From Rhodohalobacter sp. SW132 (lineage in GTDB: Bacteria; Bacteroidota; Rhodothermia; Balneolales; Balneolaceae), in assembly GCF_003390325.1 (NCBI RefSeq), contig NZ_QUOK01000003.1:248001-312000 (forward strand): a stretch of DNA of 64,000 nucleotides, read 5' to 3'. Positions 1 to 64,000 of this stretch are shown here, piece after piece. The notes below the pieces were generated by a model. The model was not told the DNA's origin. It did not search any database and worked only from the letters and a program-made list of their open reading frames with translations. Positions within the stretch are counted from its first letter, which is position 1. Each line of letters opens with the position of its first letter. Both the position numbers and the translations under genes were made by a program.

Positions 1-1288
1 AGGTTCTGCCTCCGAAATCTGTTACGATACCCGCTGAGTTACGCAGGGCAGGCACCCAATCGGGTTCCGTCATTTCTGTTACAAGTATCGTATCCGAATC
101 GATGCCCGACAGATCCGTTGTATCGTGTACAATCTTCACTTTACCGCTTACAATCGTATTCCCAACACTCAGTCCTGTCATTAAAAGCTCAGGGGATTCC
201 TCTTTGAGTGAGTAGTTTTTAAATGTTCCGTTTGCGTGCATGGAGTGAATGGTTTCAGGCCGTGCCTGGACGATAAAAAGGTCTCCGGTCAGATCGTCTT
301 TTACCCATTCGATGTCCATTGCCCGCCCATAATGGTTCTCAATGGTTACGCCCCATCTCGCCAGTTTCAGCACTTCATCATTGTTCAGCACAAAAGATTG
401 ACGTTCTGCAATCGTTGTCGGAATATTTTCTGTAGTGCCGCCGTCATCCGATGCGTAGATCATCTTCATCTCTTTTGAACCAAGCATTCGATCCAACAGA
501 GGGGTTTTCTCCGAATCTCCAAGTTTCGGTTTAAATACATAAAACTGGTCCGGGTTAACGGTTCCTTTCACCACATTTTCACCCAGCCCCCAGGAACCAT
601 TAATGATCAGCGCATTGGGAAAACCAGTTTCCGTATCCACGGTAAACATCACTCCGGAGGAGCTCTTGTCGGCGCGCACCATTTTTTGTACGCCAATAGA
701 CAGTGCCACTTTCATGTGATCGAACCCCATCTTTTCACGATAGACCATCGCGCGATTAGTGAACAGGGATGCGAAACAACTTTTACACGCCTTCATCAGA
801 GCTTCCCTTCCATGAACATTCAGGTAGGTTTCCTGCTGCCCGGCGAAACTTGCATGGGGAAGATCTTCTGCCGTAGCGCTGCTCCGAACCGCTACGTCCA
901 CGCAGAACGTTTCGGGATTCTCATGCGAATCGGGAAAAAACTTTAAACTCAGTTCACGGTACGCCTGCTGGATACTCTCTGCAAGCGCGATTGGAAAGGT
1001 GCTTTTTTGAAAAAGCTGTCGAATTGTTCGGCCGGCTTCATCCAGTTCAATTTTCCCCGAGTTGTACTCATCGAGGATTTTTTTGATGTCATCTTCAAGC
1101 CTGTTTGATTTCAGAAAATAACGATAGGCATCCGAAGTCGTTGCAAACCCATCCGGTATGTTTACGCCGAGTGGTTGAAGGTGCTTGACCATTTCGCCCA
1201 GAGAGGCATTTTTTCCGCCAACCTTTGGAACATCCTTAATGGTCAAATCCGAAAATGGAATAATATATGATGTCTGATTTGATTTCAT
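1..1288 (-). CDS. ppsA: Phosphoenolpyruvate synthase, N-terminal part (partial)
   Basis: This gene runs off the left edge, so only about the first 429 residues are present. PEP synthase converts pyruvate, ATP and water to PEP, AMP and phosphate in gluconeogenesis. The translated minus strand shows the nucleotide-binding domain: VGGKNASLGEM near residue 25, then SSATAEDLPHASFAGQQ and later QARPE. The visible part ends at TDFGGRT, which in this family lies directly before the phosphorylated His of the TCHAAI motif, so that residue falls outside the window. The start is the ATG at 1288. The next gene upstream on the same strand encodes Hsp20, 76 bp away, so the two may be co-regulated in a stress block. 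A closely related pyruvate phosphate dikinase is less likely because the spacing matches PEP synthase. Confidence 0.93.
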   Translation of the reverse strand, partial: MKSNQTSYIIPFSDLTIKDVPKVGGKNASLGEMVKHLQPLGVNIPDGFATTSDAYRYFLKSNRLEDDIKKILDEYNSGKIELDEAGRTIRQLFQKSTFPIALAESIQQAYRELSLKFFPDSHENPETFCVDVAVRSSATAEDLPHASFAGQQETYLNVHGREALMKACKSCFASLFTNRAMVYREKMGFDHMKVALSIGVQKMVRADKSSSGVMFTVDTETGFPNALIINGSWGLGENVVKGTVNPDQFYVFKPKLGDSEKTPLLDRMLGSKEMKMIYASDDGGTTENIPTTIAERQSFVLNNDEVLKLARWGVTIENHYGRAMDIEWVKDDLTGDLFIVQARPETIHSMHANGTFKNYSLKEESPELLMTGLSVGNTIVSGKVKIVHDTTDLSGIDSDTILVTEMTEPDWVPALRNSAGIVTDFGGRT

Positions 1289-1364
1289 AATCTTCTGAAT
1301 TGATTTGCCTCAGATAAATAAGTACCGAATGTTTCAATATTCGGTACATGGGATAATTCAGTCT

Positions 1365-1814
1365 CTAACTAACCTTAATTGATTTCGGTTTTATTACCTC
1401 TGCCTTGGGAATCACTACTTTCAGAACTCCATCTTTGAACGTGGCCTTGATATCATCATCCTTGACTTTTTCGGGGAGTTTGAAAGACCGGAAAAAGCTG
1501 CCGTAATACCTCTCCTGGCGAATAAAATCATCATTCTCCTCTTTCTCTTCCGTTTTTCGTTCTCCTGTGATGGTTACTCTGTCATCCTGGATATTGACCT
1601 TAATGTCATTTTTATCCATTCCCGGTATATCCATCATTATTTCATACCGTTTCTCATTCTCTGTGATATCTGCACTTGGTGCCCAGGTGCCCAGCGCTTT
1701 TTCGTTTTGCTCCCGACTCCAGGAGAATGGCACTAAATCATCAAAAAAATGATCCATCTCACGTCGCAGAGTATCAATCGTATTTGGTCCGTTTCTTTTC
1801 TTTGTAAGCTTCAT
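1365..1814 (-). CDS. Hsp20 / alpha-crystallin family small heat-shock protein
   Basis: This is an ATP-independent holdase chaperone of 149 residues, a usual length for the family. The alpha-crystallin domain fills about residues 40-140. It opens at APSADITENEKRYEIMMDIP and contains the family signature GVLKVVIPK near the C-terminus. An in-frame ATG at 1838 has no ribosome-binding site, while the ATG at 1814 is preceded by AAGGGG at a normal distance, so 1814 is taken as the start. The 311 bp upstream (1815-2125) hold no gene or clear motif beyond that site. The neighbours (PEP synthase, and USP further away) fit a stress-responsive block. Confidence 0.93.
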   Translation of the reverse strand: MKLTKKRNGPNTIDTLRREMDHFFDDLVPFSWSREQNEKALGTWAPSADITENEKRYEIMMDIPGMDKNDIKVNIQDDRVTITGERKTEEKEENDDFIRQERYYGSFFRSFKLPEKVKDDDIKATFKDGVLKVVIPKAEVIKPKSIKVS

Positions 1815-1821
1815 ATCATAA

Positions 1822-1827
1822 CCCCTT
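1822..1827 (-). promoter_or_regulatory. Ribosome-binding site that fixes the Hsp20 start
   Basis: AAGGGG on the minus strand, 7 bases before the ATG at 1814. The longer in-frame start at 1838 has only an A-rich stretch before it. Confidence 0.6.
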
Positions 1828-2125
1828 TTTGATTTCATTTTTGTTGGAAAAACAGCAACCGGTTATTTGTTCAGGTTACTGATAATAATTAAGGCAGAAT
1901 TTGGCTCTCTGTTTGAAATCACTGTCTGAAACTATTTGTAATACAGGGGAGTGGCTTTATATCAAGAAATCCTTACAGGCAGTGAAATTCCCGCATAAAT
2001 TTTGAAATGTGTATTGTGTGATCCCTAAAACTGGATCCGAAGGTTTATAACGTGATTAACATAAGCCTGTACATTTAAAAAGACTTATGTACATAGAACC
2101 GTACCATCAAATTTCTGAAAAAGAA

Positions 2126-3289
2126 CTATTCTGAAATCGGTGGAAGCAGAAGTAGATTTACAAGAACAGCAATACGCTGAAGAGTTTGCTCCAAAAATAT
2201 TCTTTCCGTTGGACTGTGAGCTCCGTCCCCAACCGCCCCAAGGCCATCAAGTGTAGCTGTGTACAGGCTTGTATAGCTGCCGTCAGACCCGCCCCCGGAA
2301 ATCCCTTCAGACAGTTCTATACCAAGTTCGCTGCCAATATGGGTAGCGGCATTCCAAAGTGCACGGTTTCTATTGTTTTGAACCATGGGAGGCCGGTTGA
2401 AGCCGCCGGTAATTTTAATCTTAACATCCGGTATCGTAGGTTCAATCTTTTTTATTTCACGGTCAATTTGTTCTGCATCTTTTTTTGTGAGTACTCTCAC
2501 GTCCACAGAAGCACTACTTTGAGGAGCGACAACATTTGTACTGATACCTCCTTCAATTTTCCCAACATTAATCGAGATCCCATTTACCGGATCATTCAGC
2601 GCATAAAGTTTTTGGATGATGTAGGAGAGTTCAACGATTGCACTCCTTCCCTTTTCCGGTTCAATGCCTGCATGCGATGATGTTCCCTCAATTTTTACCT
2701 TAAAATGCCCAACCCCCTTTCTGCGTGTTTTTAACTTACCATCAGGGTCGAGCGAAGGTTCCAATACGTATACTCTGTCCATCGCTTTGGCAAGTTTTTT
2801 TATTTTTGAAACGGAATCGGTACTTCCTGTTTCTTCATCCGAGTTGATAAATAAAACAGGCGCAAGTTCAGGCTTAAGTCCTTGCTTATCGATGAGTTGA
2901 AGCGCAAACACGATCATCGCAAGCCCCGCTTTCATGTCGTATATACCCGGGCCCGTTATAATGTTTTCATTTTTTTCAAACGGCATTTTGTTCAGGGTCC
3001 CTCTCGGCCAAACGGTATCGGCATGGCCCAATAACAGTTGATAGCCATTTTTGTTCATTTTAACCGGACGTGCATAAAACTGGCCACCACTTTCTTTACC
3101 CGGAAAAATTTGGGTATCGAAATCGAGCGCGGCAAGCTCGGGTTCAAGAATGGAAAATAGTTTTTTATGCGACTTTTTATCTCCGGGTGGAGTTTCGGTC
3201 CGAACCAGTTTTTTTAACAGAGATAGAAACTCCCTCTCCATTGAAACACACTCATCCAGAACATCCACAATATCTGAGGCTTCGATCAT
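2126..3289 (-). CDS. M20 family metallopeptidase (glutamate carboxypeptidase / ArgE-like)
   Basis: This is a 387-residue zinc-dependent amidohydrolase of the M20 (CPG2/ArgE/DapE) family, with no signal peptide, so it is presumably cytoplasmic. Metal-site motifs are visible in order: GHAD (His89, Asp91), GIYDMKAG (Asp118), NSDEETGS (the Glu pair at 152-153) and VLEPSLD. A dimerisation-domain SSHAG follows, and a late GDGAHSPTE region supplies the last metal ligand. The substrate cannot be read from sequence; the CPG2-like order suggests an acylated amino acid or dipeptide. It is the last gene of a tightly packed set with the flavin reductase-like (3 bp gap), STAS and HATPase-GNAT genes, so it is probably translated from one mRNA with them. 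Confidence 0.88.
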   Translation of the reverse strand: MIEASDIVDVLDECVSMEREFLSLLKKLVRTETPPGDKKSHKKLFSILEPELAALDFDTQIFPGKESGGQFYARPVKMNKNGYQLLLGHADTVWPRGTLNKMPFEKNENIITGPGIYDMKAGLAMIVFALQLIDKQGLKPELAPVLFINSDEETGSTDSVSKIKKLAKAMDRVYVLEPSLDPDGKLKTRRKGVGHFKVKIEGTSSHAGIEPEKGRSAIVELSYIIQKLYALNDPVNGISINVGKIEGGISTNVVAPQSSASVDVRVLTKKDAEQIDREIKKIEPTIPDVKIKITGGFNRPPMVQNNRNRALWNAATHIGSELGIELSEGISGGGSDGSYTSLYTATLDGLGAVGDGAHSPTERIFLEQTLQRIAVLVNLLLLPPISE

Positions 3290-3292
3290 GAC

Positions 3293-3898
3293 TCATTTTT
3301 TGAAATTTGCCGGGAAAGGAAAAGCATATGTTTCATCAATAATTGCATAACGACCCGGTGAGATATACGCAATCCGGGGATGATTATATATGGATTCATC
3401 ATCGGTGTGTGACGGATTTTTAATGACGTCACTCCAGGCCTGTGCAGCTACGATTTTTGCCAGTATAAGGCTGTTTTCACCAAACCCATCAACAATCTTC
3501 ATCAGCTTGCACTCCAGAAATGCATACCCGTTTTGCAGAAATAATCCATCAATGTCGGATGCTTCAAATGTTTGCAATGTGTCCAGGTTCGTTTTCTTAT
3601 TTTCATCGTTGCGCGGGGATGCTGTCATGCTTGTAACAACAATCTGGTCAGGTTTGGGGTATGTTACCGTAAACTCCTCCCTATTTTTTATATTTTGATA
3701 GGTTGTGTGCCTTGGCGTGCAGACAAATCCAAAATAGTTTTCCCATCCAAGCGGAAAGACCATGTGCTTGGGAGCAAAATTGGGTGATGAATCCGAGTTT
3801 ACCGTCCCAATGACCACCAGAGGATGGACGGTGAAAATCTGTTCCCAGACGGGGAATTTCAAGTTCAGTGAGGTAAGTACGGGTTCTTGAGTATTCAT
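3293..3898 (-). CDS. Flavin reductase-like / flavoprotein oxygenase domain protein
   Basis: This 201-residue protein resembles the FMN-binding split-barrel flavin reductase family (PF01613 type). It contains HPLVVIGTVNSD near the N-terminus, then NFAPKHMVFPLGWENYFGFVC and a TVTYPKPDQI segment, matching the FMN-binding strand pattern. It has no signal peptide. A longer reading from TTG at 3931 is possible but would overlap the STAS gene, so the ATG at 3898 is preferred. It ends 3 bp before the M20 peptidase start. The reaction partner and substrate are unknown. Its place beside a possible signalling pair suggests redox sensing or detoxification, which is inference only. Confidence 0.75.
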   Translation of the reverse strand: MNTQEPVLTSLNLKFPVWEQIFTVHPLVVIGTVNSDSSPNFAPKHMVFPLGWENYFGFVCTPRHTTYQNIKNREEFTVTYPKPDQIVVTSMTASPRNDENKKTNLDTLQTFEASDIDGLFLQNGYAFLECKLMKIVDGFGENSLILAKIVAAQAWSDVIKNPSHTDDESIYNHPRIAYISPGRYAIIDETYAFPFPANFKK

Positions 3899-3908
3899 GA
3901 CTTTGTAT

Positions 3909-4199
3909 TCAGGGTTGAACAATTTCTTCAAGTTTCCACACCTTATGCAGGCCCAGTGTTTTCAACAGTTCAAAAAAAATTTTGGGAGGATTCCTGAGCT
4001 GTACATCTACCGGTGATTCGGCATACATTAAATGGTGCAGGTAAATTATTGCTTTACTATTCACAAACCTGGAGTTTGAAAGATCGATCGATAGCTCTTT
4101 TCTGCCGTTCAGTAATTCACTAATTCGACGAACCGCATTCAGATTAAAATCACTCTGTAAAACCACGTCAAGCTTTTGCCTGCTCTTTTCTACTTTCAT
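3909..4199 (-). CDS. STAS-domain protein (anti-sigma factor antagonist-like)
   Basis: This 96-residue protein is the size of a stand-alone STAS domain. The strand-helix core reads ELSIDLSNSRFVNSKAIIYL, where NSKA takes the place of the DS(S/T)G motif that carries the phosphorylatable Ser in SpoIIAA/RsbV proteins; the Ser (about residue 48) is retained. The start is one of two adjacent ATGs (4202 and 4199). AAGGAG at 4204-4209 is better spaced for 4199. It overlaps the 3' end of the HATPase-GNAT gene by about 32 bp, which implies translational coupling. In known partner-switching systems a STAS protein is the substrate of an RsbW-type kinase, and the first domain of the upstream neighbour has that fold. 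Confidence 0.75.
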   Translation of the reverse strand: MKVEKSRQKLDVVLQSDFNLNAVRRISELLNGRKELSIDLSNSRFVNSKAIIYLHHLMYAESPVDVQLRNPPKIFFELLKTLGLHKVWKLEEIVQP

Positions 4200-5652
4200 C
4201 ATACTCCTTTTTTACTCTTTCTTTGATCAAACCGGCTATTTCGGAGTGGGTTTGCATAAGATCAAAATCAATAATCACCATAATCTTTTGCATTCTCAGA
4301 TAGTCTGATTCCTCATGAAAAAGCGGCATCAGTCCGGCCAGCACAAAACCGCTTTTTTTTAAAAAGTCTACTGAAGAATTGATTTTGTCACTGCCTAATG
4401 GCAGATCGATATAAATCATTGTCAGGGTTAACTCTTCAATACTTCTGAACATTCTTTTACAGCTTAGTTCAAATGTTGAGCCGATCTCCCTGACAATAAT
4501 CAGCGCTGAGTTTTTTTCGTGATGGATTATGAGTTCCATTTTTGTTTTGCCATGTACATCCGCAATTCTGCTTTTCCGTGAAGGGATATACAGATGTGCC
4601 TGAAACTGGTCATAAATTGTATTCAATAAATCAGCATACTGCTCCGGTAAGTGAAACGGCTTCATCCATCGGCGGGTGAGGGGTAAGAAATCGATTACTA
4701 CACCCACATTGTCTGTTGACTGAAAATTCATCCCTTTGAATATCCGCTTGGGTGATTTGGCTACAACCAGGGCTGTAGTTTTGAAGTTGAACTTTTGATT
4801 GACTTTTTGGCTGTACGTATGAATCGTCAGGGCCTCGCCAAATAATCCTTTTAAACCCCTTTGACGGCTCATTTTTATAAGGGTATTCAGCATACTCTTC
4901 ATCAGTCCTCTTTTTCTGTATTGGGGAGAAACCACGGCTTCACCCACTTCACCGATCATGGAATCGGTGCTTTTGATGACAGCGAAATAGCCGATCGGTC
5001 CGCCGGAGGGGGTTCTGACAATTGTGCCAAATTTATATTCATGCAGAATTGCCATCTCAATTCGCCTGGGAAAATAGAGATCCTCCTTCGAATAACTGTA
5101 ACCGTAAGATCTATAGACCAGCTTGGCAATATCCTCGGCATCTTCGCTGGTCACCGGAGTTAAAAGGTAATCACCATTAGGTGTAAACTCATCCTCTTCC
5201 GGCTTTTCCGGGTAGTGTTTCGGAAGACGGTCGCGAATATCTGTAGAATTAAACCGCTTGACCAATCTGAACTCTTTTCCGTCTTTACCACGGTTCAGAA
5301 AAATAAAGTGATCAGTCATACTGCGCACCGTTACCAGGCTTGCGCCCTTAAAATTATTTTCCCCGACTGCCTTTTCTGCATCGTATGTATATCGTTCAGG
5401 ATCAAACGGTTCTCCCTTTTCCTGTATGATGATTTCAATCTCTGAAAAAGTATATTGAAACCAAACTTCTATATAACCGGTTTCTTCTTTAAATGCATAA
5501 AGTACGATATCTGTCAGAATTTCATCCACCGCCAGTGCCATACAGGCCGCGTCGGGCGGATCAAATCCCATATTCACACACCATTTGTAGGTAAAGTCCG
5601 TTGCCGAACCCACCATCTGGAGTCGTGCTTCGAGATACAGATGAGCTTCCAT
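4168..5652 (-). CDS. HATPase (anti-sigma kinase-like) fused to GNAT acetyltransferase
   Basis: This is a 494-residue multidomain protein. Residues about 1-140 look like an RsbW/SpoIIAB-type GHKL ATPase: DEILTDIVLYAF is the N-box region and EKGEPFDPE the G1 region, followed by GASLVTVRSMTD and a C-terminal RLVKRF strand. The usual N-box Asn is Asp and the G1 Asp is replaced by Glu-Lys, so kinase activity is uncertain. Residues about 165-300 match a GNAT fold (motif A: VVSPQYRKRGLMKSML). Residues 300-494 are unassigned and end in a charged helix. No membrane segment is seen. The gene heads the overlapping set STAS - flavin reductase-like - M20 peptidase, so a partner-switching role with acetyl-transfer output is plausible but inferred. 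Confidence 0.8.
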   Translation of the reverse strand: MEAHLYLEARLQMVGSATDFTYKWCVNMGFDPPDAACMALAVDEILTDIVLYAFKEETGYIEVWFQYTFSEIEIIIQEKGEPFDPERYTYDAEKAVGENNFKGASLVTVRSMTDHFIFLNRGKDGKEFRLVKRFNSTDIRDRLPKHYPEKPEEDEFTPNGDYLLTPVTSEDAEDIAKLVYRSYGYSYSKEDLYFPRRIEMAILHEYKFGTIVRTPSGGPIGYFAVIKSTDSMIGEVGEAVVSPQYRKRGLMKSMLNTLIKMSRQRGLKGLFGEALTIHTYSQKVNQKFNFKTTALVVAKSPKRIFKGMNFQSTDNVGVVIDFLPLTRRWMKPFHLPEQYADLLNTIYDQFQAHLYIPSRKSRIADVHGKTKMELIIHHEKNSALIIVREIGSTFELSCKRMFRSIEELTLTMIYIDLPLGSDKINSSVDFLKKSGFVLAGLMPLFHEESDYLRMQKIMVIIDFDLMQTHSEIAGLIKERVKKEYDESRKEQAKA

Positions 5653-5995
5653 TTTCCCTGGGTTTTTGGCTAATTACTTCAACATATAAAACAATGATGA
5701 GACCCTTCGTAGGTGAATTACTTTCTTTGAGGTAGGTAAAACTCTTAACTTGCTTAGATGGGTAGTAACCTTTTTTCTTAAAAGAAACTGAAATTATCCC
5801 AGTTTAATACTCTGTTCAACCCTGTCTCACAGATTCGAAGATTTGTGTATCTATAAAGTGAAATTTTGAACCAATGATTTACCAGACAAAAGATTAGATT
5901 TTCCCATCAAATTGTCATCGACAACAGTGCAGCAGATTAAACAACATTGACAAACAGGAACTTTATTTAATCAGATTTATGCATTGAACTCAGGA
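5653..5995. other. Intergenic region, no gene seen
   Basis: These 343 bp lie between two minus-strand genes: upstream of the HATPase-GNAT gene and downstream of the response regulator. The region is AT-rich. I see no ORF, RNA family or convincing palindrome. It should hold the promoter for the 2126-5652 set. Confidence 0.5.
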
Positions 5996-6661
5996 TCAAA
6001 CAAATTTTTCACTGTCCACCCACTTTACGGCGTAAAAAATAAACTCTGTTGAGTTTTTGAAATTTAGCTTTTCCTTAATTCTGAACCGATAGGTTTCGAT
6101 TGTTTTTACTGCCAGATGAAGCTGTTCAGCAATTTCTGCGCTGCTCTTCCCCCGGCCGGTCAACTCAAAGACTTCCAGCTCGCGATCACTCAGCACATCA
6201 ACCGGGGACTCTAACGTCCCTGATTTCCCACTTAAAGCATTTAACAGAAGTTTTTCACCAATCTCTTCACTGAGAAACATTCCTCCGTTCAGCACTTTTC
6301 TGACAGCTTTAAGCAGAACATCACTCGGTTCAAATTTCATCACATACCCTTTGGCTCCTGCCCGAAGCGCCCGTTCAGCGTAAAGTGAAACATCATGTCG
6401 GGATACGACAAGGCTCAAAAGGTCTGGATATTGAAAAAGGAGGTTTTTTACAAGTTCAATGCCACTCATCCCCGGCAGTGACACATCCACAATAGCCAGA
6501 TTGGCATCTAACCCTTCAAACCTTTCCAATGCGTCTTCTGCTCTTTCAAATTGTGCCACCACTTCATATCCCGGTTCGGCTTCAATAGTACTGACCAGTC
6601 CTTTTCTCATGATGGGATGATCGTCGACAATTACAACCCTTTTTTTAAATGAATTTGCCAT
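5996..6661 (-). CDS. LuxR/NarL family response regulator
   Basis: This is a 221-residue two-component regulator. The receiver domain (about 1-120) has VVIVDDHP with the acidic pair, the phosphoacceptor Asp59 in AIVDVSLPGMSG, and a late KFEPSD Lys. The C-terminal LuxR helix-turn-helix (about 150-215) reads LSDRELEVFELTGRGKSSAE. A longer reading from 6742 would overlap the kinase gene; the ATG at 6661 gives the standard receiver start (MANSFKKRVVIVDD). It lies 44 bp downstream of the histidine kinase gene, so the two form a cognate pair. Its targets are unknown, but the neighbouring stress genes are candidates. Confidence 0.93.
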   Translation of the reverse strand: MANSFKKRVVIVDDHPIMRKGLVSTIEAEPGYEVVAQFERAEDALERFEGLDANLAIVDVSLPGMSGIELVKNLLFQYPDLLSLVVSRHDVSLYAERALRAGAKGYVMKFEPSDVLLKAVRKVLNGGMFLSEEIGEKLLLNALSGKSGTLESPVDVLSDRELEVFELTGRGKSSAEIAEQLHLAVKTIETYRFRIKEKLNFKNSTEFIFYAVKWVDSEKFV

Positions 6662-6705
6662 AATTATTTGTGATTTAAAGTTCTCCCAAATGGCATTGAT
6701 ACTGA

Positions 6706-8100
6706 TTATACAAAATATTCCACATTGTTTGGAATCAGGCACCGGAGCCTGGTTAAATCATCCTCTGTCCGTTTAAGCTCCAGTATTCCGCCCATAATTC
6801 CAGCCCTGTGCTTCATGATCTGAATTCCTTTCCCTTCATGCTTCTTTATTTTATCGCCAAATCCTACCCCATCATCATCAACCAACAGCGCCAGATGGTG
6901 TTTATTTTTTGAAAGTCTGATTTCAATGTGTTTAGCCCTTCCATGTTTTACCCCGTTGTTAACGGCTTCCTGTACAATCCTGTACAAATGAAGGGCCATG
7001 GTGTGATTTTCGATCTCAATGTTATCATCAGCTACCAGATTGCAGGTTATTCCCGTCATTCTCTTCGTTTTCTTGCACAGGTCTTTAATCGCCAGTATGA
7101 GTCCTTTTTTCTCAATTTCAACCTGAACCATATCCCTTGCTATTGACCGGGCCATCTCATCTGCTTCTTTGATCATTCCGGCTATTTCATCCACTTCATC
7201 CGCCCCAGGCAGTGCATTGGCATTCAGTTTTCTTGCCAGGCTTTCCGATAGCATTCGAATGCCGGTAAGCATCTGCCCTAACCCGTCGTGAAGATCTCTG
7301 CCAATACGCCTCCGCTCCTCATTGCCAATCTCAATAAGCTGTCGCTCCAGCTCCCGCCGTGAGCTCAGATCCCGTATGATTCCTGCAAAGATTCTGCTCT
7401 TTTCGCACATGATTTCACTCACAGCAAGTTCAATCGGAAACACACTGCCATCTTTTCTTAATCCCTGGGTTTCTCTGCCTATCCCAATAACCTTTTTTTC
7501 CCCGGTCTCCAGGTAATTATTCATGTATTTATCATGATTATCGTTATATGGGAAAGGCATCAATATTTTCAAATTTTCTCCGATCAATTCGTCATTTTTA
7601 TACCCAAACATTCTCGAAACTGATTTATTTACCGACAGTATTGTCCCCTTCGAATTCGCTGTGATGATTGCATCGGAGCTTGTGGATAAAATTGCTTCAG
7701 CAATGGCCTGGCTCTGGTTCAAACGGCTCTCAGCCTCTTTCAGCTTATCGATCTCACCCAATGTGATGATGCAGTTGAGTGGTGTCTTTTCCTGGTCTTT
7801 TAGAAGTTTAGCCCGAATTTCAAGCCATACCCTTGACCCGCTTTTGTGAACACCGTGCCAGTGACCATATACCGGTTCAGATTGGGAGCATTTACGAAAG
7901 AGTTCACGCAGCGGAAGTTCACTTTTATTGTCAAACAAAACATTGATCGGCCGGTTTAAAACCTCTTCCTTTGTAAAACCAAAAATCTCTTCATTTGCAC
8001 TGTTCCAGAACAGAATATGCCCTCTCAAATCGGTCACAATAACGCCATGAAGAATATTCTCCAGAATATGTATCGTTTGATCCGTAAAAAAAATTGACAT
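6706..8100 (-). CDS. PAS-PAS sensor histidine kinase (HisKA_3, NarL-type)
   Basis: This is a 464-residue kinase without membrane segments, so it is a cytoplasmic sensor. PAS domain 1 covers about 8-120 and PAS domain 2 about 135-250. The second resembles the FixL PAS (VIGIGRETQGLRKDGSVFP), but the position of the FixL haem-ligand His just before IGIGR is Lys here, so haem-based oxygen sensing is not supported. The phosphorylated His sits in GRDLHDGLGQ (about residue 275). The C-terminal HATPase_c has VNNGVKHG (N-box), DDDGVGFG (G1) and GKGIQIMKHRA. It is paired with the LuxR-type regulator downstream. The ligand is unknown. Confidence 0.92.
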   Translation of the reverse strand: MSIFFTDQTIHILENILHGVIVTDLRGHILFWNSANEEIFGFTKEEVLNRPINVLFDNKSELPLRELFRKCSQSEPVYGHWHGVHKSGSRVWLEIRAKLLKDQEKTPLNCIITLGEIDKLKEAESRLNQSQAIAEAILSTSSDAIITANSKGTILSVNKSVSRMFGYKNDELIGENLKILMPFPYNDNHDKYMNNYLETGEKKVIGIGRETQGLRKDGSVFPIELAVSEIMCEKSRIFAGIIRDLSSRRELERQLIEIGNEERRRIGRDLHDGLGQMLTGIRMLSESLARKLNANALPGADEVDEIAGMIKEADEMARSIARDMVQVEIEKKGLILAIKDLCKKTKRMTGITCNLVADDNIEIENHTMALHLYRIVQEAVNNGVKHGRAKHIEIRLSKNKHHLALLVDDDGVGFGDKIKKHEGKGIQIMKHRAGIMGGILELKRTEDDLTRLRCLIPNNVEYFV

Positions 8101-8175
8101 GATATCCCCCCTCTATAATAGAATATACAAAATCCTGATCTCAGATGGGTATTGCGGGAGACATTGATGGGGGAC

Positions 8176-8376
8176 AAAGTTCGACTCGAAAGAGAGAACA
8201 GAATGAGGAAAGCCACGCTGAGGACGTGGCCTTTCGAAGTTCAGAGGTGCGTCCGTGAGTCTTTATTTAGATACGGGACTTCAACTCAGTTCATTGCCCT
8301 ATTCTACACACCCCTCGCCATCAAAATCGAGCTTGGCTCGTTTTGATGTGCATTCCCCCTCTCAAAGAGGGGATTT
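8176..8376. repeat. Degenerate inverted pair of CCCCTCT palindromic units
   Basis: The right unit (8306-8376) reads ACACACCCCT, then a hairpin (CATCAAAA, CGAGC, loop TTG, GCTCG, TTTTGATG), then CTCAAAGAGGGGATTTT. The left unit (about 8176-8253) keeps the GAAAGCCACG / CGTGG-CTTTC hairpin but has lost most of its flanking palindrome. Close relatives lie at 52.86-53.28 kb and 53.76-53.84 kb. The pair fills the 308-bp gap between the kinase and the USP gene, and no gene is seen there. Confidence 0.8.
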
Positions 8377-8408
8377 TTATGCCCTTTAATTCATTCGTGA
8401 AAATGTAA

Positions 8409-9263
8409 TTACGGACTCAAAAAGAGAGGCCCCTGGCTATTTTCAACCATATATTGGGTTGTAGAACCAAAGGCTGCCCGACGAATAGCAGAAACGGAAT
8501 GTGCGCCTAGTAGCAGCAAGTCCGGATTCCGTCCCATCTGAAGGTTAAGAAATCGTTCACCGGGCTTTCCTTTTTCCATAACTTTTTTGGAGATGTAATA
8601 GAAACCATGCTCTTTCAAATAGGCTTCTGCCTGGCTCAGTATCCTTGATGCCCGGTCCATCTCTTCAATAGAGTCTCCTTCTGAGACAATAATCAACTCT
8701 ATCTCTATATCCTTGCCATAAGGCAATAGATGGACAAATCCTTTTAGTGTTCTTGCAGCCGGTCCACTTCCGTCGAACGCGATCATAATCCGTTCCACAT
8801 CACGGTATTCATCTGTTACAATTAATGTCGGAGCATGGCCTTTTTTCACGACTTTCGCCAGTGTCCCAGTGTCCTTTTCAGGTTGATTGTAGAAAAAGCG
8901 AGAGTCCTTACCCACAATCAAAAGATCGTGATACTTCATCTCTTCAATAATCAGTTCCGTAGAAGCACCATGCATTTGCACGTCACGATGACGAACACCT
9001 GCTTTTTCAACAGCATTTTTGAAATCGTTCAGCAGCTCTTCTGCAACTTTGCGCGTTTCTTCAGCCATTTCAGCCCAAATTGTTTGCCCGGATATTTGTG
9101 TGCCGTATCCTCCCACTCCCATAGCGGATTGAAGGTTTGATGTATCCACTACAGCCAGACCGGTAACGCTTGCATCAAATTTTTTTGCAAGACGGATTGC
9201 AAATCGTGTGGCAACCGGTGTATCCCCATCAGGGTCAAGTGCAACCAAAATTCGCTTAATCAT
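8409..9263 (-). CDS. Tandem universal stress protein (UspA family)
   Basis: This 284-residue protein has two Usp domains, about 1-145 and 150-284. Domain 1 begins IKRILVALDPDGDTPVATRF. Domain 2 begins VERIMIAFDGSGPAA and carries the ATP-loop pattern G-x2-G-x9-G(S/T) in loosened form, LLLGAHSVSAIRRAAFGST. Domain 1 lacks a clear copy of that loop (VGKDSRFFYNQ), so ATP binding may be restricted to domain 2. Tandem Usp proteins are cytoplasmic stress and starvation factors. It sits between the CheB-like gene and a two-component pair, with its own upstream gap of 57 bp to the CheB-like gene. Confidence 0.92.
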   Translation of the reverse strand: MIKRILVALDPDGDTPVATRFAIRLAKKFDASVTGLAVVDTSNLQSAMGVGGYGTQISGQTIWAEMAEETRKVAEELLNDFKNAVEKAGVRHRDVQMHGASTELIIEEMKYHDLLIVGKDSRFFYNQPEKDTGTLAKVVKKGHAPTLIVTDEYRDVERIMIAFDGSGPAARTLKGFVHLLPYGKDIEIELIIVSEGDSIEEMDRASRILSQAEAYLKEHGFYYISKKVMEKGKPGERFLNLQMGRNPDLLLLGAHSVSAIRRAAFGSTTQYMVENSQGPLFLSP

Positions 9264-9320
9264 TGTATTACTCCCTTTTTTTTAAAACCAGTTAATCTAT
9301 ATTGTTCAGACATTCAGAAT

Positions 9321-10502
9321 TCAATGGTTCCCGAAAATCTGTTTGAACTGTTCGTAATACCTGTTTGAAGTGTTAAGATCCTGCATTGTGAAACGGTGGG
9401 TATTCTTCTGATCAGCCGATTTGATACATTTCATGATCTCCTTAGACATCTTATCTGCAGATACTTCCCGGATTTCGCTATTCAGATATTTCACCTTCAT
9501 CGCCAGGTCGGATATCAACGCGCTTTCCCGGCTCTCCAGTAATACGACTCCCCCATGTTCCAAAATTTTTAATGCACCTAACACACCATCATTGCCGCCA
9601 CCTGACAAAAATATACCCAGTACCCTGTCTCCATATTCCTGAACTGCGGAACGAAGCAGAACATCAATTGACGGCCTGCATTTATGTTCCCTTGGGCCTT
9701 TGTGTAACATGATACGTTTTCGACCACCTTCATTTTTAATCACGGTGTGAAAACCACCCGGGGCTACATAAACAGTACCGGGTTCCAATACAACGTCATT
9801 TTTTGCCTCTTCTACTGTGAGCCTGGTAATTCCATTCAGATCATTTGAAAAGCACTGTGTATAAATCTTTGGCATATGCTGAACAATGATGACAGGTACG
9901 GAAAGGTTCTCCGGTAATGCCGCAAGGATTTGGTAAATCGACGAAACACCGCCCATACAACTTCCGATCACAACCAATTCGATACTAACCGGATTCATGT
10001 GTCCCACGTCTTTGAAAAACTCTTTCGAAACCTTTCGATCAGAGATATTTGTTAAAACACTGCCGTTTTTTCCATTAAATTTCGGAATGGATTTCAGCAG
10101 GGAAATTACACGTTTATGAAAGTGCCTGTCTGCCAGAATTAATCCCCTGTTCTTTTCTGGTTTCGTGATGTAATCAATCGCCCCGTTTTTCAATCCCTGC
10201 AGCGCAACTTTGGCTCCATCTTCATTGAGTAATGTCAACAGAACGATATGAAGATCAGGAAATGCATTTCGGAGTTGATAAAAGAGTTTCATTTTATCAG
10301 AATCTGTGCGATCCACTCCAAGAAATAAAAGGTCGGGTTGGTTATCTTTAATTTTCGATTCCACCCATTCAAAACTGGAATTACCGGTTGAGTCTGATAC
10401 CATAACTCCCTTTTCCTTTTGCAGCATGCTCGACAAAATGCGTCGCATCAACACGTTGGAATCTATAATGAGTGCTGTGATATTTTGTGATCTCTTTTCC
10501 AC
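9321..10502 (-). CDS. CheB-like receiver-methylesterase protein with altered key residues
   Basis: This 393-residue protein has the CheB architecture: a receiver-like domain (about 8-130), a linker, and a methylesterase domain (about 172-350). The receiver has lost its phosphoacceptor: PDLLFLGVDRT places Gly62 where the Asp should be. The acidic pocket is also weak (LIIDSN). In the esterase domain His209 (QHMP) and Asp305 (GGGNDG) of the triad are present, but the nucleophile loop reads GSCMGG, placing Cys182 where CheB has Ser. No chemotaxis genes (cheA, cheR, mcp) are in the window. It is therefore likely a CheB-derived protein with another role, and whether it is active is not known from sequence. 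Confidence 0.85.
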   Translation of the reverse strand: MEKRSQNITALIIDSNVLMRRILSSMLQKEKGVMVSDSTGNSSFEWVESKIKDNQPDLLFLGVDRTDSDKMKLFYQLRNAFPDLHIVLLTLLNEDGAKVALQGLKNGAIDYITKPEKNRGLILADRHFHKRVISLLKSIPKFNGKNGSVLTNISDRKVSKEFFKDVGHMNPVSIELVVIGSCMGGVSSIYQILAALPENLSVPVIIVQHMPKIYTQCFSNDLNGITRLTVEEAKNDVVLEPGTVYVAPGGFHTVIKNEGGRKRIMLHKGPREHKCRPSIDVLLRSAVQEYGDRVLGIFLSGGGNDGVLGALKILEHGGVVLLESRESALISDLAMKVKYLNSEIREVSADKMSKEIMKCIKSADQKNTHRFTMQDLNTSNRYYEQFKQIFGNH

Positions 10503-10612
10503 TTTTTTTGTCCGGTATATGAGAATGGAGAACTGTTATATAATATATTTAAATTCGCAGCCATTACTAGTATACTTTGTTCCTTACATGAAGTAATCTA
10601 TTCATGATTTCA

Positions 10613-10657
10613 TATGTAATGAAAAACATTACATAAATTTTGAAAAACGTTACATAA
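10613..10657. promoter_or_regulatory. Palindrome and 21-bp-spaced direct repeats (operator-like)
   Basis: TATGTAATG and CATTACATA form a perfect 9-bp inverted repeat around an AAAAA loop (10613-10635). GAAAAACATTACATAA (10621) and GAAAAACGTTACATAA (10642) repeat at exactly 21 bp, two helical turns. The site lies about 110-155 bp upstream of the CheB-like start and just after the NdvB stop. It could be a regulator-binding array for the CheB-like gene or part of the NdvB 3' end. Confidence 0.5.
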
Positions 10658-10670
10658 ATCACTTATTTAT

Positions 10671-13600
10671 TCAGGAATTCGAATCATTCATTTTCTTTAT
10701 TTGAAGATCTGCAAAATGATTTAACCCATCTTCTTTGATTGGAATCGTCCCTTTATTATCACCTGAAACCAGCTTCTTCCCATCAACTTCCCCAACCAAC
10801 AAACCGGTTTCGAGTCCATCCGGATTTTTGACACGAATTCGGTATTCCGTCTTGCCATCATCAACCTTCAGATGAATTTCAAACTCTTTCCATTCAGAGG
10901 AGACAGAGGGCTTCAGAATGATCGAATCATCTTCATAGCTAAAACCCAGAATTGATTCCAGGCCAATCCGGTAGAACCAGGCACCTGACCCGGTATACCA
11001 GCTCCAGCCTCCCATTCCGGTCAGCGGCGGTTCACCGTATACATCAGCGGAAATTACGTACGGCTCAACCTTGAATCTCTGAACCCCTTCCGGGTTTGAG
11101 GTATGATTTACAGGATTGATCATGTTCAGATACCGCACGGCTTTTTCGCCCATTCCCTTTTCCGCCATCGCTTTTATCAGCCAGAGCGCCGCGTGTGTAT
11201 ACTGCCCGCCATTTTCCCTCACACCGGGAATGTACCCTTTGATATACCCTGGATTTTTCTCAGTTGCATCAAACGGAGGTGTGAGCAGACGGATAATGCG
11301 ATCCTGTTCCGATACAAGATATTTTTCTGCTGACAAAAGTGCCGTTTCTGCTTTGGATGATTCAGCCGCCCCGGTAATGACCGCCCAGGCCTGGGAGATC
11401 GCATCAATCCGGCACTCTTCATTTTCAAACGATCCCAGCGTAGTACCGTCATCATAAAATGCACGCAGATACCATTCGCCATCCCACCCTTTGGTGTTTA
11501 ACTGCGTCCTGAGTTTTTCTGCTGTTTGCTTGTATCGATCGGCTCTTTCAGAATCGTTACGCTTCCGGGCATACTCCGTAAACCGGTTCAGAATTCCATA
11601 AATAAAGAATCCAAGCCAGACACTTTCCCCTTTCCCTTGCTCGCCCACCCGATTCATACCGTCATTCCAGTCACCCGCGCCGATCAGTGGCAGACCGTTT
11701 TTCCCGAATTTCAACGAAATGTCGATTGCCCGGCAGCAATGCTCATACACTGTATCAAACTCATTAAGCTTTTCCGGGTTCAGGTATACTTCATGTTCAT
11801 AATCCTCCAGTTTACGGGCTGTAATCCAGGGGGCTTTTTCATCAAAAATAGATTTATCACCGGTAGACCGAATATAAAAATCGGTCACATACGCCAGCCA
11901 GAGCCGGTCGTCAGATATTTTGGAACGAATTCCGCGTCCGGTTGGAGGATGCCACCAATGCAGCACGTCGCCCTCTTTGAACTGTTTTTCGGCATGCAGC
12001 AAAATCTGTTTTTTTGTGATCTCAGGATCCACGTAAAGTGCTGCAGCAGAATCCTGTAACTGATCTCTGTAGCCGTATGCCCCGCCGGCCTGGTAGTATG
12101 CTGTTCTGGCCCACATTCTGCAGGATAAATTCTGATACATCAGCCAGCCGTTCATCAGCAGGTCAAGCGATTTGTCGGGTGTGGTGATGGTGATTTTGCC
12201 CAGTTTTGACTTCCAGAACTGCTGAATATTGTCCAGGCTGTTCCGCGCAGATTTTTGATCTCCGTATTTCCGGATCAGGGCCTGAGCTTCATTATCCGTT
12301 TCCGTTTCCCCTTCAATAAAAATAAGTTCCCTGCTTTCACCCGGCTCAAGAGTCAGTGTGACCTGGAAAGCCGCACATGGATCAGTACCCGGATCGGTTT
12401 CAACAGCCAGTTTTGTACTCATGGCAACTGCGCCGGGTTCAGTCAGGGACCGATTACGTCCGATGAATTCCTTCCTGTTTGTTGTAAAATTAAGCTCATC
12501 CGATTCTTCAATCCCAGCCACTGCTGAAAAGGAAACTCGTCCTGCAAATTCATTATTGTAATGATTCCGGGCTAAAATTGTCGACCCGCCATCCAGTACA
12601 TCCTGTATCACGGTGCGGGATGCCCGGTTTCTGCTCACGCCAAGTACCCGTTCCGTATACCTGAATACCGACAGGTTCCTCTCAGTACCACCGCTATTAT
12701 GAATTCTGATGATAGAAATTTTAACCGGATCGTTTTCATCCACGAACTGAATCAATTCATGGTCCAGCCCGTCAAATGCGTGATCATATTGAGTAAACCC
12801 AAATCCATGCACGATCTTGTATGGCGTGCTTCCGGGAGCCGGGCCGGGCGTGGGAGACCAGAACAGTTTGTTTTCTTCATCCCGGATATAGAACGCTTCT
12901 GAATGAGAGTCGGAAACAGGATCGTTTGACCAACCCGTAAGTTTATTTTCCCTGCTGTTTTCACTCCACGTGTACCCCGCTCCTTTCTCCGTGGCGATGA
13001 ATCCTACGCTGGGATTGGATATTACGTTGATCCATGGCGCCGGCGGGAACATCAGATTGCCCGTTTCAGGGTTTGGATTTATCAATATGTGATACTCATC
13101 ACCAGACTCCGAAAACCCTCCGTAACCGTTAAAAAATTGCAGGTTCTCCGGTTTATCCCAGCCCTCTTTTTCTGATTGATTTTTTATCGTTTCAGGCAAC
13201 CTGTACCGATCTGATTCGCCGTTTAACAGCCACGATTCGGTCTCTTTTTCTCGCCTTAACCTGGAGAGATCCGGAAGTGTGTTTTCGAATACGGCGTGAG
13301 CTACAGTCAGGATCAGGGTAAGATCCTCAGACGGCATTTTATCAGACCGATGAAGGAAAACTCCTGCCCTCTTGTGGATCATATCCCGTTCAGGTGAATT
13401 TTGAATCGCCTGCATAATTGCCTCCTGAATCTCATCGATATAGCCCGGAGCATGATCGTTAATAACCAGAAGTTCTGTTTCCACGCCTTTCAGCCGCCAG
13501 AAATTGTGTGCTTTCAGCAGAGTTTTCACACTTTTAATCTGATCCATCTCCTGAATTCTGAACACAATCAGCGGAAAATCACCGGAGATTCCGTAAGCCC

Positions 13601-16600
13601 AAAGCTCGTGCTGCTTCCCACGGTTTTCCCTTAGTTTGTGCTCACCAGACCTGAAGCCTTTATCTGAGTAGAGAACATAAGAAGCGAGTTTTTGATAGTT
13701 GTGTGCCTCTTTTGATGTAAGCCCCAGGTGATTCAGTTCCACGGAGCTGTATACCAGTGCCAGGTCGAAAGCACGATCAGCCGCATGCAGGTTGTCATAG
13801 GTATCAGCCAGCCGCTCAGCTTCCTCTCTCGTATCTGCGTAACCAAGACCAAAAATCAGCTCTTTCTTTTCACCGGGACCCAGTTTCACGGTTTTGTGAA
13901 GACTCACAATCGGGTCGGATATATTTCCAAGTGACCCGGATAAACTACTTCCGGGATCCATTGCCGCCGGATTACTGAGCGACCTTCCCCGACCGATAAA
14001 AACGGACCGGTCTGTTTCGAACTGAAGCGGTTCTGTGAGATTGTCCTGTTCATCTCCCGCGAATGTATGGATCATCCAGAGTGATTTTTCCTCCTCACTT
14101 CTTGGCCTACGTTTTACCAGAATGGAATGATGCTCGGCAAGATAATCGGTCTGCACAAAGAGTTTTGAAAAAGCCGGATGGGAGTTGTGATCTTCAGCTC
14201 TATTCAGCACCACCTCTGCATAGCTGGTCAGTTCGAGAGTCCGTTCTTCCCGGCTATAGTTGGTGAGGGTCAGTTTCCTCAGTTCCATGGGATCATCTGG
14301 CGAAACAGCCACTGTAGTGGTTGTCTCAATCCAGTCATCCACCCTTGATGTAACAATTTTGCCATTGTGAAACCAGGTATCGTACCGGTCGGGTTTTCTC
14401 TTTACGGGTTGATGCATGGACGACCAGAACTTTCCGCTCTGGGGATCCCTGATATAGAAAAAGAAGCCAAGTGGGTCCATTGTAGGATCGGCATCCCATC
14501 CGGTAAGCGAAATTCCGTGAGCTTTTGATGTTCCGGTGCCCGCATGAGTCAGGCACGAAGAATATTCACCATTCGACAACAGGTGAACCCTTGGCGGGGA
14601 AATATCCAGTTCGTTTAAACCCGCATGTTCCACAACATGCTCCACCACCTGCTGTTCTCCCGGTTCTAACTCCACATCAATCGGATGCGGTTCTTTGATC
14701 GGCACGCCTCTCGGAATTTTTTCTTGTAGGATCAGCTCACAACCTTGGATACGGGGATCTTCATGAAACCAGTTCTGGACTTCCCAGTCATTTAAAACAT
14801 TTTCAATGGCAAGAAGACTCATTCCATGATGATGAACCATATACGTTTTCACCCACTTGAACGTATCCTTTTCACCCATCCGGCTGGGAGTATAATCCAC
14901 CGCATCATAAAAACCATGTAAACCAAATCCCCCAAGTTTTTCAAGTCTTTTGAGATTCTCAAGAGATGAAGCCGGATCTACCATCAGAGAAAGCATCGAG
15001 GCATAGGGCGCCACAACATACTCCTCGGCAAGACCGCGCCGCAGCCCCAGCCCAGGGGCGCCGAAAGCGCGGTACTGGTAGTGCATATCCATATTCAAAA
15101 AATAGTATGCGCTCTCAGATTGTCCCCACGGCCGGTTTCTCTTTACCCCATACTCTTTCTGCCAGCGAATTACATTCTCGCCTGTATGGTTGAGCAGCGT
15201 ATCCGGATAGGTTTTCATAAATAGCAACGGCATCAGGTATTCAAACATCGTTCCGCCCCAGGAGAGAAGAATTTCATTGCTGCTAAGGCTTGTGAGCCTG
15301 CGGCTAAGCCTGAACCAATGTTCCACGGTAATATCTCCCTTGGCAATAGCAATATAGGATGCAATCCGGGCCTCGCTGGCAAGAAGGTCATACGTACCCA
15401 GATCGAGCTGAGCTTTTTCAACATTGTATCCAATTGTGAAGAGCCCCCGCTTTTTCAGATATAAAAATGAAAAATCCATCTCATCAACAAACCTGCCGGA
15501 TTTTTCTACAATATCCCAGGAAAGGTATTTCCACTTATTGACAAGTGCAGAAACCTGTGGCTTCAATGAGCCATTTTTCTCAAGTTCAATAAGCTCATCC
15601 GGTGAATATTTCTCCGTATCAATTTCCCCAAATTCGATTAATGCTTTCTGTTCATAAATCGCTTGTTCAATAAGTCGCAAGGGCCGATCCTGCCAAAACA
15701 GAAGATCCTGCATCATCGCGTCATCCAGTTTACTGCCAAGCGGCAGCAGGTCTATTGCCGACAGATCAGCTGCCAGGCTTTTCAACGTTTTCAGACATTC
15801 AAGAGATTGAGCGGGGTTCTCATTTTTACGATTTTTCAGCTCCTTCAGCATTAAATCGCATTTCAGGTTCACTTGTTCTTTAAAATGGACTGGCAGCAAA
15901 TCTTCATCCCAGGATCCATTCAAAACATCCTGAACCGTGATGACAGTGTCTGTCAACCCATCCCATATATTCTGATTAACACCTCTGCTTCTCATCGTTT
16001 TGCTTATTGACTCCCGAATGGATATCAGTCCCGCAGCAAGGTTTCCGGAATCCACAGTTGAGATATATTTCGGATGAAGTACCTCTCCCAGGCGAGTTTC
16101 GTACCAGTTGTAGAAATGTCCTTCATACCGCTCCAGCTGTTCCATGGAATTCAGAGTAAACCAAACTCTTTCGAGAAGTTCGCTCAGAGTAATATATCCC
16201 CTGTTGTAGGCCACCTGAGTTGAAACCAGGGCAAGTCCGATATTTGTGGGCGATGTTCGTTCGGCAATGGGTGTGTTCGGCTTTTCCTGGTAGTTATCGG
16301 GAGGTAGCCAGAAATGCTCTTCATTCACAAAACGCTCAAAATAGAACCATGTTCGCCGGGCATATTTCCGCAGCTCCATTTTCTCTTTTTCTGATAGTGT
16401 ATATTCCTTTTTTTGGACCGGTTTGCTGATGAACCAGAGCCAGAAAGGAGCGCCTGCCCAAATCACAAAAAACGGAAACACAATCCAAAGATATTGAGGT
16501 GCCGTAAATATCGATGCTAAAAGAACGGAGAATCCAACAATAACCGAAAAGAACTGCCCGCGGATGTAGGCAATAAAAGAGTTCGGAGTTGTTGATTCGG

Positions 16601-19373
16601 CATGTGATGCAGTTGTCCACTCAAGCAGAGATTTCCTGCTGAATTTCAGGCGATAGAGCGTTCGAATAACCGCATCGAGTTGAACAACCGCCTGGTGCGG
16701 AAGAATCATCAAAACACATAGTGCCTGCAGGGAGTTGATTTTTAAATTGGCTCTGACTTTATCAACATAGAGTTTCCATTTCACCCGGGCGGGCCGGTTC
16801 AAAATATCACTATAGAGGCTGATGTAGATCGGAAAAGCGAGGATACCAAATGCTGCGGCTGTCCAGATCCAGGCGGCACCCGGTAGCAAGAACCATCCGG
16901 CAATAAAAAAGATTGTTAAAAAAAAAGGATTCAGGGATCGGCGAAGATTGTCGAAAATCTTCCATTTTGAAAGCAGGTTGATCGTATTGTTCTCTTTTCC
17001 TCCCTTAAGCGGAACTTGCGGAAAAAGCCATGCGGCAATCTGCCAGTCGCCCCGGATCCACCTGTGATTTCGTTTACTGAAGCTTACATACGTGGATGGA
17101 TATTCGTCAAACAGCTCAATATCTGTGGCAAGGCCGGTTCTAAGGTATGTGCTCTCAATCAGATCGTGGGAAAGTATCCGGTTCTCGGGAAACCGGCCAT
17201 CCAGAACCGCATGAAAAGCTTCCACATCGTAAATTCCTTTTCCGGTAAAAATCGCCTCTCCGGCCAGATCCTGGTAGATATCAGAAACGGCAGTGGAATA
17301 AGGGTCCAGCCCAACGTTGCCGGAAAAAATCCTTGAAAACCATGTTTTCCTTGACGACTCCGGCGGGATCGATATTCGGGGCTGAATGATTCCGTACCCA
17401 TTCGTGATCCGCTTTTCTTCTGAATCGTACCGTGCACGGTTTAGCGGGTGTGCAATGGTGCGGACCAGGTTCCGGGCGCTGTCAGGCGGAAGCTTGGTAT
17501 CCGAATCGAGGGTGATGACAAACTTTACCGGAAGCATGCCAATCGACTCTTTAAAATCCCCGCCTATATGTGTATACGTGGTTTCTGCAGCAGGATCGAA
17601 GAGCAGGCGATTAAACTCCTCAAGTTTGCCGCGTTTTCGCTCCCAGCCCATCCACGCGCCCTCCTGTTCATTCCAAAGCCTTTCTCTGTGCAGAAAAAAG
17701 AACTTATCTCCATAATTCGAGCGGTATTTTTTATTTAGCGCCTCTATTGCTTCATATGCAGCATTCAGAATCGCTTTGTCGGATTCCATTTCTTTTTTCG
17801 GAGAGTCGATAAAATCAGATAAAAGGATAAACTGAAAGGCCGGATCGGGATTGGCCAGCGATCGTATTTCAAGGTTTTCAATCTGCCGGTGTACATCCTG
17901 CGGAGATGTAAACAGTGTTGGAACCACTACAAGTGTTCTGGATTCTTCCGGAATTCCCTCTTTGTAATCCATTTTTGGTAAAATTCTTGGAGGCAGAAGG
18001 AATGCAAGAAACCGGTTTACACCCGATACAGACAAATCCAAGGCGGGAAAAAGGGCAACTGCAAGCACGAGCGCTGCGATCAGTGTTGAATTACTCATCG
18101 AGCCGGTGGCCACCCACAGAATCATCATCAAAATAATTGTTGAGAGAAAAACCATCATAACGTACCACGCTGTATTTCTCTCCAGCAGTCCGCGTACTTT
18201 CTCACGGAACGACATGCGGTATCCAAGTTTTTTAGCCAGTTCCGGGTAACCTTCACCTTTCAGGTAAAAGCCTACATGCTGGCGGGCAAACGAGGTGTTA
18301 CCAAGCGGATCATCATCTTTTTGCTCATCATCCGCTTCCTCCACCATCAGCAGTACCTGCTCGGCAATCTCCCGCTCACCGTAATCCGTCCTTCGGCTGA
18401 GCCCCTCAACCACCCGCCGATAACTGTCGCGTGTCTGAAAATCCATCTCTGAATAGATCGCTGCCGGATCAAGACGCAGGATTTTGTCTACTACGGAGCA
18501 CTCTTCAACAAAATCCGACCAGTCCGTTTCTGAAGATTGTCTCAGTGAATTGACCGCATTCTGGATACTGACCTGCAGCCTCGATTGCTTTTGAGCCTCA
18601 ATTCGCATCGCCTCCTCGAGGGTCATATCGTACTGACGAAATCTGAAAGTTAACCATCGCTTCTGCTCATCCCACAAACGGCCTCTGTTTTGAAGCTGAT
18701 TATAGATCTCGACCAGCTGCAACGGTTCGCCGTTACCTGAGTTTGCGGAAAGCCACTCCGATACTACATTTGAGAAAACACCCGGTTCTTCCTGCCGCTC
18801 TTCATCAAGGTTAGAGAGAAGATCATTTACTTCCGTTCTGACACTTTTACGATAGAGAATCCGGGAAGCTTTTTGGGCCAGTTTTTCAATCAGGATAAAA
18901 CGAATCATAATCGGAATCGCCCATAATTCTCCCTGCATAAGTGTCCGGCCTTCCTGGTACTTTTGCACATAGTGAGTCAGCACATCCATATCGACAATAT
19001 TGTCGGTATGATTCATCAGGTTCAAAACCAGCTCATACACCTTCGGCAGACCTTTAAACTCCCCATCCTTAAACAGCGGAATGCTCTTTTGATACTCTTT
19101 GGGAAAATCGATTCCGATTTGAACAATCTGCTCCTGTATGATATAGAAATTGTCAATCAACCATTCGGCAGCAGGTGAGATCTCTTTATTTGATTTTGCC
19201 AGTTTTGACAGTTCCCTGTACGATTCTTCAAGTACCTGCCTGGATTCTTCCAAAACCGGCTTTATCGGCCTGTGTTGGTTCCCATTTTCCAGGGAAAGAT
19301 GATTTTCAGCCAGTTTATCGGCACTCTTCTTTAAAAAACCGATATTAAATGAAACCCCGGGATTTTCTCTCAT
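10671..19373 (-). CDS. ndvB: Cyclic beta-1,2-glucan synthase-type protein (GT84-GH94)
   Basis: This giant inner-membrane enzyme has 2900 residues, close to rhizobial NdvB (about 2800). Order: N-terminal helical region (1-400); membrane segments (about 400-460); GT84 glycosyltransferase (about 475-800) with VVVPTLF, a DSDTKLPP DxD-type site and RNHRWIRGDWQ; membrane segments (about 820-1000); a glucoamylase-like domain (about 1005-1560) with NTPIAERTSPTNIG and VHHHGMSL; then two GH94-type modules (from about 1580 and 2100). The C-terminal module carries GAGDWNDGMNR, the GH94 acid region. Such enzymes polymerise UDP-glucose into linear beta-1,2-glucan and cyclise it for export to the periplasm. 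The gene stands alone, with a 291-bp divergent promoter region shared with the PC-synthase-like gene. Product ring size cannot be inferred. Confidence 0.93.
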   Translation of the reverse strand: MRENPGVSFNIGFLKKSADKLAENHLSLENGNQHRPIKPVLEESRQVLEESYRELSKLAKSNKEISPAAEWLIDNFYIIQEQIVQIGIDFPKEYQKSIPLFKDGEFKGLPKVYELVLNLMNHTDNIVDMDVLTHYVQKYQEGRTLMQGELWAIPIMIRFILIEKLAQKASRILYRKSVRTEVNDLLSNLDEERQEEPGVFSNVVSEWLSANSGNGEPLQLVEIYNQLQNRGRLWDEQKRWLTFRFRQYDMTLEEAMRIEAQKQSRLQVSIQNAVNSLRQSSETDWSDFVEECSVVDKILRLDPAAIYSEMDFQTRDSYRRVVEGLSRRTDYGEREIAEQVLLMVEEADDEQKDDDPLGNTSFARQHVGFYLKGEGYPELAKKLGYRMSFREKVRGLLERNTAWYVMMVFLSTIILMMILWVATGSMSNSTLIAALVLAVALFPALDLSVSGVNRFLAFLLPPRILPKMDYKEGIPEESRTLVVVPTLFTSPQDVHRQIENLEIRSLANPDPAFQFILLSDFIDSPKKEMESDKAILNAAYEAIEALNKKYRSNYGDKFFFLHRERLWNEQEGAWMGWERKRGKLEEFNRLLFDPAAETTYTHIGGDFKESIGMLPVKFVITLDSDTKLPPDSARNLVRTIAHPLNRARYDSEEKRITNGYGIIQPRISIPPESSRKTWFSRIFSGNVGLDPYSTAVSDIYQDLAGEAIFTGKGIYDVEAFHAVLDGRFPENRILSHDLIESTYLRTGLATDIELFDEYPSTYVSFSKRNHRWIRGDWQIAAWLFPQVPLKGGKENNTINLLSKWKIFDNLRRSLNPFFLTIFFIAGWFLLPGAAWIWTAAAFGILAFPIYISLYSDILNRPARVKWKLYVDKVRANLKINSLQALCVLMILPHQAVVQLDAVIRTLYRLKFSRKSLLEWTTASHAESTTPNSFIAYIRGQFFSVIVGFSVLLASIFTAPQYLWIVFPFFVIWAGAPFWLWFISKPVQKKEYTLSEKEKMELRKYARRTWFYFERFVNEEHFWLPPDNYQEKPNTPIAERTSPTNIGLALVSTQVAYNRGYITLSELLERVWFTLNSMEQLERYEGHFYNWYETRLGEVLHPKYISTVDSGNLAAGLISIRESISKTMRSRGVNQNIWDGLTDTVITVQDVLNGSWDEDLLPVHFKEQVNLKCDLMLKELKNRKNENPAQSLECLKTLKSLAADLSAIDLLPLGSKLDDAMMQDLLFWQDRPLRLIEQAIYEQKALIEFGEIDTEKYSPDELIELEKNGSLKPQVSALVNKWKYLSWDIVEKSGRFVDEMDFSFLYLKKRGLFTIGYNVEKAQLDLGTYDLLASEARIASYIAIAKGDITVEHWFRLSRRLTSLSSNEILLSWGGTMFEYLMPLLFMKTYPDTLLNHTGENVIRWQKEYGVKRNRPWGQSESAYYFLNMDMHYQYRAFGAPGLGLRRGLAEEYVVAPYASMLSLMVDPASSLENLKRLEKLGGFGLHGFYDAVDYTPSRMGEKDTFKWVKTYMVHHHGMSLLAIENVLNDWEVQNWFHEDPRIQGCELILQEKIPRGVPIKEPHPIDVELEPGEQQVVEHVVEHAGLNELDISPPRVHLLSNGEYSSCLTHAGTGTSKAHGISLTGWDADPTMDPLGFFFYIRDPQSGKFWSSMHQPVKRKPDRYDTWFHNGKIVTSRVDDWIETTTTVAVSPDDPMELRKLTLTNYSREERTLELTSYAEVVLNRAEDHNSHPAFSKLFVQTDYLAEHHSILVKRRPRSEEEKSLWMIHTFAGDEQDNLTEPLQFETDRSVFIGRGRSLSNPAAMDPGSSLSGSLGNISDPIVSLHKTVKLGPGEKKELIFGLGYADTREEAERLADTYDNLHAADRAFDLALVYSSVELNHLGLTSKEAHNYQKLASYVLYSDKGFRSGEHKLRENRGKQHELWAYGISGDFPLIVFRIQEMDQIKSVKTLLKAHNFWRLKGVETELLVINDHAPGYIDEIQEAIMQAIQNSPERDMIHKRAGVFLHRSDKMPSEDLTLILTVAHAVFENTLPDLSRLRREKETESWLLNGESDRYRLPETIKNQSEKEGWDKPENLQFFNGYGGFSESGDEYHILINPNPETGNLMFPPAPWINVISNPSVGFIATEKGAGYTWSENSRENKLTGWSNDPVSDSHSEAFYIRDEENKLFWSPTPGPAPGSTPYKIVHGFGFTQYDHAFDGLDHELIQFVDENDPVKISIIRIHNSGGTERNLSVFRYTERVLGVSRNRASRTVIQDVLDGGSTILARNHYNNEFAGRVSFSAVAGIEESDELNFTTNRKEFIGRNRSLTEPGAVAMSTKLAVETDPGTDPCAAFQVTLTLEPGESRELIFIEGETETDNEAQALIRKYGDQKSARNSLDNIQQFWKSKLGKITITTPDKSLDLLMNGWLMYQNLSCRMWARTAYYQAGGAYGYRDQLQDSAAALYVDPEITKKQILLHAEKQFKEGDVLHWWHPPTGRGIRSKISDDRLWLAYVTDFYIRSTGDKSIFDEKAPWITARKLEDYEHEVYLNPEKLNEFDTVYEHCCRAIDISLKFGKNGLPLIGAGDWNDGMNRVGEQGKGESVWLGFFIYGILNRFTEYARKRNDSERADRYKQTAEKLRTQLNTKGWDGEWYLRAFYDDGTTLGSFENEECRIDAISQAWAVITGAAESSKAETALLSAEKYLVSEQDRIIRLLTPPFDATEKNPGYIKGYIPGVRENGGQYTHAALWLIKAMAEKGMGEKAVRYLNMINPVNHTSNPEGVQRFKVEPYVISADVYGEPPLTGMGGWSWYTGSGAWFYRIGLESILGFSYEDDSIILKPSVSSEWKEFEIHLKVDDGKTEYRIRVKNPDGLETGLLVGEVDGKKLVSGDNKGTIPIKEDGLNHFADLQIKKMNDSNS

Positions 19374-19664
19374 CTGATTTCAATTATAAAAGTTATGGGA
19401 TAATCTACTTTAATATCTCAAACAAGAATGACTTATCTGTTAAAGTTTTCTTGACAACAGGTGCAGGGAAAACCTTACAATTTTTTGTAGAGATGAGATA
19501 TCATCGGAAAGCATATGTTTAAAATTTTTGGAAGATACTTTAAGATCTGTAACTCTTACTGCGATCCATTGGAGTTATGCTCTCTGTCAACATGAAATCA
19601 AAAGAGTAAAACTTGTTATCTGCGTGGTTTCTGATAGCATTTTGATCCTTATTTTAGAATTACT

Positions 19665-20339
19665 ATGAAAAAGAAAATCATCGCGCTATCCGTTCATCTT
19701 TTCACAGCCATTGGTGCCGTGCTGGCATTCTGGGCACTTCTATTGATCGTCCGGGGTGAGCTCCGGTACTCCCTTTTTGTAATGGCACTTGCCGTTATCG
19801 TGGATTCGCTCGATGGTACTCTCGCCAGGCAAGCTGGTGTAACCACTCATACACCAGATATCGACGGTGCACTGATGGATAATATCACCGATTACCTGAA
19901 CTGGGTGTTCTTACCCGTTTTCTGGGCCTATTCGTTTCTTGATCTCCATTTCCTGGCGGGTGCAATAGTTTTGATATCAAGCCTTTTTGGCTTCAGTCAC
20001 AAACAGGCCAAAACCGACGACAACTTTTTCAGGGGATTCCCCTCCTACTGGAATTTAGTAATCCTCTACCTCTACATCCTCGGTGCTAATGCCTGGATCT
20101 CTCTGACCGTCATGCTTTTTTTCGCTGTTCTGGTCCTGGTTCCGGTAGAATTTATCTATCCGAGCCGGACCCGGGAATGGCGGAAAACGACCATCGTACT
20201 CTCCATCCCGTTTGCCATTATGATATTCCTCATGCTCTACTACCTGAGAGAAACCCCTCTTTGGCTCACGCTGACTTCGTTTTACTACCCGGTTTATTAT
20301 GTGATCATTTCGATTTTAGCGGGTAACGATGACGGGTAA
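19665..20339 (+). CDS. pcs: CDP-alcohol phosphatidyltransferase, phosphatidylcholine synthase-like
   Basis: This 224-residue polytopic membrane protein has the CDP-alcohol phosphotransferase signature: VDSLDGTLARQ, then DIDGALMDNITDYLN with the two later Asp residues. The spacing, the following FLPVFW, and FFRGFPSYWN match bacterial phosphatidylcholine synthase, which joins choline to CDP-diacylglycerol, rather than phosphatidylserine synthase or PgsA. About six to eight hydrophobic segments are visible. It is transcribed divergently from the glucan synthase. Phosphatidylcholine and cyclic glucan together are envelope traits best known from alphaproteobacteria. Substrate choice remains inferred. 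Confidence 0.78.
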   Translation: MKKKIIALSVHLFTAIGAVLAFWALLLIVRGELRYSLFVMALAVIVDSLDGTLARQAGVTTHTPDIDGALMDNITDYLNWVFLPVFWAYSFLDLHFLAGAIVLISSLFGFSHKQAKTDDNFFRGFPSYWNLVILYLYILGANAWISLTVMLFFAVLVLVPVEFIYPSRTREWRKTTIVLSIPFAIMIFLMLYYLRETPLWLTLTSFYYPVYYVIISILAGNDDG

Positions 20340-20348
20340 CCGCAAAGG

Positions 20349-20684
20349 TCACGAAGGTTTTCACTAAGGTCATAAGGAGTTGAGTATGGAAAATTTCATT
20401 TATTCTTCATCGTGACCCGTTGTGCTACCCTTTGTGTCCATAGTGGTTAAACCACGAAGGAATCGAAGGGATTCACTAAGGTCACAAGGAGTTGAGTATG
20501 GAAAAATTCATTCATCCTACATCGTGACCCGTTGTGCTACCCTTTGTGTCCATAGTGGTTAAACCACGAAGGAATCGAAGGGATTCACTAAGGCCACAAG
20601 GAGTTGAGTATGGAAAAATTCATTCATCCTACATCGTGACCCGTTGTGCTACCCTTTGTGTCCGTAGTGGTTAAACCACGAAGG
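20349..20684. repeat. Three tandem copies of a 112-bp repeat
   Basis: The sequence GGTTAAACCACGAAGG recurs with its end at 20460, 20572 and 20684, giving an exact 112-bp period. The second and third copies are nearly identical and the first is more diverged. Each unit begins with ACCACGAAGG-like words and ends with an imperfect reverse complement (CCTTTGTGTCC...GTGGTT), so each can fold into a long hairpin. There are no unique spacers, so this is not a CRISPR. Relatives of the ACGAAGG theme lie near 60.66-61.0 kb and 62.0 kb. The rest of the gap (20685-20795) shows nothing notable. Confidence 0.9.
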
Positions 20685-20795
20685 TCTCAATATCAGGTAT
20701 TTCCCTACATCAAATTTATCCATTCTACTACCACCCAAACGCAGCAGATTCCGTAGTTTTATTAAGCTTCATACCAGACACCTTTTATCATTTCT

Positions 20796-21629
20796 ATGAT
20801 GAAGAAAGTCATTTTCTACACCATTTTCGCAATTGGTTTTCTTGCTGCCTGCACCTCACCCGCAGAGATTTTTGAAAATGAGGTTGCCCAGTTCATGTCC
20901 GCTGAGGCTTTGGAAAATGAGTTTATATCAGAGGACAAACTTGCTGAGCTGCCCGAACCGGTGCAGCATTATTTCTACTACTCAGGATTTCTCAATCAGC
21001 CATTATCCGGCATCACAGAAATTCTCTGGGCCGACACCAAAATAAAACTCGGGCCGGATCAGGCGTGGAGAGATCTTGAGACCCGTCAGTATAACTTCAC
21101 GGAGAGCGGATCAAGGCTGGCATACATGAATGCGCGGATGGCCGGGGTGATCCCTTTTGAGGGACGGGACAAATATCACAACGGGCAGGGACATATGCTC
21201 GGTACGCTGGGTCGGCTGATAAAAGTATTCGATAATCACAGCCGGGAAGTAACCCTCGGCGGGGCAGTGATTCTGCTTGCAGAGGCACTCCTGGAGCCGT
21301 CCATTGCCCTTCAGGAGTACATCACATGGGAACCCATTGATGAACATACTGCCGGGGCTACGCTGCATCATGGTGACATCACCGTAAGCGGCATCTTCCG
21401 CTTTAACGAGGCGGGAGAATTTATCCGGTTCGAAAGCAGTGATCGTCCTTATGAAATAAGCAGCGGCGTGTATGAACCAAAACCGTTCAGTATCGATCTG
21501 GAAGAATATCATGAGGCTGATGGCCTGAAAATTGCCGGACGGGTATATGCAACCTGGCATCTTGAAGATGGGGATTTTATATACTGGGATGGAAAAATTA
21601 CGGGGTTGAGAAGAAATGTAAAGCTATGA
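20796..21629 (+). CDS. Putative lipoprotein, DUF6544/DUF6920-like
   Basis: This 277-residue protein starts with a lipoprotein signal (hydrophobic run then FLAAC, predicted lipidated Cys19), so it is likely membrane-anchored outside the cytoplasm. The body resembles a family of unknown function I associate with DUF6544/DUF6920 from memory: LPEPVQHYFYYSG, YMNARMAGVIPFEGRD, a GQGHM loop and a C-terminal ATWHLEDGDFIYWDGKI. The neighbouring gene at 21975 carries the type of membrane N-terminus I have seen joined to this domain in other bacteria, so the two may act together or be a split pair. No catalytic motif can be named. Confidence 0.6.
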   Translation: MMKKVIFYTIFAIGFLAACTSPAEIFENEVAQFMSAEALENEFISEDKLAELPEPVQHYFYYSGFLNQPLSGITEILWADTKIKLGPDQAWRDLETRQYNFTESGSRLAYMNARMAGVIPFEGRDKYHNGQGHMLGTLGRLIKVFDNHSREVTLGGAVILLAEALLEPSIALQEYITWEPIDEHTAGATLHHGDITVSGIFRFNEAGEFIRFESSDRPYEISSGVYEPKPFSIDLEEYHEADGLKIAGRVYATWHLEDGDFIYWDGKITGLRRNVKL

Positions 21630-21742
21630 GTTTGATTATGAATATTTCAAGGAGTGACACTCTTTTGATTCTACTCTTTGAATACATTCTTTGTATTACT
21701 TCTATCAGATTACAAGTACATTTTTTTAGTTGCCTTTTATGT

Positions 21743-21930
21743 GGAGATTTCTCGACTCCGTTCCGGAAAAACACCGAAACTCCGCTCGAAATGACAAATA
21801 TCCGTAATACTTTTAGGGAAGGCCGGGGCAGCCGCTGGCTGCCCCGGCCTTCCCTACTCCCAGTTGTCTTTGTCATTTCGAGCGAATCCCCGATGGTGTT
21901 TATCCATCGGGTGTGAGTCGAGAAATCTCC
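21743..21930. repeat. 188-bp nested inverted repeat with perfect 20-bp core stem
   Basis: The core is TAGGGAAGGCCGGGGCAGCC, loop GCT, and its exact reverse complement (21814-21856). Outward, CGCTCGAAATGACAAA pairs with its complement near 21881-21896, and GGAGATTTCTCGACTC (21743) pairs with GAGTCGAGAAATCTCC (ending 21930). The segments between differ in sequence. The element lies 45 bp before the ATG at 21975. The GTCATTTCGAG / GAGAAATCTC words resemble a dispersed intergenic repeat type I recall from Bacteroidota genomes (unverified). No gene is seen in 21630-21974. Confidence 0.9.
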
Positions 21931-21974
21931 TGATAAAATGCACAGAAACGTTTTCAATACTTCTATCAAATCAA

Positions 21975-23468
21975 ATGAAAACAGCACTCATCTTCATCAT
22001 TCTGCTTCACGGACTCATCCACCTGATGGGCTTTGTAAAAGCATTCGAACTCGCTGAAATCAGCGAACTGACACTCCCCATCAGTCGCGGCTGGGGGCTC
22101 CTCTGGTTTTTAACAGCCCTCACCCTGATCCTTTCCGGCGGATTATGGATGCTGAATGTGAGTACCTGGTGGATTCCCGCAATAATCGGCATTATTCTCT
22201 CCCAGATCCTTGTGTTTACATTCTGGCAGGATGCGCGCTTTGGAAGCATCCCGAATTTGATCATTCTGATATTTATTGTTTCAGGTTTTGTACGATACAC
22301 TCCCCCGGTTTCAATGATGGCGGATGGATTGACTACCGCACCTTTTGAAGAGAGATACAGTGCCGCCGGACCGGGTGATTTCCGGGAAATCATCAACCCA
22401 TTCAACATTGCAATCGAATCGATGGATAGGCTCCTGCTTATCAACATCGAAAACGATCCAGACAGCCTTTATACCGGCTTTGAGCCGCAGGTGTTTGATG
22501 ATGAGAAAACCGGCACCGGTATGCTGGTGATCGCCTGGCGGGTTGACGGGAAAGTGGATGTGTACCATCAGCCTTCCCTCTCGCTTGATCCCGCCGGATA
22601 CGATATCGCCGGGAAGGGGCTGGAAAATATGGTTTCCCGTGAGTTACACGATGCCTTTTTTGAAGTGAACGAGCGTGGCGCACAGGCATCGGTTTCGTTT
22701 GAGGATATCGAAGGCAGGCTGATCGAGCTGAATCTTTCGGAGCAGAGTACGCGGACCCGCAAACCGTTTGGGCTTTTGGCACCGATGGGTGTTGCGGCCG
22801 AGAATCCGTCAGCCATGCCGCTCATTCTGCTGCACGACTTCTACTTTGTGCGTAGGGCGGGTACTGAACTGAGTGTGAAGATAGGCGGACGACATCATCA
22901 GCCCGACAACCTGCCGCTGCCGATCGACTTTTCCCGGATGACCTTCGCCCGGTACTGTCCCGATCCGCTCATTGCAAAACTGAACCCGGCATTTGATGGT
23001 GCACTTTCGGCCATTTCATTCGAAGATGATCTCTCAATACTAAATGATAATCACACCATTGAGCTGGATTATAACCGGGACTTGCCGGAAATCCGAAGCA
23101 TTTCACGGAGCCACAAAGAGCATACCCTGTCGCTGGTTTTTGACCCGGCTTTCCCAAACCTCAGTGCGTTTATGGGAGACTCAACAAAAGGGCAGTTTGA
23201 AATCTCCGGAAATCCGTCCACCGGACTTATCCGTGGGGAATACAGTGTGGTTCGCTCCGGCGATCTGCTGACGATTGAGATGATTCCATCAGGCGGATGG
23301 ATCCCCATCGCAGACAAACTCTCCCTTCGGTTTCTCTACCGGGTACAGCCGATGTTTAAGGAGTGGCCAAAAACGTACCAGTGGAAAGCTGAATTGGAGA
23401 GGGATCATGAATCCGGGTTCAGAATGAGATCAAACTGGGAGAGAATTCAGACCAATGAAAAAGAATAA
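21975..23468 (+). CDS. Membrane protein of unknown function
   Basis: This 497-residue protein has an N-terminal membrane domain of three to four helices (about 1-115, starting MKTALIFIILLHGLIHLMGF) and a large soluble C-terminal part of about 370 residues. I do not recognise the C-terminal part; it has many alternating beta-type segments and an RHHQPDN loop. A longer in-frame reading begins at 21864 inside the inverted repeat and lacks a plausible N-terminus, so the ATG at 21975 is chosen. The end overlaps the next gene by 14 bp, so the two are translationally coupled. The membrane part resembles the N-terminus of DUF6544-type fusion proteins (from memory). Confidence 0.65.
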   Translation: MKTALIFIILLHGLIHLMGFVKAFELAEISELTLPISRGWGLLWFLTALTLILSGGLWMLNVSTWWIPAIIGIILSQILVFTFWQDARFGSIPNLIILIFIVSGFVRYTPPVSMMADGLTTAPFEERYSAAGPGDFREIINPFNIAIESMDRLLLINIENDPDSLYTGFEPQVFDDEKTGTGMLVIAWRVDGKVDVYHQPSLSLDPAGYDIAGKGLENMVSRELHDAFFEVNERGAQASVSFEDIEGRLIELNLSEQSTRTRKPFGLLAPMGVAAENPSAMPLILLHDFYFVRRAGTELSVKIGGRHHQPDNLPLPIDFSRMTFARYCPDPLIAKLNPAFDGALSAISFEDDLSILNDNHTIELDYNRDLPEIRSISRSHKEHTLSLVFDPAFPNLSAFMGDSTKGQFEISGNPSTGLIRGEYSVVRSGDLLTIEMIPSGGWIPIADKLSLRFLYRVQPMFKEWPKTYQWKAELERDHESGFRMRSNWERIQTNEKE

Positions 23469-24027
23469 CACACATATGGAAAAAAAGATCTTAAAACCGG
23501 GTTTTCATTTTTCTGTGCTTCTTGTATTTGGACTGATGTTGATTGTTCACGATTCTCCTCTGGCACAGGATACCGATAACAGCTCCGAGTGGAGCGTTGC
23601 GACCAGCCTGACCTATCCCATTGTTCGGATTTACCAGGTTCAAATCAGTTATAATCCGGGAGGAAATCATGAGTATTTCTTCGGGCCCGCCTATCAGAAC
23701 TTTAAAAGCGGCAGCATTACATCACATGCTATGACTCTGATTCTTGGGTACCGGTATTATGTGTGGAGGGATCTGCATCTGGAAGCGGAGCTTTGGCCAG
23801 CATATAACCCGATGTATTCGGATCTAACGGAATCAACCTATCGCGGTGTGGAGATCTGGGGTGAAATCAAGATTGGTTACAAAATAAGTTTCTACCGGAA
23901 TCTGTTTATTCAGCCCTCTCCGGGTATTGGTTTCGGAATACTCAGAACCAACGAGCCGCCAGACTTCAATGAAGGCATCAAAAGTCCCATTTTTGTACCA
24001 CAACTGTTAATTGGTTTAAAATTGTGA
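23455..24027 (+). CDS. Exported beta-barrel-like protein of unknown function
   Basis: This 190-residue protein has an N-terminal signal peptide (hydrophobic about 18-34, likely cleaved after PLAQ) and then short alternating aromatic strands (YFFGPAYQNF, LILGYRYYVWRDLHLEAELW, KISFYRNLFIQPSPGIGFG). This pattern fits a small 8-strand outer-membrane barrel. It overlaps the 3' end of the preceding gene by 14 bp. An alternative ATG at 23476 would remove the overlap and still keep the signal peptide. No enzymatic motif is visible. Confidence 0.6.
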   Translation: MKKNNTHMEKKILKPGFHFSVLLVFGLMLIVHDSPLAQDTDNSSEWSVATSLTYPIVRIYQVQISYNPGGNHEYFFGPAYQNFKSGSITSHAMTLILGYRYYVWRDLHLEAELWPAYNPMYSDLTESTYRGVEIWGEIKIGYKISFYRNLFIQPSPGIGFGILRTNEPPDFNEGIKSPIFVPQLLIGLKL

Positions 24028-24034
24028 GGCAGAG

Positions 24035-24859
24035 ATGAACAAACCTGATAAACCTCTGATCTATTTCTTCCTCATCGCGTTTGCACTTGCATGGACGGTA
24101 ATGGCCCTGCCGATTGCCCAAAATTTTGGACTCCTTCCGGATCAGCTGCCGTTTGAAATCCTTCTCATTTTGGGATCATGGATGCCCAATATTGCGGCTT
24201 TTATTGTGATCGGTTTTATCATCAAACGAAAAGGCGGGATTAAAGCCCTTCTGAAAGGCTGGATGAAGTGGAAAATGCATCCCGGATGGTACCTGCTGGC
24301 ATTATCACCGGTCCTTTTTGGGTTTGTTACCATATTTATTTTTCAATGGATCTACGGATACTCTCCTTCCACAGAACTTTTTGCAGACCCCGTCGCCTTC
24401 ATTGGCCTGCTGGTGCTGATTACTATTACCGGGGCGATGGGTGAAGAGCTCGGCTGGAGGGGATTTGCTCTGCCCGGGCTTCAGCTTCGGATGAATGCTC
24501 TAAGTGCAAGTATCCTGCTGGGCATAATCTGGGCACTCTGGCATCTGCCGCTTTGGTTTGCCGGTTTGGGTTTTGAAACCATACCCTTTTGGGCCTATAT
24601 GCTAATCGGGGTTTCGTTTTCTATTTTGGTAACGGCCGCCTGCAACAGTTCCGGCGGAAGCCTGCTCATAGCCACCCTTTTTCATCTCTTTCTGAACGTT
24701 TCGGTAAACATGATTGAGAACGAAGCATTTTCGATTCTTGCCACAGTTTTTGTGATTGCAGCCATCATCATTACTGCTGTGTTCGGGCCGAGGAAGCTGA
24801 GCAGAGTTACAAAATTACCGATAGATAAAGAAGAGAGAGCCTGGATCCAATCAGTATAA
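24035..24859 (+). CDS. CPBP family intramembrane glutamic endopeptidase
   Basis: This is a 274-residue polytopic protein of the CAAX-protease/bacteriocin-processing (CPBP, Abi) family. Motif 1 is GEELGWRG (Glu pair and Arg), motif 2 is WALWHLP (His), and motif 3 is FHLFLNVSVN (His/Asn). About seven to eight membrane helices are visible. In known members these residues form the active site within the bilayer. The target is unknown. It follows the barrel-like gene by 7 bp and precedes a serine hydrolase by 20 bp, suggesting one transcript for 20796-28390. Confidence 0.85.
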   Translation: MNKPDKPLIYFFLIAFALAWTVMALPIAQNFGLLPDQLPFEILLILGSWMPNIAAFIVIGFIIKRKGGIKALLKGWMKWKMHPGWYLLALSPVLFGFVTIFIFQWIYGYSPSTELFADPVAFIGLLVLITITGAMGEELGWRGFALPGLQLRMNALSASILLGIIWALWHLPLWFAGLGFETIPFWAYMLIGVSFSILVTAACNSSGGSLLIATLFHLFLNVSVNMIENEAFSILATVFVIAAIIITAVFGPRKLSRVTKLPIDKEERAWIQSV

Positions 24860-24879
24860 CTTTCTAAAAAAACACAATC

Positions 24880-25971
24880 ATGAATGAAACCATAGACATA
24901 TCACTATTGGAGAGCATTGTTCAGAATATGACAAAAAACAGAAACGTTTATGGCGCCATCCTCTGTGTTGAAAACGGTGACGGTTCCATTTCGTGGAGCG
25001 GGGCTGCAGGTGATCTGAACAGAGAAAATCGGTATTTCATCGCCAGTGTTACGAAGCTCTGCATCACTACCATGATATTGATGCTCAGGAATGAGGGGCA
25101 ACTGAAACTGGATGATAAAATCACTCAATACTTCCCGGAAGGCTATCTGGACGGGCTGCACGTATTGAAAGGTACAGACTATACAGATCAGATTACCATC
25201 ACGCACCTGTTGTCAAACACCTCCGGCATTCCGGATTACTTTTCAGGCAAACAAGGTTCGGGAAAAAAAGCGGCTGATGATCTCTTCGGCGGAAAGGATG
25301 AGCCGTGGCCGCTGGAAAAAACCCTGGAGCATGTGAAAAATATGACCCCAAATTTCAGGCCGGGACAAAAAGGCAAAGCGCGCTATTCCGATACAAACTT
25401 TCAGCTTCTGGGCCGGATTATCGAAAAAGTCACAGGCAATGATCTGGCAGATGTATTCAAAAAGAGAATTTTTGACGAGCTCGATCTGACCAACACCTAC
25501 GCCTACCGGGATGTAAACGACGACTCCCCGGCTCAAATGTACTACAAGAACAGAAAGCTCCATCTGCCCAACTTCATCGCCTCTGTTACCGCTGAAGGCG
25601 GAGTGGTCTCGACCGCTTCGGAGCTGATGGTATTTCTAAAGGCTTTCTTCAACGGGCGATTTTTCCCAAAAGAAGATCTGGAGGAGTTAAAAGAATGGAA
25701 CCTGATCTGGTTTCCGGGTCAGTTTTATTTCGGAATCGGCCTGGAAAAACTCTGGACCCCCCGGTTTATTTCACCTCTCAAACCGATCCGGGAGATCATC
25801 GGCTGCTGGGGTCAATCAGGTGCGTTTGCGTTTCATCACCCCGATACGGATTTATACTTTACAGGGACAGTCAACCAGTTAAGCGGATTTGGGCATAGTG
25901 CTGCTTATAAGGCGATGATCAGCATAATTAAATCTGCTAATTCAGGTAAACTTTATACAAAGTCATCATGA
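24880..25971 (+). CDS. Serine hydrolase, class C beta-lactamase / penicillin-binding fold
   Basis: This 363-residue member of the beta-lactamase class C / D-Ala-D-Ala carboxypeptidase-like superfamily has the nucleophile motif SVTK at 56-59. The second motif is YSDTNF, with Asp where YxN proteins have the Asn spacing altered. It has no signal peptide, unlike the other two serine hydrolases in the window, so it is likely cytoplasmic. The substrate may be an ester or peptide rather than a beta-lactam. Its stop overlaps the SDR start by 4 bp (ATGA), so expression is coupled. Confidence 0.85.
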   Translation: MNETIDISLLESIVQNMTKNRNVYGAILCVENGDGSISWSGAAGDLNRENRYFIASVTKLCITTMILMLRNEGQLKLDDKITQYFPEGYLDGLHVLKGTDYTDQITITHLLSNTSGIPDYFSGKQGSGKKAADDLFGGKDEPWPLEKTLEHVKNMTPNFRPGQKGKARYSDTNFQLLGRIIEKVTGNDLADVFKKRIFDELDLTNTYAYRDVNDDSPAQMYYKNRKLHLPNFIASVTAEGGVVSTASELMVFLKAFFNGRFFPKEDLEELKEWNLIWFPGQFYFGIGLEKLWTPRFISPLKPIREIIGCWGQSGAFAFHHPDTDLYFTGTVNQLSGFGHSAAYKAMISIIKSANSGKLYTKSS

Positions 25972-26924
25972 ATCAAAAAACCGTCATCATCACAGGAGCC
26001 AATTCGGGAATCGGAAAAGCCGCCGCCAGGAAATTTGCCGGGGAAGGACATACGGTAATCATGGCCTGCCGCAACCTGGAAAAGAGCCGTCCTGTTCGGG
26101 ATCAAATAGCCACGAAAACCGGTAATGGTCGAGTCCTCCTGGAGCAGGTTGATATGAGCTCTTTCGAATCGATCCGGGATTTTTGCAGTACCTACCAGGA
26201 AAAACATCAGAAACTCGACATCCTGATCCACAACGCTGCCTACTTCAATCACGGTTCGCCATACAAACAGAGTCCCGACGGCATAGAAATCACCTTTGCC
26301 ACCAATGTAGCCGGACCTTTTCTGATGACCATGCTGCTGCGGGATCTGCTGGCTGCATCGGATGATGCCAGGATCCTTCACGCAGGCAGCAACATTATCA
26401 AGCACTTTCTGAATCCGAAGAAAGAGATAGATTTTGATCATCTTCAGAAAGAACCGGAGAACCCGCGCAATCACAGCGTATACATCAACTACCGCAATTC
26501 GAAGATGGCACTGCTGATGCTGTCGTTCAGGATGGCAAAGGAGTTTGCCGGTGATGGGATCAAGACGTATTCCCTTCAGATAAACGGTGCCACCATGTCG
26601 AAAGAAGCCCTGATGAAAGTGAAGCCACACTGGCGCATCATTGCAAGAATTCAGAATCTCTTCTTTCGTCCGCCGGAGTTTACTGCTAACCTCTATTATG
26701 AAATTTGCATCTCTGAGAAGTTCAGGGAAATGTCCGGTGTTCACTTCAATCATAAACTGGACGTGATGCAGCCGGCAAAAACAGATGCAGGAATTATTAC
26801 GGATATTAAGCAGGGAGCGGGAGCAGATGTGTATCCTGCCTATGCAATGAATGAGGAAGCATCGGAGAAAGTTTGGAATGTTTGCAATGAGCTTACACAG
26901 GAGCACTCAAAACTGATTATCTGA
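25968..26924 (+). CDS. Short-chain dehydrogenase/reductase (retinol dehydrogenase-like)
   Basis: This 318-residue classical SDR has the Rossmann motif TGANSGIG at 9-16, ACRN after the second strand (NADP preference likely), HNAAY in place of NNAG, and the catalytic pair in YRNSK. The extended length and the ACRN motif resemble the WW-domain/retinol-dehydrogenase-like SDR group. The C-terminal part after about residue 215 is less typical. It starts inside the stop of the serine hydrolase (ATGA) and is followed two bases later by a membrane gene, so it belongs to the same operon. The substrate is unknown. Confidence 0.85.
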   Translation: MNQKTVIITGANSGIGKAAARKFAGEGHTVIMACRNLEKSRPVRDQIATKTGNGRVLLEQVDMSSFESIRDFCSTYQEKHQKLDILIHNAAYFNHGSPYKQSPDGIEITFATNVAGPFLMTMLLRDLLAASDDARILHAGSNIIKHFLNPKKEIDFDHLQKEPENPRNHSVYINYRNSKMALLMLSFRMAKEFAGDGIKTYSLQINGATMSKEALMKVKPHWRIIARIQNLFFRPPEFTANLYYEICISEKFREMSGVHFNHKLDVMQPAKTDAGIITDIKQGAGADVYPAYAMNEEASEKVWNVCNELTQEHSKLII

Positions 26925-26926
26925 CC

Positions 26927-27862
26927 ATGCAAAATCGAAACTTCCAGATATTTATTGCAAAGTTCTCCCTCCTTTTTGTCGTTACATATTCTGTTATCGC
27001 CGTACCGTTTCTTTACATTCAGGATTTGCTCCCCGAGTCACAACGAGTAGCCCTGGATTTATATGAGCCATTCCGGCCTCTAAATCTGATGACGATCTTA
27101 ACCCAGTTCCTTCGGGGAATTCTCATCGCTCTGGTCATTCATCCATTCAAGAATACGATTTTAAATTACTCAGGAGGCAGGTTGATTTTATTTGGTGCTT
27201 TATGGGGAGTTGCCCTTTTCGGGTCCGTGGAACCCCAGCCTGGATCGATCGAAGGAATCATTTATACGGAAATTACATTCATCGAGCACAGTATAGTGAT
27301 GCTTGCGGTAGCCATTCAAATGACTGTTTTTATTTGGCTATTCTTCAAATGGATATTGAGATCCGGAGAGAATAGAGTTTCAGATGTGCCAGAATACAGA
27401 AGTTATATTCAGCATGTTAACATCCGTGGATATACGTATCGATTTACTTTAGTCCATCTTATTACATACTGGGCCATCGGGGTCCTGTTTTACCAGTTTG
27501 CCGGTTACGAGGAGGCATTAGAATCGATGGAAATATTTGAGTTATGGAGGCCACTTGAAACCGTATCAACCGTATTACTGGTTCTATTCGGACAACTTTT
27601 CCGGGGCACTCTCCTTGCCCTGCTCTTGTATCCGTTTTATCAAACATATATGAGAAAAAAGCACGGCTGGTTATATTTATTTCTGCTGTTGTTCGGTTTA
27701 ACAGCACTCGGATCTCCTATTTTTATTCCTGAATTCCTGGTTTTTGAAGGTTCATTGGCTGAATTCTTCGAGGGATTCCTCATAGGCATTCCAGAAATTT
27801 TCAGCCAGATGATGGTATTTTCAGCCATGTTTTTCTACTGGGAGAGAAAGAAACAAGATTGA
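26927..27862 (+). CDS. Integral membrane protein with internal duplication
   Basis: This 311-residue protein of unknown function has about eight to ten membrane helices. The two halves (about 15-145 and 170-305) share a clear pattern: a polar LYEPFRPL / FELWRPLE element, then QFLRGILIAL / QLFRGTLLAL, then IHPF / LYPF, a bulky tail with aromatic residues, a conserved GS-x-E/P turn, and a last helix ending in FFKW / FFYW. An internal gene duplication is therefore likely. It starts 2 bp after the SDR stop. No transporter family can be named. Confidence 0.75.
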   Translation: MQNRNFQIFIAKFSLLFVVTYSVIAVPFLYIQDLLPESQRVALDLYEPFRPLNLMTILTQFLRGILIALVIHPFKNTILNYSGGRLILFGALWGVALFGSVEPQPGSIEGIIYTEITFIEHSIVMLAVAIQMTVFIWLFFKWILRSGENRVSDVPEYRSYIQHVNIRGYTYRFTLVHLITYWAIGVLFYQFAGYEEALESMEIFELWRPLETVSTVLLVLFGQLFRGTLLALLLYPFYQTYMRKKHGWLYLFLLLFGLTALGSPIFIPEFLVFEGSLAEFFEGFLIGIPEIFSQMMVFSAMFFYWERKKQD

Positions 27863-27880
27863 TGAAATAGATCTGAATCA

Positions 27881-28390
27881 ATGGAAGAATTTATAAAATA
27901 CCTGCAAGGCGGAGATTTAAGATCCATTGCGGACGTTGAGCAATTAATCCCTTTGATTAAAAACCAAAAGAATTTCGATGAACTATTTCGGTTTTTGTCA
28001 TCGAAAGACAGGCTGGTTGTTATGCGGGCTGCCGATGCCGCTGAAAAAATCACAAAAACAGATCCCTCTTATCTCGATTCTCACAAATCAGAGATCATTG
28101 AATTACTCTATCATGCCAAAGACAAGGAACTTAAGTGGCATCTGGCTTTAATGGTTTCAAGGATTGATCTTTCTGAAAATGAATTGGAACGTGTGTGGAA
28201 TAAACTTGAAGCTTGGGTAAGAGACAAATCGGAAAGTAAAATCGTCAGAGTGAATTCGTTACAGGCACTGTACGCACTCTCAAGCTTAAACAAAGTATTG
28301 AAAAGGAAATTTGAGATCATCATCCGGGATATAAAGAACGAGAATATTCCTTCACTCAATGCCAGAATAAATATTCTAACTCAGCATTAA
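27881..28390 (+). CDS. HEAT-repeat-like helical protein
   Basis: This 169-residue soluble protein consists almost wholly of amphipathic helix pairs: FDELFRFLSSKDRLVVMRAADAAEKI, KDKELKWHLALMVSRI and SKIVRVNSLQALYALSSL. These resemble HEAT/ARM repeats, with the Asp/Arg positions that often start the second helix. Such proteins are scaffolds or lyase-like modifiers. The gene begins 18 bp after the membrane gene and is probably the last of the plus-strand operon. The partner is unknown. Confidence 0.7.
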   Translation: MEEFIKYLQGGDLRSIADVEQLIPLIKNQKNFDELFRFLSSKDRLVVMRAADAAEKITKTDPSYLDSHKSEIIELLYHAKDKELKWHLALMVSRIDLSENELERVWNKLEAWVRDKSESKIVRVNSLQALYALSSLNKVLKRKFEIIIRDIKNENIPSLNARINILTQH

Positions 28391-28504
28391 ACGATGATCG
28401 AATCGGGATACCGGAATTGATGCACGGGAAGTAATAAATCAATATTGGTACAATTTGTAATAACTGATTACCTGAGTTTTGAAAAACATATAAACCAACA
28501 CCCG

Positions 28505-28765
28505 ATGAAAATAATAACCGATCACATCCTGTGGTGGATTCTGCTGATTGTGGCTACGGCAGTCGTTTCGGCAGTGACTTCCTATCAAATTACCCCGGCA
28601 GGAATGCTCACAAGCATGGCGGGACATCTTGCTTTCGCGGTCGGGATTGCACTGGTTCCATGGATTGTATACCGGTTGTTTGGCAAGCCCTTAAACACCG
28701 AACAGATGATGGCCACGATCACTGTCGGGTGGCTGATTCTGGCTGTTGCAAATCTTTCGGTTTAA
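28505..28765 (+). CDS. Small membrane protein of unknown function
   Basis: This 86-residue protein has three hydrophobic helices (HILWWILLIVATAVVSAV, an AGHLAFAVGIALVPWIVY segment and TITVGWLILAVANL). The ATG at 28505 (MKIITDH) is preferred over an upstream TTG reading at 28445. It ends 4 bp before the convergent damaged membrane gene. No family is recognised. Confidence 0.55.
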   Translation: MKIITDHILWWILLIVATAVVSAVTSYQITPAGMLTSMAGHLAFAVGIALVPWIVYRLFGKPLNTEQMMATITVGWLILAVANLSV

Positions 28766-28768
28766 ATT

Positions 28769-29146
28769 CTATAAATCCGCCCATCGAAGTTTGGTAAAGA
28801 TTAAACCTGCTATAAAAAGTAACCCAAAAATTGTTTTGTTGTGACGAGCCAGTCATAGGGGCAGAAATATATCAAAGTTATCGGCGCGATCGTCGGTGTA
28901 GCGGGCAGCGATATCGGTGAGCGGACATCGCATTCCGTTGAACAGCAAAACCAGACACTCCAATAGAACAATCAGAATCAAAATTCCTGCAATGGTCCAC
29001 ATTTCGAGCCAGGCAAGTATGGGAATGGCTACGATTGAACCGGCGAAGAGGGCCCAGTAATGGTGTGCGTGAGTTTGATTATTCGAAGTTTGGTTAGTTG
29101 TGTCATCTTGTTCATTCTTCCGGTTCCTGATTGCATGAAGGTTCAA
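28769..29146 (-). pseudogene. Membrane protein gene with in-frame TGA (nonsense) near the 3' end
   Basis: The reading contains a strongly patterned membrane protein: HYWALFAGSIVAIPILAW, CPLTDIAARYTDDRADNFDI and FLPL. A TGA then stands at 28853-28855, where the reading otherwise continues as LARHNKTIFGLLFIAG and KLRWADL to a TAG at 28769. From memory, the related proteins read LPLW-LAR, so TGA replaces TGG (Trp). The 5' end is also doubtful. The only ATG in the right place (inside the upstream gene stop, ATGA) is in another frame, and a TTG at 29146 is the first usable start in frame. The double defect suggests a decaying gene rather than recoding. Confidence 0.6.
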
Positions 29147-29519
29147 GAGACCTGCGAACAGATGGCGACATGACCAGACCCAGCAGAACAAGACCGAGCA
29201 ATCCGAATGTAAGCTGCAGCGGCGGGTCCGGGTAATAACCGACCATCCATATTTGCACGCCGATCCAGATAATGAGTGCAAAGCTCACTGCGAGTGCCCC
29301 TTTCCATGACCAAAGCCTGCGCTTCCAAAGGCCGTACAATACGATTATGGGAAAGAAGCCCAGGATTGTCAGCAGGATAAGCCCGGGTACCATGAAGTTT
29401 TCAAATGTAGAATTTTCAAGAATGGATATCGGTATTTGAAGCAGATCACCGGACGGATCTATAACCAGAGTAATCCCGCCATACAGGCCGCTTATTCCCT
29501 GGAAAAGCATCAATCCCAT
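29112..29519 (-). CDS. Small integral membrane protein
   Basis: This 135-residue protein has four hydrophobic helices (LFQGISGLYGGITLVID, FMVPGLILLTILGFFPIIV, ALAVSFALIIWIGVQIW, LTFGLLGLVLLGLVM). The first ATG used here is 29519, but the frame stays open upstream with a protein-like stretch (ATYEKSKSSKFYSLYFL) preceded by ATA at 29573, where an ATG would give a natural N-terminus. A mutated start codon is therefore possible. It overlaps the damaged gene at 28769-29146. No family is named. Confidence 0.55.
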   Translation of the reverse strand: MGLMLFQGISGLYGGITLVIDPSGDLLQIPISILENSTFENFMVPGLILLTILGFFPIIVLYGLWKRRLWSWKGALAVSFALIIWIGVQIWMVGYYPDPPLQLTFGLLGLVLLGLVMSPSVRRSLEPSCNQEPEE

Positions 29520-29645
29520 CAGAAAGTATAAACTGTAAAATTTTGATGATTTTGACTTTTCATAGGTGGCTATGTTTCTCCGAAATTTGATTTATTTCTC
29601 TATCCATTGTCTTTTTCCGGCATTTTTTCGGTGGCATACTTTTAA

Positions 29646-30938
29646 TCAGGAAAAATCGAAATCCTCAAAATGAATGGATTTTTTTGGTACACCCAGTTTT
29701 GTTAATTCCGGCAACAAAGATTTTCGCATCTCCTTAGGGCCGCAAATATAAACATCCTTATCACTGATGCCGTGGATATCCCCGGGAACAAAAAATCCTT
29801 CAACATCAGCTCTGATCAGATTCACTCTGAAAGATTCCATCTGAATTTCCAATTCCTTGAAAATATGAAGATGAGTCGCTTCTTTTTCGGTATTAACACA
29901 GTAATAAAGATTGATATTTAAATCAGTTCTATTCTTTCGTTTCAGATCATTGGCCCAGCTTATAAAAGGAGCAATACCCACACCACCGCCAATCCAAACC
30001 TGGTTCCGTATTCCACGGCGATAATCAAATCGTCCGTAAGGGCCTTCCAGCAGAGCTGTTGCGCCGGTTTTCAATTCACTGTAAAGCTGTTTTGTGTAAT
30101 CGCCCAGTGATTTCACCATTATGGTTATTTCACCATCTTTTGTCATATCGCAGACCGTATAAGGATGTGATTCACGAGAAATACCTGATAAACGAAAACT
30201 AAAAAAATAGAACTGACCCGGTATAAAGCTAAGTACTTCATCCATCGGTTTTAACACGATCTCAATTACTTTGTCGTTCAGGCGGTCGACTTTAACCACC
30301 TGGAAACGATATTTTGTCACAACGAAATCAAAAAGTATCGACTTATAGACCCATGCTGCTATGCCTGCTATAGAAAAAGCCGAAAGGTAGATCATCAATG
30401 CGGGATTGCTACTAAATGAAAGGTCAAGGTAATAGATATGTGCCACCCCAAGAATAAAAAAGATCCCCATCAACTTGTGTGATATTTTCCATTTATCGTA
30501 TGGGAGACGAATCACGAGTGTGAAAATCATCAATAGAATAAGACCCCACAATGCCCAGCTGCCAATGTTGATTTCAAACTGCCTGTGAACGGGAAAAAGG
30601 TACCATAATAACCGCCCGGTATCCTCGGGTATCCAACGTAAAGCCAGCATTATGGGATGTATTAAGAGGAGCAACAAGGCGGCTTTACCCATCGTGTGAT
30701 GTACATGATACATCTTATCGAGCCCACCAAAGTAATCCTCCAGCCATTTAAATCGTGCTGACAACACGAAAGTCAGAGCGAAGAGTGCAAATCCGGCTAA
30801 TGCCGCAACCTGACTTCCGTAAACATAGAAAGGTTTCAGATTATGTCGTATGGTTGTTTCAGGAAAAGAGATCAACCAAAGGGGGATGACTGTAAATACA
30901 GCTCCCCAACAGATCCATGAACCAAGTTTATTTTTCAT
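29646..30938 (-). CDS. Ferric reductase-like transmembrane oxidoreductase
   Basis: This 430-residue protein has six or so N-terminal membrane helices (about 10-205) with His residues (VHHTMGKA, LLIHPIML, SHKLMG, GVAHIYYLD) suited to haem binding. An FAD-binding ferredoxin-reductase-type domain follows (RESHPYTV at about 280), then an NAD(P)-binding domain (WIGGGVGIAPFISW, CGPKEM, C-terminal HFEDFDF). Such enzymes pass electrons from NAD(P)H through FAD and haem across the membrane to Fe(III) or another acceptor. It is monocistronic, with a 204-bp upstream region. The electron acceptor is not deducible. Confidence 0.88.
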   Translation of the reverse strand: MKNKLGSWICWGAVFTVIPLWLISFPETTIRHNLKPFYVYGSQVAALAGFALFALTFVLSARFKWLEDYFGGLDKMYHVHHTMGKAALLLLLIHPIMLALRWIPEDTGRLLWYLFPVHRQFEINIGSWALWGLILLMIFTLVIRLPYDKWKISHKLMGIFFILGVAHIYYLDLSFSSNPALMIYLSAFSIAGIAAWVYKSILFDFVVTKYRFQVVKVDRLNDKVIEIVLKPMDEVLSFIPGQFYFFSFRLSGISRESHPYTVCDMTKDGEITIMVKSLGDYTKQLYSELKTGATALLEGPYGRFDYRRGIRNQVWIGGGVGIAPFISWANDLKRKNRTDLNINLYYCVNTEKEATHLHIFKELEIQMESFRVNLIRADVEGFFVPGDIHGISDKDVYICGPKEMRKSLLPELTKLGVPKKSIHFEDFDFS

Positions 30939-31142
30939 CTTTTTTAGGAGTCAGATTGATTTTCTAATATTAGAATGTATACGAAAAATATTTTCCCATA
31001 TTCAGCCAGAAACTTCATATTGATCGCTGAATACTAAAATATTGTTAAATAGTTTTACTGTTTTAGGAAATATCATTGTGAAAAATTTACCATAACCCTG
31101 AAAGTATCAGGTTGTAATACTCATTTAGTATCATTCATTTTT

Positions 31143-32630
31143 TTAAGTCTTTGGCAGGGTATTGTCGACCCTGGTGATCAAAGCTGATATCAACATCACC
31201 ACAGCAAAAATTAATATAGCTGACAAAAACCATCCTGATGCTCCCGGAAAGACTGATGTAATTATCAGGTACTCACGAGTAAGACTCCAGATTAAAACAG
31301 AAATTAAAATTAAAAATAGACCAAGTTGTACGAATTGAACTCCAGAATAATTCTTAATCTGTACATCAAACTTTCGCTTTCCTTGCATTGAATCCCCAAT
31401 AATCCTGATCATCTGCCAAAGTGAAACAGCCAGAATCAACCCAATCAGCATCCAAAGACCTGTAATCGCTTTTGTAATAATCCCCATCCCCACAGAACCA
31501 AAACCATTCCATTCCGCCCAGTCACTCAGGATGTGTGATATCAGCGGCCAGCTTCTTGAACTGTTTGTCAGGATTACGATGCCGTCTCCGGTTTCCGGAA
31601 CGAGATGGAAATGAGTCATCCATCCATTTCCCTGCCCGCCGCTGAAAACGGCTCTCTGACCATTGGGCAGTGTTTCGATAAAATGTCCAAGCCCATAATG
31701 TTCCGAAACAAGCGCGTAGATATCTGAAACTTCAATCACCGTAGAATTGAGTTCTCTGATGCTATCTTCCGACAGTATGTTCTCACCTGAATAAAATTCA
31801 TTTACCATACCTGTTTCCACAAAGCGGGCGATATCTACTGCACTGGCAAAAAGTCCGCCGGCTCCTTTTTCCGAATAGACGTAGACCTGAATCGGTTCAC
31901 CTTTAAGGTTGTGACCATTGGGTACAGGTGTGATGAAATCCTCGCTCCATTCGAAACTTGCATGTACCATCTCCAGAGGAATCAAAATTTCTTCCTCCAT
32001 AAATTCTGAGAAATCCTTTCCCGTAACATCTTCAATAAGCAGTTCCAGAAGATGAAAGCCAACATTTGAATAGTTGAATTTGCTGCCGGGCTCACGTTCA
32101 AAACGAACTTCTCTGGAGAGGCTTTCTCTTAATGATGGTTTTTCTTCATCCGGTGCATATTCCAGTCCGATTGTTCCCAAAGAAAGTCCTGAACTGTGGC
32201 AGAGCAGGTGCCGGATTGTAACTCTTTCAATGTCATATTCGGATTCAGGAAACTCCCAGCTTTTAAGGTGTATATAAACCGGGTCATCCAATCCGATTTT
32301 TTCCATTTCCACAAGCTTCATCACACCCCGGGCAGTCACTGATTTAGAGATCGATTCCACTCGGCATACCGTTTCTGCAGTCATACGAATTTGTTTTCCA
32401 AGATCTGCAAAACCATATGCATCAGACCAGCTTATCTCTCCATTATTTATCAGGGCGATGGATACACCGGGAACTTCATACCTATCCATCCAGATGGGAA
32501 TACTTTGATCCAGCTGTTCCCTGAAATCATCTTCTGAAAGAGACGTCTCATGATTATTAAAATCACAGCTTATTATCATTACTAAAAGTAAAAAGAAAGC
32601 AGCTAAATGAATGTCTTTAAGTTTTTTCAT
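31143..32630 (-). CDS. Serine hydrolase lipoprotein with C-terminal membrane helices
   Basis: This 495-residue class C beta-lactamase-like protein has a likely lipoprotein signal (VMIISC, Cys22). The catalytic motif SISK is at 93-96, YSNVGFHLL gives the YxN motif, and HFHLVPETGDGIVIL lies near the third motif region. Three to four membrane helices close the protein (about 385-490). The active domain should face the periplasm. The gene begins 27 bp after the outer-membrane barrel gene. Natural substrates of this group include D-amino peptides and esters; the substrate here is unknown. Confidence 0.85.
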   Translation of the reverse strand: MKKLKDIHLAAFFLLLVMIISCDFNNHETSLSEDDFREQLDQSIPIWMDRYEVPGVSIALINNGEISWSDAYGFADLGKQIRMTAETVCRVESISKSVTARGVMKLVEMEKIGLDDPVYIHLKSWEFPESEYDIERVTIRHLLCHSSGLSLGTIGLEYAPDEEKPSLRESLSREVRFEREPGSKFNYSNVGFHLLELLIEDVTGKDFSEFMEEEILIPLEMVHASFEWSEDFITPVPNGHNLKGEPIQVYVYSEKGAGGLFASAVDIARFVETGMVNEFYSGENILSEDSIRELNSTVIEVSDIYALVSEHYGLGHFIETLPNGQRAVFSGGQGNGWMTHFHLVPETGDGIVILTNSSRSWPLISHILSDWAEWNGFGSVGMGIITKAITGLWMLIGLILAVSLWQMIRIIGDSMQGKRKFDVQIKNYSGVQFVQLGLFLILISVLIWSLTREYLIITSVFPGASGWFLSAILIFAVVMLISALITRVDNTLPKT

Positions 32631-32657
32631 ATCTGTGCTTTTAATGTCTCAAAGTAA

Positions 32658-33773
32658 TCAAAATGCCTCCCCAAACTGGATGTAGAATCCGCTGGTACCT
32701 CTGCCAATCCCATAGTCAATCCGAATATTTGTAGGGTCATGCTTGTTGATATTGAATCGCAGACCGGCTCCAGCACTCCACTTTGGTGTTGACAAATTGA
32801 AATCTTCATATCGGTGCCAAACCTCTCCCAGCGCCCCAAAAACCGTAAACCCAAATCTGCCTTTAACTGCCTGACGCAATTCGGATTGAAATTGTGCCGC
32901 ATTATAATCACGGTATCTTCCCCTGTGGTAACCTCTTCCGATTCTGTCACCGCCCAGTTCCGACATACCAAGAACCGGCGGGTTTCCGGAAACTGTTCTG
33001 TAGAGTCCCTGAAACGCCAAAACGGATCTGCCATTTTGGTTTAAGTCAACATATTTCCTGGCATCTAACAGATAGGATGTATGGGGGGCAGTACTGCCGA
33101 GAAACGAAGAGTTAACCAAAAATGAAAACTGAACATAGTGATTTTCGGTGGGTGTCATATTGCTGTTCCGCAGATCCCAGCGACCCATCCAGCCAACTCC
33201 TGATGATGTGTGTCCATCCGCACCCTGAACATCCGGAGCCGGTATTTCATTACCTTCCTGATCTTCGAACGTTAGGTTATAAACTTTGCTCCATCGAACA
33301 AATGGCCCCGTAAACAGGCCCGGGCTAACTTTTTTCAAAACGGTTTGTTCAAGATTAATCTCAGTGAAAAGTATTGTACTCTCATCACTATTCCTGGTAT
33401 TTGGGCCGATCCCCCAATAGCTGTCCGGGAAGTAGTTTGCAAAATAGTTTCCGTTCAACACCCATCTATCTCCCGGAAAGTTGATATCCGATAACAACCC
33501 CAGCAAAATCTGCTTTTTTGTTGTGTAGATTCCCGAAAAAAGTAGACTCGAAGAGCGAGTATCCGTACCGGAACCTGATAATTTGAATTGCGGAACCACA
33601 ACGGCACCAAACATGAACCCGGTTTCCGGTGTTGAGCCAAGTGCCGGCAGAAACAGAATTTTATTCTTGTAGAGAGAATCGGGTTCTGAGAAGCGATCCT
33701 GTGCGGAGCTGCTGATCGGGAAAAATACATTAGCAAGACTCAGTAAACTGATTGAACAGATCATCACTCTCAT
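32658..33773 (-). CDS. BamA/TamA-type outer-membrane beta-barrel protein
   Basis: This 371-residue protein has a signal peptide (MRVMICSISLLSLANVFF, then SSSAQ) and then only barrel-type strands. These include GFMFGAVVVPQFKL, VLALRF-like aromatic strands, LGGDRIGRGYHRGRYRD (the conserved loop of Omp85 C-terminal barrels), FGALGEVW and a final FYIQFGEAF ending in Phe. No POTRA domain is present, so it is a barrel-only member of the Omp85/surface-antigen family. The ORF stays open to 33854, but the extra 27 codons look like a fragment of another gene, so the signal-peptide Met at 33773 is the better start. Confidence 0.82.
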   Translation of the reverse strand: MRVMICSISLLSLANVFFPISSSAQDRFSEPDSLYKNKILFLPALGSTPETGFMFGAVVVPQFKLSGSGTDTRSSSLLFSGIYTTKKQILLGLLSDINFPGDRWVLNGNYFANYFPDSYWGIGPNTRNSDESTILFTEINLEQTVLKKVSPGLFTGPFVRWSKVYNLTFEDQEGNEIPAPDVQGADGHTSSGVGWMGRWDLRNSNMTPTENHYVQFSFLVNSSFLGSTAPHTSYLLDARKYVDLNQNGRSVLAFQGLYRTVSGNPPVLGMSELGGDRIGRGYHRGRYRDYNAAQFQSELRQAVKGRFGFTVFGALGEVWHRYEDFNLSTPKWSAGAGLRFNINKHDPTNIRIDYGIGRGTSGFYIQFGEAF

Positions 33774-33809
33774 GGTTAATCTCCAATCGTTTCGTACTTT
33801 ATTTTTATT

Positions 33810-33854
33810 TATCAAGCGGCTAAACCGTTCCGGATTTCCCATAAACCTTTCCAT
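33810..33854 (-). pseudogene. Remnant of an alpha/beta hydrolase 3' end
   Basis: The short reading RFMGNPERFSRLI here matches PFMGDPERFNREVI near the C-terminus of the alpha/beta hydrolase at 34831-35871, and the DNA is also near-identical over about 27 bases. It is in frame with, and directly after, the stop of the 33855-34829 hydrolase. This looks like a leftover of a third hydrolase copy or of an unequal exchange between the two. Confidence 0.5.
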
Positions 33855-34829
33855 TTATTCTATTGAAATATTCATGCTTTCTTCGGGAGCAATAATATGG
33901 TTATATACGGCCGGTCTGATCGCCTCCTGCTCAACAGCCATAAGAATATGACCGCCAGACTCATAACTCATCAACATAGATCCCGCAATGGCAGAAGCCG
34001 TAAATTCGGCATTGTGATAGAGCTGCAGCAGATCATCTTTTGCATGGATAATAAGGGTCGGTGCCTTGATGGAAGCAATCCGGCCGCCCGGCAGCGTGGC
34101 TTCGTTATCAAAGGCAGCCCCTGTTGATCGCGGCGCAGCAGGATTCATAGAGTCGATAAAGTATTCCACCATCTCAAACTGCCCGGGAGTGAGCCCGGCA
34201 ACGACTTCTTCATCTACTCCAAGTATCCCCATAAACTGTTTTTTGAACAGTTTTGATATTGCCCAGTAAGGAAAATTGTAGGTGAAAATCACCTTCAGAG
34301 CATTGCCCTTTTTGTTTGCCCCGGCCTGAAACTCAGATTCTGAAGCTGCCACCCCACACGAGATGCAGGTCAGGGATGATACCCGTTCAGGATAGTTTAC
34401 AGCAAAAAGCAGCGCCGAAGGACCGCCCTGAGACATGGCTACAACGGCAGCTTTTTCAACCTCCAAATGATCGAGCAGATAGGCATACGCATCGGCCTGG
34501 TCATCCCACGTGGCATTTTCCGGAAGTGAAGATCCCAGGTATCCAAAACGGGATGGGATGATCCAGCGAAACTGATCATCCAGTACCGTCTCTGCAATTA
34601 GTTCACCCTGATCGAATCCGCCGCCGGCTCCGTGAACGACCAGAACGGGATCACCGGAGACGTTTCCACCTTCCATGTATTCGATATTGCCAAAGGGCGA
34701 GGAGATTACGGAGCTCTTTCCGCTGATCCGTTCATATGCCCGGTTCATACTCATCAGGTATGCAACAAAGATCCAGAGTATCAAAATCACACATATGCCT
34801 GTTATCCACCATAGAATGACTTTTGCCAT
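33855..34829 (-). CDS. Membrane-anchored alpha/beta hydrolase
   Basis: This 324-residue protein has one N-terminal helix (MAKVILWWITGICVILILWIF), which anchors it or serves as an uncleaved signal. The hydrolase fold shows VVHGAGGG (oxyanion region), the nucleophile elbow VAMSQGGPS, a late Asp in IHAKDDLL and His in ESGGHIL. A GGAGGAG ribosome-binding site sits 7 bases before the ATG at 34829, so this start is preferred to 34847. It is one base away from the stop of the next hydrolase, and the two form an operon with the barrel and serine hydrolase genes. The substrate is unknown. Confidence 0.85.
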   Translation of the reverse strand: MAKVILWWITGICVILILWIFVAYLMSMNRAYERISGKSSVISSPFGNIEYMEGGNVSGDPVLVVHGAGGGFDQGELIAETVLDDQFRWIIPSRFGYLGSSLPENATWDDQADAYAYLLDHLEVEKAAVVAMSQGGPSALLFAVNYPERVSSLTCISCGVAASESEFQAGANKKGNALKVIFTYNFPYWAISKLFKKQFMGILGVDEEVVAGLTPGQFEMVEYFIDSMNPAAPRSTGAAFDNEATLPGGRIASIKAPTLIIHAKDDLLQLYHNAEFTASAIAGSMLMSYESGGHILMAVEQEAIRPAVYNHIIAPEESMNISIE

Positions 34830-34830
34830 T

Positions 34831-35871
34831 TTATTTCTCCTCCCCATTAAATACCGACTGTTTAATCCTGATCACTTCCCTGTTAAACCGCTCCGGATCT
34901 CCCATAAACGGGGCATGTGCCGCTCCTTCAAACACAAATAACGTTTTCCCTTCTGGGGCATCCACAAATTGATAAAACTCTTCGACCAATTTGGCGGGAG
35001 TGTTGTAGTCGTTTTCGCCCACAATAAACCATACCGGCACACCGATGGAGGGAACATCCCTGAAAAGGTCAAAATCGCGTAACTCTTGCCACATCGGCCC
35101 GCTGCCGCGATTTGCCCCGCGAAGCCATTTTACATAATCACCGATCGTATATTCAATAGCTCCGAATGATATCCAGGCCAGCCGTCCCATTCCGACATCC
35201 ATGCTGCCACCAAAAGCATCCTTCATTTTTGCGAATGTCACATAGCGATCATGTTCATCGTATAGAGGCGGCCCAAGGTCGTCAAACTTTCTCATTTGCC
35301 GGCTTGATCCACGTTCTTCCACCTGCTTACTCAGCCACTCATAAGAAATTTCTTCGGCCCGTTGTGGATGCACAACCTGGGCAACCGAAATAAACCCAAG
35401 GTAGTCGTCCGGGTAACGCTGAACGGTAAGTATTCCCAGCTGGGTACCCCATGAGTGACCAAGCAGGAAGATTTTCTCCTGATCAAAGCGCTCTTTCAGA
35501 TAGGCCGTCAATTCATGAGTATCTTCGATGAAGCGGTTCAGAGACATCGAGTTTTCATCGAATCCTCTGTGGTTCGACTTGCCCGCTCCGCGCTGATCCC
35601 AGTGCACCACCACAAACTCTTTTTCCAGATCACGATTGAACGCCCGATGAACCGGCATCTGTGCTGCGCCCGGCCCGCCATGCAGCCAGAGCAGAATTGG
35701 GTTTGATCTGTCTTCTCCGCGAATCATGATCCATTGATCCATCCCTCCGATTTCAATTGCAATTAGATCTGAAATGGCGTTCGGCTCATTGATGTCCGAA
35801 GTTCTTGCAAAACAGCCTGTTATCATAAAAGACACTGCAATTATGAACAGGAAATGATTCATGACTTTCAT
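34831..35871 (-). CDS. Alpha/beta hydrolase lipoprotein, prolyl aminopeptidase-like
   Basis: This protein of about 346 residues has a lipoprotein signal (FLFIIAVSFMITGC). The hydrolase core has HGGPGAAQ, typical of the proline iminopeptidase group, VVHWDQRGAGKS, the nucleophile elbow LLGHSWGT, VGENDYNTP (Asp) and GAAHAPF (His). It is likely periplasmic or outer-membrane anchored and may cleave an N-terminal residue or an ester. It is the first gene of the 31143-35871 operon. The start is taken at 35871 or the nearby Met at 35862; 35886 is also in frame. Confidence 0.85.
   Translation of the reverse strand: MKVMNHFLFIIAVSFMITGCFARTSDINEPNAISDLIAIEIGGMDQWIMIRGEDRSNPILLWLHGGPGAAQMPVHRAFNRDLEKEFVVVHWDQRGAGKSNHRGFDENSMSLNRFIEDTHELTAYLKERFDQEKIFLLGHSWGTQLGILTVQRYPDDYLGFISVAQVVHPQRAEEISYEWLSKQVEERGSSRQMRKFDDLGPPLYDEHDRYVTFAKMKDAFGGSMDVGMGRLAWISFGAIEYTIGDYVKWLRGANRGSGPMWQELRDFDLFRDVPSIGVPVWFIVGENDYNTPAKLVEEFYQFVDAPEGKTLFVFEGAAHAPFMGDPERFNREVIRIKQSVFNGEEK
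34837..34845 (-). promoter_or_regulatory. Strong ribosome-binding site for the anchored alpha/beta hydrolase
   Basis: GGGGAGGAG on the minus strand, 7 bases before the ATG at 34829. It overlaps the last codons of the upstream hydrolase, which indicates coupled translation. Confidence 0.7.
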
Positions 35872-35930
35872 AACCGGATTCAGCAATTTTGTTGTTGAAT
35901 AATTTGATTAACTATATGTAATCAATGAAC

Positions 35931-36157
35931 TACCTCGGGGCAGAGCCCGCGAGGTATCAAATTGGGTCCCATACCTTTTTGGTCGATATGGAGTTTATTC
36001 TGGAGTGTCCCCCTTTGAAGGGGGCAATGGGGGATGACCTACTGAGCTTCACAACAAGAAATGGACACTTCCAAACTCAGGAAGTCATCCCCCTGCTCAC
36101 TCCGTTCGCTTCCCCCTTCAAAGGGGGACTTTCATCCTTTCCGACCCTGAGGGTCGG
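35931..36157. repeat. Hairpins and an inverted pair of GTCCCCCTTTGAAGGGGG units
   Basis: Three structures fill the 354-bp gap. A hairpin with TACCTCG and CGAGGTA arms stands at 35931-35956. An inverted pair of units lies at 36007-36038 and 36094-36129, each with the palindrome CCCCCTTTGAAGGGGG and a GGGGGATGAC tail. The second unit also carries a short AAGCGAAC-type hairpin between these parts. A 7-bp-arm palindrome CCGACCC-TGA-GGGTCGG ends the set (36141-36157). They follow the patatin gene and could act as its terminator. No gene is seen. Confidence 0.8.
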
Positions 36158-36225
36158 GGGATTAAACCACTTATGATTGAGCTTATTTAATCGTGTTTTC
36201 CATAAACATTAACCTTTGGACCATC

Positions 36226-38430
36226 CTAAAATCTGAATCCCACATGAAGTTCGGTGTGGAAGTTGTAGAATCTTGAGCGTGAGAGAATTAATTCAATAGG
36301 GCCCAGCAACGTAAGTGTCCCGAGACTTAATGAAAAAGAGAAATCAATGTCGTTTTGATTCAGATCGGTGTCCCAGTTATTTAAAAACCTCCCCCCAAAC
36401 GCATCCAGACCTATAAACCAGTGATAAAACGGCTCAATCTGGATGCCGGTTGAAACCACCTGTGCATTTCTTGAAGAAAGCTGGTACCTGTCTGCACCAC
36501 CGAAACGAAGAACATCCAGAAAGGGATCATGACGGTTTGGTGAAATCCAGTACCCCCAGGGCAGTTCACTGCCGGTAGAATAACCCAGCCAGATCGAATT
36601 TCGAAAAGTCAGCCCGCTGCTTATTGATGTATTGATCTGGTAGTTGAAACTTGTTGAAGAAAAATCAATGGGGCTGAAAATTACCTGATCACTTACAAAG
36701 CTTTGGAATTTTAACTTTCTTCCTCCTACCGGAAATGATTTACGATTCAGCTTATCTCTCATGTACCTGACAAAAAGCGCATGATAATCACGATCTGTTG
36801 AGCGTATCTGATCCTGATTGATCTGGTTACTCTGCTGGGTGAAACCTTTACGTACACCAAAAGCGATTAAATTATTTGTGCTGAAATAGTTTCCCCAGGA
36901 GAGTTCTCCCCTCAGAATCGTGTTATCGTGTCTCGACACAATATCATTGCCTGCATACCACTCAACCACTTCATTCTCAAATTCAAACGCGCTTAAAAAT
37001 GCACTTCTGGAACCCATTATACTGAAATATGTGTGTTCCACTCTGAAGTTAAGTTGTTCACCTAACCTTGCTTCAAATTGCGTGAGTGATCCGCTATGAA
37101 TTAAATTCTGAAAGCTTGCATTCAATAAAATCGAAGCTTTGGTTTTATTTTCATATCGTGCACCTAATCTGAACTTGTTTTCCAGGTCTTCAATGACCCT
37201 AATATGTAATACAAATTCGCCCCCAATATCTTCAACTCTGTAGTGAACATTTTTGATGAACGTAGAACTGTATAACTGGCTGATGCTCTCTTCAATGATA
37301 TCAGGGTCAAGTTTTGATCCCGGAACGAAGCCCAAAAGATTTATTAACACAGCATCTTCATAGATTGTGTTTCCCTCAATTACGATCTGACTGATCAGCA
37401 GAGGTTCCGGTGGGCCTGCCCCGGGTCTGTAAGCCGGACTGGTATTCTGCATTTCGGCTATTTCCCTGAACGCTTCAAGATGTTGCTGACCGATATGACG
37501 CCCAATTTTAAGCAGTGTATCCGCTCTCCCGAAATCAGCAGCTGTAAAATCCTCCAGACCTGTAACCTCTACAAAATAGTCAGCCAGATCTTGCTGACGC
37601 TCCACATTTTCATTTATTCTGAACGAGACGGTTTGATTGAGAATTGATGTGAGGGAATTGAGCCTTGACCGGTCCTCCAGCTTTGAACCGACATATACTG
37701 CAATTGTATAATTTGCGCCCATATCAAGAGCATCCTGTACCGGTAAATTTCTTATTAAACCTCCATCAACATAAATTCTGTCTTCGATTTCAATGGGTGT
37801 AAATATGGATGGAATAGAGATACTTGCCCTCAAAGCGTCCGGTAAATAACCGCTTCTGAGGACTGCGTCATTACCGGTTTCAAGATCCGTTGCCACGGCA
37901 GTAAACGGAACCGGCAGATCATCAAAATCTCTGATATGCCCCATATTCCATGAAAGACGTGATAGTAGTGTGTAAATGTTCTGACCTGAAATCACTCCCG
38001 ATGGCAAACTGATTCCCCTGCCACTGATTGGAATTGACAAAAGTGCCCTTTCGTCCGATAATTTTTCGTAGTTCGAAATATAGACCCGCCTTCTTCTGTC
38101 GAGAAACAGTTCATTGAAATTGTTTGACTCCACGATTTCCCTCAATTGCTCTGTAGTGTATCCCATAGCATAAAGCCCTCCAACAAGTGCCCCCATGCTT
38201 GTACCCGAAATGTAGTCAATACGGATCCCGGCTTCTTCAATGGCTTCAATTACGCCGATATGTGCGATTCCTTTCGCTCCCCCACCTGAGAGAACCAACC
38301 CAATTCTGAGAGAATCATTAATTGCTGACTGATTCGGGAAAGCATGTGTGTCGATATTATTTGCTATTAAAAAAAGTGTGCACATAAGAGAGCAGTAAAA
38401 TGGTTTGTATAAACTCTCCAATCGATTCAT
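36226..38430 (-). CDS. Patatin-like phospholipase fused to POTRA and outer-membrane barrel
   Basis: This 734-residue protein has an N-terminal signal (about 10-28). The patatin domain (about 40-330) has the oxyanion GGGAKG at 49-54, the nucleophile GTSMG (Ser78) and the DGG dyad Asp in VDGGLIRNLP. A POTRA-like segment follows (about 345-420, LLISQIVIEGNTIYEDAVL), then a 16-strand-type Omp85 barrel to the C-terminal HVGFRF. This matches the PlpD/two-step type Vd secretion architecture, in which a lipase is exported or held by its own barrel. The substrate is likely a membrane lipid. It lies downstream of the TonB receptor on the same strand, 329 bp away. Confidence 0.9.
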   Translation of the reverse strand: MNRLESLYKPFYCSLMCTLFLIANNIDTHAFPNQSAINDSLRIGLVLSGGGAKGIAHIGVIEAIEEAGIRIDYISGTSMGALVGGLYAMGYTTEQLREIVESNNFNELFLDRRRRVYISNYEKLSDERALLSIPISGRGISLPSGVISGQNIYTLLSRLSWNMGHIRDFDDLPVPFTAVATDLETGNDAVLRSGYLPDALRASISIPSIFTPIEIEDRIYVDGGLIRNLPVQDALDMGANYTIAVYVGSKLEDRSRLNSLTSILNQTVSFRINENVERQQDLADYFVEVTGLEDFTAADFGRADTLLKIGRHIGQQHLEAFREIAEMQNTSPAYRPGAGPPEPLLISQIVIEGNTIYEDAVLINLLGFVPGSKLDPDIIEESISQLYSSTFIKNVHYRVEDIGGEFVLHIRVIEDLENKFRLGARYENKTKASILLNASFQNLIHSGSLTQFEARLGEQLNFRVEHTYFSIMGSRSAFLSAFEFENEVVEWYAGNDIVSRHDNTILRGELSWGNYFSTNNLIAFGVRKGFTQQSNQINQDQIRSTDRDYHALFVRYMRDKLNRKSFPVGGRKLKFQSFVSDQVIFSPIDFSSTSFNYQINTSISSGLTFRNSIWLGYSTGSELPWGYWISPNRHDPFLDVLRFGGADRYQLSSRNAQVVSTGIQIEPFYHWFIGLDAFGGRFLNNWDTDLNQNDIDFSFSLSLGTLTLLGPIELILSRSRFYNFHTELHVGFRF

Positions 38431-38492
38431 GTCTTTTCTGATTATTCAGAGTATCTGAAATAGAGTTGTGCTAAACCCTGATTACTCAGGTT

Positions 38493-38615
38493 TCAAAAGT
38501 TTAAGAACTCATTCAGAATTACTATGGTTTGGTTAGCCGATGGAAAGGCACCTAAAATTGAACAACCAACAAGTAGTAATGCATCAAATAGTAGAAGCAA
38601 AGTAGACCTTCCCAT
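38493..38615 (-). pseudogene. Truncated copy of the small lipoprotein family
   Basis: This 40-codon reading has a signal-like N-terminus and lipobox (LLLVGC), followed by GAFPSANQTIVILNE. It matches the start of the intact lipoprotein at 44619-45029 (MLTGC, then GAFLSANQTIVNLNE) and then stops (TGA at 38493) after FLNF. The remaining two thirds of the family are missing. An 86-bp leader, shared with the TonB receptor gene, stands 30 bp before its ATG. A decayed paralogue is the simplest reading; a functional short peptide is possible. Confidence 0.65.
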
Positions 38616-38645
38616 GGCAATCTACAGTTATATTACAGTGATCTA

Positions 38646-38731
38646 ATTACTGAAAAATATTTGGAAAAGAAGCTTTAAGAAATAAGGGAAAACCTGAATC
38701 ATTAGTAGGTTTTTACCCTACATGAGAGAGG
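38646..38731 (-). promoter_or_regulatory. 86-bp conserved leader, copy 1
   Basis: This block aligns without gaps to 41141-41226, about 66 of 86 bases identical by hand count. It lies 30 bp upstream of the truncated lipoprotein start. It contains an AT-rich core and an inverted element (GTAGGTTTTTACCCTAC on the plus strand). It is presumably a promoter or regulator-binding region. The rest of the 329-bp gap shows only the lipoprotein remnant. Confidence 0.6.
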
Positions 38732-38759
38732 TAATAATTTAGCGATTTTAAGGGGTCAA

Positions 38760-41114
38760 TTAGAACTCAATTTTATATCCCAGTGATGGAATAGGTAGCC
38801 TCATCTTGTCAACGATTACCTCCTTTGTCATAAAATCATAGAATGGATCTGAATAATCAGGTTGCAGTAAGGCATTTTTTACCATTAATGACCATACACC
38901 ACTCCTGTTAGTTTTATTAATCCGATAGTTGATTGTAAAATCAACTCCTGTTGATGCGGGAAACTGACTGGCAAATGCTTTCGAGTTGTCGGGGATATAC
39001 ATTTGCGCTTCTATCGATTCGTCATAAAGAGCTGGTGTGTAGCGCAAACCACCCATATAGGTCAATTTTGTACTGAAACTTAGAATATTTTGGCCTCTTA
39101 CCATCCATTCTTTTCCCACAAGCAGATTTGCAACATGACCTCTGTTGAAACGGGTATTGTATTCAATTCCATCACCGCCTACATACTTTGAATCAAAAAT
39201 TGATGCTGTAACCAAGTAAAAATATCCATCTTTGAGAAATCGTTCTGCGGTTACATCAATTCCGTAATTAGTACCGGTACCTCTGCTTTCTAATGGTTGG
39301 TTGATTGCCCAGTTGGAAGTAAGATTTATTATAGAAAAAGAATGGTTTGGATAAACCGGGATATCCTGCAAAATCTGATAATATGGTTCTATAATAACTC
39401 GCATTACATCGCTCACTTTTCGGTTATATCCCAGAACGAAATGATGCGATTTCATAAAATCCAGATGTTTATTTGGTGTTTCAATAGTGCCGTTACGGGT
39501 AGTTTGTGAATAATAAGTGCGCAATTCTTCCATTTGGGCATGCAATCCGTAGGCGAAACTTAATTCGTCATTTGGTGAGACGTTCCATCGTATACCCGCA
39601 CGAGGTTCAAATGTCATTTTGTCATTCACGTCGAGATACATGGAATGAAATCCAACGTTTGTTGACAGGTTTGGCAACAGGCTAAATCTAACCTGAGTAA
39701 AAGATTGCGTAGAGAATCCAGTACCACTGTTATATACAAATGTTGTCATCTCCTCAGGGTTATCTCTAAACGCCAATTGCATGTGATTGTCAAAAAATAA
39801 CCTGTTCAGGGTTATTCCGGTTAGTGAACTAACCCTGCTGCTATGCCTGTGAAATATTGTGGATCTGGCTGAAAATTTCCCTTCTGTACTTCTGATATTA
39901 TCAGTAGGAAGCAACCTTCTGTCAAAAGTATATTCTTCTTTGTCCATTCCATATCTCATTCCATCTGCGCTTAGTGTTGAGTGGATGAATGTATTGGTAC
40001 CTATTGTGATTCGGTGTGAAAGTCCTATCGCTCCAAAACGATTGTAATAATCCTGACCCGTTCGATCATAATCGGTTTCCCATTTCAGTGTATCCGATTC
40101 AGCTGTTTTTGTATTTATGTCATGAGCACCCAGTCCCCAGAAAGAGAAAGTTCCCGCATTTTCTGTTGGGAAGTTCAGCATATAACTTACATCCTGAAAT
40201 TTTGGTATGTTTGGAAAGTTCGTCAAAGTACCGATAAGCCCGAGGGTCGAATAACGGTAGTTGAACAGATAGGTTGATGATTTCTCTGCCACTATAGGCC
40301 CTTCAGCCGACAAATCCATCCCGATCAAACTAATTCCGGCTGTATATTCACGCCTTTCAGCATTTCCTGTCCGCATTTTTATATCAAACACACCTGAGCT
40401 GGCATTGCCGTATTCGGCGGGAAATGCACCTGTATAAAAATCAGAATTTTGTAACATCTGGTTACTTAAAACCGTGAAACCTCCACCTCCAATAAAATCG
40501 ACATTGGGAAAATGAAAGGCTGCCGGAATATCAACCCCTTCAAATCGCCACAATACACCCCTGGGAGAGTTCCCTCTTATGATAATGGCATTGTTTGTTG
40601 TTTGAGTTGTGGTTACACCGGCAAAAGCTGATGCCAAACGTGCGGGATCATCTAATCCACCAGCATAACGGTTGGTTTCTTCAACACTAAACGTACGGGC
40701 ACTCAATGTTGCCATCGTATTTAAAGGCCGGTCTTTGTTTGTATTGGCAGTGACTACTACTCCTTCCAGTTCCAGAGTAGTTCCCTGCAGTTCGATTGAC
40801 AATACAACCTCTTTTCCTGATCCAACCAGTATTTCAGAAACTATAAATGGTTCATAACCAAAATAACTAACCTTAAAATTATGCCTGCCAACAGGTACCC
40901 TTTCCAAACGAAAAATTCCATCAGCGTTTGTAGCTGTTCCCATCAAAGGTTCACTGCCTTCTACCGTAATGGCTGCACCAATAAGAGGTGATTTCGAATT
41001 GGCATCTACGATTGTACCCCTTACCGTTTGTGTTAATGGACTTTGAGAGTGAACATAACACGATGTAAAAACCATCAGAGTAGCTAAAGTGAATATTCTT
41101 ATTATCCCCATCAC
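38760..41114 (-). CDS. TonB-dependent outer-membrane receptor
   Basis: This 784-residue receptor has a signal peptide and a carboxypeptidase-regulatory-like domain (about 28-115, VRGTIVDANSKSPLIGAAITVEG). The plug domain (about 120-240) has IIIRGNSPRGVLWRFEGVDIP, followed by a 22-strand barrel. No SusD partner is adjacent, so a glycan-utilisation locus is not supported. The substrate could be a siderophore, vitamin or lipid-linked compound. The 86-bp leader upstream (41141-41226) is shared with a lipoprotein remnant. The start is one of two adjacent Met codons (41114 or 41111). Confidence 0.9.
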   Translation of the reverse strand: MMGIIRIFTLATLMVFTSCYVHSQSPLTQTVRGTIVDANSKSPLIGAAITVEGSEPLMGTATNADGIFRLERVPVGRHNFKVSYFGYEPFIVSEILVGSGKEVVLSIELQGTTLELEGVVVTANTNKDRPLNTMATLSARTFSVEETNRYAGGLDDPARLASAFAGVTTTQTTNNAIIIRGNSPRGVLWRFEGVDIPAAFHFPNVDFIGGGGFTVLSNQMLQNSDFYTGAFPAEYGNASSGVFDIKMRTGNAERREYTAGISLIGMDLSAEGPIVAEKSSTYLFNYRYSTLGLIGTLTNFPNIPKFQDVSYMLNFPTENAGTFSFWGLGAHDINTKTAESDTLKWETDYDRTGQDYYNRFGAIGLSHRITIGTNTFIHSTLSADGMRYGMDKEEYTFDRRLLPTDNIRSTEGKFSARSTIFHRHSSRVSSLTGITLNRLFFDNHMQLAFRDNPEEMTTFVYNSGTGFSTQSFTQVRFSLLPNLSTNVGFHSMYLDVNDKMTFEPRAGIRWNVSPNDELSFAYGLHAQMEELRTYYSQTTRNGTIETPNKHLDFMKSHHFVLGYNRKVSDVMRVIIEPYYQILQDIPVYPNHSFSIINLTSNWAINQPLESRGTGTNYGIDVTAERFLKDGYFYLVTASIFDSKYVGGDGIEYNTRFNRGHVANLLVGKEWMVRGQNILSFSTKLTYMGGLRYTPALYDESIEAQMYIPDNSKAFASQFPASTGVDFTINYRINKTNRSGVWSLMVKNALLQPDYSDPFYDFMTKEVIVDKMRLPIPSLGYKIEF

Positions 41115-41140
41115 GTTCTCCAGTGAAATAACAGTTTATT

Positions 41141-41226
41141 ATTACTGAATAATATTTGGGAAAAAAGTTTGGAGAAATAGGGTAAAACCCAAATTTTTAG
41201 TAAGATTTTATACTACACCAGTGACG
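41141..41226 (-). promoter_or_regulatory. 86-bp conserved leader, copy 2 (TonB receptor)
   Basis: This is the partner of 38646-38731. It lies 26-30 bp upstream of the TonB receptor start, the same distance as copy 1 from its gene. It includes the palindrome GGGT-AAA-ACCC. The remaining upstream sequence to 41485 is AT-rich and shows no gene. Confidence 0.6.
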
Positions 41227-41485
41227 TTATGCGATTGTAATCGGTAGAAGTTTTATTCAATTATTTGGTAAGCCGCTATCTTTTCATTTCTTATTCCCAT
41301 TTGGACATCTATAACTATATTATTTCCGAATTATGGCCGATTGAGAATACTTCAACTATCAATACAACACATCGATTTTTATCTTTATAAATAAGACATT
41401 AATAATAGAACTCAGGTTATCATGAAACTGAATTCAGTTGATTCCTTTTACATATCTGATGTTCGGTTCAATGTATTTTTAATTC

Positions 41486-41932
41486 CTACTCCATCCAGAA
41501 AAGGTCCCGTTTTATCCACAAATAGGCGGTTGAGAAGAGGGCAAAAAATGCAAAAAACAGGAAAAAGAAAGTGCCTGTTGTAAACATCGTGTGGAAGTCC
41601 CTGACAAAAGTAACGGTCATTGAATAAAACCAAATGGAATTGGCCATAAGCGCAGCTGTCCAACCCCATGATTTCATCTTCCATAAACCAATTACACTTG
41701 CCAAAAGTAAAATATTCGACCAAATAGCATCGGCAACAGTAAATCCATGTACTATCCCTATATAGGCTCTTTCCCAATAGGAGTTCATACTATCGACAGA
41801 AGGAATCTTACCTGTCAGATGAAAGTATATCCAGATCCCTAATGTTGTAATCCATCCAATCGAATTTACAATAACGATGACGCTCACAAGTGGGGGCCGT
41901 ACTACGGATATTTCACTGTTTTTATTATTCAT
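41486..41932 (-). CDS. Small integral membrane protein
   Basis: This 148-residue protein has four hydrophobic helices (LVSVIVIVNSIGWITTLGIWIYF, TVADAIWSNILLLASVIGLW, AALMANSIWFYSMTV, FFFLFFAFFALFSTAYLW). No motif or family is recognised. It is preceded by its own 96-bp region and followed by the leader of the TonB receptor. Confidence 0.65.
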   Translation of the reverse strand: MNNKNSEISVVRPPLVSVIVIVNSIGWITTLGIWIYFHLTGKIPSVDSMNSYWERAYIGIVHGFTVADAIWSNILLLASVIGLWKMKSWGWTAALMANSIWFYSMTVTFVRDFHTMFTTGTFFFLFFAFFALFSTAYLWIKRDLFWME

Positions 41933-42028
41933 CCATGTTCTATTTATGAATGATCAGTTATGGTTCTATCAATCAAAATTTGAGCATTCAACTCTCCCGA
42001 AAGCTCAATAAACATTATGGCGAATCCA

Positions 42029-42487
42029 TTATTCAGACTTCTTAAGAAGTGTTTTCCATCGCCTCTGACGATGGCGATAAAACAGATGTGCAAAAACGAA
42101 AATGACCGGAGTCAGAATTCCGGCTTTAATCTCAATTTCATCCGTGTATTGAACTTTTCTATCACCGGACTGATGAAATGTTATCGTATGGTTCCATACG
42201 CGTGCTAGCCTGCCCTTTTCCCTACTCTCTATTCTGTTACTTCGCTTGTCAACTTTTACTAACCGGATACAATGCCTGCCCAGTGGAATGAGTCCGAACA
42301 GAAAGAGCTTCAGATGATAGTCCCGGTTTATTTTCCAGGATTCGTTAAACGCATCACTCTCAGTGGGAATGAATTTTAACACCGGAGATGATACAAACTC
42401 CAAGGACTTCGGCTTTTCAATTTTTTTCCATAATTCAGCTTCACTACACGTGAAATGTGTCGAAATGCGTGCTATCATTTTTTTCAT
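42029..42487 (-). CDS. SRPBCC-like hypothetical protein
   Basis: This 152-residue protein lacks a signal peptide. The pattern of a short N-terminal helix (SEAELWKKIEKPKSLEFV), a set of strands (LKFIPTE, WKINRDYHLKLFLFGLIPLG, HCIRLVKVD, WNHTITFHQ, VQYTDEIEIKAG) and a long C-terminal helix resembles the SRPBCC/START-like cavity fold, which binds hydrophobic ligands. No ligand can be named. It stands 96 bp from the membrane protein gene. Confidence 0.6.
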   Translation of the reverse strand: MKKMIARISTHFTCSEAELWKKIEKPKSLEFVSSPVLKFIPTESDAFNESWKINRDYHLKLFLFGLIPLGRHCIRLVKVDKRSNRIESREKGRLARVWNHTITFHQSGDRKVQYTDEIEIKAGILTPVIFVFAHLFYRHRQRRWKTLLKKSE

Positions 42488-42559
42488 TTTATGATCTTTG
42501 CGCCATATTTAGATTCTGATCATCCGAGAGGATTATAGTTCATGATTCATACCATTACC

Positions 42560-44419
42560 TCAATTAATCCACGTTACAAGAGGAATTAACCCGTAGCTGA
42601 ATAGTATGATCAATAAAATTATCCAGGCACCATAAGTCCCATATATTATCCAACGTCCCTTCAGTGAGAAGAGAGTAGAATTCCTAAACGTGCTGATCAA
42701 TCCCAGAAGAATCATAATGGGCAATAGGCCACTGCTTATGGCTATAAGTCCCGTAGTAGCATTCATAGACGCAATAACATGAAGATCCTGAAGCTGCATG
42801 GATAGGTACATTGTTATCAACAGTACAAATCCTGCGAGAACCTGATAGATAAATGCCCCGGTATGCAAAAACCCTCTCTCTTTTCTGCGTATCAGTTTAT
42901 AAGAATATATGCCGATTGAACCGATTAAAGCGACAAAAATCCACAGTAAACTGACTGCAAAAAGTATCGTTTTCCACATGACCTGCAAAAAGCCACCGCG
43001 TTCATAATACCAATCCAGCCCGCGATGACTTGATGAGAGTACGGTTTTATCACCATATTTTCCCAGCCACATCGACGGCAACGGTTCATCAACTAACCGG
43101 AAATAATTATCGCCTTCGTGAGAAATCGTTTTACTAATCCCGGTCAGAGTTGAAAGCCTGAGAGTATCACCATCCAGGTAAATCTTCATCGGATTGAATA
43201 GTTCATCAACGATCTTCAACAACTCAATTCGATAACTTCCTTTTGTGTACCAGCCGGTAAGCTCTTCAGGAAATTCATAGAGTTGATAGGGAGGCAATGA
43301 TTCCTTATCAGGTAATAAGTAGTCATAAAAAAGGGTGTTGATCTCCCTGTAGGCGTCCATCGACATGTGCGTCAGTGTGTAATAGAATCCGACACCTGCT
43401 TCTTCAAAATAATTGTAGTTGGAAAAGTAATGATCAAGCCCTCCCGTGTGTCCCAGCCCACGGTTCCCGTTGGCAAAAATCGTAATTTTACCGAGGCCGT
43501 ACCCCACCATTCGCTCGTCGGCACCGATTATGCTTAATGGTCGTTCCATTTTCCTGAACAGCTCTTCACTGATGAGAGGTTCACCATTTATGACCGTTTT
43601 ATTGAGCATCCACTGCACAAATTTTCCCATATCCTCCGGTGTGGTGTGCAGATATCCTGCAGGATGTTCCATAAGCGGGAACGGAGTCTGAAGATTCCCG
43701 TTTCCATCATAAGAGTAGGCCAGATGTGCATGGTCACGGCCCCGGAAGTCGCTGTTCACCATTCCCACCGGATCCAGAATGATCTGGTTAAGATAATCTT
43801 CATACGGCATTCCGGTTGTTTTCTCAATAATAAGTCCGAGCAGGGTGTATCCGCAGTTTGAATAAGCGTGACGCGTTCCCGGTTCCCAGCGGGATATCCA
43901 GTATTCAGGGTGCCGTTGCACAATTTCGTCCAGCGGCGGGATATAGGTATCAACATCCACTGCATATTCTTTCAGATAGATATCCCTGAATCCGGCGGTA
44001 TGTTCGAGAAGGTGCTTAAGCAGAACAGGTGATTGGGATTCCCACCTGTTTTTGATATCGAGTTCAGGAACCAGTTCACTCAACGGATCATCCAGTGAAA
44101 GCAATGCCTCTTCCACCAGGCTCAAAATACCAAGTGCAATAAAAGATTTAGTCACTGACCCAACTCTGTAGACGGTTTGTGGGCCGGCAGGCAATTCCAT
44201 TTCAACGTTTGCAAATCCAACTGCACCCGATTTCAGAATACCATCGGAAGTTACAACGCTATAACCAATGGACGGAATATTGTAAGCGGTTGAAATGGAG
44301 TCAAGTTTTGCTTCAATTCGAATCAACTCCTGTTCAGAAACCTGTGCCGAAATTTGTTCAATTTCTACTATGAGAACAACAGGAAAAAGAATAAAAAAGT
44401 GAATAAATTGATTATTCAT
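42560..44419 (-). CDS. Serine hydrolase, class C beta-lactamase fold, with membrane helices
   Basis: This 619-residue protein has a signal peptide (about 5-26, cleavage after SAQ). The beta-lactamase-type domain (about 35-370) has the nucleophile SVTK at 88-91, AYSNCGYTLLG as YxN and a GLGHTGG loop as the third motif (HxG). A linker domain (about 385-480) and five membrane helices follow. The periplasmic domain may act on peptidoglycan peptides or D-amino esters. It stands alone, with a 199-bp upstream gap to the lipoprotein gene. It is longer than the related 495-residue enzyme at 31143. Confidence 0.87.
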   Translation of the reverse strand: MNNQFIHFFILFPVVLIVEIEQISAQVSEQELIRIEAKLDSISTAYNIPSIGYSVVTSDGILKSGAVGFANVEMELPAGPQTVYRVGSVTKSFIALGILSLVEEALLSLDDPLSELVPELDIKNRWESQSPVLLKHLLEHTAGFRDIYLKEYAVDVDTYIPPLDEIVQRHPEYWISRWEPGTRHAYSNCGYTLLGLIIEKTTGMPYEDYLNQIILDPVGMVNSDFRGRDHAHLAYSYDGNGNLQTPFPLMEHPAGYLHTTPEDMGKFVQWMLNKTVINGEPLISEELFRKMERPLSIIGADERMVGYGLGKITIFANGNRGLGHTGGLDHYFSNYNYFEEAGVGFYYTLTHMSMDAYREINTLFYDYLLPDKESLPPYQLYEFPEELTGWYTKGSYRIELLKIVDELFNPMKIYLDGDTLRLSTLTGISKTISHEGDNYFRLVDEPLPSMWLGKYGDKTVLSSSHRGLDWYYERGGFLQVMWKTILFAVSLLWIFVALIGSIGIYSYKLIRRKERGFLHTGAFIYQVLAGFVLLITMYLSMQLQDLHVIASMNATTGLIAISSGLLPIMILLGLISTFRNSTLFSLKGRWIIYGTYGAWIILLIILFSYGLIPLVTWIN

Positions 44420-44618
44420 TAAACCCCTACAAGTTTAGTTTTGAAACGGCAGCGAATGCTCAGTACCCCTTGTGAGTCAAAGAAGCTCGATTCTAAAACT
44501 TAACTGTAATAATATTTCAAAGTGTTCATCTAGCCATTCAAAGAAAATTATTACAATACTGTAAAATCAGTCAGCATTTTTCTGTCTACTCCAATTTCAG
44601 ATATATTAAATTGGATTA

Positions 44619-45029
44619 TTATTCAAATTCGATTATATCCGCTCTTACAGTTAACCGTACTTTTGAATATACGATCAAGTTCAGGATATCTGTGTCATAC
44701 CTAACATTGGCCAGTGCCAGTCTTTGGTTTGCAGCTGATCCATTTTCTGATTCATAATTCAACCAGAGATTTTCCAGCGCATCCGCATACATCTGGCCGC
44801 TGCCCGCCACCCGTGCTAAGGCAAATGATGTAGCCGTAAACCCTGTCGAATAACTCAATCCGAACACATAGGCTGACTCCGATTCACCGGTAACATTCGT
44901 TGCGGCTATTGAATAGTTGCCTTCGTTGAGGTTCACAATGGTTTGATTGGCGGATAAAAAAGCTCCTGAATTAGAACATCCCGTTAACATAACAGCCGCG
45001 AACAGTACGATAATATTTAACTTCTTCAT
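44619..45029 (-). CDS. Small lipoprotein, DUF6567-like
   Basis: This 136-residue protein has a clear lipobox (AVMLTGC, Cys18). The mature part reads SANQTIVNLNEGNYSIAATNVTGESESAYVFGLSY and ends in strands (YDTDILNLIVYSKVRLTVRADII). It resembles a Bacteroidota family that I associate with DUF6567 from memory. No function is known to me. A truncated second copy is present at 38493-38615. The upstream region may begin with the same TTACTG word as the 86-bp leaders, but the rest is not alignable. Confidence 0.7.
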   Translation of the reverse strand: MKKLNIIVLFAAVMLTGCSNSGAFLSANQTIVNLNEGNYSIAATNVTGESESAYVFGLSYSTGFTATSFALARVAGSGQMYADALENLWLNYESENGSAANQRLALANVRYDTDILNLIVYSKVRLTVRADIIEFE

Positions 45030-45289
45030 GATATTCCCCCCGTTTATTATTGAATGTAAATAGTTACTGCAATTTATCTCTCTGTGTACAATGAATGTGT
45101 AATGAAATCACTATTCTGTATGACAGGAATTGTTGAAATACAGGCTGATTGAATCAAATATTTTTGGTTCTACAGGAAACATATTTTTACAGTAGCAAGT
45201 GTACTCACCAATAACTAAAGAATCATCCTTTGTACCGGACCATGATTACTATCTTATCATTCCATATGTGATCATAGTTTCGCTCTTTG

Positions 45290-45868
45290 TTAAATACCCT
45301 TTTTAAGCTTGAGCATTCTGGTCACCATATCCTGCTTAATAACAGGGTTCTCTTCCAGTTCGGATGTAAATCGTACATCCTCTGCCGAATAGAATGAATC
45401 AGGGGCATGTAATGCGATCAAACCGGCCAGTTCCTGCCAGCGACTTCGTTTAGCTATTGTAAAAATTATTTTAACCGGTCCCGATCTCCCAACACCATCA
45501 ACAGCCACCACTCTGAAACCTGACTCTTTCAGTTTTTCGAAAAGAACTTCTGAATCCTTTAAAGGAATAATTCTGAACAGCTGGACACCCTTTTTCATCC
45601 GCTCTTCAATGAACATTCCGATATAAACACCCGAAGCAAAACCTCCCGCATAGGCGACGTAATTCAGCCAGTTATCCAGATTCTGAAAGATCTGTGCGAT
45701 CACAATAATCCAGATCAATATCTCAATAAAGCCCAGAAGTGCAGATTCAAGTTTGTACCCCTTAGCTACAAACATTATTCGGATGGTGCCAATACTGACA
45801 TCAATTATCCTTGCAAAGAATATAAAGACCGGTACAAATGCTGCTGGTAAAATTGAAAATTCAATCAT
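45290..45868 (-). CDS. UPF0316 / DUF5698-DUF2179 membrane protein
   Basis: This 192-residue protein has three to four N-terminal helices with the conserved RIIDVSIGTIRIMFVAKG and IEILIWIIVIAQIFQNL, plus NYVAYAGGFASGVYIGMFIEE. A C-terminal DUF2179-type domain follows (about 110-180, KLKESGFRVVAVDGVGRSGPVKIIFTIAKR). The family is widespread and uncharacterised; ligand-binding by the C-terminal domain is suspected for DUF2179. It is followed by a lipoprotein gene and preceded by a long noncoding gap. Confidence 0.88.
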   Translation of the reverse strand: MIEFSILPAAFVPVFIFFARIIDVSIGTIRIMFVAKGYKLESALLGFIEILIWIIVIAQIFQNLDNWLNYVAYAGGFASGVYIGMFIEERMKKGVQLFRIIPLKDSEVLFEKLKESGFRVVAVDGVGRSGPVKIIFTIAKRSRWQELAGLIALHAPDSFYSAEDVRFTSELEENPVIKQDMVTRMLKLKKGI

Positions 45869-46364
45869 ATTTTATTGCCGATCATTTTATAATCCGGAAT
45901 AACATACTGAGTCCACCGACTGTAATCATTTAGCAGGAGTATCAAATACTAATATAACATATACTCCTCTTACCATGTTAATTTTCTGAATCTGAGTTTT
46001 TACCTCACTGCAAATGGTTCGCCCGCTCGCACCCAATCTCAATTTCCCTCCTGGAATGAAAAACGATAGAATTATCTACTCAATCACTCATTGACACTCC
46101 AAAATCATATTTTTATAGGATATTTTATATTTCACGTTCATTAGAACCCTCACTGCATGCTGTAACGCTGTTCGACATTAGACGTAATCAATCGCATTCA
46201 ATACTTATACGGATTTTCATGATTTGGGAGTCTCACAAATTATTTTCGTATTGAAGTTCTTGAATCAACAGTAGTGATTCCTTTATGTAAAGTCTCAAAC
46301 AGATCCCACTATGAATCTGTATAAACCGTTTATCTTACATACAGATTAAGTAAATGGAACTGCT
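45869..46364. other. Long AT-rich intergenic region with one dyad
   Basis: These 496 bp separate the UPF0316 gene from a divergent small gene. The only structure seen is AGGAGTAT (45935-45942) with ATACTCCT (45961-45968), arms of 8 bp around an 18-base AT-rich spacer. It is probably a regulator site or weak terminator. No ORF or RNA family is recognised. Confidence 0.45.
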
Positions 46365-46637
46365 ATGGACTCAAAAAATATACATATTAAAGTTAAATTG
46401 GATGTTCCTAAAAATACGATAGCATACCACTATTTGCGGGAACAATGGGAGAATGAAGGTGGGGCAATAGGTTGTAATTCTAGGGATGAGTGGATTCCGG
46501 CTGATCAAATCCCATTCCGGCCGGGAGAGTATTTTAAAGTATTAACTTGTCAAACAGATGTGATAAATGACGAGCTATTTCTACTCGCAGACATTGAACG
46601 GGTAACGGAATTAACTTCCGATCTTGTGCAACACTAA
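46365..46637 (+). CDS. Hypothetical 90-residue protein
   Basis: This soluble, acidic protein reads as short strands (NIHIKVKLDVP, YFKVLTCQTDVIND, LFLLADIERV) with a WENEGGAIG loop. No family is recognised. The frame ends at a TAA before a 187-bp gap to the HemG-like gene. The local sequence is more AT-rich than the core genes, and coding status rests on the protein-like composition alone. Confidence 0.45.
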   Translation: MDSKNIHIKVKLDVPKNTIAYHYLREQWENEGGAIGCNSRDEWIPADQIPFRPGEYFKVLTCQTDVINDELFLLADIERVTELTSDLVQH

Positions 46638-46824
46638 CCTAAAACTGTTCCTGCAAAGTTGAATCGATTTTTATCACTCTGATTCGCCAATTTCCATCAT
46701 TTTACGTTGAGTTTCTGTAAATACGGACTTGATATTAGCCTGAGATCCAAATGGTTAAGCTGCATAATCTATTTGATAACATATAAAAACTGGATAAAGC
46801 GGAATATAGATTAAAGTGCAGATT

Positions 46825-47349
46825 ATGAAACTGTTGATTCTATATGCTACTACAGAAGGACACACCCGCACGATTTGTGAATTCCTACGTCATGAAGCTG
46901 AAAAAATAGGGTATACCGTAAAGCTAGACGATTTGACTATAAATCAACCATCCTCAGATGATTTCGACACCGTGATTATTGCAGGATCGGTTCATTTAGG
47001 AAAGTATCAAAACGCACTGCAGCATTACGTTCAGAAACACCACAAGCTGCTAAACGAAAAAAAGAGCCTTTTTCTATCCGTGAGTCTAACCGCTGCCGCT
47101 GATGAACCTGAATCATGGAAAGAGCTACGACAACAGACAAAGGAATTTCTAACTGTAACCGGCTGGCAACCCGCACATATTGAACAGGTCGCCGGAGCAC
47201 TGCTTTACACTCAGTACAATTTTCTGAAACGCTTTCTAATGAGGATGATCACAAAACGAGCCGGTGGCGATATGGATACTTCAAAAGATTTCGTTTATAC
47301 CAACTGGGACCAGGTTAAAAGGATCCTGAACACTATTCAGAGCATGTAA
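46825..47349 (+). CDS. HemG-like flavodoxin-domain protein (protoporphyrinogen oxidase type)
   Basis: This 174-residue protein is close to the length of bacterial HemG, which oxidises protoporphyrinogen IX using menaquinone. The FMN-phosphate loop YATTEGHTRT stands right after the first strand (KLLILYATTEG). A second FMN loop (AGSVHLGKYQ) and SLTAAADEPE follow, and ALLYTQYNFLKRFLMRMI matches the HemG-specific insert. The ATG at 46825 is used; a GTG 9 bases upstream is also in frame. No haem genes are adjacent, so the role could be haem synthesis or another quinone-linked flavodoxin step. Confidence 0.82.
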   Translation: MKLLILYATTEGHTRTICEFLRHEAEKIGYTVKLDDLTINQPSSDDFDTVIIAGSVHLGKYQNALQHYVQKHHKLLNEKKSLFLSVSLTAAADEPESWKELRQQTKEFLTVTGWQPAHIEQVAGALLYTQYNFLKRFLMRMITKRAGGDMDTSKDFVYTNWDQVKRILNTIQSM

Positions 47350-47694
47350 TACCAATATTATTCATAAGATCATATTCCATTTCAGCCCAGTGGTTAATAT
47401 CGACTTTAACCCTCACTTACTGATTCGAGATTTTCTTACAGTTGCTTTAAATAAATACCTACAGTTTAATTTTATAAATAAAATATATTTACCCCAGAGA
47501 GTTTATTGACAATCTGAATAAAAGAATTTAGAGCACATGTAGATATCGATACTACGGTACTGATATATATTTGCCGGGAAAAACGTCCGCCGGCATTCCT
47601 TAGGCTTCATAACTGAACACCCTATGGACTGTGCTCCGGTTCTATTTTATTTATACCGGTAAAGATTTACGACGAATTGGGAGAGGTGATAAAT
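47350..47694. other. AT-rich intergenic region upstream of the riboswitch
   Basis: These 345 bp hold no gene. A TTGACA word at 47507-47512 could belong to a promoter reading toward the riboswitch, but no convincing -10 box is placed. There is no clear terminator of the HemG-like gene. Confidence 0.4.
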
Positions 47695-47800
47695 CGAAAC
47701 CGTGGTTAGGGGTGTTTCGTGATCAAAAACGAAACTGAGATTATACCCTTTGAACTTGATGCCCGGTAATTCGGGACGAAAGGAAAACCACGGCTTCGAC
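47695..47800 (+). promoter_or_regulatory. TPP riboswitch (THI element), orphan
   Basis: The core consensus is complete. Helix P1 pairs CCGTGGTT (47700-47707) with AACCACGG (47786-47793). AGGGGTG is followed by the TTTCG / CGAAA stem and CTGAGA (47735-47740). Then come ACCCTTTGAACTTGAT, the CCCGGTAATTCGGG stem and GACGAAAGGAA. TPP riboswitches bind thiamine pyrophosphate and usually shut off thiamine synthesis or transport genes just downstream. Here the downstream sequence to 47908 holds only a 28-codon reading, and beyond it lies the 3' end of an opposite-strand ATPase gene. No thiamine gene is in the window. No expression-platform terminator is seen. Confidence 0.93.
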
Positions 47801-47805
47801 CATTT

Positions 47806-47892
47806 ATGCCAATCGATTCGCTATTGATTTATTCACGTCAAATTCTTCAGGATAATCTTCCGGGCTTCTTGCCTTACCGGTTAAAGAGTTGA
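47806..47892 (+). other. 28-codon ORF just after the TPP riboswitch
   Basis: ATG at 47806, only a few bases after the P1 helix, reads MPIDSLLIYSRQILQDNLP and on to TGA at 47892. It resembles nothing I recognise. It may be the remnant 5' end of the gene the riboswitch once controlled, or chance. Confidence 0.2.
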
Positions 47893-47908
47893 ATAAACTT
47901 CACCTTTC

Positions 47909-50900
47909 TTATCCGATGAACCGCCTCAAAAATATATCGGCTTCCTTACGGGATATCGACAGATTCGAAATCAACGCGTTCAACGCATTTTCGATCATCT
48001 CTCTTTGTAGCGGTTCTCTTGTATCAAGATATCCCTGCTCCAACAAATAGTTCTCCAGTTCATCCATTTTATTTGTCCTGAACCCCGAAATCTCACCATT
48101 TCTCAGGGCTTCGAGCAATTTTGCCGGGTCACTGTTCAGCTCTTCCAGCTTCTCTGATACCGCATCGATAAAGCTGTCCGATACCGCTCCCGATTCTTCC
48201 AGCACCCCCCGGTCAATCGGCCGCGGCCGTCCCTGTCGATAGAGTTTCAGATAACGATCCAGAAGTTCTGCTTTCTCCTCCATTTTCCTGATCTCTTGCT
48301 CATCTAACCCTTCAATTATACCGCCCTCTTTCAGGTAGTTTTTAAGGGCTCCCCAATAGTTAATTCCGGATGAAAGCGTGTTATAAAGTAAATCCGGATC
48401 GTCCATCAAATACCAGAGATGGAGCTGTTCCGGTTCGTCCGTCAGCGGATTGAAGGGCGGTACATTTAGTTTTTCTCCGTACGCATTGTAACTCAATGAA
48501 CCTGGCCCGGGTATATCCTGCAGAAGGCTGATTGGCTGCCAGTCGGGTTGAGTGGTTTTATACGTGGCACCGGACCTCTCCCCGGTCAGGTAAAACACCT
48601 TGTGGTCATTCATCCCGTTTTGATTCAAATAATTCTCCCACTTAGCCACCTCATCACCCTGGGCAGTAAAATAGAACACCTGTCGCCCGTCACGGCTGAT
48701 TTCGGTCAGCGCCTCGATGATCGCCTCTGCACGGATGTCATCACTATTGGCCAGCAGTTCATCCGCCAGGATCGGCAGCTTGATAGAAGTCTCCTGCGTC
48801 TCCACAAACGCCAGCCTGACCGCCATCAGGAGCTGAATCCGCGTACCGGAGGAGAGTTCATCCAGGCTGCGCCCCTCCTTGTCTACAGTATCATAAGCGC
48901 GGAACACCGACTCATCATTCTCCTCAATCCGCAACTCATACCGCCCTTTGGTGATGCGGTTGAACAGCCGGTTCGCCTCCTTAAACACCTTTGGACGATT
49001 CTGCTCCCGCATTCGCTCTTTCACCTTGTCCACCAGCAGCCGGCCGGTCAGTTTGGACAGATTCTGCTCGTAGAGGTTCTTCAATCCCTCCACTGCCTCA
49101 TCCCGTTCCGCAAGTGCTCTTTCGAGCGAATTTCCCGATTTCACGTTCTCCACCCGTGCTTCAATTCGGGCGATCTCCTCCCGCAGATTCTCCACTTTGT
49201 CCCCTTCTTCCAGCAATTCTTTTCGATAGGCTTCGGCCTGATCAGCCGTGACCTTCGCCAGCCGATCCTGTTCCTCTTCGTATAGCGAGTGCTCCACGAG
49301 TGAACGCAGCTTTTTTTGATACTCCCTCTCCGCAACCTGGTAATCATTCACAATCTCATCGTATTCACCGACCTGATCCACCAGCTTCCGAAGCTGATCT
49401 TTCTCACCGGCCGGAATCTCAAACTTGTTATAGATCGCTTTCAAATCCTGCTTCTTCCGGTCGATCAGTTCTTGCTCTGTTTCAATGGCCGTTTTCTGCC
49501 GCCCGATCTCTTCGACTGCCCTGCTCCGCTTCTCTTCCTGTTTTTTCAGATTTTTGAAAACCGCATCCGCTTCCGCCGAATCTTCAATCGAAGGGTCTGA
49601 ATACGGTTTAATCAGGGTCGTCGCCTTCTCTATCTCCTCACCGTATTGATCTCTCTTCTCAGTCCCCGCCTCAACAAGCGCCTTTAGATCTGCATCCGCC
49701 GTCTGCCAGTTCTGTACAGCTGTGACATACCACGCAAGCTGACTATACCCAGCTGGCTCCTCAAATGGCAGTTCGGGAATAACTGAGAGACGCTCTTTCA
49801 GTTCACCTCCTCTTTTTTCCACAGTTTCCATCCGGCTTTGCAGCTCATTCAGCCTTGACCGGCTGTTCTCCAGCTTCCCGGCGATTCGCTCCTGCCACCG
49901 GGCATCCCGCAGTTCCGATATCAGTTCATCCAGCCGCGTTCGGACCTCCTCCGGATTCCATGCCGCAGGCGGATTCAGTCCCGTATTTTGAAAATCTCCG
50001 ACCCGCACTCGTTCGGTTTGATTATCGCCCTTGTTTCGAAGCTGCATCCATCCGTAAACTGAAAACAGTAAAATCGCAATCAGCCCGACCAATCCAACTT
50101 CCGGGATAAAGAACCCGGCCACAGCGGACAGAACCGCCAGAACCACGATCGACAAAATCACCCACGATGGAAACGATCGGCCGGTCGGAACTTCCTTCAG
50201 CCAATTGCCCAGCGCCCCGATTCCATCCCGGATCGCTTCAGGATCGTCCAATTCACCGCTCTTCTCCTTCTCAAACTCGCTATTCTCCTGTTCCAGCACC
50301 CGCTTATCACTTGCAACCCGGTGAGCTTCCTCAAGAAATCGATCCAGATCACCAACATCCTGCAAGTCCAGTTTCCGCAGCTTTTCAGGATCTGCATCTT
50401 CCCCAATTCGTTTCAGTGCTTCCGACCGCTTTTTCTCAAGGGATTTCTGATCCTTTTCCAGACTGGCAATCTCCTTTTCAAGCTCCCCGATTCGCTTGAC
50501 ACGATTCTCCAGTTCATCCAGATCTTTTTCAGACACGCCTGATTCCGGGATGGTCAGTTTACCGAGCCGGTCCCGGCAATCACTGATCACACGATTAGCT
50601 GACCGGATTTTTTCCTCTGCATCCGAAATTTCCGATTCAATGCCTTCAACTCTCGACAGCTCTTCGCCGTGTGCATTTTCCAGCACGGACGGGAGTCTCT
50701 CTTTTTGATCCCGAAGTTCTTCAAAAGATTGCTCCGCCTTCATCTTCTCAACGGTCAGCTCATAAAATTCAGCCCTTCGAAGAGATTGTTCCGCCTTCTC
50801 CCGCTTCAGGTACAGGTCAGTAAGTTTTTCTTCTTCCTCTTTGATCTCTTTTTGTGCCTGCTGGCTCTTTCGCACTGCTTTCTCAGCATCATCAAAACTT

Positions 50901-51385
50901 TTGAAAACACGAGTATTCTTTGGACTTATATTTGAACTGTACTCCAAATTCTCCGCAGCTTTTTCCGGATCGTATCCCCCCACCGATTCCCGGATAATCT
51001 GTTTCGCCAGCTCTTTTCCGTCCGCCGTCAGTAGCTTATGAAGTGCCAGCATATATCGGTTCTGCTCCTCAGCCGCAGGCACCCCGGTAATCTCATCATC
51101 TACCCCGTTCCGCTGAACCAGCTTGTGACCAGAATCAACGCGAAGCGTCCAGGGATCGCCATTCATCTCGGCGTGGCCACTTAGTTTAATCCGGCTGGTA
51201 TCGTTCTGCCAGATCAGCTTTTGGATTGCGTTCGCAGTCGTGCTCTTCCCCGATGCATTCGGACCGGCAATAATGTTGATCCCGTCCGAAAAATCTTCAA
51301 AAGGTTTCATCCCTGAAGGGAAACCGGGCATTGTCCCAATCGTAAGGTCTTTGATTCGCAGCGGCTTTTTGGATGAGTTATTCAT
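47909..51385 (-). CDS. YhaN-type SMC-like AAA ATPase with C-terminal extension
   Basis: This 1158-residue RecF/SbcC/RecN-family ATPase has the Walker A motif GPNASGKST at 41-49. Coiled-coil arms cover about 170-830, interrupted by two hydrophobic helices at about 403-445 (WVILSIVVLAVLSAVAGFF and LVGLIAILLFSVYGW), as in Bacillus YhaN. The ABC signature region DELSSGTRIQLLMAVRLAF is near 835 and Walker B LPILADELLANSDD near 868. After about residue 930 an extension of roughly 220 helical residues follows (PEQLHLWYLMDDPDLLY and on), which I do not recognise. It lies 3 bp after the nuclease gene, forming an ATPase-nuclease pair acting on DNA ends or hairpins. Confidence 0.88.
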   Translation of the reverse strand: MNNSSKKPLRIKDLTIGTMPGFPSGMKPFEDFSDGINIIAGPNASGKSTTANAIQKLIWQNDTSRIKLSGHAEMNGDPWTLRVDSGHKLVQRNGVDDEITGVPAAEEQNRYMLALHKLLTADGKELAKQIIRESVGGYDPEKAAENLEYSSNISPKNTRVFKSFDDAEKAVRKSQQAQKEIKEEEEKLTDLYLKREKAEQSLRRAEFYELTVEKMKAEQSFEELRDQKERLPSVLENAHGEELSRVEGIESEISDAEEKIRSANRVISDCRDRLGKLTIPESGVSEKDLDELENRVKRIGELEKEIASLEKDQKSLEKKRSEALKRIGEDADPEKLRKLDLQDVGDLDRFLEEAHRVASDKRVLEQENSEFEKEKSGELDDPEAIRDGIGALGNWLKEVPTGRSFPSWVILSIVVLAVLSAVAGFFIPEVGLVGLIAILLFSVYGWMQLRNKGDNQTERVRVGDFQNTGLNPPAAWNPEEVRTRLDELISELRDARWQERIAGKLENSRSRLNELQSRMETVEKRGGELKERLSVIPELPFEEPAGYSQLAWYVTAVQNWQTADADLKALVEAGTEKRDQYGEEIEKATTLIKPYSDPSIEDSAEADAVFKNLKKQEEKRSRAVEEIGRQKTAIETEQELIDRKKQDLKAIYNKFEIPAGEKDQLRKLVDQVGEYDEIVNDYQVAEREYQKKLRSLVEHSLYEEEQDRLAKVTADQAEAYRKELLEEGDKVENLREEIARIEARVENVKSGNSLERALAERDEAVEGLKNLYEQNLSKLTGRLLVDKVKERMREQNRPKVFKEANRLFNRITKGRYELRIEENDESVFRAYDTVDKEGRSLDELSSGTRIQLLMAVRLAFVETQETSIKLPILADELLANSDDIRAEAIIEALTEISRDGRQVFYFTAQGDEVAKWENYLNQNGMNDHKVFYLTGERSGATYKTTQPDWQPISLLQDIPGPGSLSYNAYGEKLNVPPFNPLTDEPEQLHLWYLMDDPDLLYNTLSSGINYWGALKNYLKEGGIIEGLDEQEIRKMEEKAELLDRYLKLYRQGRPRPIDRGVLEESGAVSDSFIDAVSEKLEELNSDPAKLLEALRNGEISGFRTNKMDELENYLLEQGYLDTREPLQREMIENALNALISNLSISRKEADIFLRRFIG

Positions 51386-51388
51386 GGG

Positions 51389-52678
51389 TTATGCATTTTC
51401 CTTTTGTGAAAGAAGTTCTCCCAGGAGCTGACGACTCTCTTTGAGTAAAATATCACGGGCAGATTCATCAGAATCGGGGATCTGTTCATCGAATCGGGAA
51501 AGCGGCTGGTAGGTGCCGGAACGGTTTGCACTGCTGATCTGATCCTTCAGATCCATCATCAGTTCCTCTGAAAACTCAGTTGAGTCTCCCGATTCAAGGT
51601 CTAAAATCAGTTTTGCGATCATGCCGGGCGGCGTGGGTTGTTTTGCCAGCTCTTCCAGGTTATCAACAACCGGTTCAGCCAGGTTTATCATTTTGCGGAC
51701 ACTCACCACTGTCTCCGCTTCCACCTGCTGCTCCAGCTCATCAGCAAACTGAGACCATTTATCCAGATCGGTCACACTTGGATGCCGGCCGGTCAGCATA
51801 ATATCACAAATCATGTGTGATACATTCTCAAGCTTCATCACATTTGCCAGAACATAATTTCTCATCTGCTCCAGTACAAGGTTACGGAAATCGGTTTGAT
51901 GTTCAATGCCGGTCACATCCACCGAAAGCGGCTCGTAACGCACCGGGGAAAGCGGAACCTGTTCAGACCTCACCGTTCTGCCATCGAAAGAAAGCAGGCT
52001 GGCACCGTGAATTCCCGGCTCTTTGGCACTCAATGCCTGGGGTGATCCGGGATAGAGAACCAGCGGATCGTGGGCCCGGACAATATCCGGCTTATGGATG
52101 TGGCCGATCACCCACGCATGCGGAACTCCGGCCGGGAACCCGGTAAAATCTGTGGGTGCATAATGACTTTTCCGGTCGTACAGATCTCCATGCAGCAGTC
52201 CAACGGTGGGAAGATTTGGGTCAAGGTCCAGATTTTGAATCGAGAGCTGCAGCAGCGGATCCTCCATGATATGTTGCTTCGGAAATGACCATCCCAGAAC
52301 CTGCAGTTTACCCGACCGGGTTTCGATCATTTTGGCTTCCCACTCTCCTTTTTCACCCAGCAGATGAACGTGATTATACTCCCGGTTCCGAATGATATCC
52401 GGCAGGACATCAAAATCGTGATTACCCGATACCATCACCACGGAAATTCCTGCATTATCCAGCGTATCAAACCCCTGCTGGAGCGGCCCGATCGCCTCAA
52501 AAAACCGGTTATCGCGATCCACCACATCACCAGCCAGCAGCAATGCATCCACCTGCTCCTCGACGGCATATGCCACAATCCGCTCCCACGTAAACTTCAC
52601 GGAACTTTCACTCAGCGATTTTGACACATTTGACGACTGCTTTCCAAGGTGAAGATCTGCGCTTGCAAGAATTTTCAT
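51389..52678 (-). CDS. YhaO/SbcD-type DNA exonuclease (metallophosphoesterase)
   Basis: This 429-residue Mre11/SbcD-family nuclease shows the five phosphoesterase motifs in order: SADLHLGK (about 6-13), LLLAGDVVDRDN, VVMVSGNHDFD, VGLLHGDL and VIGHIHKPD. A C-terminal capping part (about 290-429) is long and charged. The ATG at 52678 (MKILASADLHLGK) is the family start; the open frame upstream to 52741 is not used. It is the first gene of the pair with the SMC-like ATPase, and a heptamer microsatellite lies 92 bp before its start. The family has 3'-5' exonuclease and endonuclease activity on broken or folded DNA. Confidence 0.9.
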   Translation of the reverse strand: MKILASADLHLGKQSSNVSKSLSESSVKFTWERIVAYAVEEQVDALLLAGDVVDRDNRFFEAIGPLQQGFDTLDNAGISVVMVSGNHDFDVLPDIIRNREYNHVHLLGEKGEWEAKMIETRSGKLQVLGWSFPKQHIMEDPLLQLSIQNLDLDPNLPTVGLLHGDLYDRKSHYAPTDFTGFPAGVPHAWVIGHIHKPDIVRAHDPLVLYPGSPQALSAKEPGIHGASLLSFDGRTVRSEQVPLSPVRYEPLSVDVTGIEHQTDFRNLVLEQMRNYVLANVMKLENVSHMICDIMLTGRHPSVTDLDKWSQFADELEQQVEAETVVSVRKMINLAEPVVDNLEELAKQPTPPGMIAKLILDLESGDSTEFSEELMMDLKDQISSANRSGTYQPLSRFDEQIPDSDESARDILLKESRQLLGELLSQKENA

Positions 52679-52769
52679 ATCCGGTTTCTGATAAGATGAA
52701 CGGTTACACACACCCGCCAAGATAATGGTGAGCGGTGACAATATCTGTCACCCCGGGGAAAGTTTTTTA

Positions 52770-52844
52770 GCAGGGTGCAGGGTGCAGGGTGCAGGGTGCA
52801 GGGTGCAGGGTGCAGGGTGCAGGGTGCAGGGTGCAGGGTGCAGG
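52770..52844. repeat. Heptamer microsatellite (GCAGGGT x10 plus 5 bases)
   Basis: Ten exact copies of GCAGGGT (52770-52839) and a partial GCAGG. It lies in the upstream region of the SbcD-like gene (start 52678, minus strand), 92 bp away. No spacers, so this is not a CRISPR. Strand slippage could change copy number. Confidence 0.95.
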
Positions 52845-52859
52845 AAACAAGATCGAAAA

Positions 52860-53277
52860 TTGGAAATCGAAAATCAGGGGTATGATCCGGAGCTTTGAAG
52901 GAATTACGGATCGTTTTTCAACTAACTGCCCCACTCAACACACCCCTCGGCCTGAAAATCTGCGTGCCGCAGTTTTCAGATCCATTTTCGCTTACGCGGG
53001 TAAAAAAAGGAACCCTCTCAAAGAGGGGATTATTAGTGACCTTAGTTTTTATAGGGGCAAAAAAATCTTCTTGAGGCATCTACAAATCCCCTCTTGAGAG
53101 GGGACAGATTTTAGAAAGTGAGCGAAGCGAACCTTTCGAAAATCAGGGGTGTGTCCCCGGAGCTTTGAAAGAATCTCAAAACACTTTCCCAGCACCTACC
53201 CCATCCACACACCCCTCGCCATCAAAATCGCACTTCGCGCTTTTTGATGTGCATTTCCCCTCTCAAAGAGGGGATTT
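52860..53277. repeat. Array of CCCCTCT palindromic units, two in inverted pairs
   Basis: Four unit traces are visible. A left-half trace (about 52860-52910: AAATCAGGGGTATGATCCGG) is followed by a minus-oriented unit at 52938-53031 with hairpin CTGAAAA, CTGCG, loop TGC, CGCAG, TTTTCAG. A plus-oriented unit lies at 53084-53160 (AATCCCCTCTTGAGAGGGG, then GAAAG...CTTTC, then GGGGTGTGT) and a minus-oriented unit at 53207-53277. The last ends exactly at the stop codon of the DUF559 gene. The region is otherwise without genes. Confidence 0.85.
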
Positions 53278-53663
53278 TAGAGTCCTAATTGTTTTTTCTG
53301 CTTGATAACCGTGGCTTCTATAACCCTGAGTACATTGTCAATCTCATTATACACCTCCTCATCCCAGAACCGGATGGTATGGAGTCCAAACGCTTTAAGC
53401 TGTTTCTCACGGAGCTCGTCTCTCTCACCTTGTTCATCAAGCAAATGCGTATACCCATCCAGCTCAATCACCAGGTAGAGTTCACTGCAGATGAAATCGA
53501 CTAAATAGTTACCGACCGGCCGCTGACGATGGAAATCAAAGCCCAACATCTGTTTTCCTTTCAGGTGATTCCAGAGTATAACCTCACTCAATGTGCTGTT
53601 ATTTCGCAACTCCCTGGCTCGTTGTTTCAATCTTGGGTTATAAGGAATGATAGGTCGTTTCAT
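53277..53663 (-). CDS. DUF559 endonuclease-like protein
   Basis: This 128-residue protein of the DUF559 (PF04480, Vsr-like) family has LSEVILWNHLKGKQMLG, FHRQRPVGNYLVDF and ELYLVIELDGYTH. The likely PD-(D/E)xK residues are Asp56 and Glu67-x-Asp69, with FWDEEVYN following. The family is related to very-short-patch repair and restriction endonuclease folds; no biochemical role is established that I know of. It stands alone. The stop codon TAA overlaps the terminus of the palindromic unit at 53207-53277, and an opposite-facing unit starts 97 bp before the gene (53760). This suggests a mobile or repeat-maintaining role. Confidence 0.85.
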   Translation of the reverse strand: MKRPIIPYNPRLKQRARELRNNSTLSEVILWNHLKGKQMLGFDFHRQRPVGNYLVDFICSELYLVIELDGYTHLLDEQGERDELREKQLKAFGLHTIRFWDEEVYNEIDNVLRVIEATVIKQKKQLGL

Positions 53664-53759
53664 GTTTTGCTCATTTAATTCATTGTCTATGAGTATGAGC
53701 CAATAATCAGTGTTGCCTTACAGTTTTTCCTAAATTAGAAAATAGATGAGGTTAAATTA

Positions 53760-53838
53760 ATCCCCTCTCGAGAGGGGACAGATTTGAGAAAGCCACGCCG
53801 ACTCCGTGGTCTTTCGAGAATCAGGGGTGTGTCCCGGA
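53760..53838 (+). repeat. Palindromic unit upstream of the DUF559 gene
   Basis: This is a full unit: AATCCCCTCTCGAGAGGGG, GACAGATTTGA, hairpin AAAGCCACG ... CGTGG-T-CTTTC, AATCAGGGGTGTGTCCC. It faces the unit at 53207-53277 so that their AATCCCC ends point inward to the gene. Confidence 0.88.
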
Positions 53839-54424
53839 TCTTTGAATTACGGATCACTTCCCAACATCTCATTACAAAACCCATCCCACCATAAAACTGA
53901 CTGTAACACGAATAGGTTTATTATAACGAGGGCCTCATCTTGTCACTTTTAATCACTATAATCCTTGATGCCCGGATTGATCTCTCGCTCACAAAATCTC
54001 TCAATTCTCTGTTACATTTTTTAAAGATACTTTTTTAATCCCTGCAGAAAATCGCTAAAACCGTGTCTTAAAGGCACAATCTTTAGTTCGTTCAAAAGCG
54101 CTTTTCTATAATCAGGCAGTAATTTTTTTATAAAAACTCTATCGCAATCAAATGACATCTTTTGGACGTTTAAGGAGTAGCTACACAAATTTTAGTTTAT
54201 ATAAATTTTATTGTAACGTATTGTTTCTGATCGGGATGAAAATCGGTTTCGATCGATTCTTCATGCTAAAAATAATTTCCGTTTGAAGATCTGTTAACAA
54301 AAACAGCTCTTTTTTAATGGCTTGCGGAAACTGTTTACTTAGGTTTTTTTTACCAGTGACGCTTCTCCGATATCTACCATACCAAGCTATATTTAATTTT
54401 TTTTAAGCACATATTCTTCTATCG
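53839..54424. other. Long leader region of gltB, nothing further recognised
   Basis: These 586 bp precede the gltB start. The sequence is AT-rich with runs of A and T. I see no ORF, riboswitch, or inverted repeat worth naming. The gltBD promoter should lie here. Confidence 0.4.
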
Positions 54425-57400
54425 ATGACTTTACGTAAAGCTCCAGGAAAACAAGGTCTCTACAATCCCGTACACGAACACGATGCGTGTGGTATGGGAT
54501 TTGTCGTTAACATGAAAGGCGAAAAGTCTAACAAGATTGTCAGACAAGCCATCACGGTTCTCAGCAATCTTGATCACCGTGGTGCTACCGGCAGTGAGCC
54601 GAACAGCGGTGACGGGGCAGGAATTTTACTGCAAATCCCGCACAAGTTCCTCAAACAATCCTGCCAGGGTTTAGGTATTGAACTCCCTGAATCCGGGGAT
54701 TATGGTGTAGGAATGGTATTTCTGCCGGGTGAACGGGATGATCGTCTCAAATGCGAACGATTGATGGAAAAGATCATCAAAGAGGAAGGTCATGAAATTC
54801 TCGGCTGGCGAAAAGTTGCCACCGATAACTCCAAATTGGGGAAATCTGCCCGGGCCAATGAACCCGGCGTGCGTCAGGTTTTCATCAAAAGAGGTGAACA
54901 ATATACAACGGATCTCGATTTTGAACGCAGCCTGTATATTCTTCGTCGAAGAATTACCAAAGAGATTGACGAAACTGAATATTTCATCAATGAAAAAGAG
55001 ATTTTTTATATCGCAAGCCTCTCCTCCCGAACGATTATTTATAAAGGGATGCTTACGACCAAGCAGCTCGAGGGATATTACCCTGATCTGCGGGAACCTA
55101 CCATGGAAACCGCGCTCGCGCTGGTCCACTCCCGGTTTAGTACCAACACGTTTCCAAGCTGGGAACTTGCACACCCCTATCGGTATGTGATTCACAATGG
55201 CGAAATTAATACGATGCGCGGTAACCAAAACTGGATGCACGCACGTCAGGCCCGCCTCGAAACCGAACTTTTCGGAGATGAGCTCGAGAAACTCTTCCCC
55301 ATCGTGCAGGAAGGCGGGAGTGATTCGGAGCGGTTTGATAACTGCCTTGAATTCTTGTACTTAAGCGGCCGGTCCCTCCCCCACGCCATGATGATGATGA
55401 TCCCCGAACCGTGGGAGAAGCACGAGGATATGGATGACGATCTGAGCGCTTTCTACGAATATCACAGCTGCCTGATGGAGCCGTGGGACGGACCCGCATC
55501 CATCGCATTTACGGACGGAAAGGTTGTGGGTGCTACACTCGATCGAAACGGACTGAGGCCATCACGATATTATGTCACCCAGGATGATACCGTTGTTCTT
55601 GCATCAGAGGTTGGAGTCCTTAGTTTCCCCCCCGAAGACATTGTGCAAAAAGAGCGGCTTCAGCCCGGACGAATGCTCCTCATCGATACGGAACAGGGAC
55701 GAATCATTAGTGACGAGGAGATTAAACAGAAGATCGCCACTGAACAACCTTACAGAAAGTGGCTTGATGAAAACCTGGTGAAGTTCGATACCATTGTTAA
55801 AGATCCGGATCCAAAAGCGCCGGAAGTGAATCATGAGCAAGTTCTGCACCGGCAAAAAGTTTTCGGCTATACGTACGAAGATCTCAAGATCAATGTGGGT
55901 CCGATGGCAGAAAATATGCTGCAGCCGGTCGGTTCGATGGGGAATGACGCCCCGATCGCCGTACTGTCAAACCAGCCTCAGTTGCTCTATAACTACTTTA
56001 AACAACTTTTTGCGCAGGTCACGAACCCTCCGATCGACCCGATACGGGAGGAGTTGATTACATCTACTGAAACTCTTTTAGGATCGCAGGGGAATATCTT
56101 AAACCCAACTCCACAAAGCTGCCGCCAGATTGAGCTGGAAACTCCGGTGCTGACAAATGAGGAGATCGACACACTCAAAAATATTGATCTGTCAGGGTTT
56201 CAAACAACTGTACTGCCAATTCTCTTTAAAGCTGGCAGCGGTGGTAACGGTCTTGAAAAGGCGATGGATAACCTGTTTTCCGCAGCCGATGCAGCCATCG
56301 AACAGGGCGCCAATATTCTGATATTGAGTGACCGGGATTTTGATGACAAACAGGTTCCAATTCCCGCTCTTCTTGCCGTTTCCGGGCTTCACCATCACCT
56401 GATACGTACCGGCCAGCGCACCGAAATCAGCATTGTACTCGAATCGGGCGAGCCAAGGGAAACCCACCACTTCTGTACCCTGCTCGGATATGGTGTGGAT
56501 GCGGTGAACCCCTATATGGCATACGAAAGTATTCACGACCTGATCCGGGAAGAACTGCTTGAAGATATTTCGTTTGAGAAAGCCGTGAAGGGGTACAACA
56601 AAGCGGTTGTGAAAGGTATTGTGAAGGTGATGTCCAAGATGGGAATCTCAACCATCAAATCGTACCGCGCTGCGCAAATTTTTGAGGCGCTTGGAATCAG
56701 CCAGAAAGTGATCGACAAATATTTCACCTGGACCGATTCCAGAATTGAAGGAATCGACCTGGACATTATCGCAAAAGAAGCTCAAATGCGTCACGATCAC
56801 GCCTATCCGGAAACCCAGGTGAATGGTCAGGTTCTCGATGAAGGCGGCCAGTACAAGTGGCGGAAAAAGGGGGAATATCACATGTATAACCCCGAAACGG
56901 TTCATCTTTTGCAGTTTGCCAGCAAAACAAATGATTATCAACTCTACAAAGAGTATGCAAAACGGCTTGATGATCAGTTTGATCCCCCACCTACACTTCG
57001 CCACCTGATCGATTTCAATTTTGAACAAGAGCCGATTTCGATCGATGAGGTTGAATCTGTTGAATCAATCTGTAAGCGATTTAAAACCGGGGCGATGTCG
57101 TACGGCTCCATCAGCCGGGAAACGCATGAAGCCCTTGCGATTGCGATGAACCGTCTCGGTGGAAAAAGCAATAGTGGTGAGGGTGGCGAAGAGTCAGAAC
57201 GCTATGTACCTGATACCAATGGCGATTCGCGAAACAGTTCCATCAAACAGGTGGCATCGGGACGATTTGGTGTAACGAGCGAGTACCTGAACAGCGGCAC
57301 CGAAATCCAGATTAAAATGGCACAGGGAGCCAAGCCGGGCGAAGGCGGGGAACTGCCGGGCCGAAAAGTCTACCCGTGGATAGCGAAGGTCCGATATTCA

Positions 57401-59011
57401 ACTCCGGGGGTTGGTTTGATTTCCCCTCCGCCCCATCATGATATCTACTCCATTGAAGATTTGGCTCAGCTGATTCACGATCTGAAAAACTCTAATCGCA
57501 GGGCGCGAATCAACGTGAAACTGGTCTCCTTGGTCGGGGTCGGGACGATCGCAGCCGGGGTTTCCAAAGGCCATGCGGATGTAATTCTGATCAGCGGTCA
57601 CGATGGCGGTACAGGCGCATCACCCCAAACCAGTATCAAACATGCCGGTTTGCCGTGGGAACTTGGCCTGGCGGAAACGCACCAAACCCTCGTCTTAAAT
57701 GACCTCCGCAGCCGGGTTACCCTCGAGGCGGATGGCCAGATCAAAACCGGACGTGACATCGTAGTTGCCGCCCTCCTGGGTGCTGAAGAGTATGGATTTG
57801 GTACCAGCGCACTGATTACCCTGGGCTGTATTATGATGCGTGTTTGTCATTTAAATACATGCCCGGTTGGTATTGCGACGCAAAATCCTGACTTGCGCCA
57901 CAAATTTAAAGGAGATCCTCAGTATGTAGTGAATTTCATGAAATTCATCGCGCAGGATGTTCGGGAATATATGGCTAAACTTGGGTTTCGCACGATCGAT
58001 GAGATGATCGGCCAGTCTGATAAGCTAAAACAGCGGGAAATCACGCACTGGAAAGGAAAACACCTTGATCTCTCGCCGGTTCTGTTCAAACCTGATGCTC
58101 CCGAGGGTGTGGGTATCCGGCGTTTGATTGAGCAGGATCACGGGCTGGACAACGCAATGGATATCCAGACACTGATGGACATCTGCGAACCGGCACTCTC
58201 TAAAAAGAAACCGGTGCGTGCCCGGCTTCCGATTCAAAACATTAACCGTGTGGCAGGAACCATCATCGGTTGTGAAGTGACAAAACGGTACGGCCCCGCC
58301 GGACTTCCGGAAGATACCATCCACCTGAATTTCAATGGATCTGCCGGACAGAGTTTCGGTGCGTTTGTTCCTAAAGGGATGACGCTGGAACTGCAGGGCG
58401 ATGCAAACGACTATTTCGGAAAAGGACTTTCAGGCGGTAAACTCATTCTATACCCCGATGAGGGTATACGGTTCAAACCGGAAGAGAACATCATTCTTGG
58501 GAATGTCTCGTTTTACGGAGCTACCAGCGGTGAAGCCTACATTCGTGGAATGGCCGGTGAACGTTTTTGTGTGAGAAACAGCGGTGTGAACGCCGTGGTT
58601 GAAGCCGTGGGTGATCACGCATGCGAATATATGACAGGCGGACGTGTGGTTGTTCTCGGCTCAACAGGACGTAATTTTGCAGCCGGGATGTCCGGCGGTA
58701 TTGCCTATGTCCTGGATCTGCACGATCGGTTTGAGAAAAACTGCAATAAGGAGATGGTCAGCCTGCAGCGGCTCAGTGACGAAGATGAAATTCAAAACGT
58801 GAAAAAGATGATTCTTAATCACGGTGAATATACTGACAGCCACCTGGCCTGGAAAGTATTAGCCAAGTGGGAAATGTTGCAAGATAAATTTGTGAAAGTG
58901 ATGCCGAAAGATTTTGAACAGATGCAGATCTCGATCGCCAAAGCAAAGAAAAACGGGGCTGATGACGAAAAAGCAGCTATGGATGCATTTCTCGAAAATA
59001 AAGCCGTATAA
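54425..59011 (+). CDS. gltB: Glutamate synthase large subunit
   Basis: This is the 1528-residue large (alpha) subunit, which transfers the amide of glutamine to 2-oxoglutarate using electrons from the small subunit. Domain order: class II glutamine amidotransferase with the nucleophile Cys22 in HDACGMGF (about 22-430), so a 21-residue propeptide is removed; a central domain (about 470-780); an FMN-binding glutamate synthase domain (about 830-1210) with the GGTGASP loop; the 3Fe-4S cysteines in [12 protein letters not shown] (about 1135-1147); and the GXGXG beta-helix (about 1240-1490). It is followed by gltD across a 150-bp gap that contains a degenerate repeat unit. Expression is presumably nitrogen-controlled. 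Confidence 0.97.
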
Positions 59012-59036
59012 GCAACATGTAATGAGTTTTTTAAAG

Positions 59037-59091
59037 AGTGTCCCCCATTCCCAACAGGGATTCCTATGAGAAAAGAGGGATTTTTAGCCTG
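59037..59091. repeat. Degenerate palindromic unit between gltB and gltD
   Basis: GAGTGTCCCCCATTCC, then AACAGGGATTCC, then ATGAGAAAAGAGGGATTTTT matches the minus-oriented CCCCTCT unit in outline but has lost base pairing in the stem. It may affect the ratio of gltB to gltD transcript. Confidence 0.5.
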
Positions 59092-59161
59092 ATTTTCAGA
59101 CACTCATACTTGGAGTATTTAACAACATTATTTTACAGTAACCTTTTAAGCAACTAACATT

Positions 59162-60646
59162 ATGGGTAAACCCACCGGATTCATGGAGTTCGACCGAAAA
59201 ACAACTCCTTACCGAGAACCTACGGAACGGATAAATGACTGGGAAGAATTAAACCTGAAAATGCCCGAGGAAGATCTCCGTGAACAGGGCGCGCGGTGCA
59301 TGGATTGTGGTATTCCGTTTTGTCAGACCGGCGGCGATTGGGGAGGAAAATCACTCGGATGCCCCATCTACAATCTAATTCCCGAGTGGAACGACCTTGT
59401 CTATCGCGGTAAATGGAAAGAAGCCCTTCAGAGATTACATAAAACCAACAACTTCCCTGAATTTACTGGACGTGCCTGCCCTGCTCCGTGCGAAAGCTCA
59501 TGTGTTTTAGGGATTACCGATCCACCCGTAGCCATAAAAAGTATTGAACAGGCCATCATCGATCGCGGTTTTGAAGAGGGATGGGTTGTGCCTAATCCGC
59601 CGGATCAGAGGACGGGTAAAACCGTAGGAATTGTAGGCTCCGGGCCGGCCGGACTCGCTGCAGCTGCTCAGCTCAATAAAGCGGGTCATAAAGTAACGGT
59701 CTATGAGCGTGCCGACAGAATCGGGGGATTGTTGACGTATGGAATCCCGAATATGAAACTCGACAAATCTGTCGTTCAGCGCAGAGTAGATATTCTTAAA
59801 GAGGAAGGAATTGAGTTTGTCGTGAATACCGAGATTGGAAAAGATATACCGGCTACAGAACTTCAAATGAAACATGACGCCCTGGTTCTGGCCGGCGGTG
59901 CAACAAATCCACGGGATCTACCTATTGAAGGCCGGGAACTAAACGGCATTCATTTTGCCATGGAATTTCTGCACGCTGATACCAAAAGCCTGCTCGATTC
60001 CAATCACGAAGATGAAAACTTCATCTCTGCAAAAGATAAGCACGTTATTGTCATCGGAGGCGGAGATACGGGAACCGACTGTGTGAGCACCTCACTCCGT
60101 CATGAGTGCAAATCACTTACGCAATTCGAAATCTTACCAAAGCCGCCAAATGAGCGATCCGAGGGGAATCCGTGGCCCGAATGGCCCAATGTATATAAAC
60201 TGGATTACGGGCAGGAAGAGGCGCGCAAAAAGTACGGTGATGATCCCCGTGAATATGAAGTGATGACCAAAAAATTCGTAGAAGATGGAAACGGAAATGT
60301 AAAAGAACTGCATACCGTACAGGTAAAATGGGAAACAGGCAACAACGGCAGAATGAAACCTGTTGAAGTTGAAGGCAGCCATAAAGTCTGGAAAGCCGAC
60401 CTTGTGCTACTGGCGATGGGATTTTTAGGTCCTGAGAACCCGGTTCTTGAACAACTTAAGGTTGAACGGGATGATCGAAGCAACGCTAAAGCTGAGCACG
60501 GTGCTTACGACACGAACGTGGAAGGCGTCTTTGCTGCCGGTGATATGCGCCGGGGCCAAAGCCTGATTGTCTGGGCCATCAACGAAGGCCGCGGGGCAGC
60601 ACGCGAATGCGACCGATGGCTGATGGGCAGTACGGAGCTTCCTTAA
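59162..60646 (+). CDS. gltD: Glutamate synthase small subunit
   Basis: This is the 494-residue beta subunit, which oxidises NADPH and feeds electrons to the large subunit. The N-terminal iron-sulfur segment has [27 protein letters not shown] and [14 protein letters not shown] (4Fe-4S ligands). An FAD site follows at [13 protein letters not shown] (about 160), and the NADPH site GGGDTGTDC is near 302. The C-terminal [14 protein letters not shown] is the second FAD contact. The last 18 codons plus downstream sequence are duplicated at 60828-60993. It forms an operon with gltB. Confidence 0.96.
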
Positions 60647-60993
60647 AAAATATCGCATTATAACTACGAAGGACAAGAAAACACGAAGAGTATTCAGTTC
60701 CTCTGTTGTGCTTTGGAACTGTCATATCTTAGCGCTTTCGCGCCACTGCGGTAAAATATAAGGCTGATTTATTTGATTAAGCTTTTAATCATGTGTATCA
60801 GCCGTACAATGATTTACCACGAAAGACGCGGGGCAGCACGCGAATGCGACCGATGGCTGATGGGCAGTACGGAGCTTCCTTAAAAAATATAGAATTATAA
60901 CTACGAAGGACAAGAAAACACGAAGAGTATTCAGTTCATCTGTTGTGCTTTGGAGCCGTTATATCTTAGCGCCTTCGCGCCTCTGCGGTAAAA
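60591..60993. repeat. Direct duplication of the gltD 3' end and the repeat that follows it
   Basis: A 166-bp segment (60591-60756) recurs at 60828-60993 with no indels and an exact 237-bp offset. It includes the last 18 codons of gltD with the TAA stop, then the ACTACGAAGG / ACACGAAGAG hairpin repeat ending in TTCGCGCC..TGCGGTAAAA. The second copy has no start and cannot be expressed as a protein. Bases before the copies (GAAGGCC and GAAAGAC) are similar, consistent with a microhomology event. The rest of the gap (60994-61050) shows more ACTTCGTGTACC-type repeat sequence and no gene. Confidence 0.92.
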
Positions 60994-61050
60994 ATCTACT
61001 TAATACACTTCGTGTACCTTAGTGTCATTGTGGTTTCCCCTGATTTGAAC

Positions 61051-61896
61051 TCAACCTTTCATCTTCTTGAAAATCGATTTTAACTGCTGGCGGTCCATCA
61101 TCGAGTCAATAAAGTTAAACTGACCAGCTGAAAGTTTTTCACCTCCATCAATTGTCACCGATTCCCCGGTGATGTATGGAGCCAAACTACTCATCAAAAA
61201 AGCAGCCAGGTGGGCCAGCTCTTCCTGATCCCCATACCGTCCCGCCGGAATTTTACTGAGATATTTCTCTTCGAATGATTTATCCGGGAACAGGCGTGTC
61301 CAGGCTCCCTCCGTGGGAAACGGTCCCGGTGCAATTGCGTTGACGCGAATCCCGTATTCCGCCCATTCGAATGCGAGCGACCGGGTCATGGCAAGAACGC
61401 CCGCTTTGGCACATGCAGATGGAAGCACAAATGCGGACCCGGCATCTTCCGCATAGGTTGTTACAATATTCAGAATATTTCCTTTCTTCTTTTCTTCAAT
61501 CAGCCGGTTTGCAAAATGGTGCGTACAGTTAAACGTTCCGTGCAGAACAATATCCACCACGGCTTTAAATCCGCCGGGTGACAAATCCTCAGAAGCACTC
61601 AAAAAATTACCGGCCGCATTGTTCACAAGGCCAGTAATCTGTCCCAATTCCGAGGTGAGTTCATCGAACATATCACCGACCTTTTCATAATTTCTTACAT
61701 CCGCAACGGAATACCTGATTTCTGTTCCATGTTTACGAAGCTCTTCAACTGCCTTCTCAAGTTTATCCTCTGTTCGACCGCAGATGGCAACCGATGCTCC
61801 CAGTTCAGCAAATTTATGCGCCATCGCCAGGCCGAGTCCGCTTCCGCCGCCGGTTACAAGTATGGTTTCGTTTTTCAGGGTGTCTTCTTTAAACAT
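61051..61896 (-). CDS. 2,4-dienoyl-CoA reductase-type SDR
   Basis: This 281-residue SDR resembles the mitochondrial-type 2,4-dienoyl-CoA reductase (DECR) rather than the bacterial flavoenzyme FadH. The Rossmann motif is TGGGSGLG, VNNAAGNFLS lies mid-domain, TTYAEDAGSAFV carries the catalytic Tyr, and PSACAKAGV carries the Lys. DGGEKLSAGQFN matches the characteristic DECR tail. It reduces dienoyl-CoA intermediates with NADPH during oxidation of unsaturated fatty acids. The ATG at 61896 (MFKEDTLKNETILVTGG) is the natural start; the open frame to 62049 crosses a repeat. The thiolase gene lies upstream on the same strand. Confidence 0.85.
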   Translation of the reverse strand: MFKEDTLKNETILVTGGGSGLGLAMAHKFAELGASVAICGRTEDKLEKAVEELRKHGTEIRYSVADVRNYEKVGDMFDELTSELGQITGLVNNAAGNFLSASEDLSPGGFKAVVDIVLHGTFNCTHHFANRLIEEKKKGNILNIVTTYAEDAGSAFVLPSACAKAGVLAMTRSLAFEWAEYGIRVNAIAPGPFPTEGAWTRLFPDKSFEEKYLSKIPAGRYGDQEELAHLAAFLMSSLAPYITGESVTIDGGEKLSAGQFNFIDSMMDRQQLKSIFKKMKG

Positions 61897-62005
61897 AGTT
61901 TGTGGCTTAAGCGATTTAAAATTGTTAAATGGGCGTGGAAAAATCCCCTTTTGAGTGGCTGTAAAAAAATAATGTATCAACACTTGATAAGAATTAGTGA
62001 AATTC

Positions 62006-62095
62006 ACCACGAAGCCACGAGGGCTCGAAGATTCACGAAGTGGATTCAATGATTTTTAAACTTCGTGTACCCTCGTGGCTTTGCGTCTTCGTGGT
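62006..62095. repeat. 90-bp inverted repeat of the ACGAAG family
   Basis: ACCACGAAG, CCACGAGGG and CACGAAGT on the left pair with ACTTCGTG, CCCTCGTGG and CTTCGTGGT on the right, with an insertion of ACGCAAAG-type bases in one arm. It lies between the thiolase stop and the start of the DECR-type gene, so its RNA could fold and affect readthrough. The remnant CTCATAAGAGGGGGATTTTT at about 62138-62160 is a fragment of the CCCCTCT unit family. Confidence 0.85.
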
Positions 62096-62171
62096 AAAAA
62101 TAAATGGCCGATATCTTTGATTAAGTTTTTGCTCACAGCCTCATAAGAGGGGGATTTTTAACGATTCAATA

Positions 62172-63377
62172 CTACATCCTCTCAAAAATTCCGGCTGCCC
62201 CCATGCCTCCGCCCACGCACATCGTCACCATACCGTATTGTTTATCCAGACGCTTGAGGTCGTGCAGGATCTGCGTTGTGAGTTTCGCACCTGTGCAGCC
62301 GAGCGGATGTCCCATCGCGATCGCACCGCCGTTGATATTTACTTTATCGGGATTCAGATCGGCCTGACGAATCACCGCAAGAGCCTGGGCGGAAAATGCC
62401 TCATTCAGTTCAATCAGGTCGATATTTTCCAGATCCAACCCGGTCTGTTTTAACACTTTCGGGATCGCTTCTACCGGCCCGATTCCCATCAGTTCGGGAG
62501 CCACTCCTGCGACGGAAAATCCATGGTATTTTGCAATCGGCTTCAATCCAAGGTCATTTGCTTTCGAGCGGGTCATCACCATCACCCCAGCTGCCGCATC
62601 GTTCATTTGTGATGCGTTACCGGCCGTAACCGTGCCGCCCTGCTTAAACACTGCCCGAAGTCCGCTCAGCGCTTCAAAACTGGAATCCTTTCGCGGGCCT
62701 TCGTCTTTGTTAAATGTAAATCTGTCATTCTCCATTTCACCGGAAGCGGTGACATATTTATGCTCCACCTCAACCGGTGTGATCTGCTCATCAAAATATC
62801 CGTTTTCCCAAGCATTTACCGCTTTCTCGTGACTCTTCAAAGCAAACTGATCCTGATCATTGCGGCTCACATCATATTTTTCCGCAACATTTTCAGCCGT
62901 CAGTCCCATGGTGATGTACACCTCTGGGCGATCTTCGGCAAGTTTTGGATTCGGTTGAAATGAGAGTCCTCCCATTGGAACCAGGCTCATACTTTCTGCA
63001 CCTCCCGCGATAATAATCTCCGCCCCTCCGGCAAGTATTCGTTCAGCCGCCATCGCGATCGTCTGGAGTCCGGATGAGCAGAATCGGTTGACGGTCATGC
63101 CGGGAACAGAATCCGGCAGCCCGCCCAGAAGCGCACTTTGCCGGGCCATATTCATCCCCTGCGAACCTTCGGGGAAGGCACATCCCACAATCACATCATC
63201 AATCATGTGCGGCTCCACCCCGGATGAGTGGTTCAGAAGATCTTTAATCACCTCCCCCATCAGGCTGTCGGGACGCGTAAACCGTAATGACCCTTTATTC
63301 GCTTTACCGCACGCTGTACGTTTAGCGGCAACAATTACAATCTCTTTCTCTGCACTGTTTTTGCTGTGATGATTCAT
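62172..63377 (-). CDS. Thiolase family protein (acetyl-CoA acyltransferase)
   Basis: This is a 401-residue thiolase, standard length. The acylated nucleophile is Cys100 in NRFCSSG. GHPLGCTGAK carries the His, and CVGGGMGAAG holds the second Cys near the C-terminus. The sequence resembles FadA/AtoB-type 3-ketoacyl-CoA thiolases of the bacterial beta-oxidation pathway. The gene leads the DECR-type SDR, which fits fatty-acid degradation. A 168-bp gap with nothing notable separates it from the partial gene at the right edge. Confidence 0.94.
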   Translation of the reverse strand: MNHHSKNSAEKEIVIVAAKRTACGKANKGSLRFTRPDSLMGEVIKDLLNHSSGVEPHMIDDVIVGCAFPEGSQGMNMARQSALLGGLPDSVPGMTVNRFCSSGLQTIAMAAERILAGGAEIIIAGGAESMSLVPMGGLSFQPNPKLAEDRPEVYITMGLTAENVAEKYDVSRNDQDQFALKSHEKAVNAWENGYFDEQITPVEVEHKYVTASGEMENDRFTFNKDEGPRKDSSFEALSGLRAVFKQGGTVTAGNASQMNDAAAGVMVMTRSKANDLGLKPIAKYHGFSVAGVAPELMGIGPVEAIPKVLKQTGLDLENIDLIELNEAFSAQALAVIRQADLNPDKVNINGGAIAMGHPLGCTGAKLTTQILHDLKRLDKQYGMVTMCVGGGMGAAGIFERM

Positions 63378-63545
63378 GATGGATACGTTTTAAAGCTTAA
63401 AATTCAGGGTAGAATAATCGATGGAAACGCTTTTCCAGAATACTAAAAGAATATCAGAAATAGAAAGTCTCTTGGTTGTTGATTTGATTTACATCAAATT
63501 ATTCACAAAATGATGTGTAATTGTAAGTAAGGTATATACCCGGTT

Positions 63546-64000
63546 TCACGGCGCCCTATTCGGATAATCGGTGATGATACCATCCACTCCCAGTTCAAGC
63601 AGACGAATCATCTCCTCGGTTTCGTTGATGGTCCACGGAATGATGGTCATGCCCTTCTCATGAACTTCGGCCACCAGATCAGGGGTTACCAGTTCATAAT
63701 GCGGACTCCAGATTTCGGGCTGATACCCCAGGATCTCCACATACCGATCTATGGTCTGATCTTCCTCATACACCAGCATCGCCTGTACTACATCCGGATC
63801 GATCTCCCGCATAGCGATGAGTGTTGCCGGATCGAATGACTGGATAATCACCCGGTCAAGGATTTCAAGTTCCGCAAGTTCGTCATAAAGAAGACGGGAA
63901 AAATCTTGAGGCTGAGGCCCGTAAACGCCATACCATTCGGGACGGCTTTTTGTCTCGATATTGTAATAAACCGGTTCAAGTCCATTTTCCTCCACGTACT
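63546..64000 (-). CDS. Glycerophosphodiester phosphodiesterase, C-terminal part (partial)
   Basis: The right window edge cuts the gene; about 150 C-terminal residues are present. The barrel motifs NIETKS (a conserved Glu-x-Lys pair), VIIQSFDPATL and WTINETEEM, with the closing GVDGIITDYP, are those of the GDPD TIM-barrel family, which cleaves glycerophosphodiesters to glycerol-3-phosphate and an alcohol. The N-terminal catalytic HR motif lies outside the window. The end is followed downstream by the thiolase gene on the same strand. Confidence 0.9.
   Translation of the reverse strand, partial: YVEENGLEPVYYNIETKSRPEWYGVYGPQPQDFSRLLYDELAELEILDRVIIQSFDPATLIAMREIDPDVVQAMLVYEEDQTIDRYVEILGYQPEIWSPHYELVTPDLVAEVHEKGMTIIPWTINETEEMIRLLELGVDGIITDYPNRAP

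Follow-up and report, generated by a model that had tools for sequence, protein, structure and literature searches.

Stand-alone DUF559 nuclease genes lie between putative intrastrand triplex repeats and probably form, with them, a family of small mobile elements

In RAYT-REP systems, palindromic units flank the gene of the enzyme to which they belong and recur across the genome as inverted pairs, and their type corresponds to the lineage of the enzyme. The RAYT enzymes are single-strand transposases of the HUH (Y1) type, and REPs carry GTAG/CGTC tags. A second class of repeats, BoxC/PIT/TM, has been familiar since the 1990s from hundreds of bacterial genomes and is tied to genome instability; work by Maher in 2000 is said to be an earlier source on them. 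We know of no enzyme that makes or moves these triplex repeats, which have been treated as orphans. They are built of a C/T arm, a loop, a G/A arm and a mirror G-rich third strand, and single-stranded DNA of the E. coli motif was shown to fold in vitro into a stable triplex (Holder et al. 2015, PMC4666352). The same study found the motif in more than 260 genomes and associated the E. coli repeats with rearrangement; around the E. coli sites it reported no remains of a transposase or integrase, and its text contains neither the word "endonuclease" nor "DUF".

Nuclease genes and selfish palindromes that enter conserved genes have also been described. I-Bth0305I, an EDxHD homing endonuclease, is encoded by a small mobile gene in conserved genes, and Rickettsia palindromic elements (RPE) are selfish DNA of ~150 bp, with no nuclease gene, that lie in-frame in unrelated protein genes (PMC10969869). 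YcjD, the E. coli DUF559 protein, was assigned in 2005 to the PD-(D/E)XK superfamily, close to Vsr, and YcjD profiles detect Vsr (PMC1189080). Caulobacter VsrA, which has a DUF559 domain, triggers the SOS response when the methyltransferase ScmA is missing, which is consistent with nuclease activity in cells; the accessible part of that report deals with the functional link to ScmA, ties VsrA to mismatch-repair-like DNA damage, a role other than repeat mobility, and mentions no repeat association (PMC12907096). A literature search of incomplete coverage, with most subscription papers and bioRxiv outside it, found no paper linking DUF559 to repeats. Both halves of the system described here are known separately, and their link is the new part.

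The window that we analyzed is a stretch of 64,000 nucleotides from Rhodohalobacter sp. SW132, a member of the Balneolaceae, and belongs to contig C3 of a 5.08-Mb genome. Both the open reading frame and a Pfam match of its 128-aa product (DUF559, PF04480, E 4.5e-32) confirmed a DUF559 gene at 53277-53663 on the minus strand, where it had been placed by an earlier, sequence-only reading of this DNA. The gene encodes a stand-alone Vsr/EDxHD-type PD-(D/E)XK nuclease domain. A Pfam profile search of the protein returned DUF559/MTES_1575 and nothing else, and the gene is the sole open reading frame between the flanking repeat units, with no known IS-family transposase by Pfam. An AlphaFold2 model of the protein (pLDDT 87) was matched by Foldseek most closely to PDB entry 3hrl, a Neisseria DUF559 protein of uncharacterised function (E 5e-8), and next to 3r3p, the catalytic domain of I-Bth0305I (E 1.5e-4). 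Residues E27, D56, E67, D69, H73 and D82 are among the columns invariant in 12 DUF559 homologs, and these conserved acidic and histidine residues, together with the 3r3p match, point to a Vsr-like catalytic domain of the EDxHD type. The model and its two structural matches support the predicted homing-endonuclease-like PD-(D/E)XK fold, in agreement with the Vsr-like fold that had been claimed previously.

Repeat units in the window share one layout: a perfect hairpin (TCCCCTCT...AGAGGGGA) is followed by another stem-loop, whose sequence varies, and AGGGGTGTG stands at the end. The unit at 53205-53277 on the minus strand (hairpin TCCCCTCTTTGAGAGGGGA, variable second stem-loop, mirror third strand GAGGGGTGTG) touches the DUF559 stop codon, which abuts the unit's end. 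The unit at 53758-53836 on the plus strand (hairpin TCCCCTCTCGAGAGGGGA, second stem-loop, third strand AGGGGTGTG), whose inverted partner is degenerate, lies 5' of the gene. This stop codon contact and the inward-pointing AATCCCC ends of the two units had both been noted before and hold true. Another unit, at 53085-53156 on the plus strand (hairpin TCCCCTCTTGAGAGGGGA, second stem-loop, third strand AGGGGTGTG), combines with 53205-53277 into an inverted, REPIN-like pair (53085-53277 as a whole) whose AGGGGTGTG ends lie inside. A degenerate inverted pair at 52867-53031 has its unit ends at 52867-52884 and 52938-52960 and a broken hairpin end, CCCTCTCAAAGAGGGGATT, at 53013-53031. Between sbcD and this cluster, at 52775-52844, the heptamer GCAGGGT is repeated in tandem in ~10 copies.

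Elsewhere in the window, a dispersed inverted pair without a DUF559 gene was found at 8191-8376, where 8306-8376 is 91% identical to 53205-53277 and 8191-8254 is a degenerate partner; the copy claimed at 8.2-8.4 kb is therefore real, while the claimed copy at 59.0 kb gave no significant match. A dispersed inverted pair at 36007-36129 represents a second unit type (CCCCCTTTGAAGGGGG...GGGGGATGA), which also adjoins the other DUF559 genes of the same genome on contigs C1 and C14; this pair was absent from the units listed previously. Altogether, the observations of the sequence-only reading were partly confirmed and its interpretation was partly supported. The hairpin CCCCTCT-N1-5-AGAGGGG occurs 32 times in the 5.08-Mb genome, in comparison to 0 for a reversed-pattern control, and BLAST of the 201-bp pair element against its own genome gave 38 matches, self included, so that recurrence of the units is not due to chance. 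Hairpins number 32 for type A and 74 for type B in this genome, which has 4 DUF559 genes, and both reversed-pattern controls gave 0.

The third half-site of the units mirrors the purine arm if T is accepted in place of A: perfect mirrors outnumbered perfect direct copies by 167 to 35, and across loci the mirror was the better fit in 195 cases vs 44 for the direct copy (P 7e-24). For the window units, the mirror third-strand score was 1.0, vs 0.57 on the wrong side. A pyrimidine arm, a loop, a complementary purine arm and a mirror copy of the purine arm make up the triplex-motif layout. Because of the mirror half-site AGGGGTGTG, which the sequence-only reading overlooked, failing to recognise the repeat type, we identify the units as putative intrastrand triplex motifs of the known BoxC/PIT/TM type; the assignment is made from layout, and the window unit differs in that its third strand comes after the second stem-loop. 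The window units, inspected directly, have no GTAG/CGTC tag beside their hairpins, and their conserved outer motif is AGGGGTGTG. E. coli BL21 carries a triplex motif, CCCCTCTGGGGAGAGGGTTAGGGTGAGGGG, between ycjD and fabI. A Shinella unit beside DUF559 (CCCCTCATCCGGCCCTTCGGGCCACCTTCTCCCCG, L149:4800-5000) presumably resembles the RIME1 repeats of Rhizobiales and the Bru-RS repeats of Brucella, and these may belong to the triplex-unit class.

The association of DUF559 with such units was measured in 20-kb regions around DUF559 genes, chosen from the strongest Pfam matches in 92 genomes of the same family and 296 of the phylum, with the other open reading frames in these regions as controls; many of these genomes are drafts and they are phylogenetically non-independent. 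A strict triplex unit was found within ~300 bp of 65 of 81 DUF559 genes vs 40 of 868 other frames at the same loci (Fisher test, OR 84, P 6e-57), and strict units on both sides were found for 38 of the 81 and for 0 of the 868. Pyrimidine-arm hairpins lay within 300 bp upstream of 59% of DUF559 genes vs 2.3% of controls, downstream of 59% vs 2.7%, and on both sides of 39% of 61 DUF559 genes vs 0/750 frames. Hairpin density was 3.3/kb within 250 bp of DUF559, 0.42/kb at 250-500 bp and 0.01-0.12/kb beyond 500 bp. The count of 92/118 is an underestimate, since at nearly all of the 20 loci negative by the strict definition, units can still be recognised, with mismatches or longer loops.

Units flank DUF559 genes in Balneolaceae, other Bacteroidota, Ignavibacteria, Desulfobacterales and CPR loci, often inverted (TCCCCTCTTGAGAGGGGATTTAGGGGTGTGT-gene-ACACACCCCTAAATCCCCTCTCAAGAGGGGA), and the same unit-gene layout was seen at loci L019-L027, which come from other Bacteroidota, Ignavibacteria, Desulfobacterales and one CPR genome. 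They were also present at 10/10 inspected loci of a plasmid collection, several records of which are whole chromosomes deposited as plasmids. These ten represent Cyanobacteria, Deinococcus and Proteobacteria, i.e., E. coli ycjD, Synechocystis, Pseudanabaena, two Deinococcus, Sinorhizobium, Shinella, Sphingomonas, Azospirillum and Neisseria; loci outside Bacteroidota numbered ~15. Thus, the association of DUF559 with the units is real and is broader than the sequence-only reading had guessed.

The nearest upstream and downstream units of DUF559 genes are inverted with respect to each other at 46 loci and direct at 12 (P 8e-6), which gives the block the terminal inverted repeats typical of DDE insertion sequences and MITEs; a Deinococcus psychrotolerans DUF559 gene, for example, is surrounded by an inverted repeat of about 60 nt. 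The third strand faces the gene at 34 loci and the hairpin at 12, the latter being the arrangement in the window. Such close flanking might suggest that the units are parts of the DUF559 gene itself, terminators or mRNA structures retained for expression control, given that they abut the gene ends, form stable hairpins and can overlap the stop codon. We find this very improbable, because most copies lie far from any DUF559 gene (32 type A and 74 type B hairpins for 4 genes in the window's genome), units occur upstream and downstream in either polarity, and some are translated within host proteins. Furthermore, the E. coli PIT/BoxC elements showed neither promoter nor terminator activity (quoted in PMC4666352).

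Next to the position of the units, their sequence was compared with that of the nuclease at 98 loci, with syntenic and same-genome pairs excluded. Similar units were shared by 38% of pairs with at least 65% protein identity, by 19% at 55-65% and by 0.6% at 35-45%, and in a Mantel test of unit against protein similarity, 0/1000 permutations reached the observed correlation. DUF559 paralogs of one genome carry different unit types, and in 34/40 cases the unit was closer to that of the nearest DUF559 from another genome than to that of the own-genome paralog (P 8e-6). Unit sequence therefore follows the DUF559 clade, even among paralogs within a genome. This matching could come from co-transfer of the block without recognition, but the solo copies oppose this as the sole cause.

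Solo copies were examined by counting type A and type B hairpins in the 92 family genomes, with clade A defined as DUF559 proteins at least 60% identical to that of the window. The median number of type A hairpins was 20 in genomes with clade A (n=12), 1 in those with other DUF559 alone (n=53) and 0, with a maximum of 3, in those with none (n=27), and the relation of type A solo units to clade was significant across these phylogenetically non-independent genomes (P 5e-6). Within one genus, the type A medians were 18 vs 1.5 (P 0.003). Type B hairpins followed the DUF559 clade of contig C1 (median 15.5 vs 1.0, P 5e-6) but were also raised in clade-A genomes, so that the specificity of unit for clade is not clean. 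These results showed that dispersed unit copies follow the matching DUF559 clade. The enrichment beside the gene and the rarity of units in genomes lacking DUF559 strongly support, as an association, the RAYT-REP-like nuclease-repeat system that the sequence-only reading had proposed. That reading had named two outcomes as refuting a functional link, a lack of enrichment beside DUF559 and units equally common where DUF559 is missing; both were checked, and neither was observed.

Some genomes depart from this pattern. Many type A units were found in genomes without clade A (31 in G048, 21 in G059 and 21 in G064), and type B units occurred despite no detected DUF559 (16 in G047 and 10 in G058); draft gaps, gene loss or another driver could account for the units in DUF559-less genomes. 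The units in DUF559-less genomes fit an explanation in which something else, e.g. replication slippage or another transposase, spreads the repeats and DUF559 genes accumulate between them because they are recombination hotspots or safe landing places, as do the association of E. coli triplex repeats with rearrangement (PMC4666352) and the finding that DUF559-containing segments of Legionella are hotspots of recombination and mutation (PMC12308824). Against it, under one flank rule applied in the same genome family, units adjoined 21/22 DUF559 genes (17 on both sides) and 1/29 GIY-YIG nuclease genes, and the other genes at the DUF559 loci were also seldom beside units (40/868). The tracking of unit type with DUF559 clade between unlinked loci, the dependence of solo copy number on clade within a single genus, and the units that accompany in-frame insertions in LeuRS and MetH on both sides also speak against DUF559 as a passenger, and we regard that explanation as unlikely.

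The in-frame insertions came from DUF559 matches in long frames. These had been considered as helicase fusions, a view that was rejected because the frames are in-frame insertions into host genes. The inserted DUF559 is flanked by translated units, e.g. SPSPKEKGA, PLPLGEDLGEGK and PPSGARG, and Pfam identified the surrounding host domains as LeuRS, HsdM, HsdR, MetH, and Eco57I-type and type ISP restriction-modification proteins, with restriction-modification methyltransferases among the hosts. In two further frames, DUF559 comes after a PurL-type amidotransferase domain or after HemD; in the window's own genome, a triplex unit joins DUF559 in-frame to the end of hemD (L003:565-1902, contig C14). 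DUF559 also occurs in frames of similar length (423-496 aa) in several other family genomes. Because the unit-DUF559-unit segment lies in-frame inside LeuRS, HsdM, HsdR and MetH, insertion is of the block as a whole. The inserted frames remain open and have units at their borders; Pfam scans of them showed no splicing domain, and no intron or intein was seen.

Comparisons of occupied and empty sites were made between species, in fast-changing loops or spacers. The span between NWIGKS and FTTRPDT of LeuRS is 31-50 aa in 27/30 genomes of one family and 180-232 aa in the other 3/30, where it contains DUF559 between two triplex units. In the LeuRS of other genomes (L161, L169 and L179), other palindromic repeats, such as GTCATTCCGAGCGAAGCGAAGGAATC and GGTCATGCTGAGCTTGTCGAAGCACC, occupy the same loop in-frame, without DUF559. 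The block of Deinococcus psychrotolerans lies between paaD and paaZ, and in Deinococcus sp. QL22 these genes are 83 bp apart without it; at about 76% identity this pair is suggestive and gives no exact boundaries. These between-species comparisons of variable loops and spacers yielded no nucleotide-exact empty site or target duplication, and no clean example emerged when plasmids of S. meliloti and Azospirillum were compared for empty sites; the N-terminus of the Azospirillum DUF559 genes differs between strains. Where gltB homologs were found in other genomes of the family, DUF559 was not next to them. The E. coli ycjD locus was rejected as a clean presence/absence site: the full ycjD-fabI arrangement is missing from about 38% of E. 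coli genomes, and in the ones inspected sapF is immediately followed by an efflux operon (L151 and L152, vs L154), which indicates gene replacement rather than an empty site.

DUF559 is patchily distributed, with 1-9 copies in 65/92 family genomes and unrelated paralogs in one genome, some copies are broken by stop codons, and the DUF559 protein of an Ignavibacteria locus is 68% identical to a Bacteroidota protein. This patchy presence, the interrupted copies, insertion within genes and close relatives across phyla indicate a mobile gene. They are also hard to reconcile with a Vsr-like mismatch-repair, host-protection or defence nuclease for which hairpin or triplex repeats are substrates and whose adjacency to them is due to selection and not mobility. 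Detection of Vsr by YcjD profiles (PMC1189080) and the SOS response that VsrA triggers when ScmA is missing (PMC12907096) would suit such a housekeeping role, which we nonetheless judge to be quite improbable. Two DUF559 matches at G017:C1:330877 and 334128, ~3.2 kb apart, are identical in score and length, which suggests duplication of the segment at or between units.

Mobility encoded by the element itself is the reading that we prefer. Stand-alone DUF559 and its flanking triplex units probably constitute one small mobile-element family; most likely, DUF559 nicks or mobilises the units, as the sequence-only reading had supposed. The DUF559 nuclease would recognise its own unit type, probably as a single strand or extruded as a hairpin or triplex, and would nick or cut at the unit or at a target. 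Break repair or replication could then copy the ends, with or without the intervening gene. A block that contains the gene would be autonomous in its spread, and inverted unit pairs that lack it, some 120-190 bp long, would spread as non-autonomous REPIN- or MITE-like copies. The resident DUF559 clade would thus determine which unit type prevails in the genome. All observations would be covered most simply by a nuclease of the homing type that recognises the structured ends belonging to it and provokes their copying, whether or not its gene goes with them.

Comparison with the described systems places this element between several of them. It resembles RAYT-REP in the palindromic units on either side of the gene, in their dispersal as inverted pairs and in the match of unit type to enzyme lineage, but it is not a member, because the enzyme has a PD-(D/E)XK (Vsr/EDxHD) fold and is not HUH, and the units are untagged and carry a mirror triplex-forming third strand instead. 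On function alone, one could class it as a REP-RAYT variant; enzyme and repeat are outside that family. The units share the arm, loop and third-strand layout of BoxC/PIT/TM, one of which adjoins E. coli ycjD, whereas those repeats have been described as orphans and the link to DUF559 is made in this analysis. With I-Bth0305I the system has in common the fold and a small mobile nuclease gene in conserved genes; unlike with EDxHD homing endonucleases, no intron or intein was seen around the DUF559 block, which would not be spliced out and whose end repeats would also spread alone. Like RPE, it is palindromic selfish DNA in-frame in unrelated protein genes, but the insert has its own nuclease ORF and triplex ends. 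Vsr and VsrA belong to the same nuclease superfamily.

DUF559 is almost always found between triplex units and the two appear to move together, which makes it the best candidate yet for the spreader of triplex repeats. The system is best read as a selfish gene resembling homing endonucleases, with triplex repeats for ends, which it would spread in the way that RAYTs spread REPs, although enzyme and repeat are unrelated to theirs. We lean, with less assurance, towards the wider proposal that DUF559 is a pan-bacterial, dedicated mobiliser of triplex repeats, the minimal element being two triplex ends and a homing-type nuclease of ~120 aa that reads DNA structure, spreads non-autonomous pairs and lodges in-frame in essential proteins without splicing. 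Independent tests tie a widespread domain of unknown function to the triplex repeats, and each orphan thereby gains a candidate partner; as a laboratory E. coli strain carries both ycjD and BoxC, the question is testable there. This type of element appears to combine a homing-type nuclease, recognition of DNA structure and tolerated in-frame insertion in essential genes.
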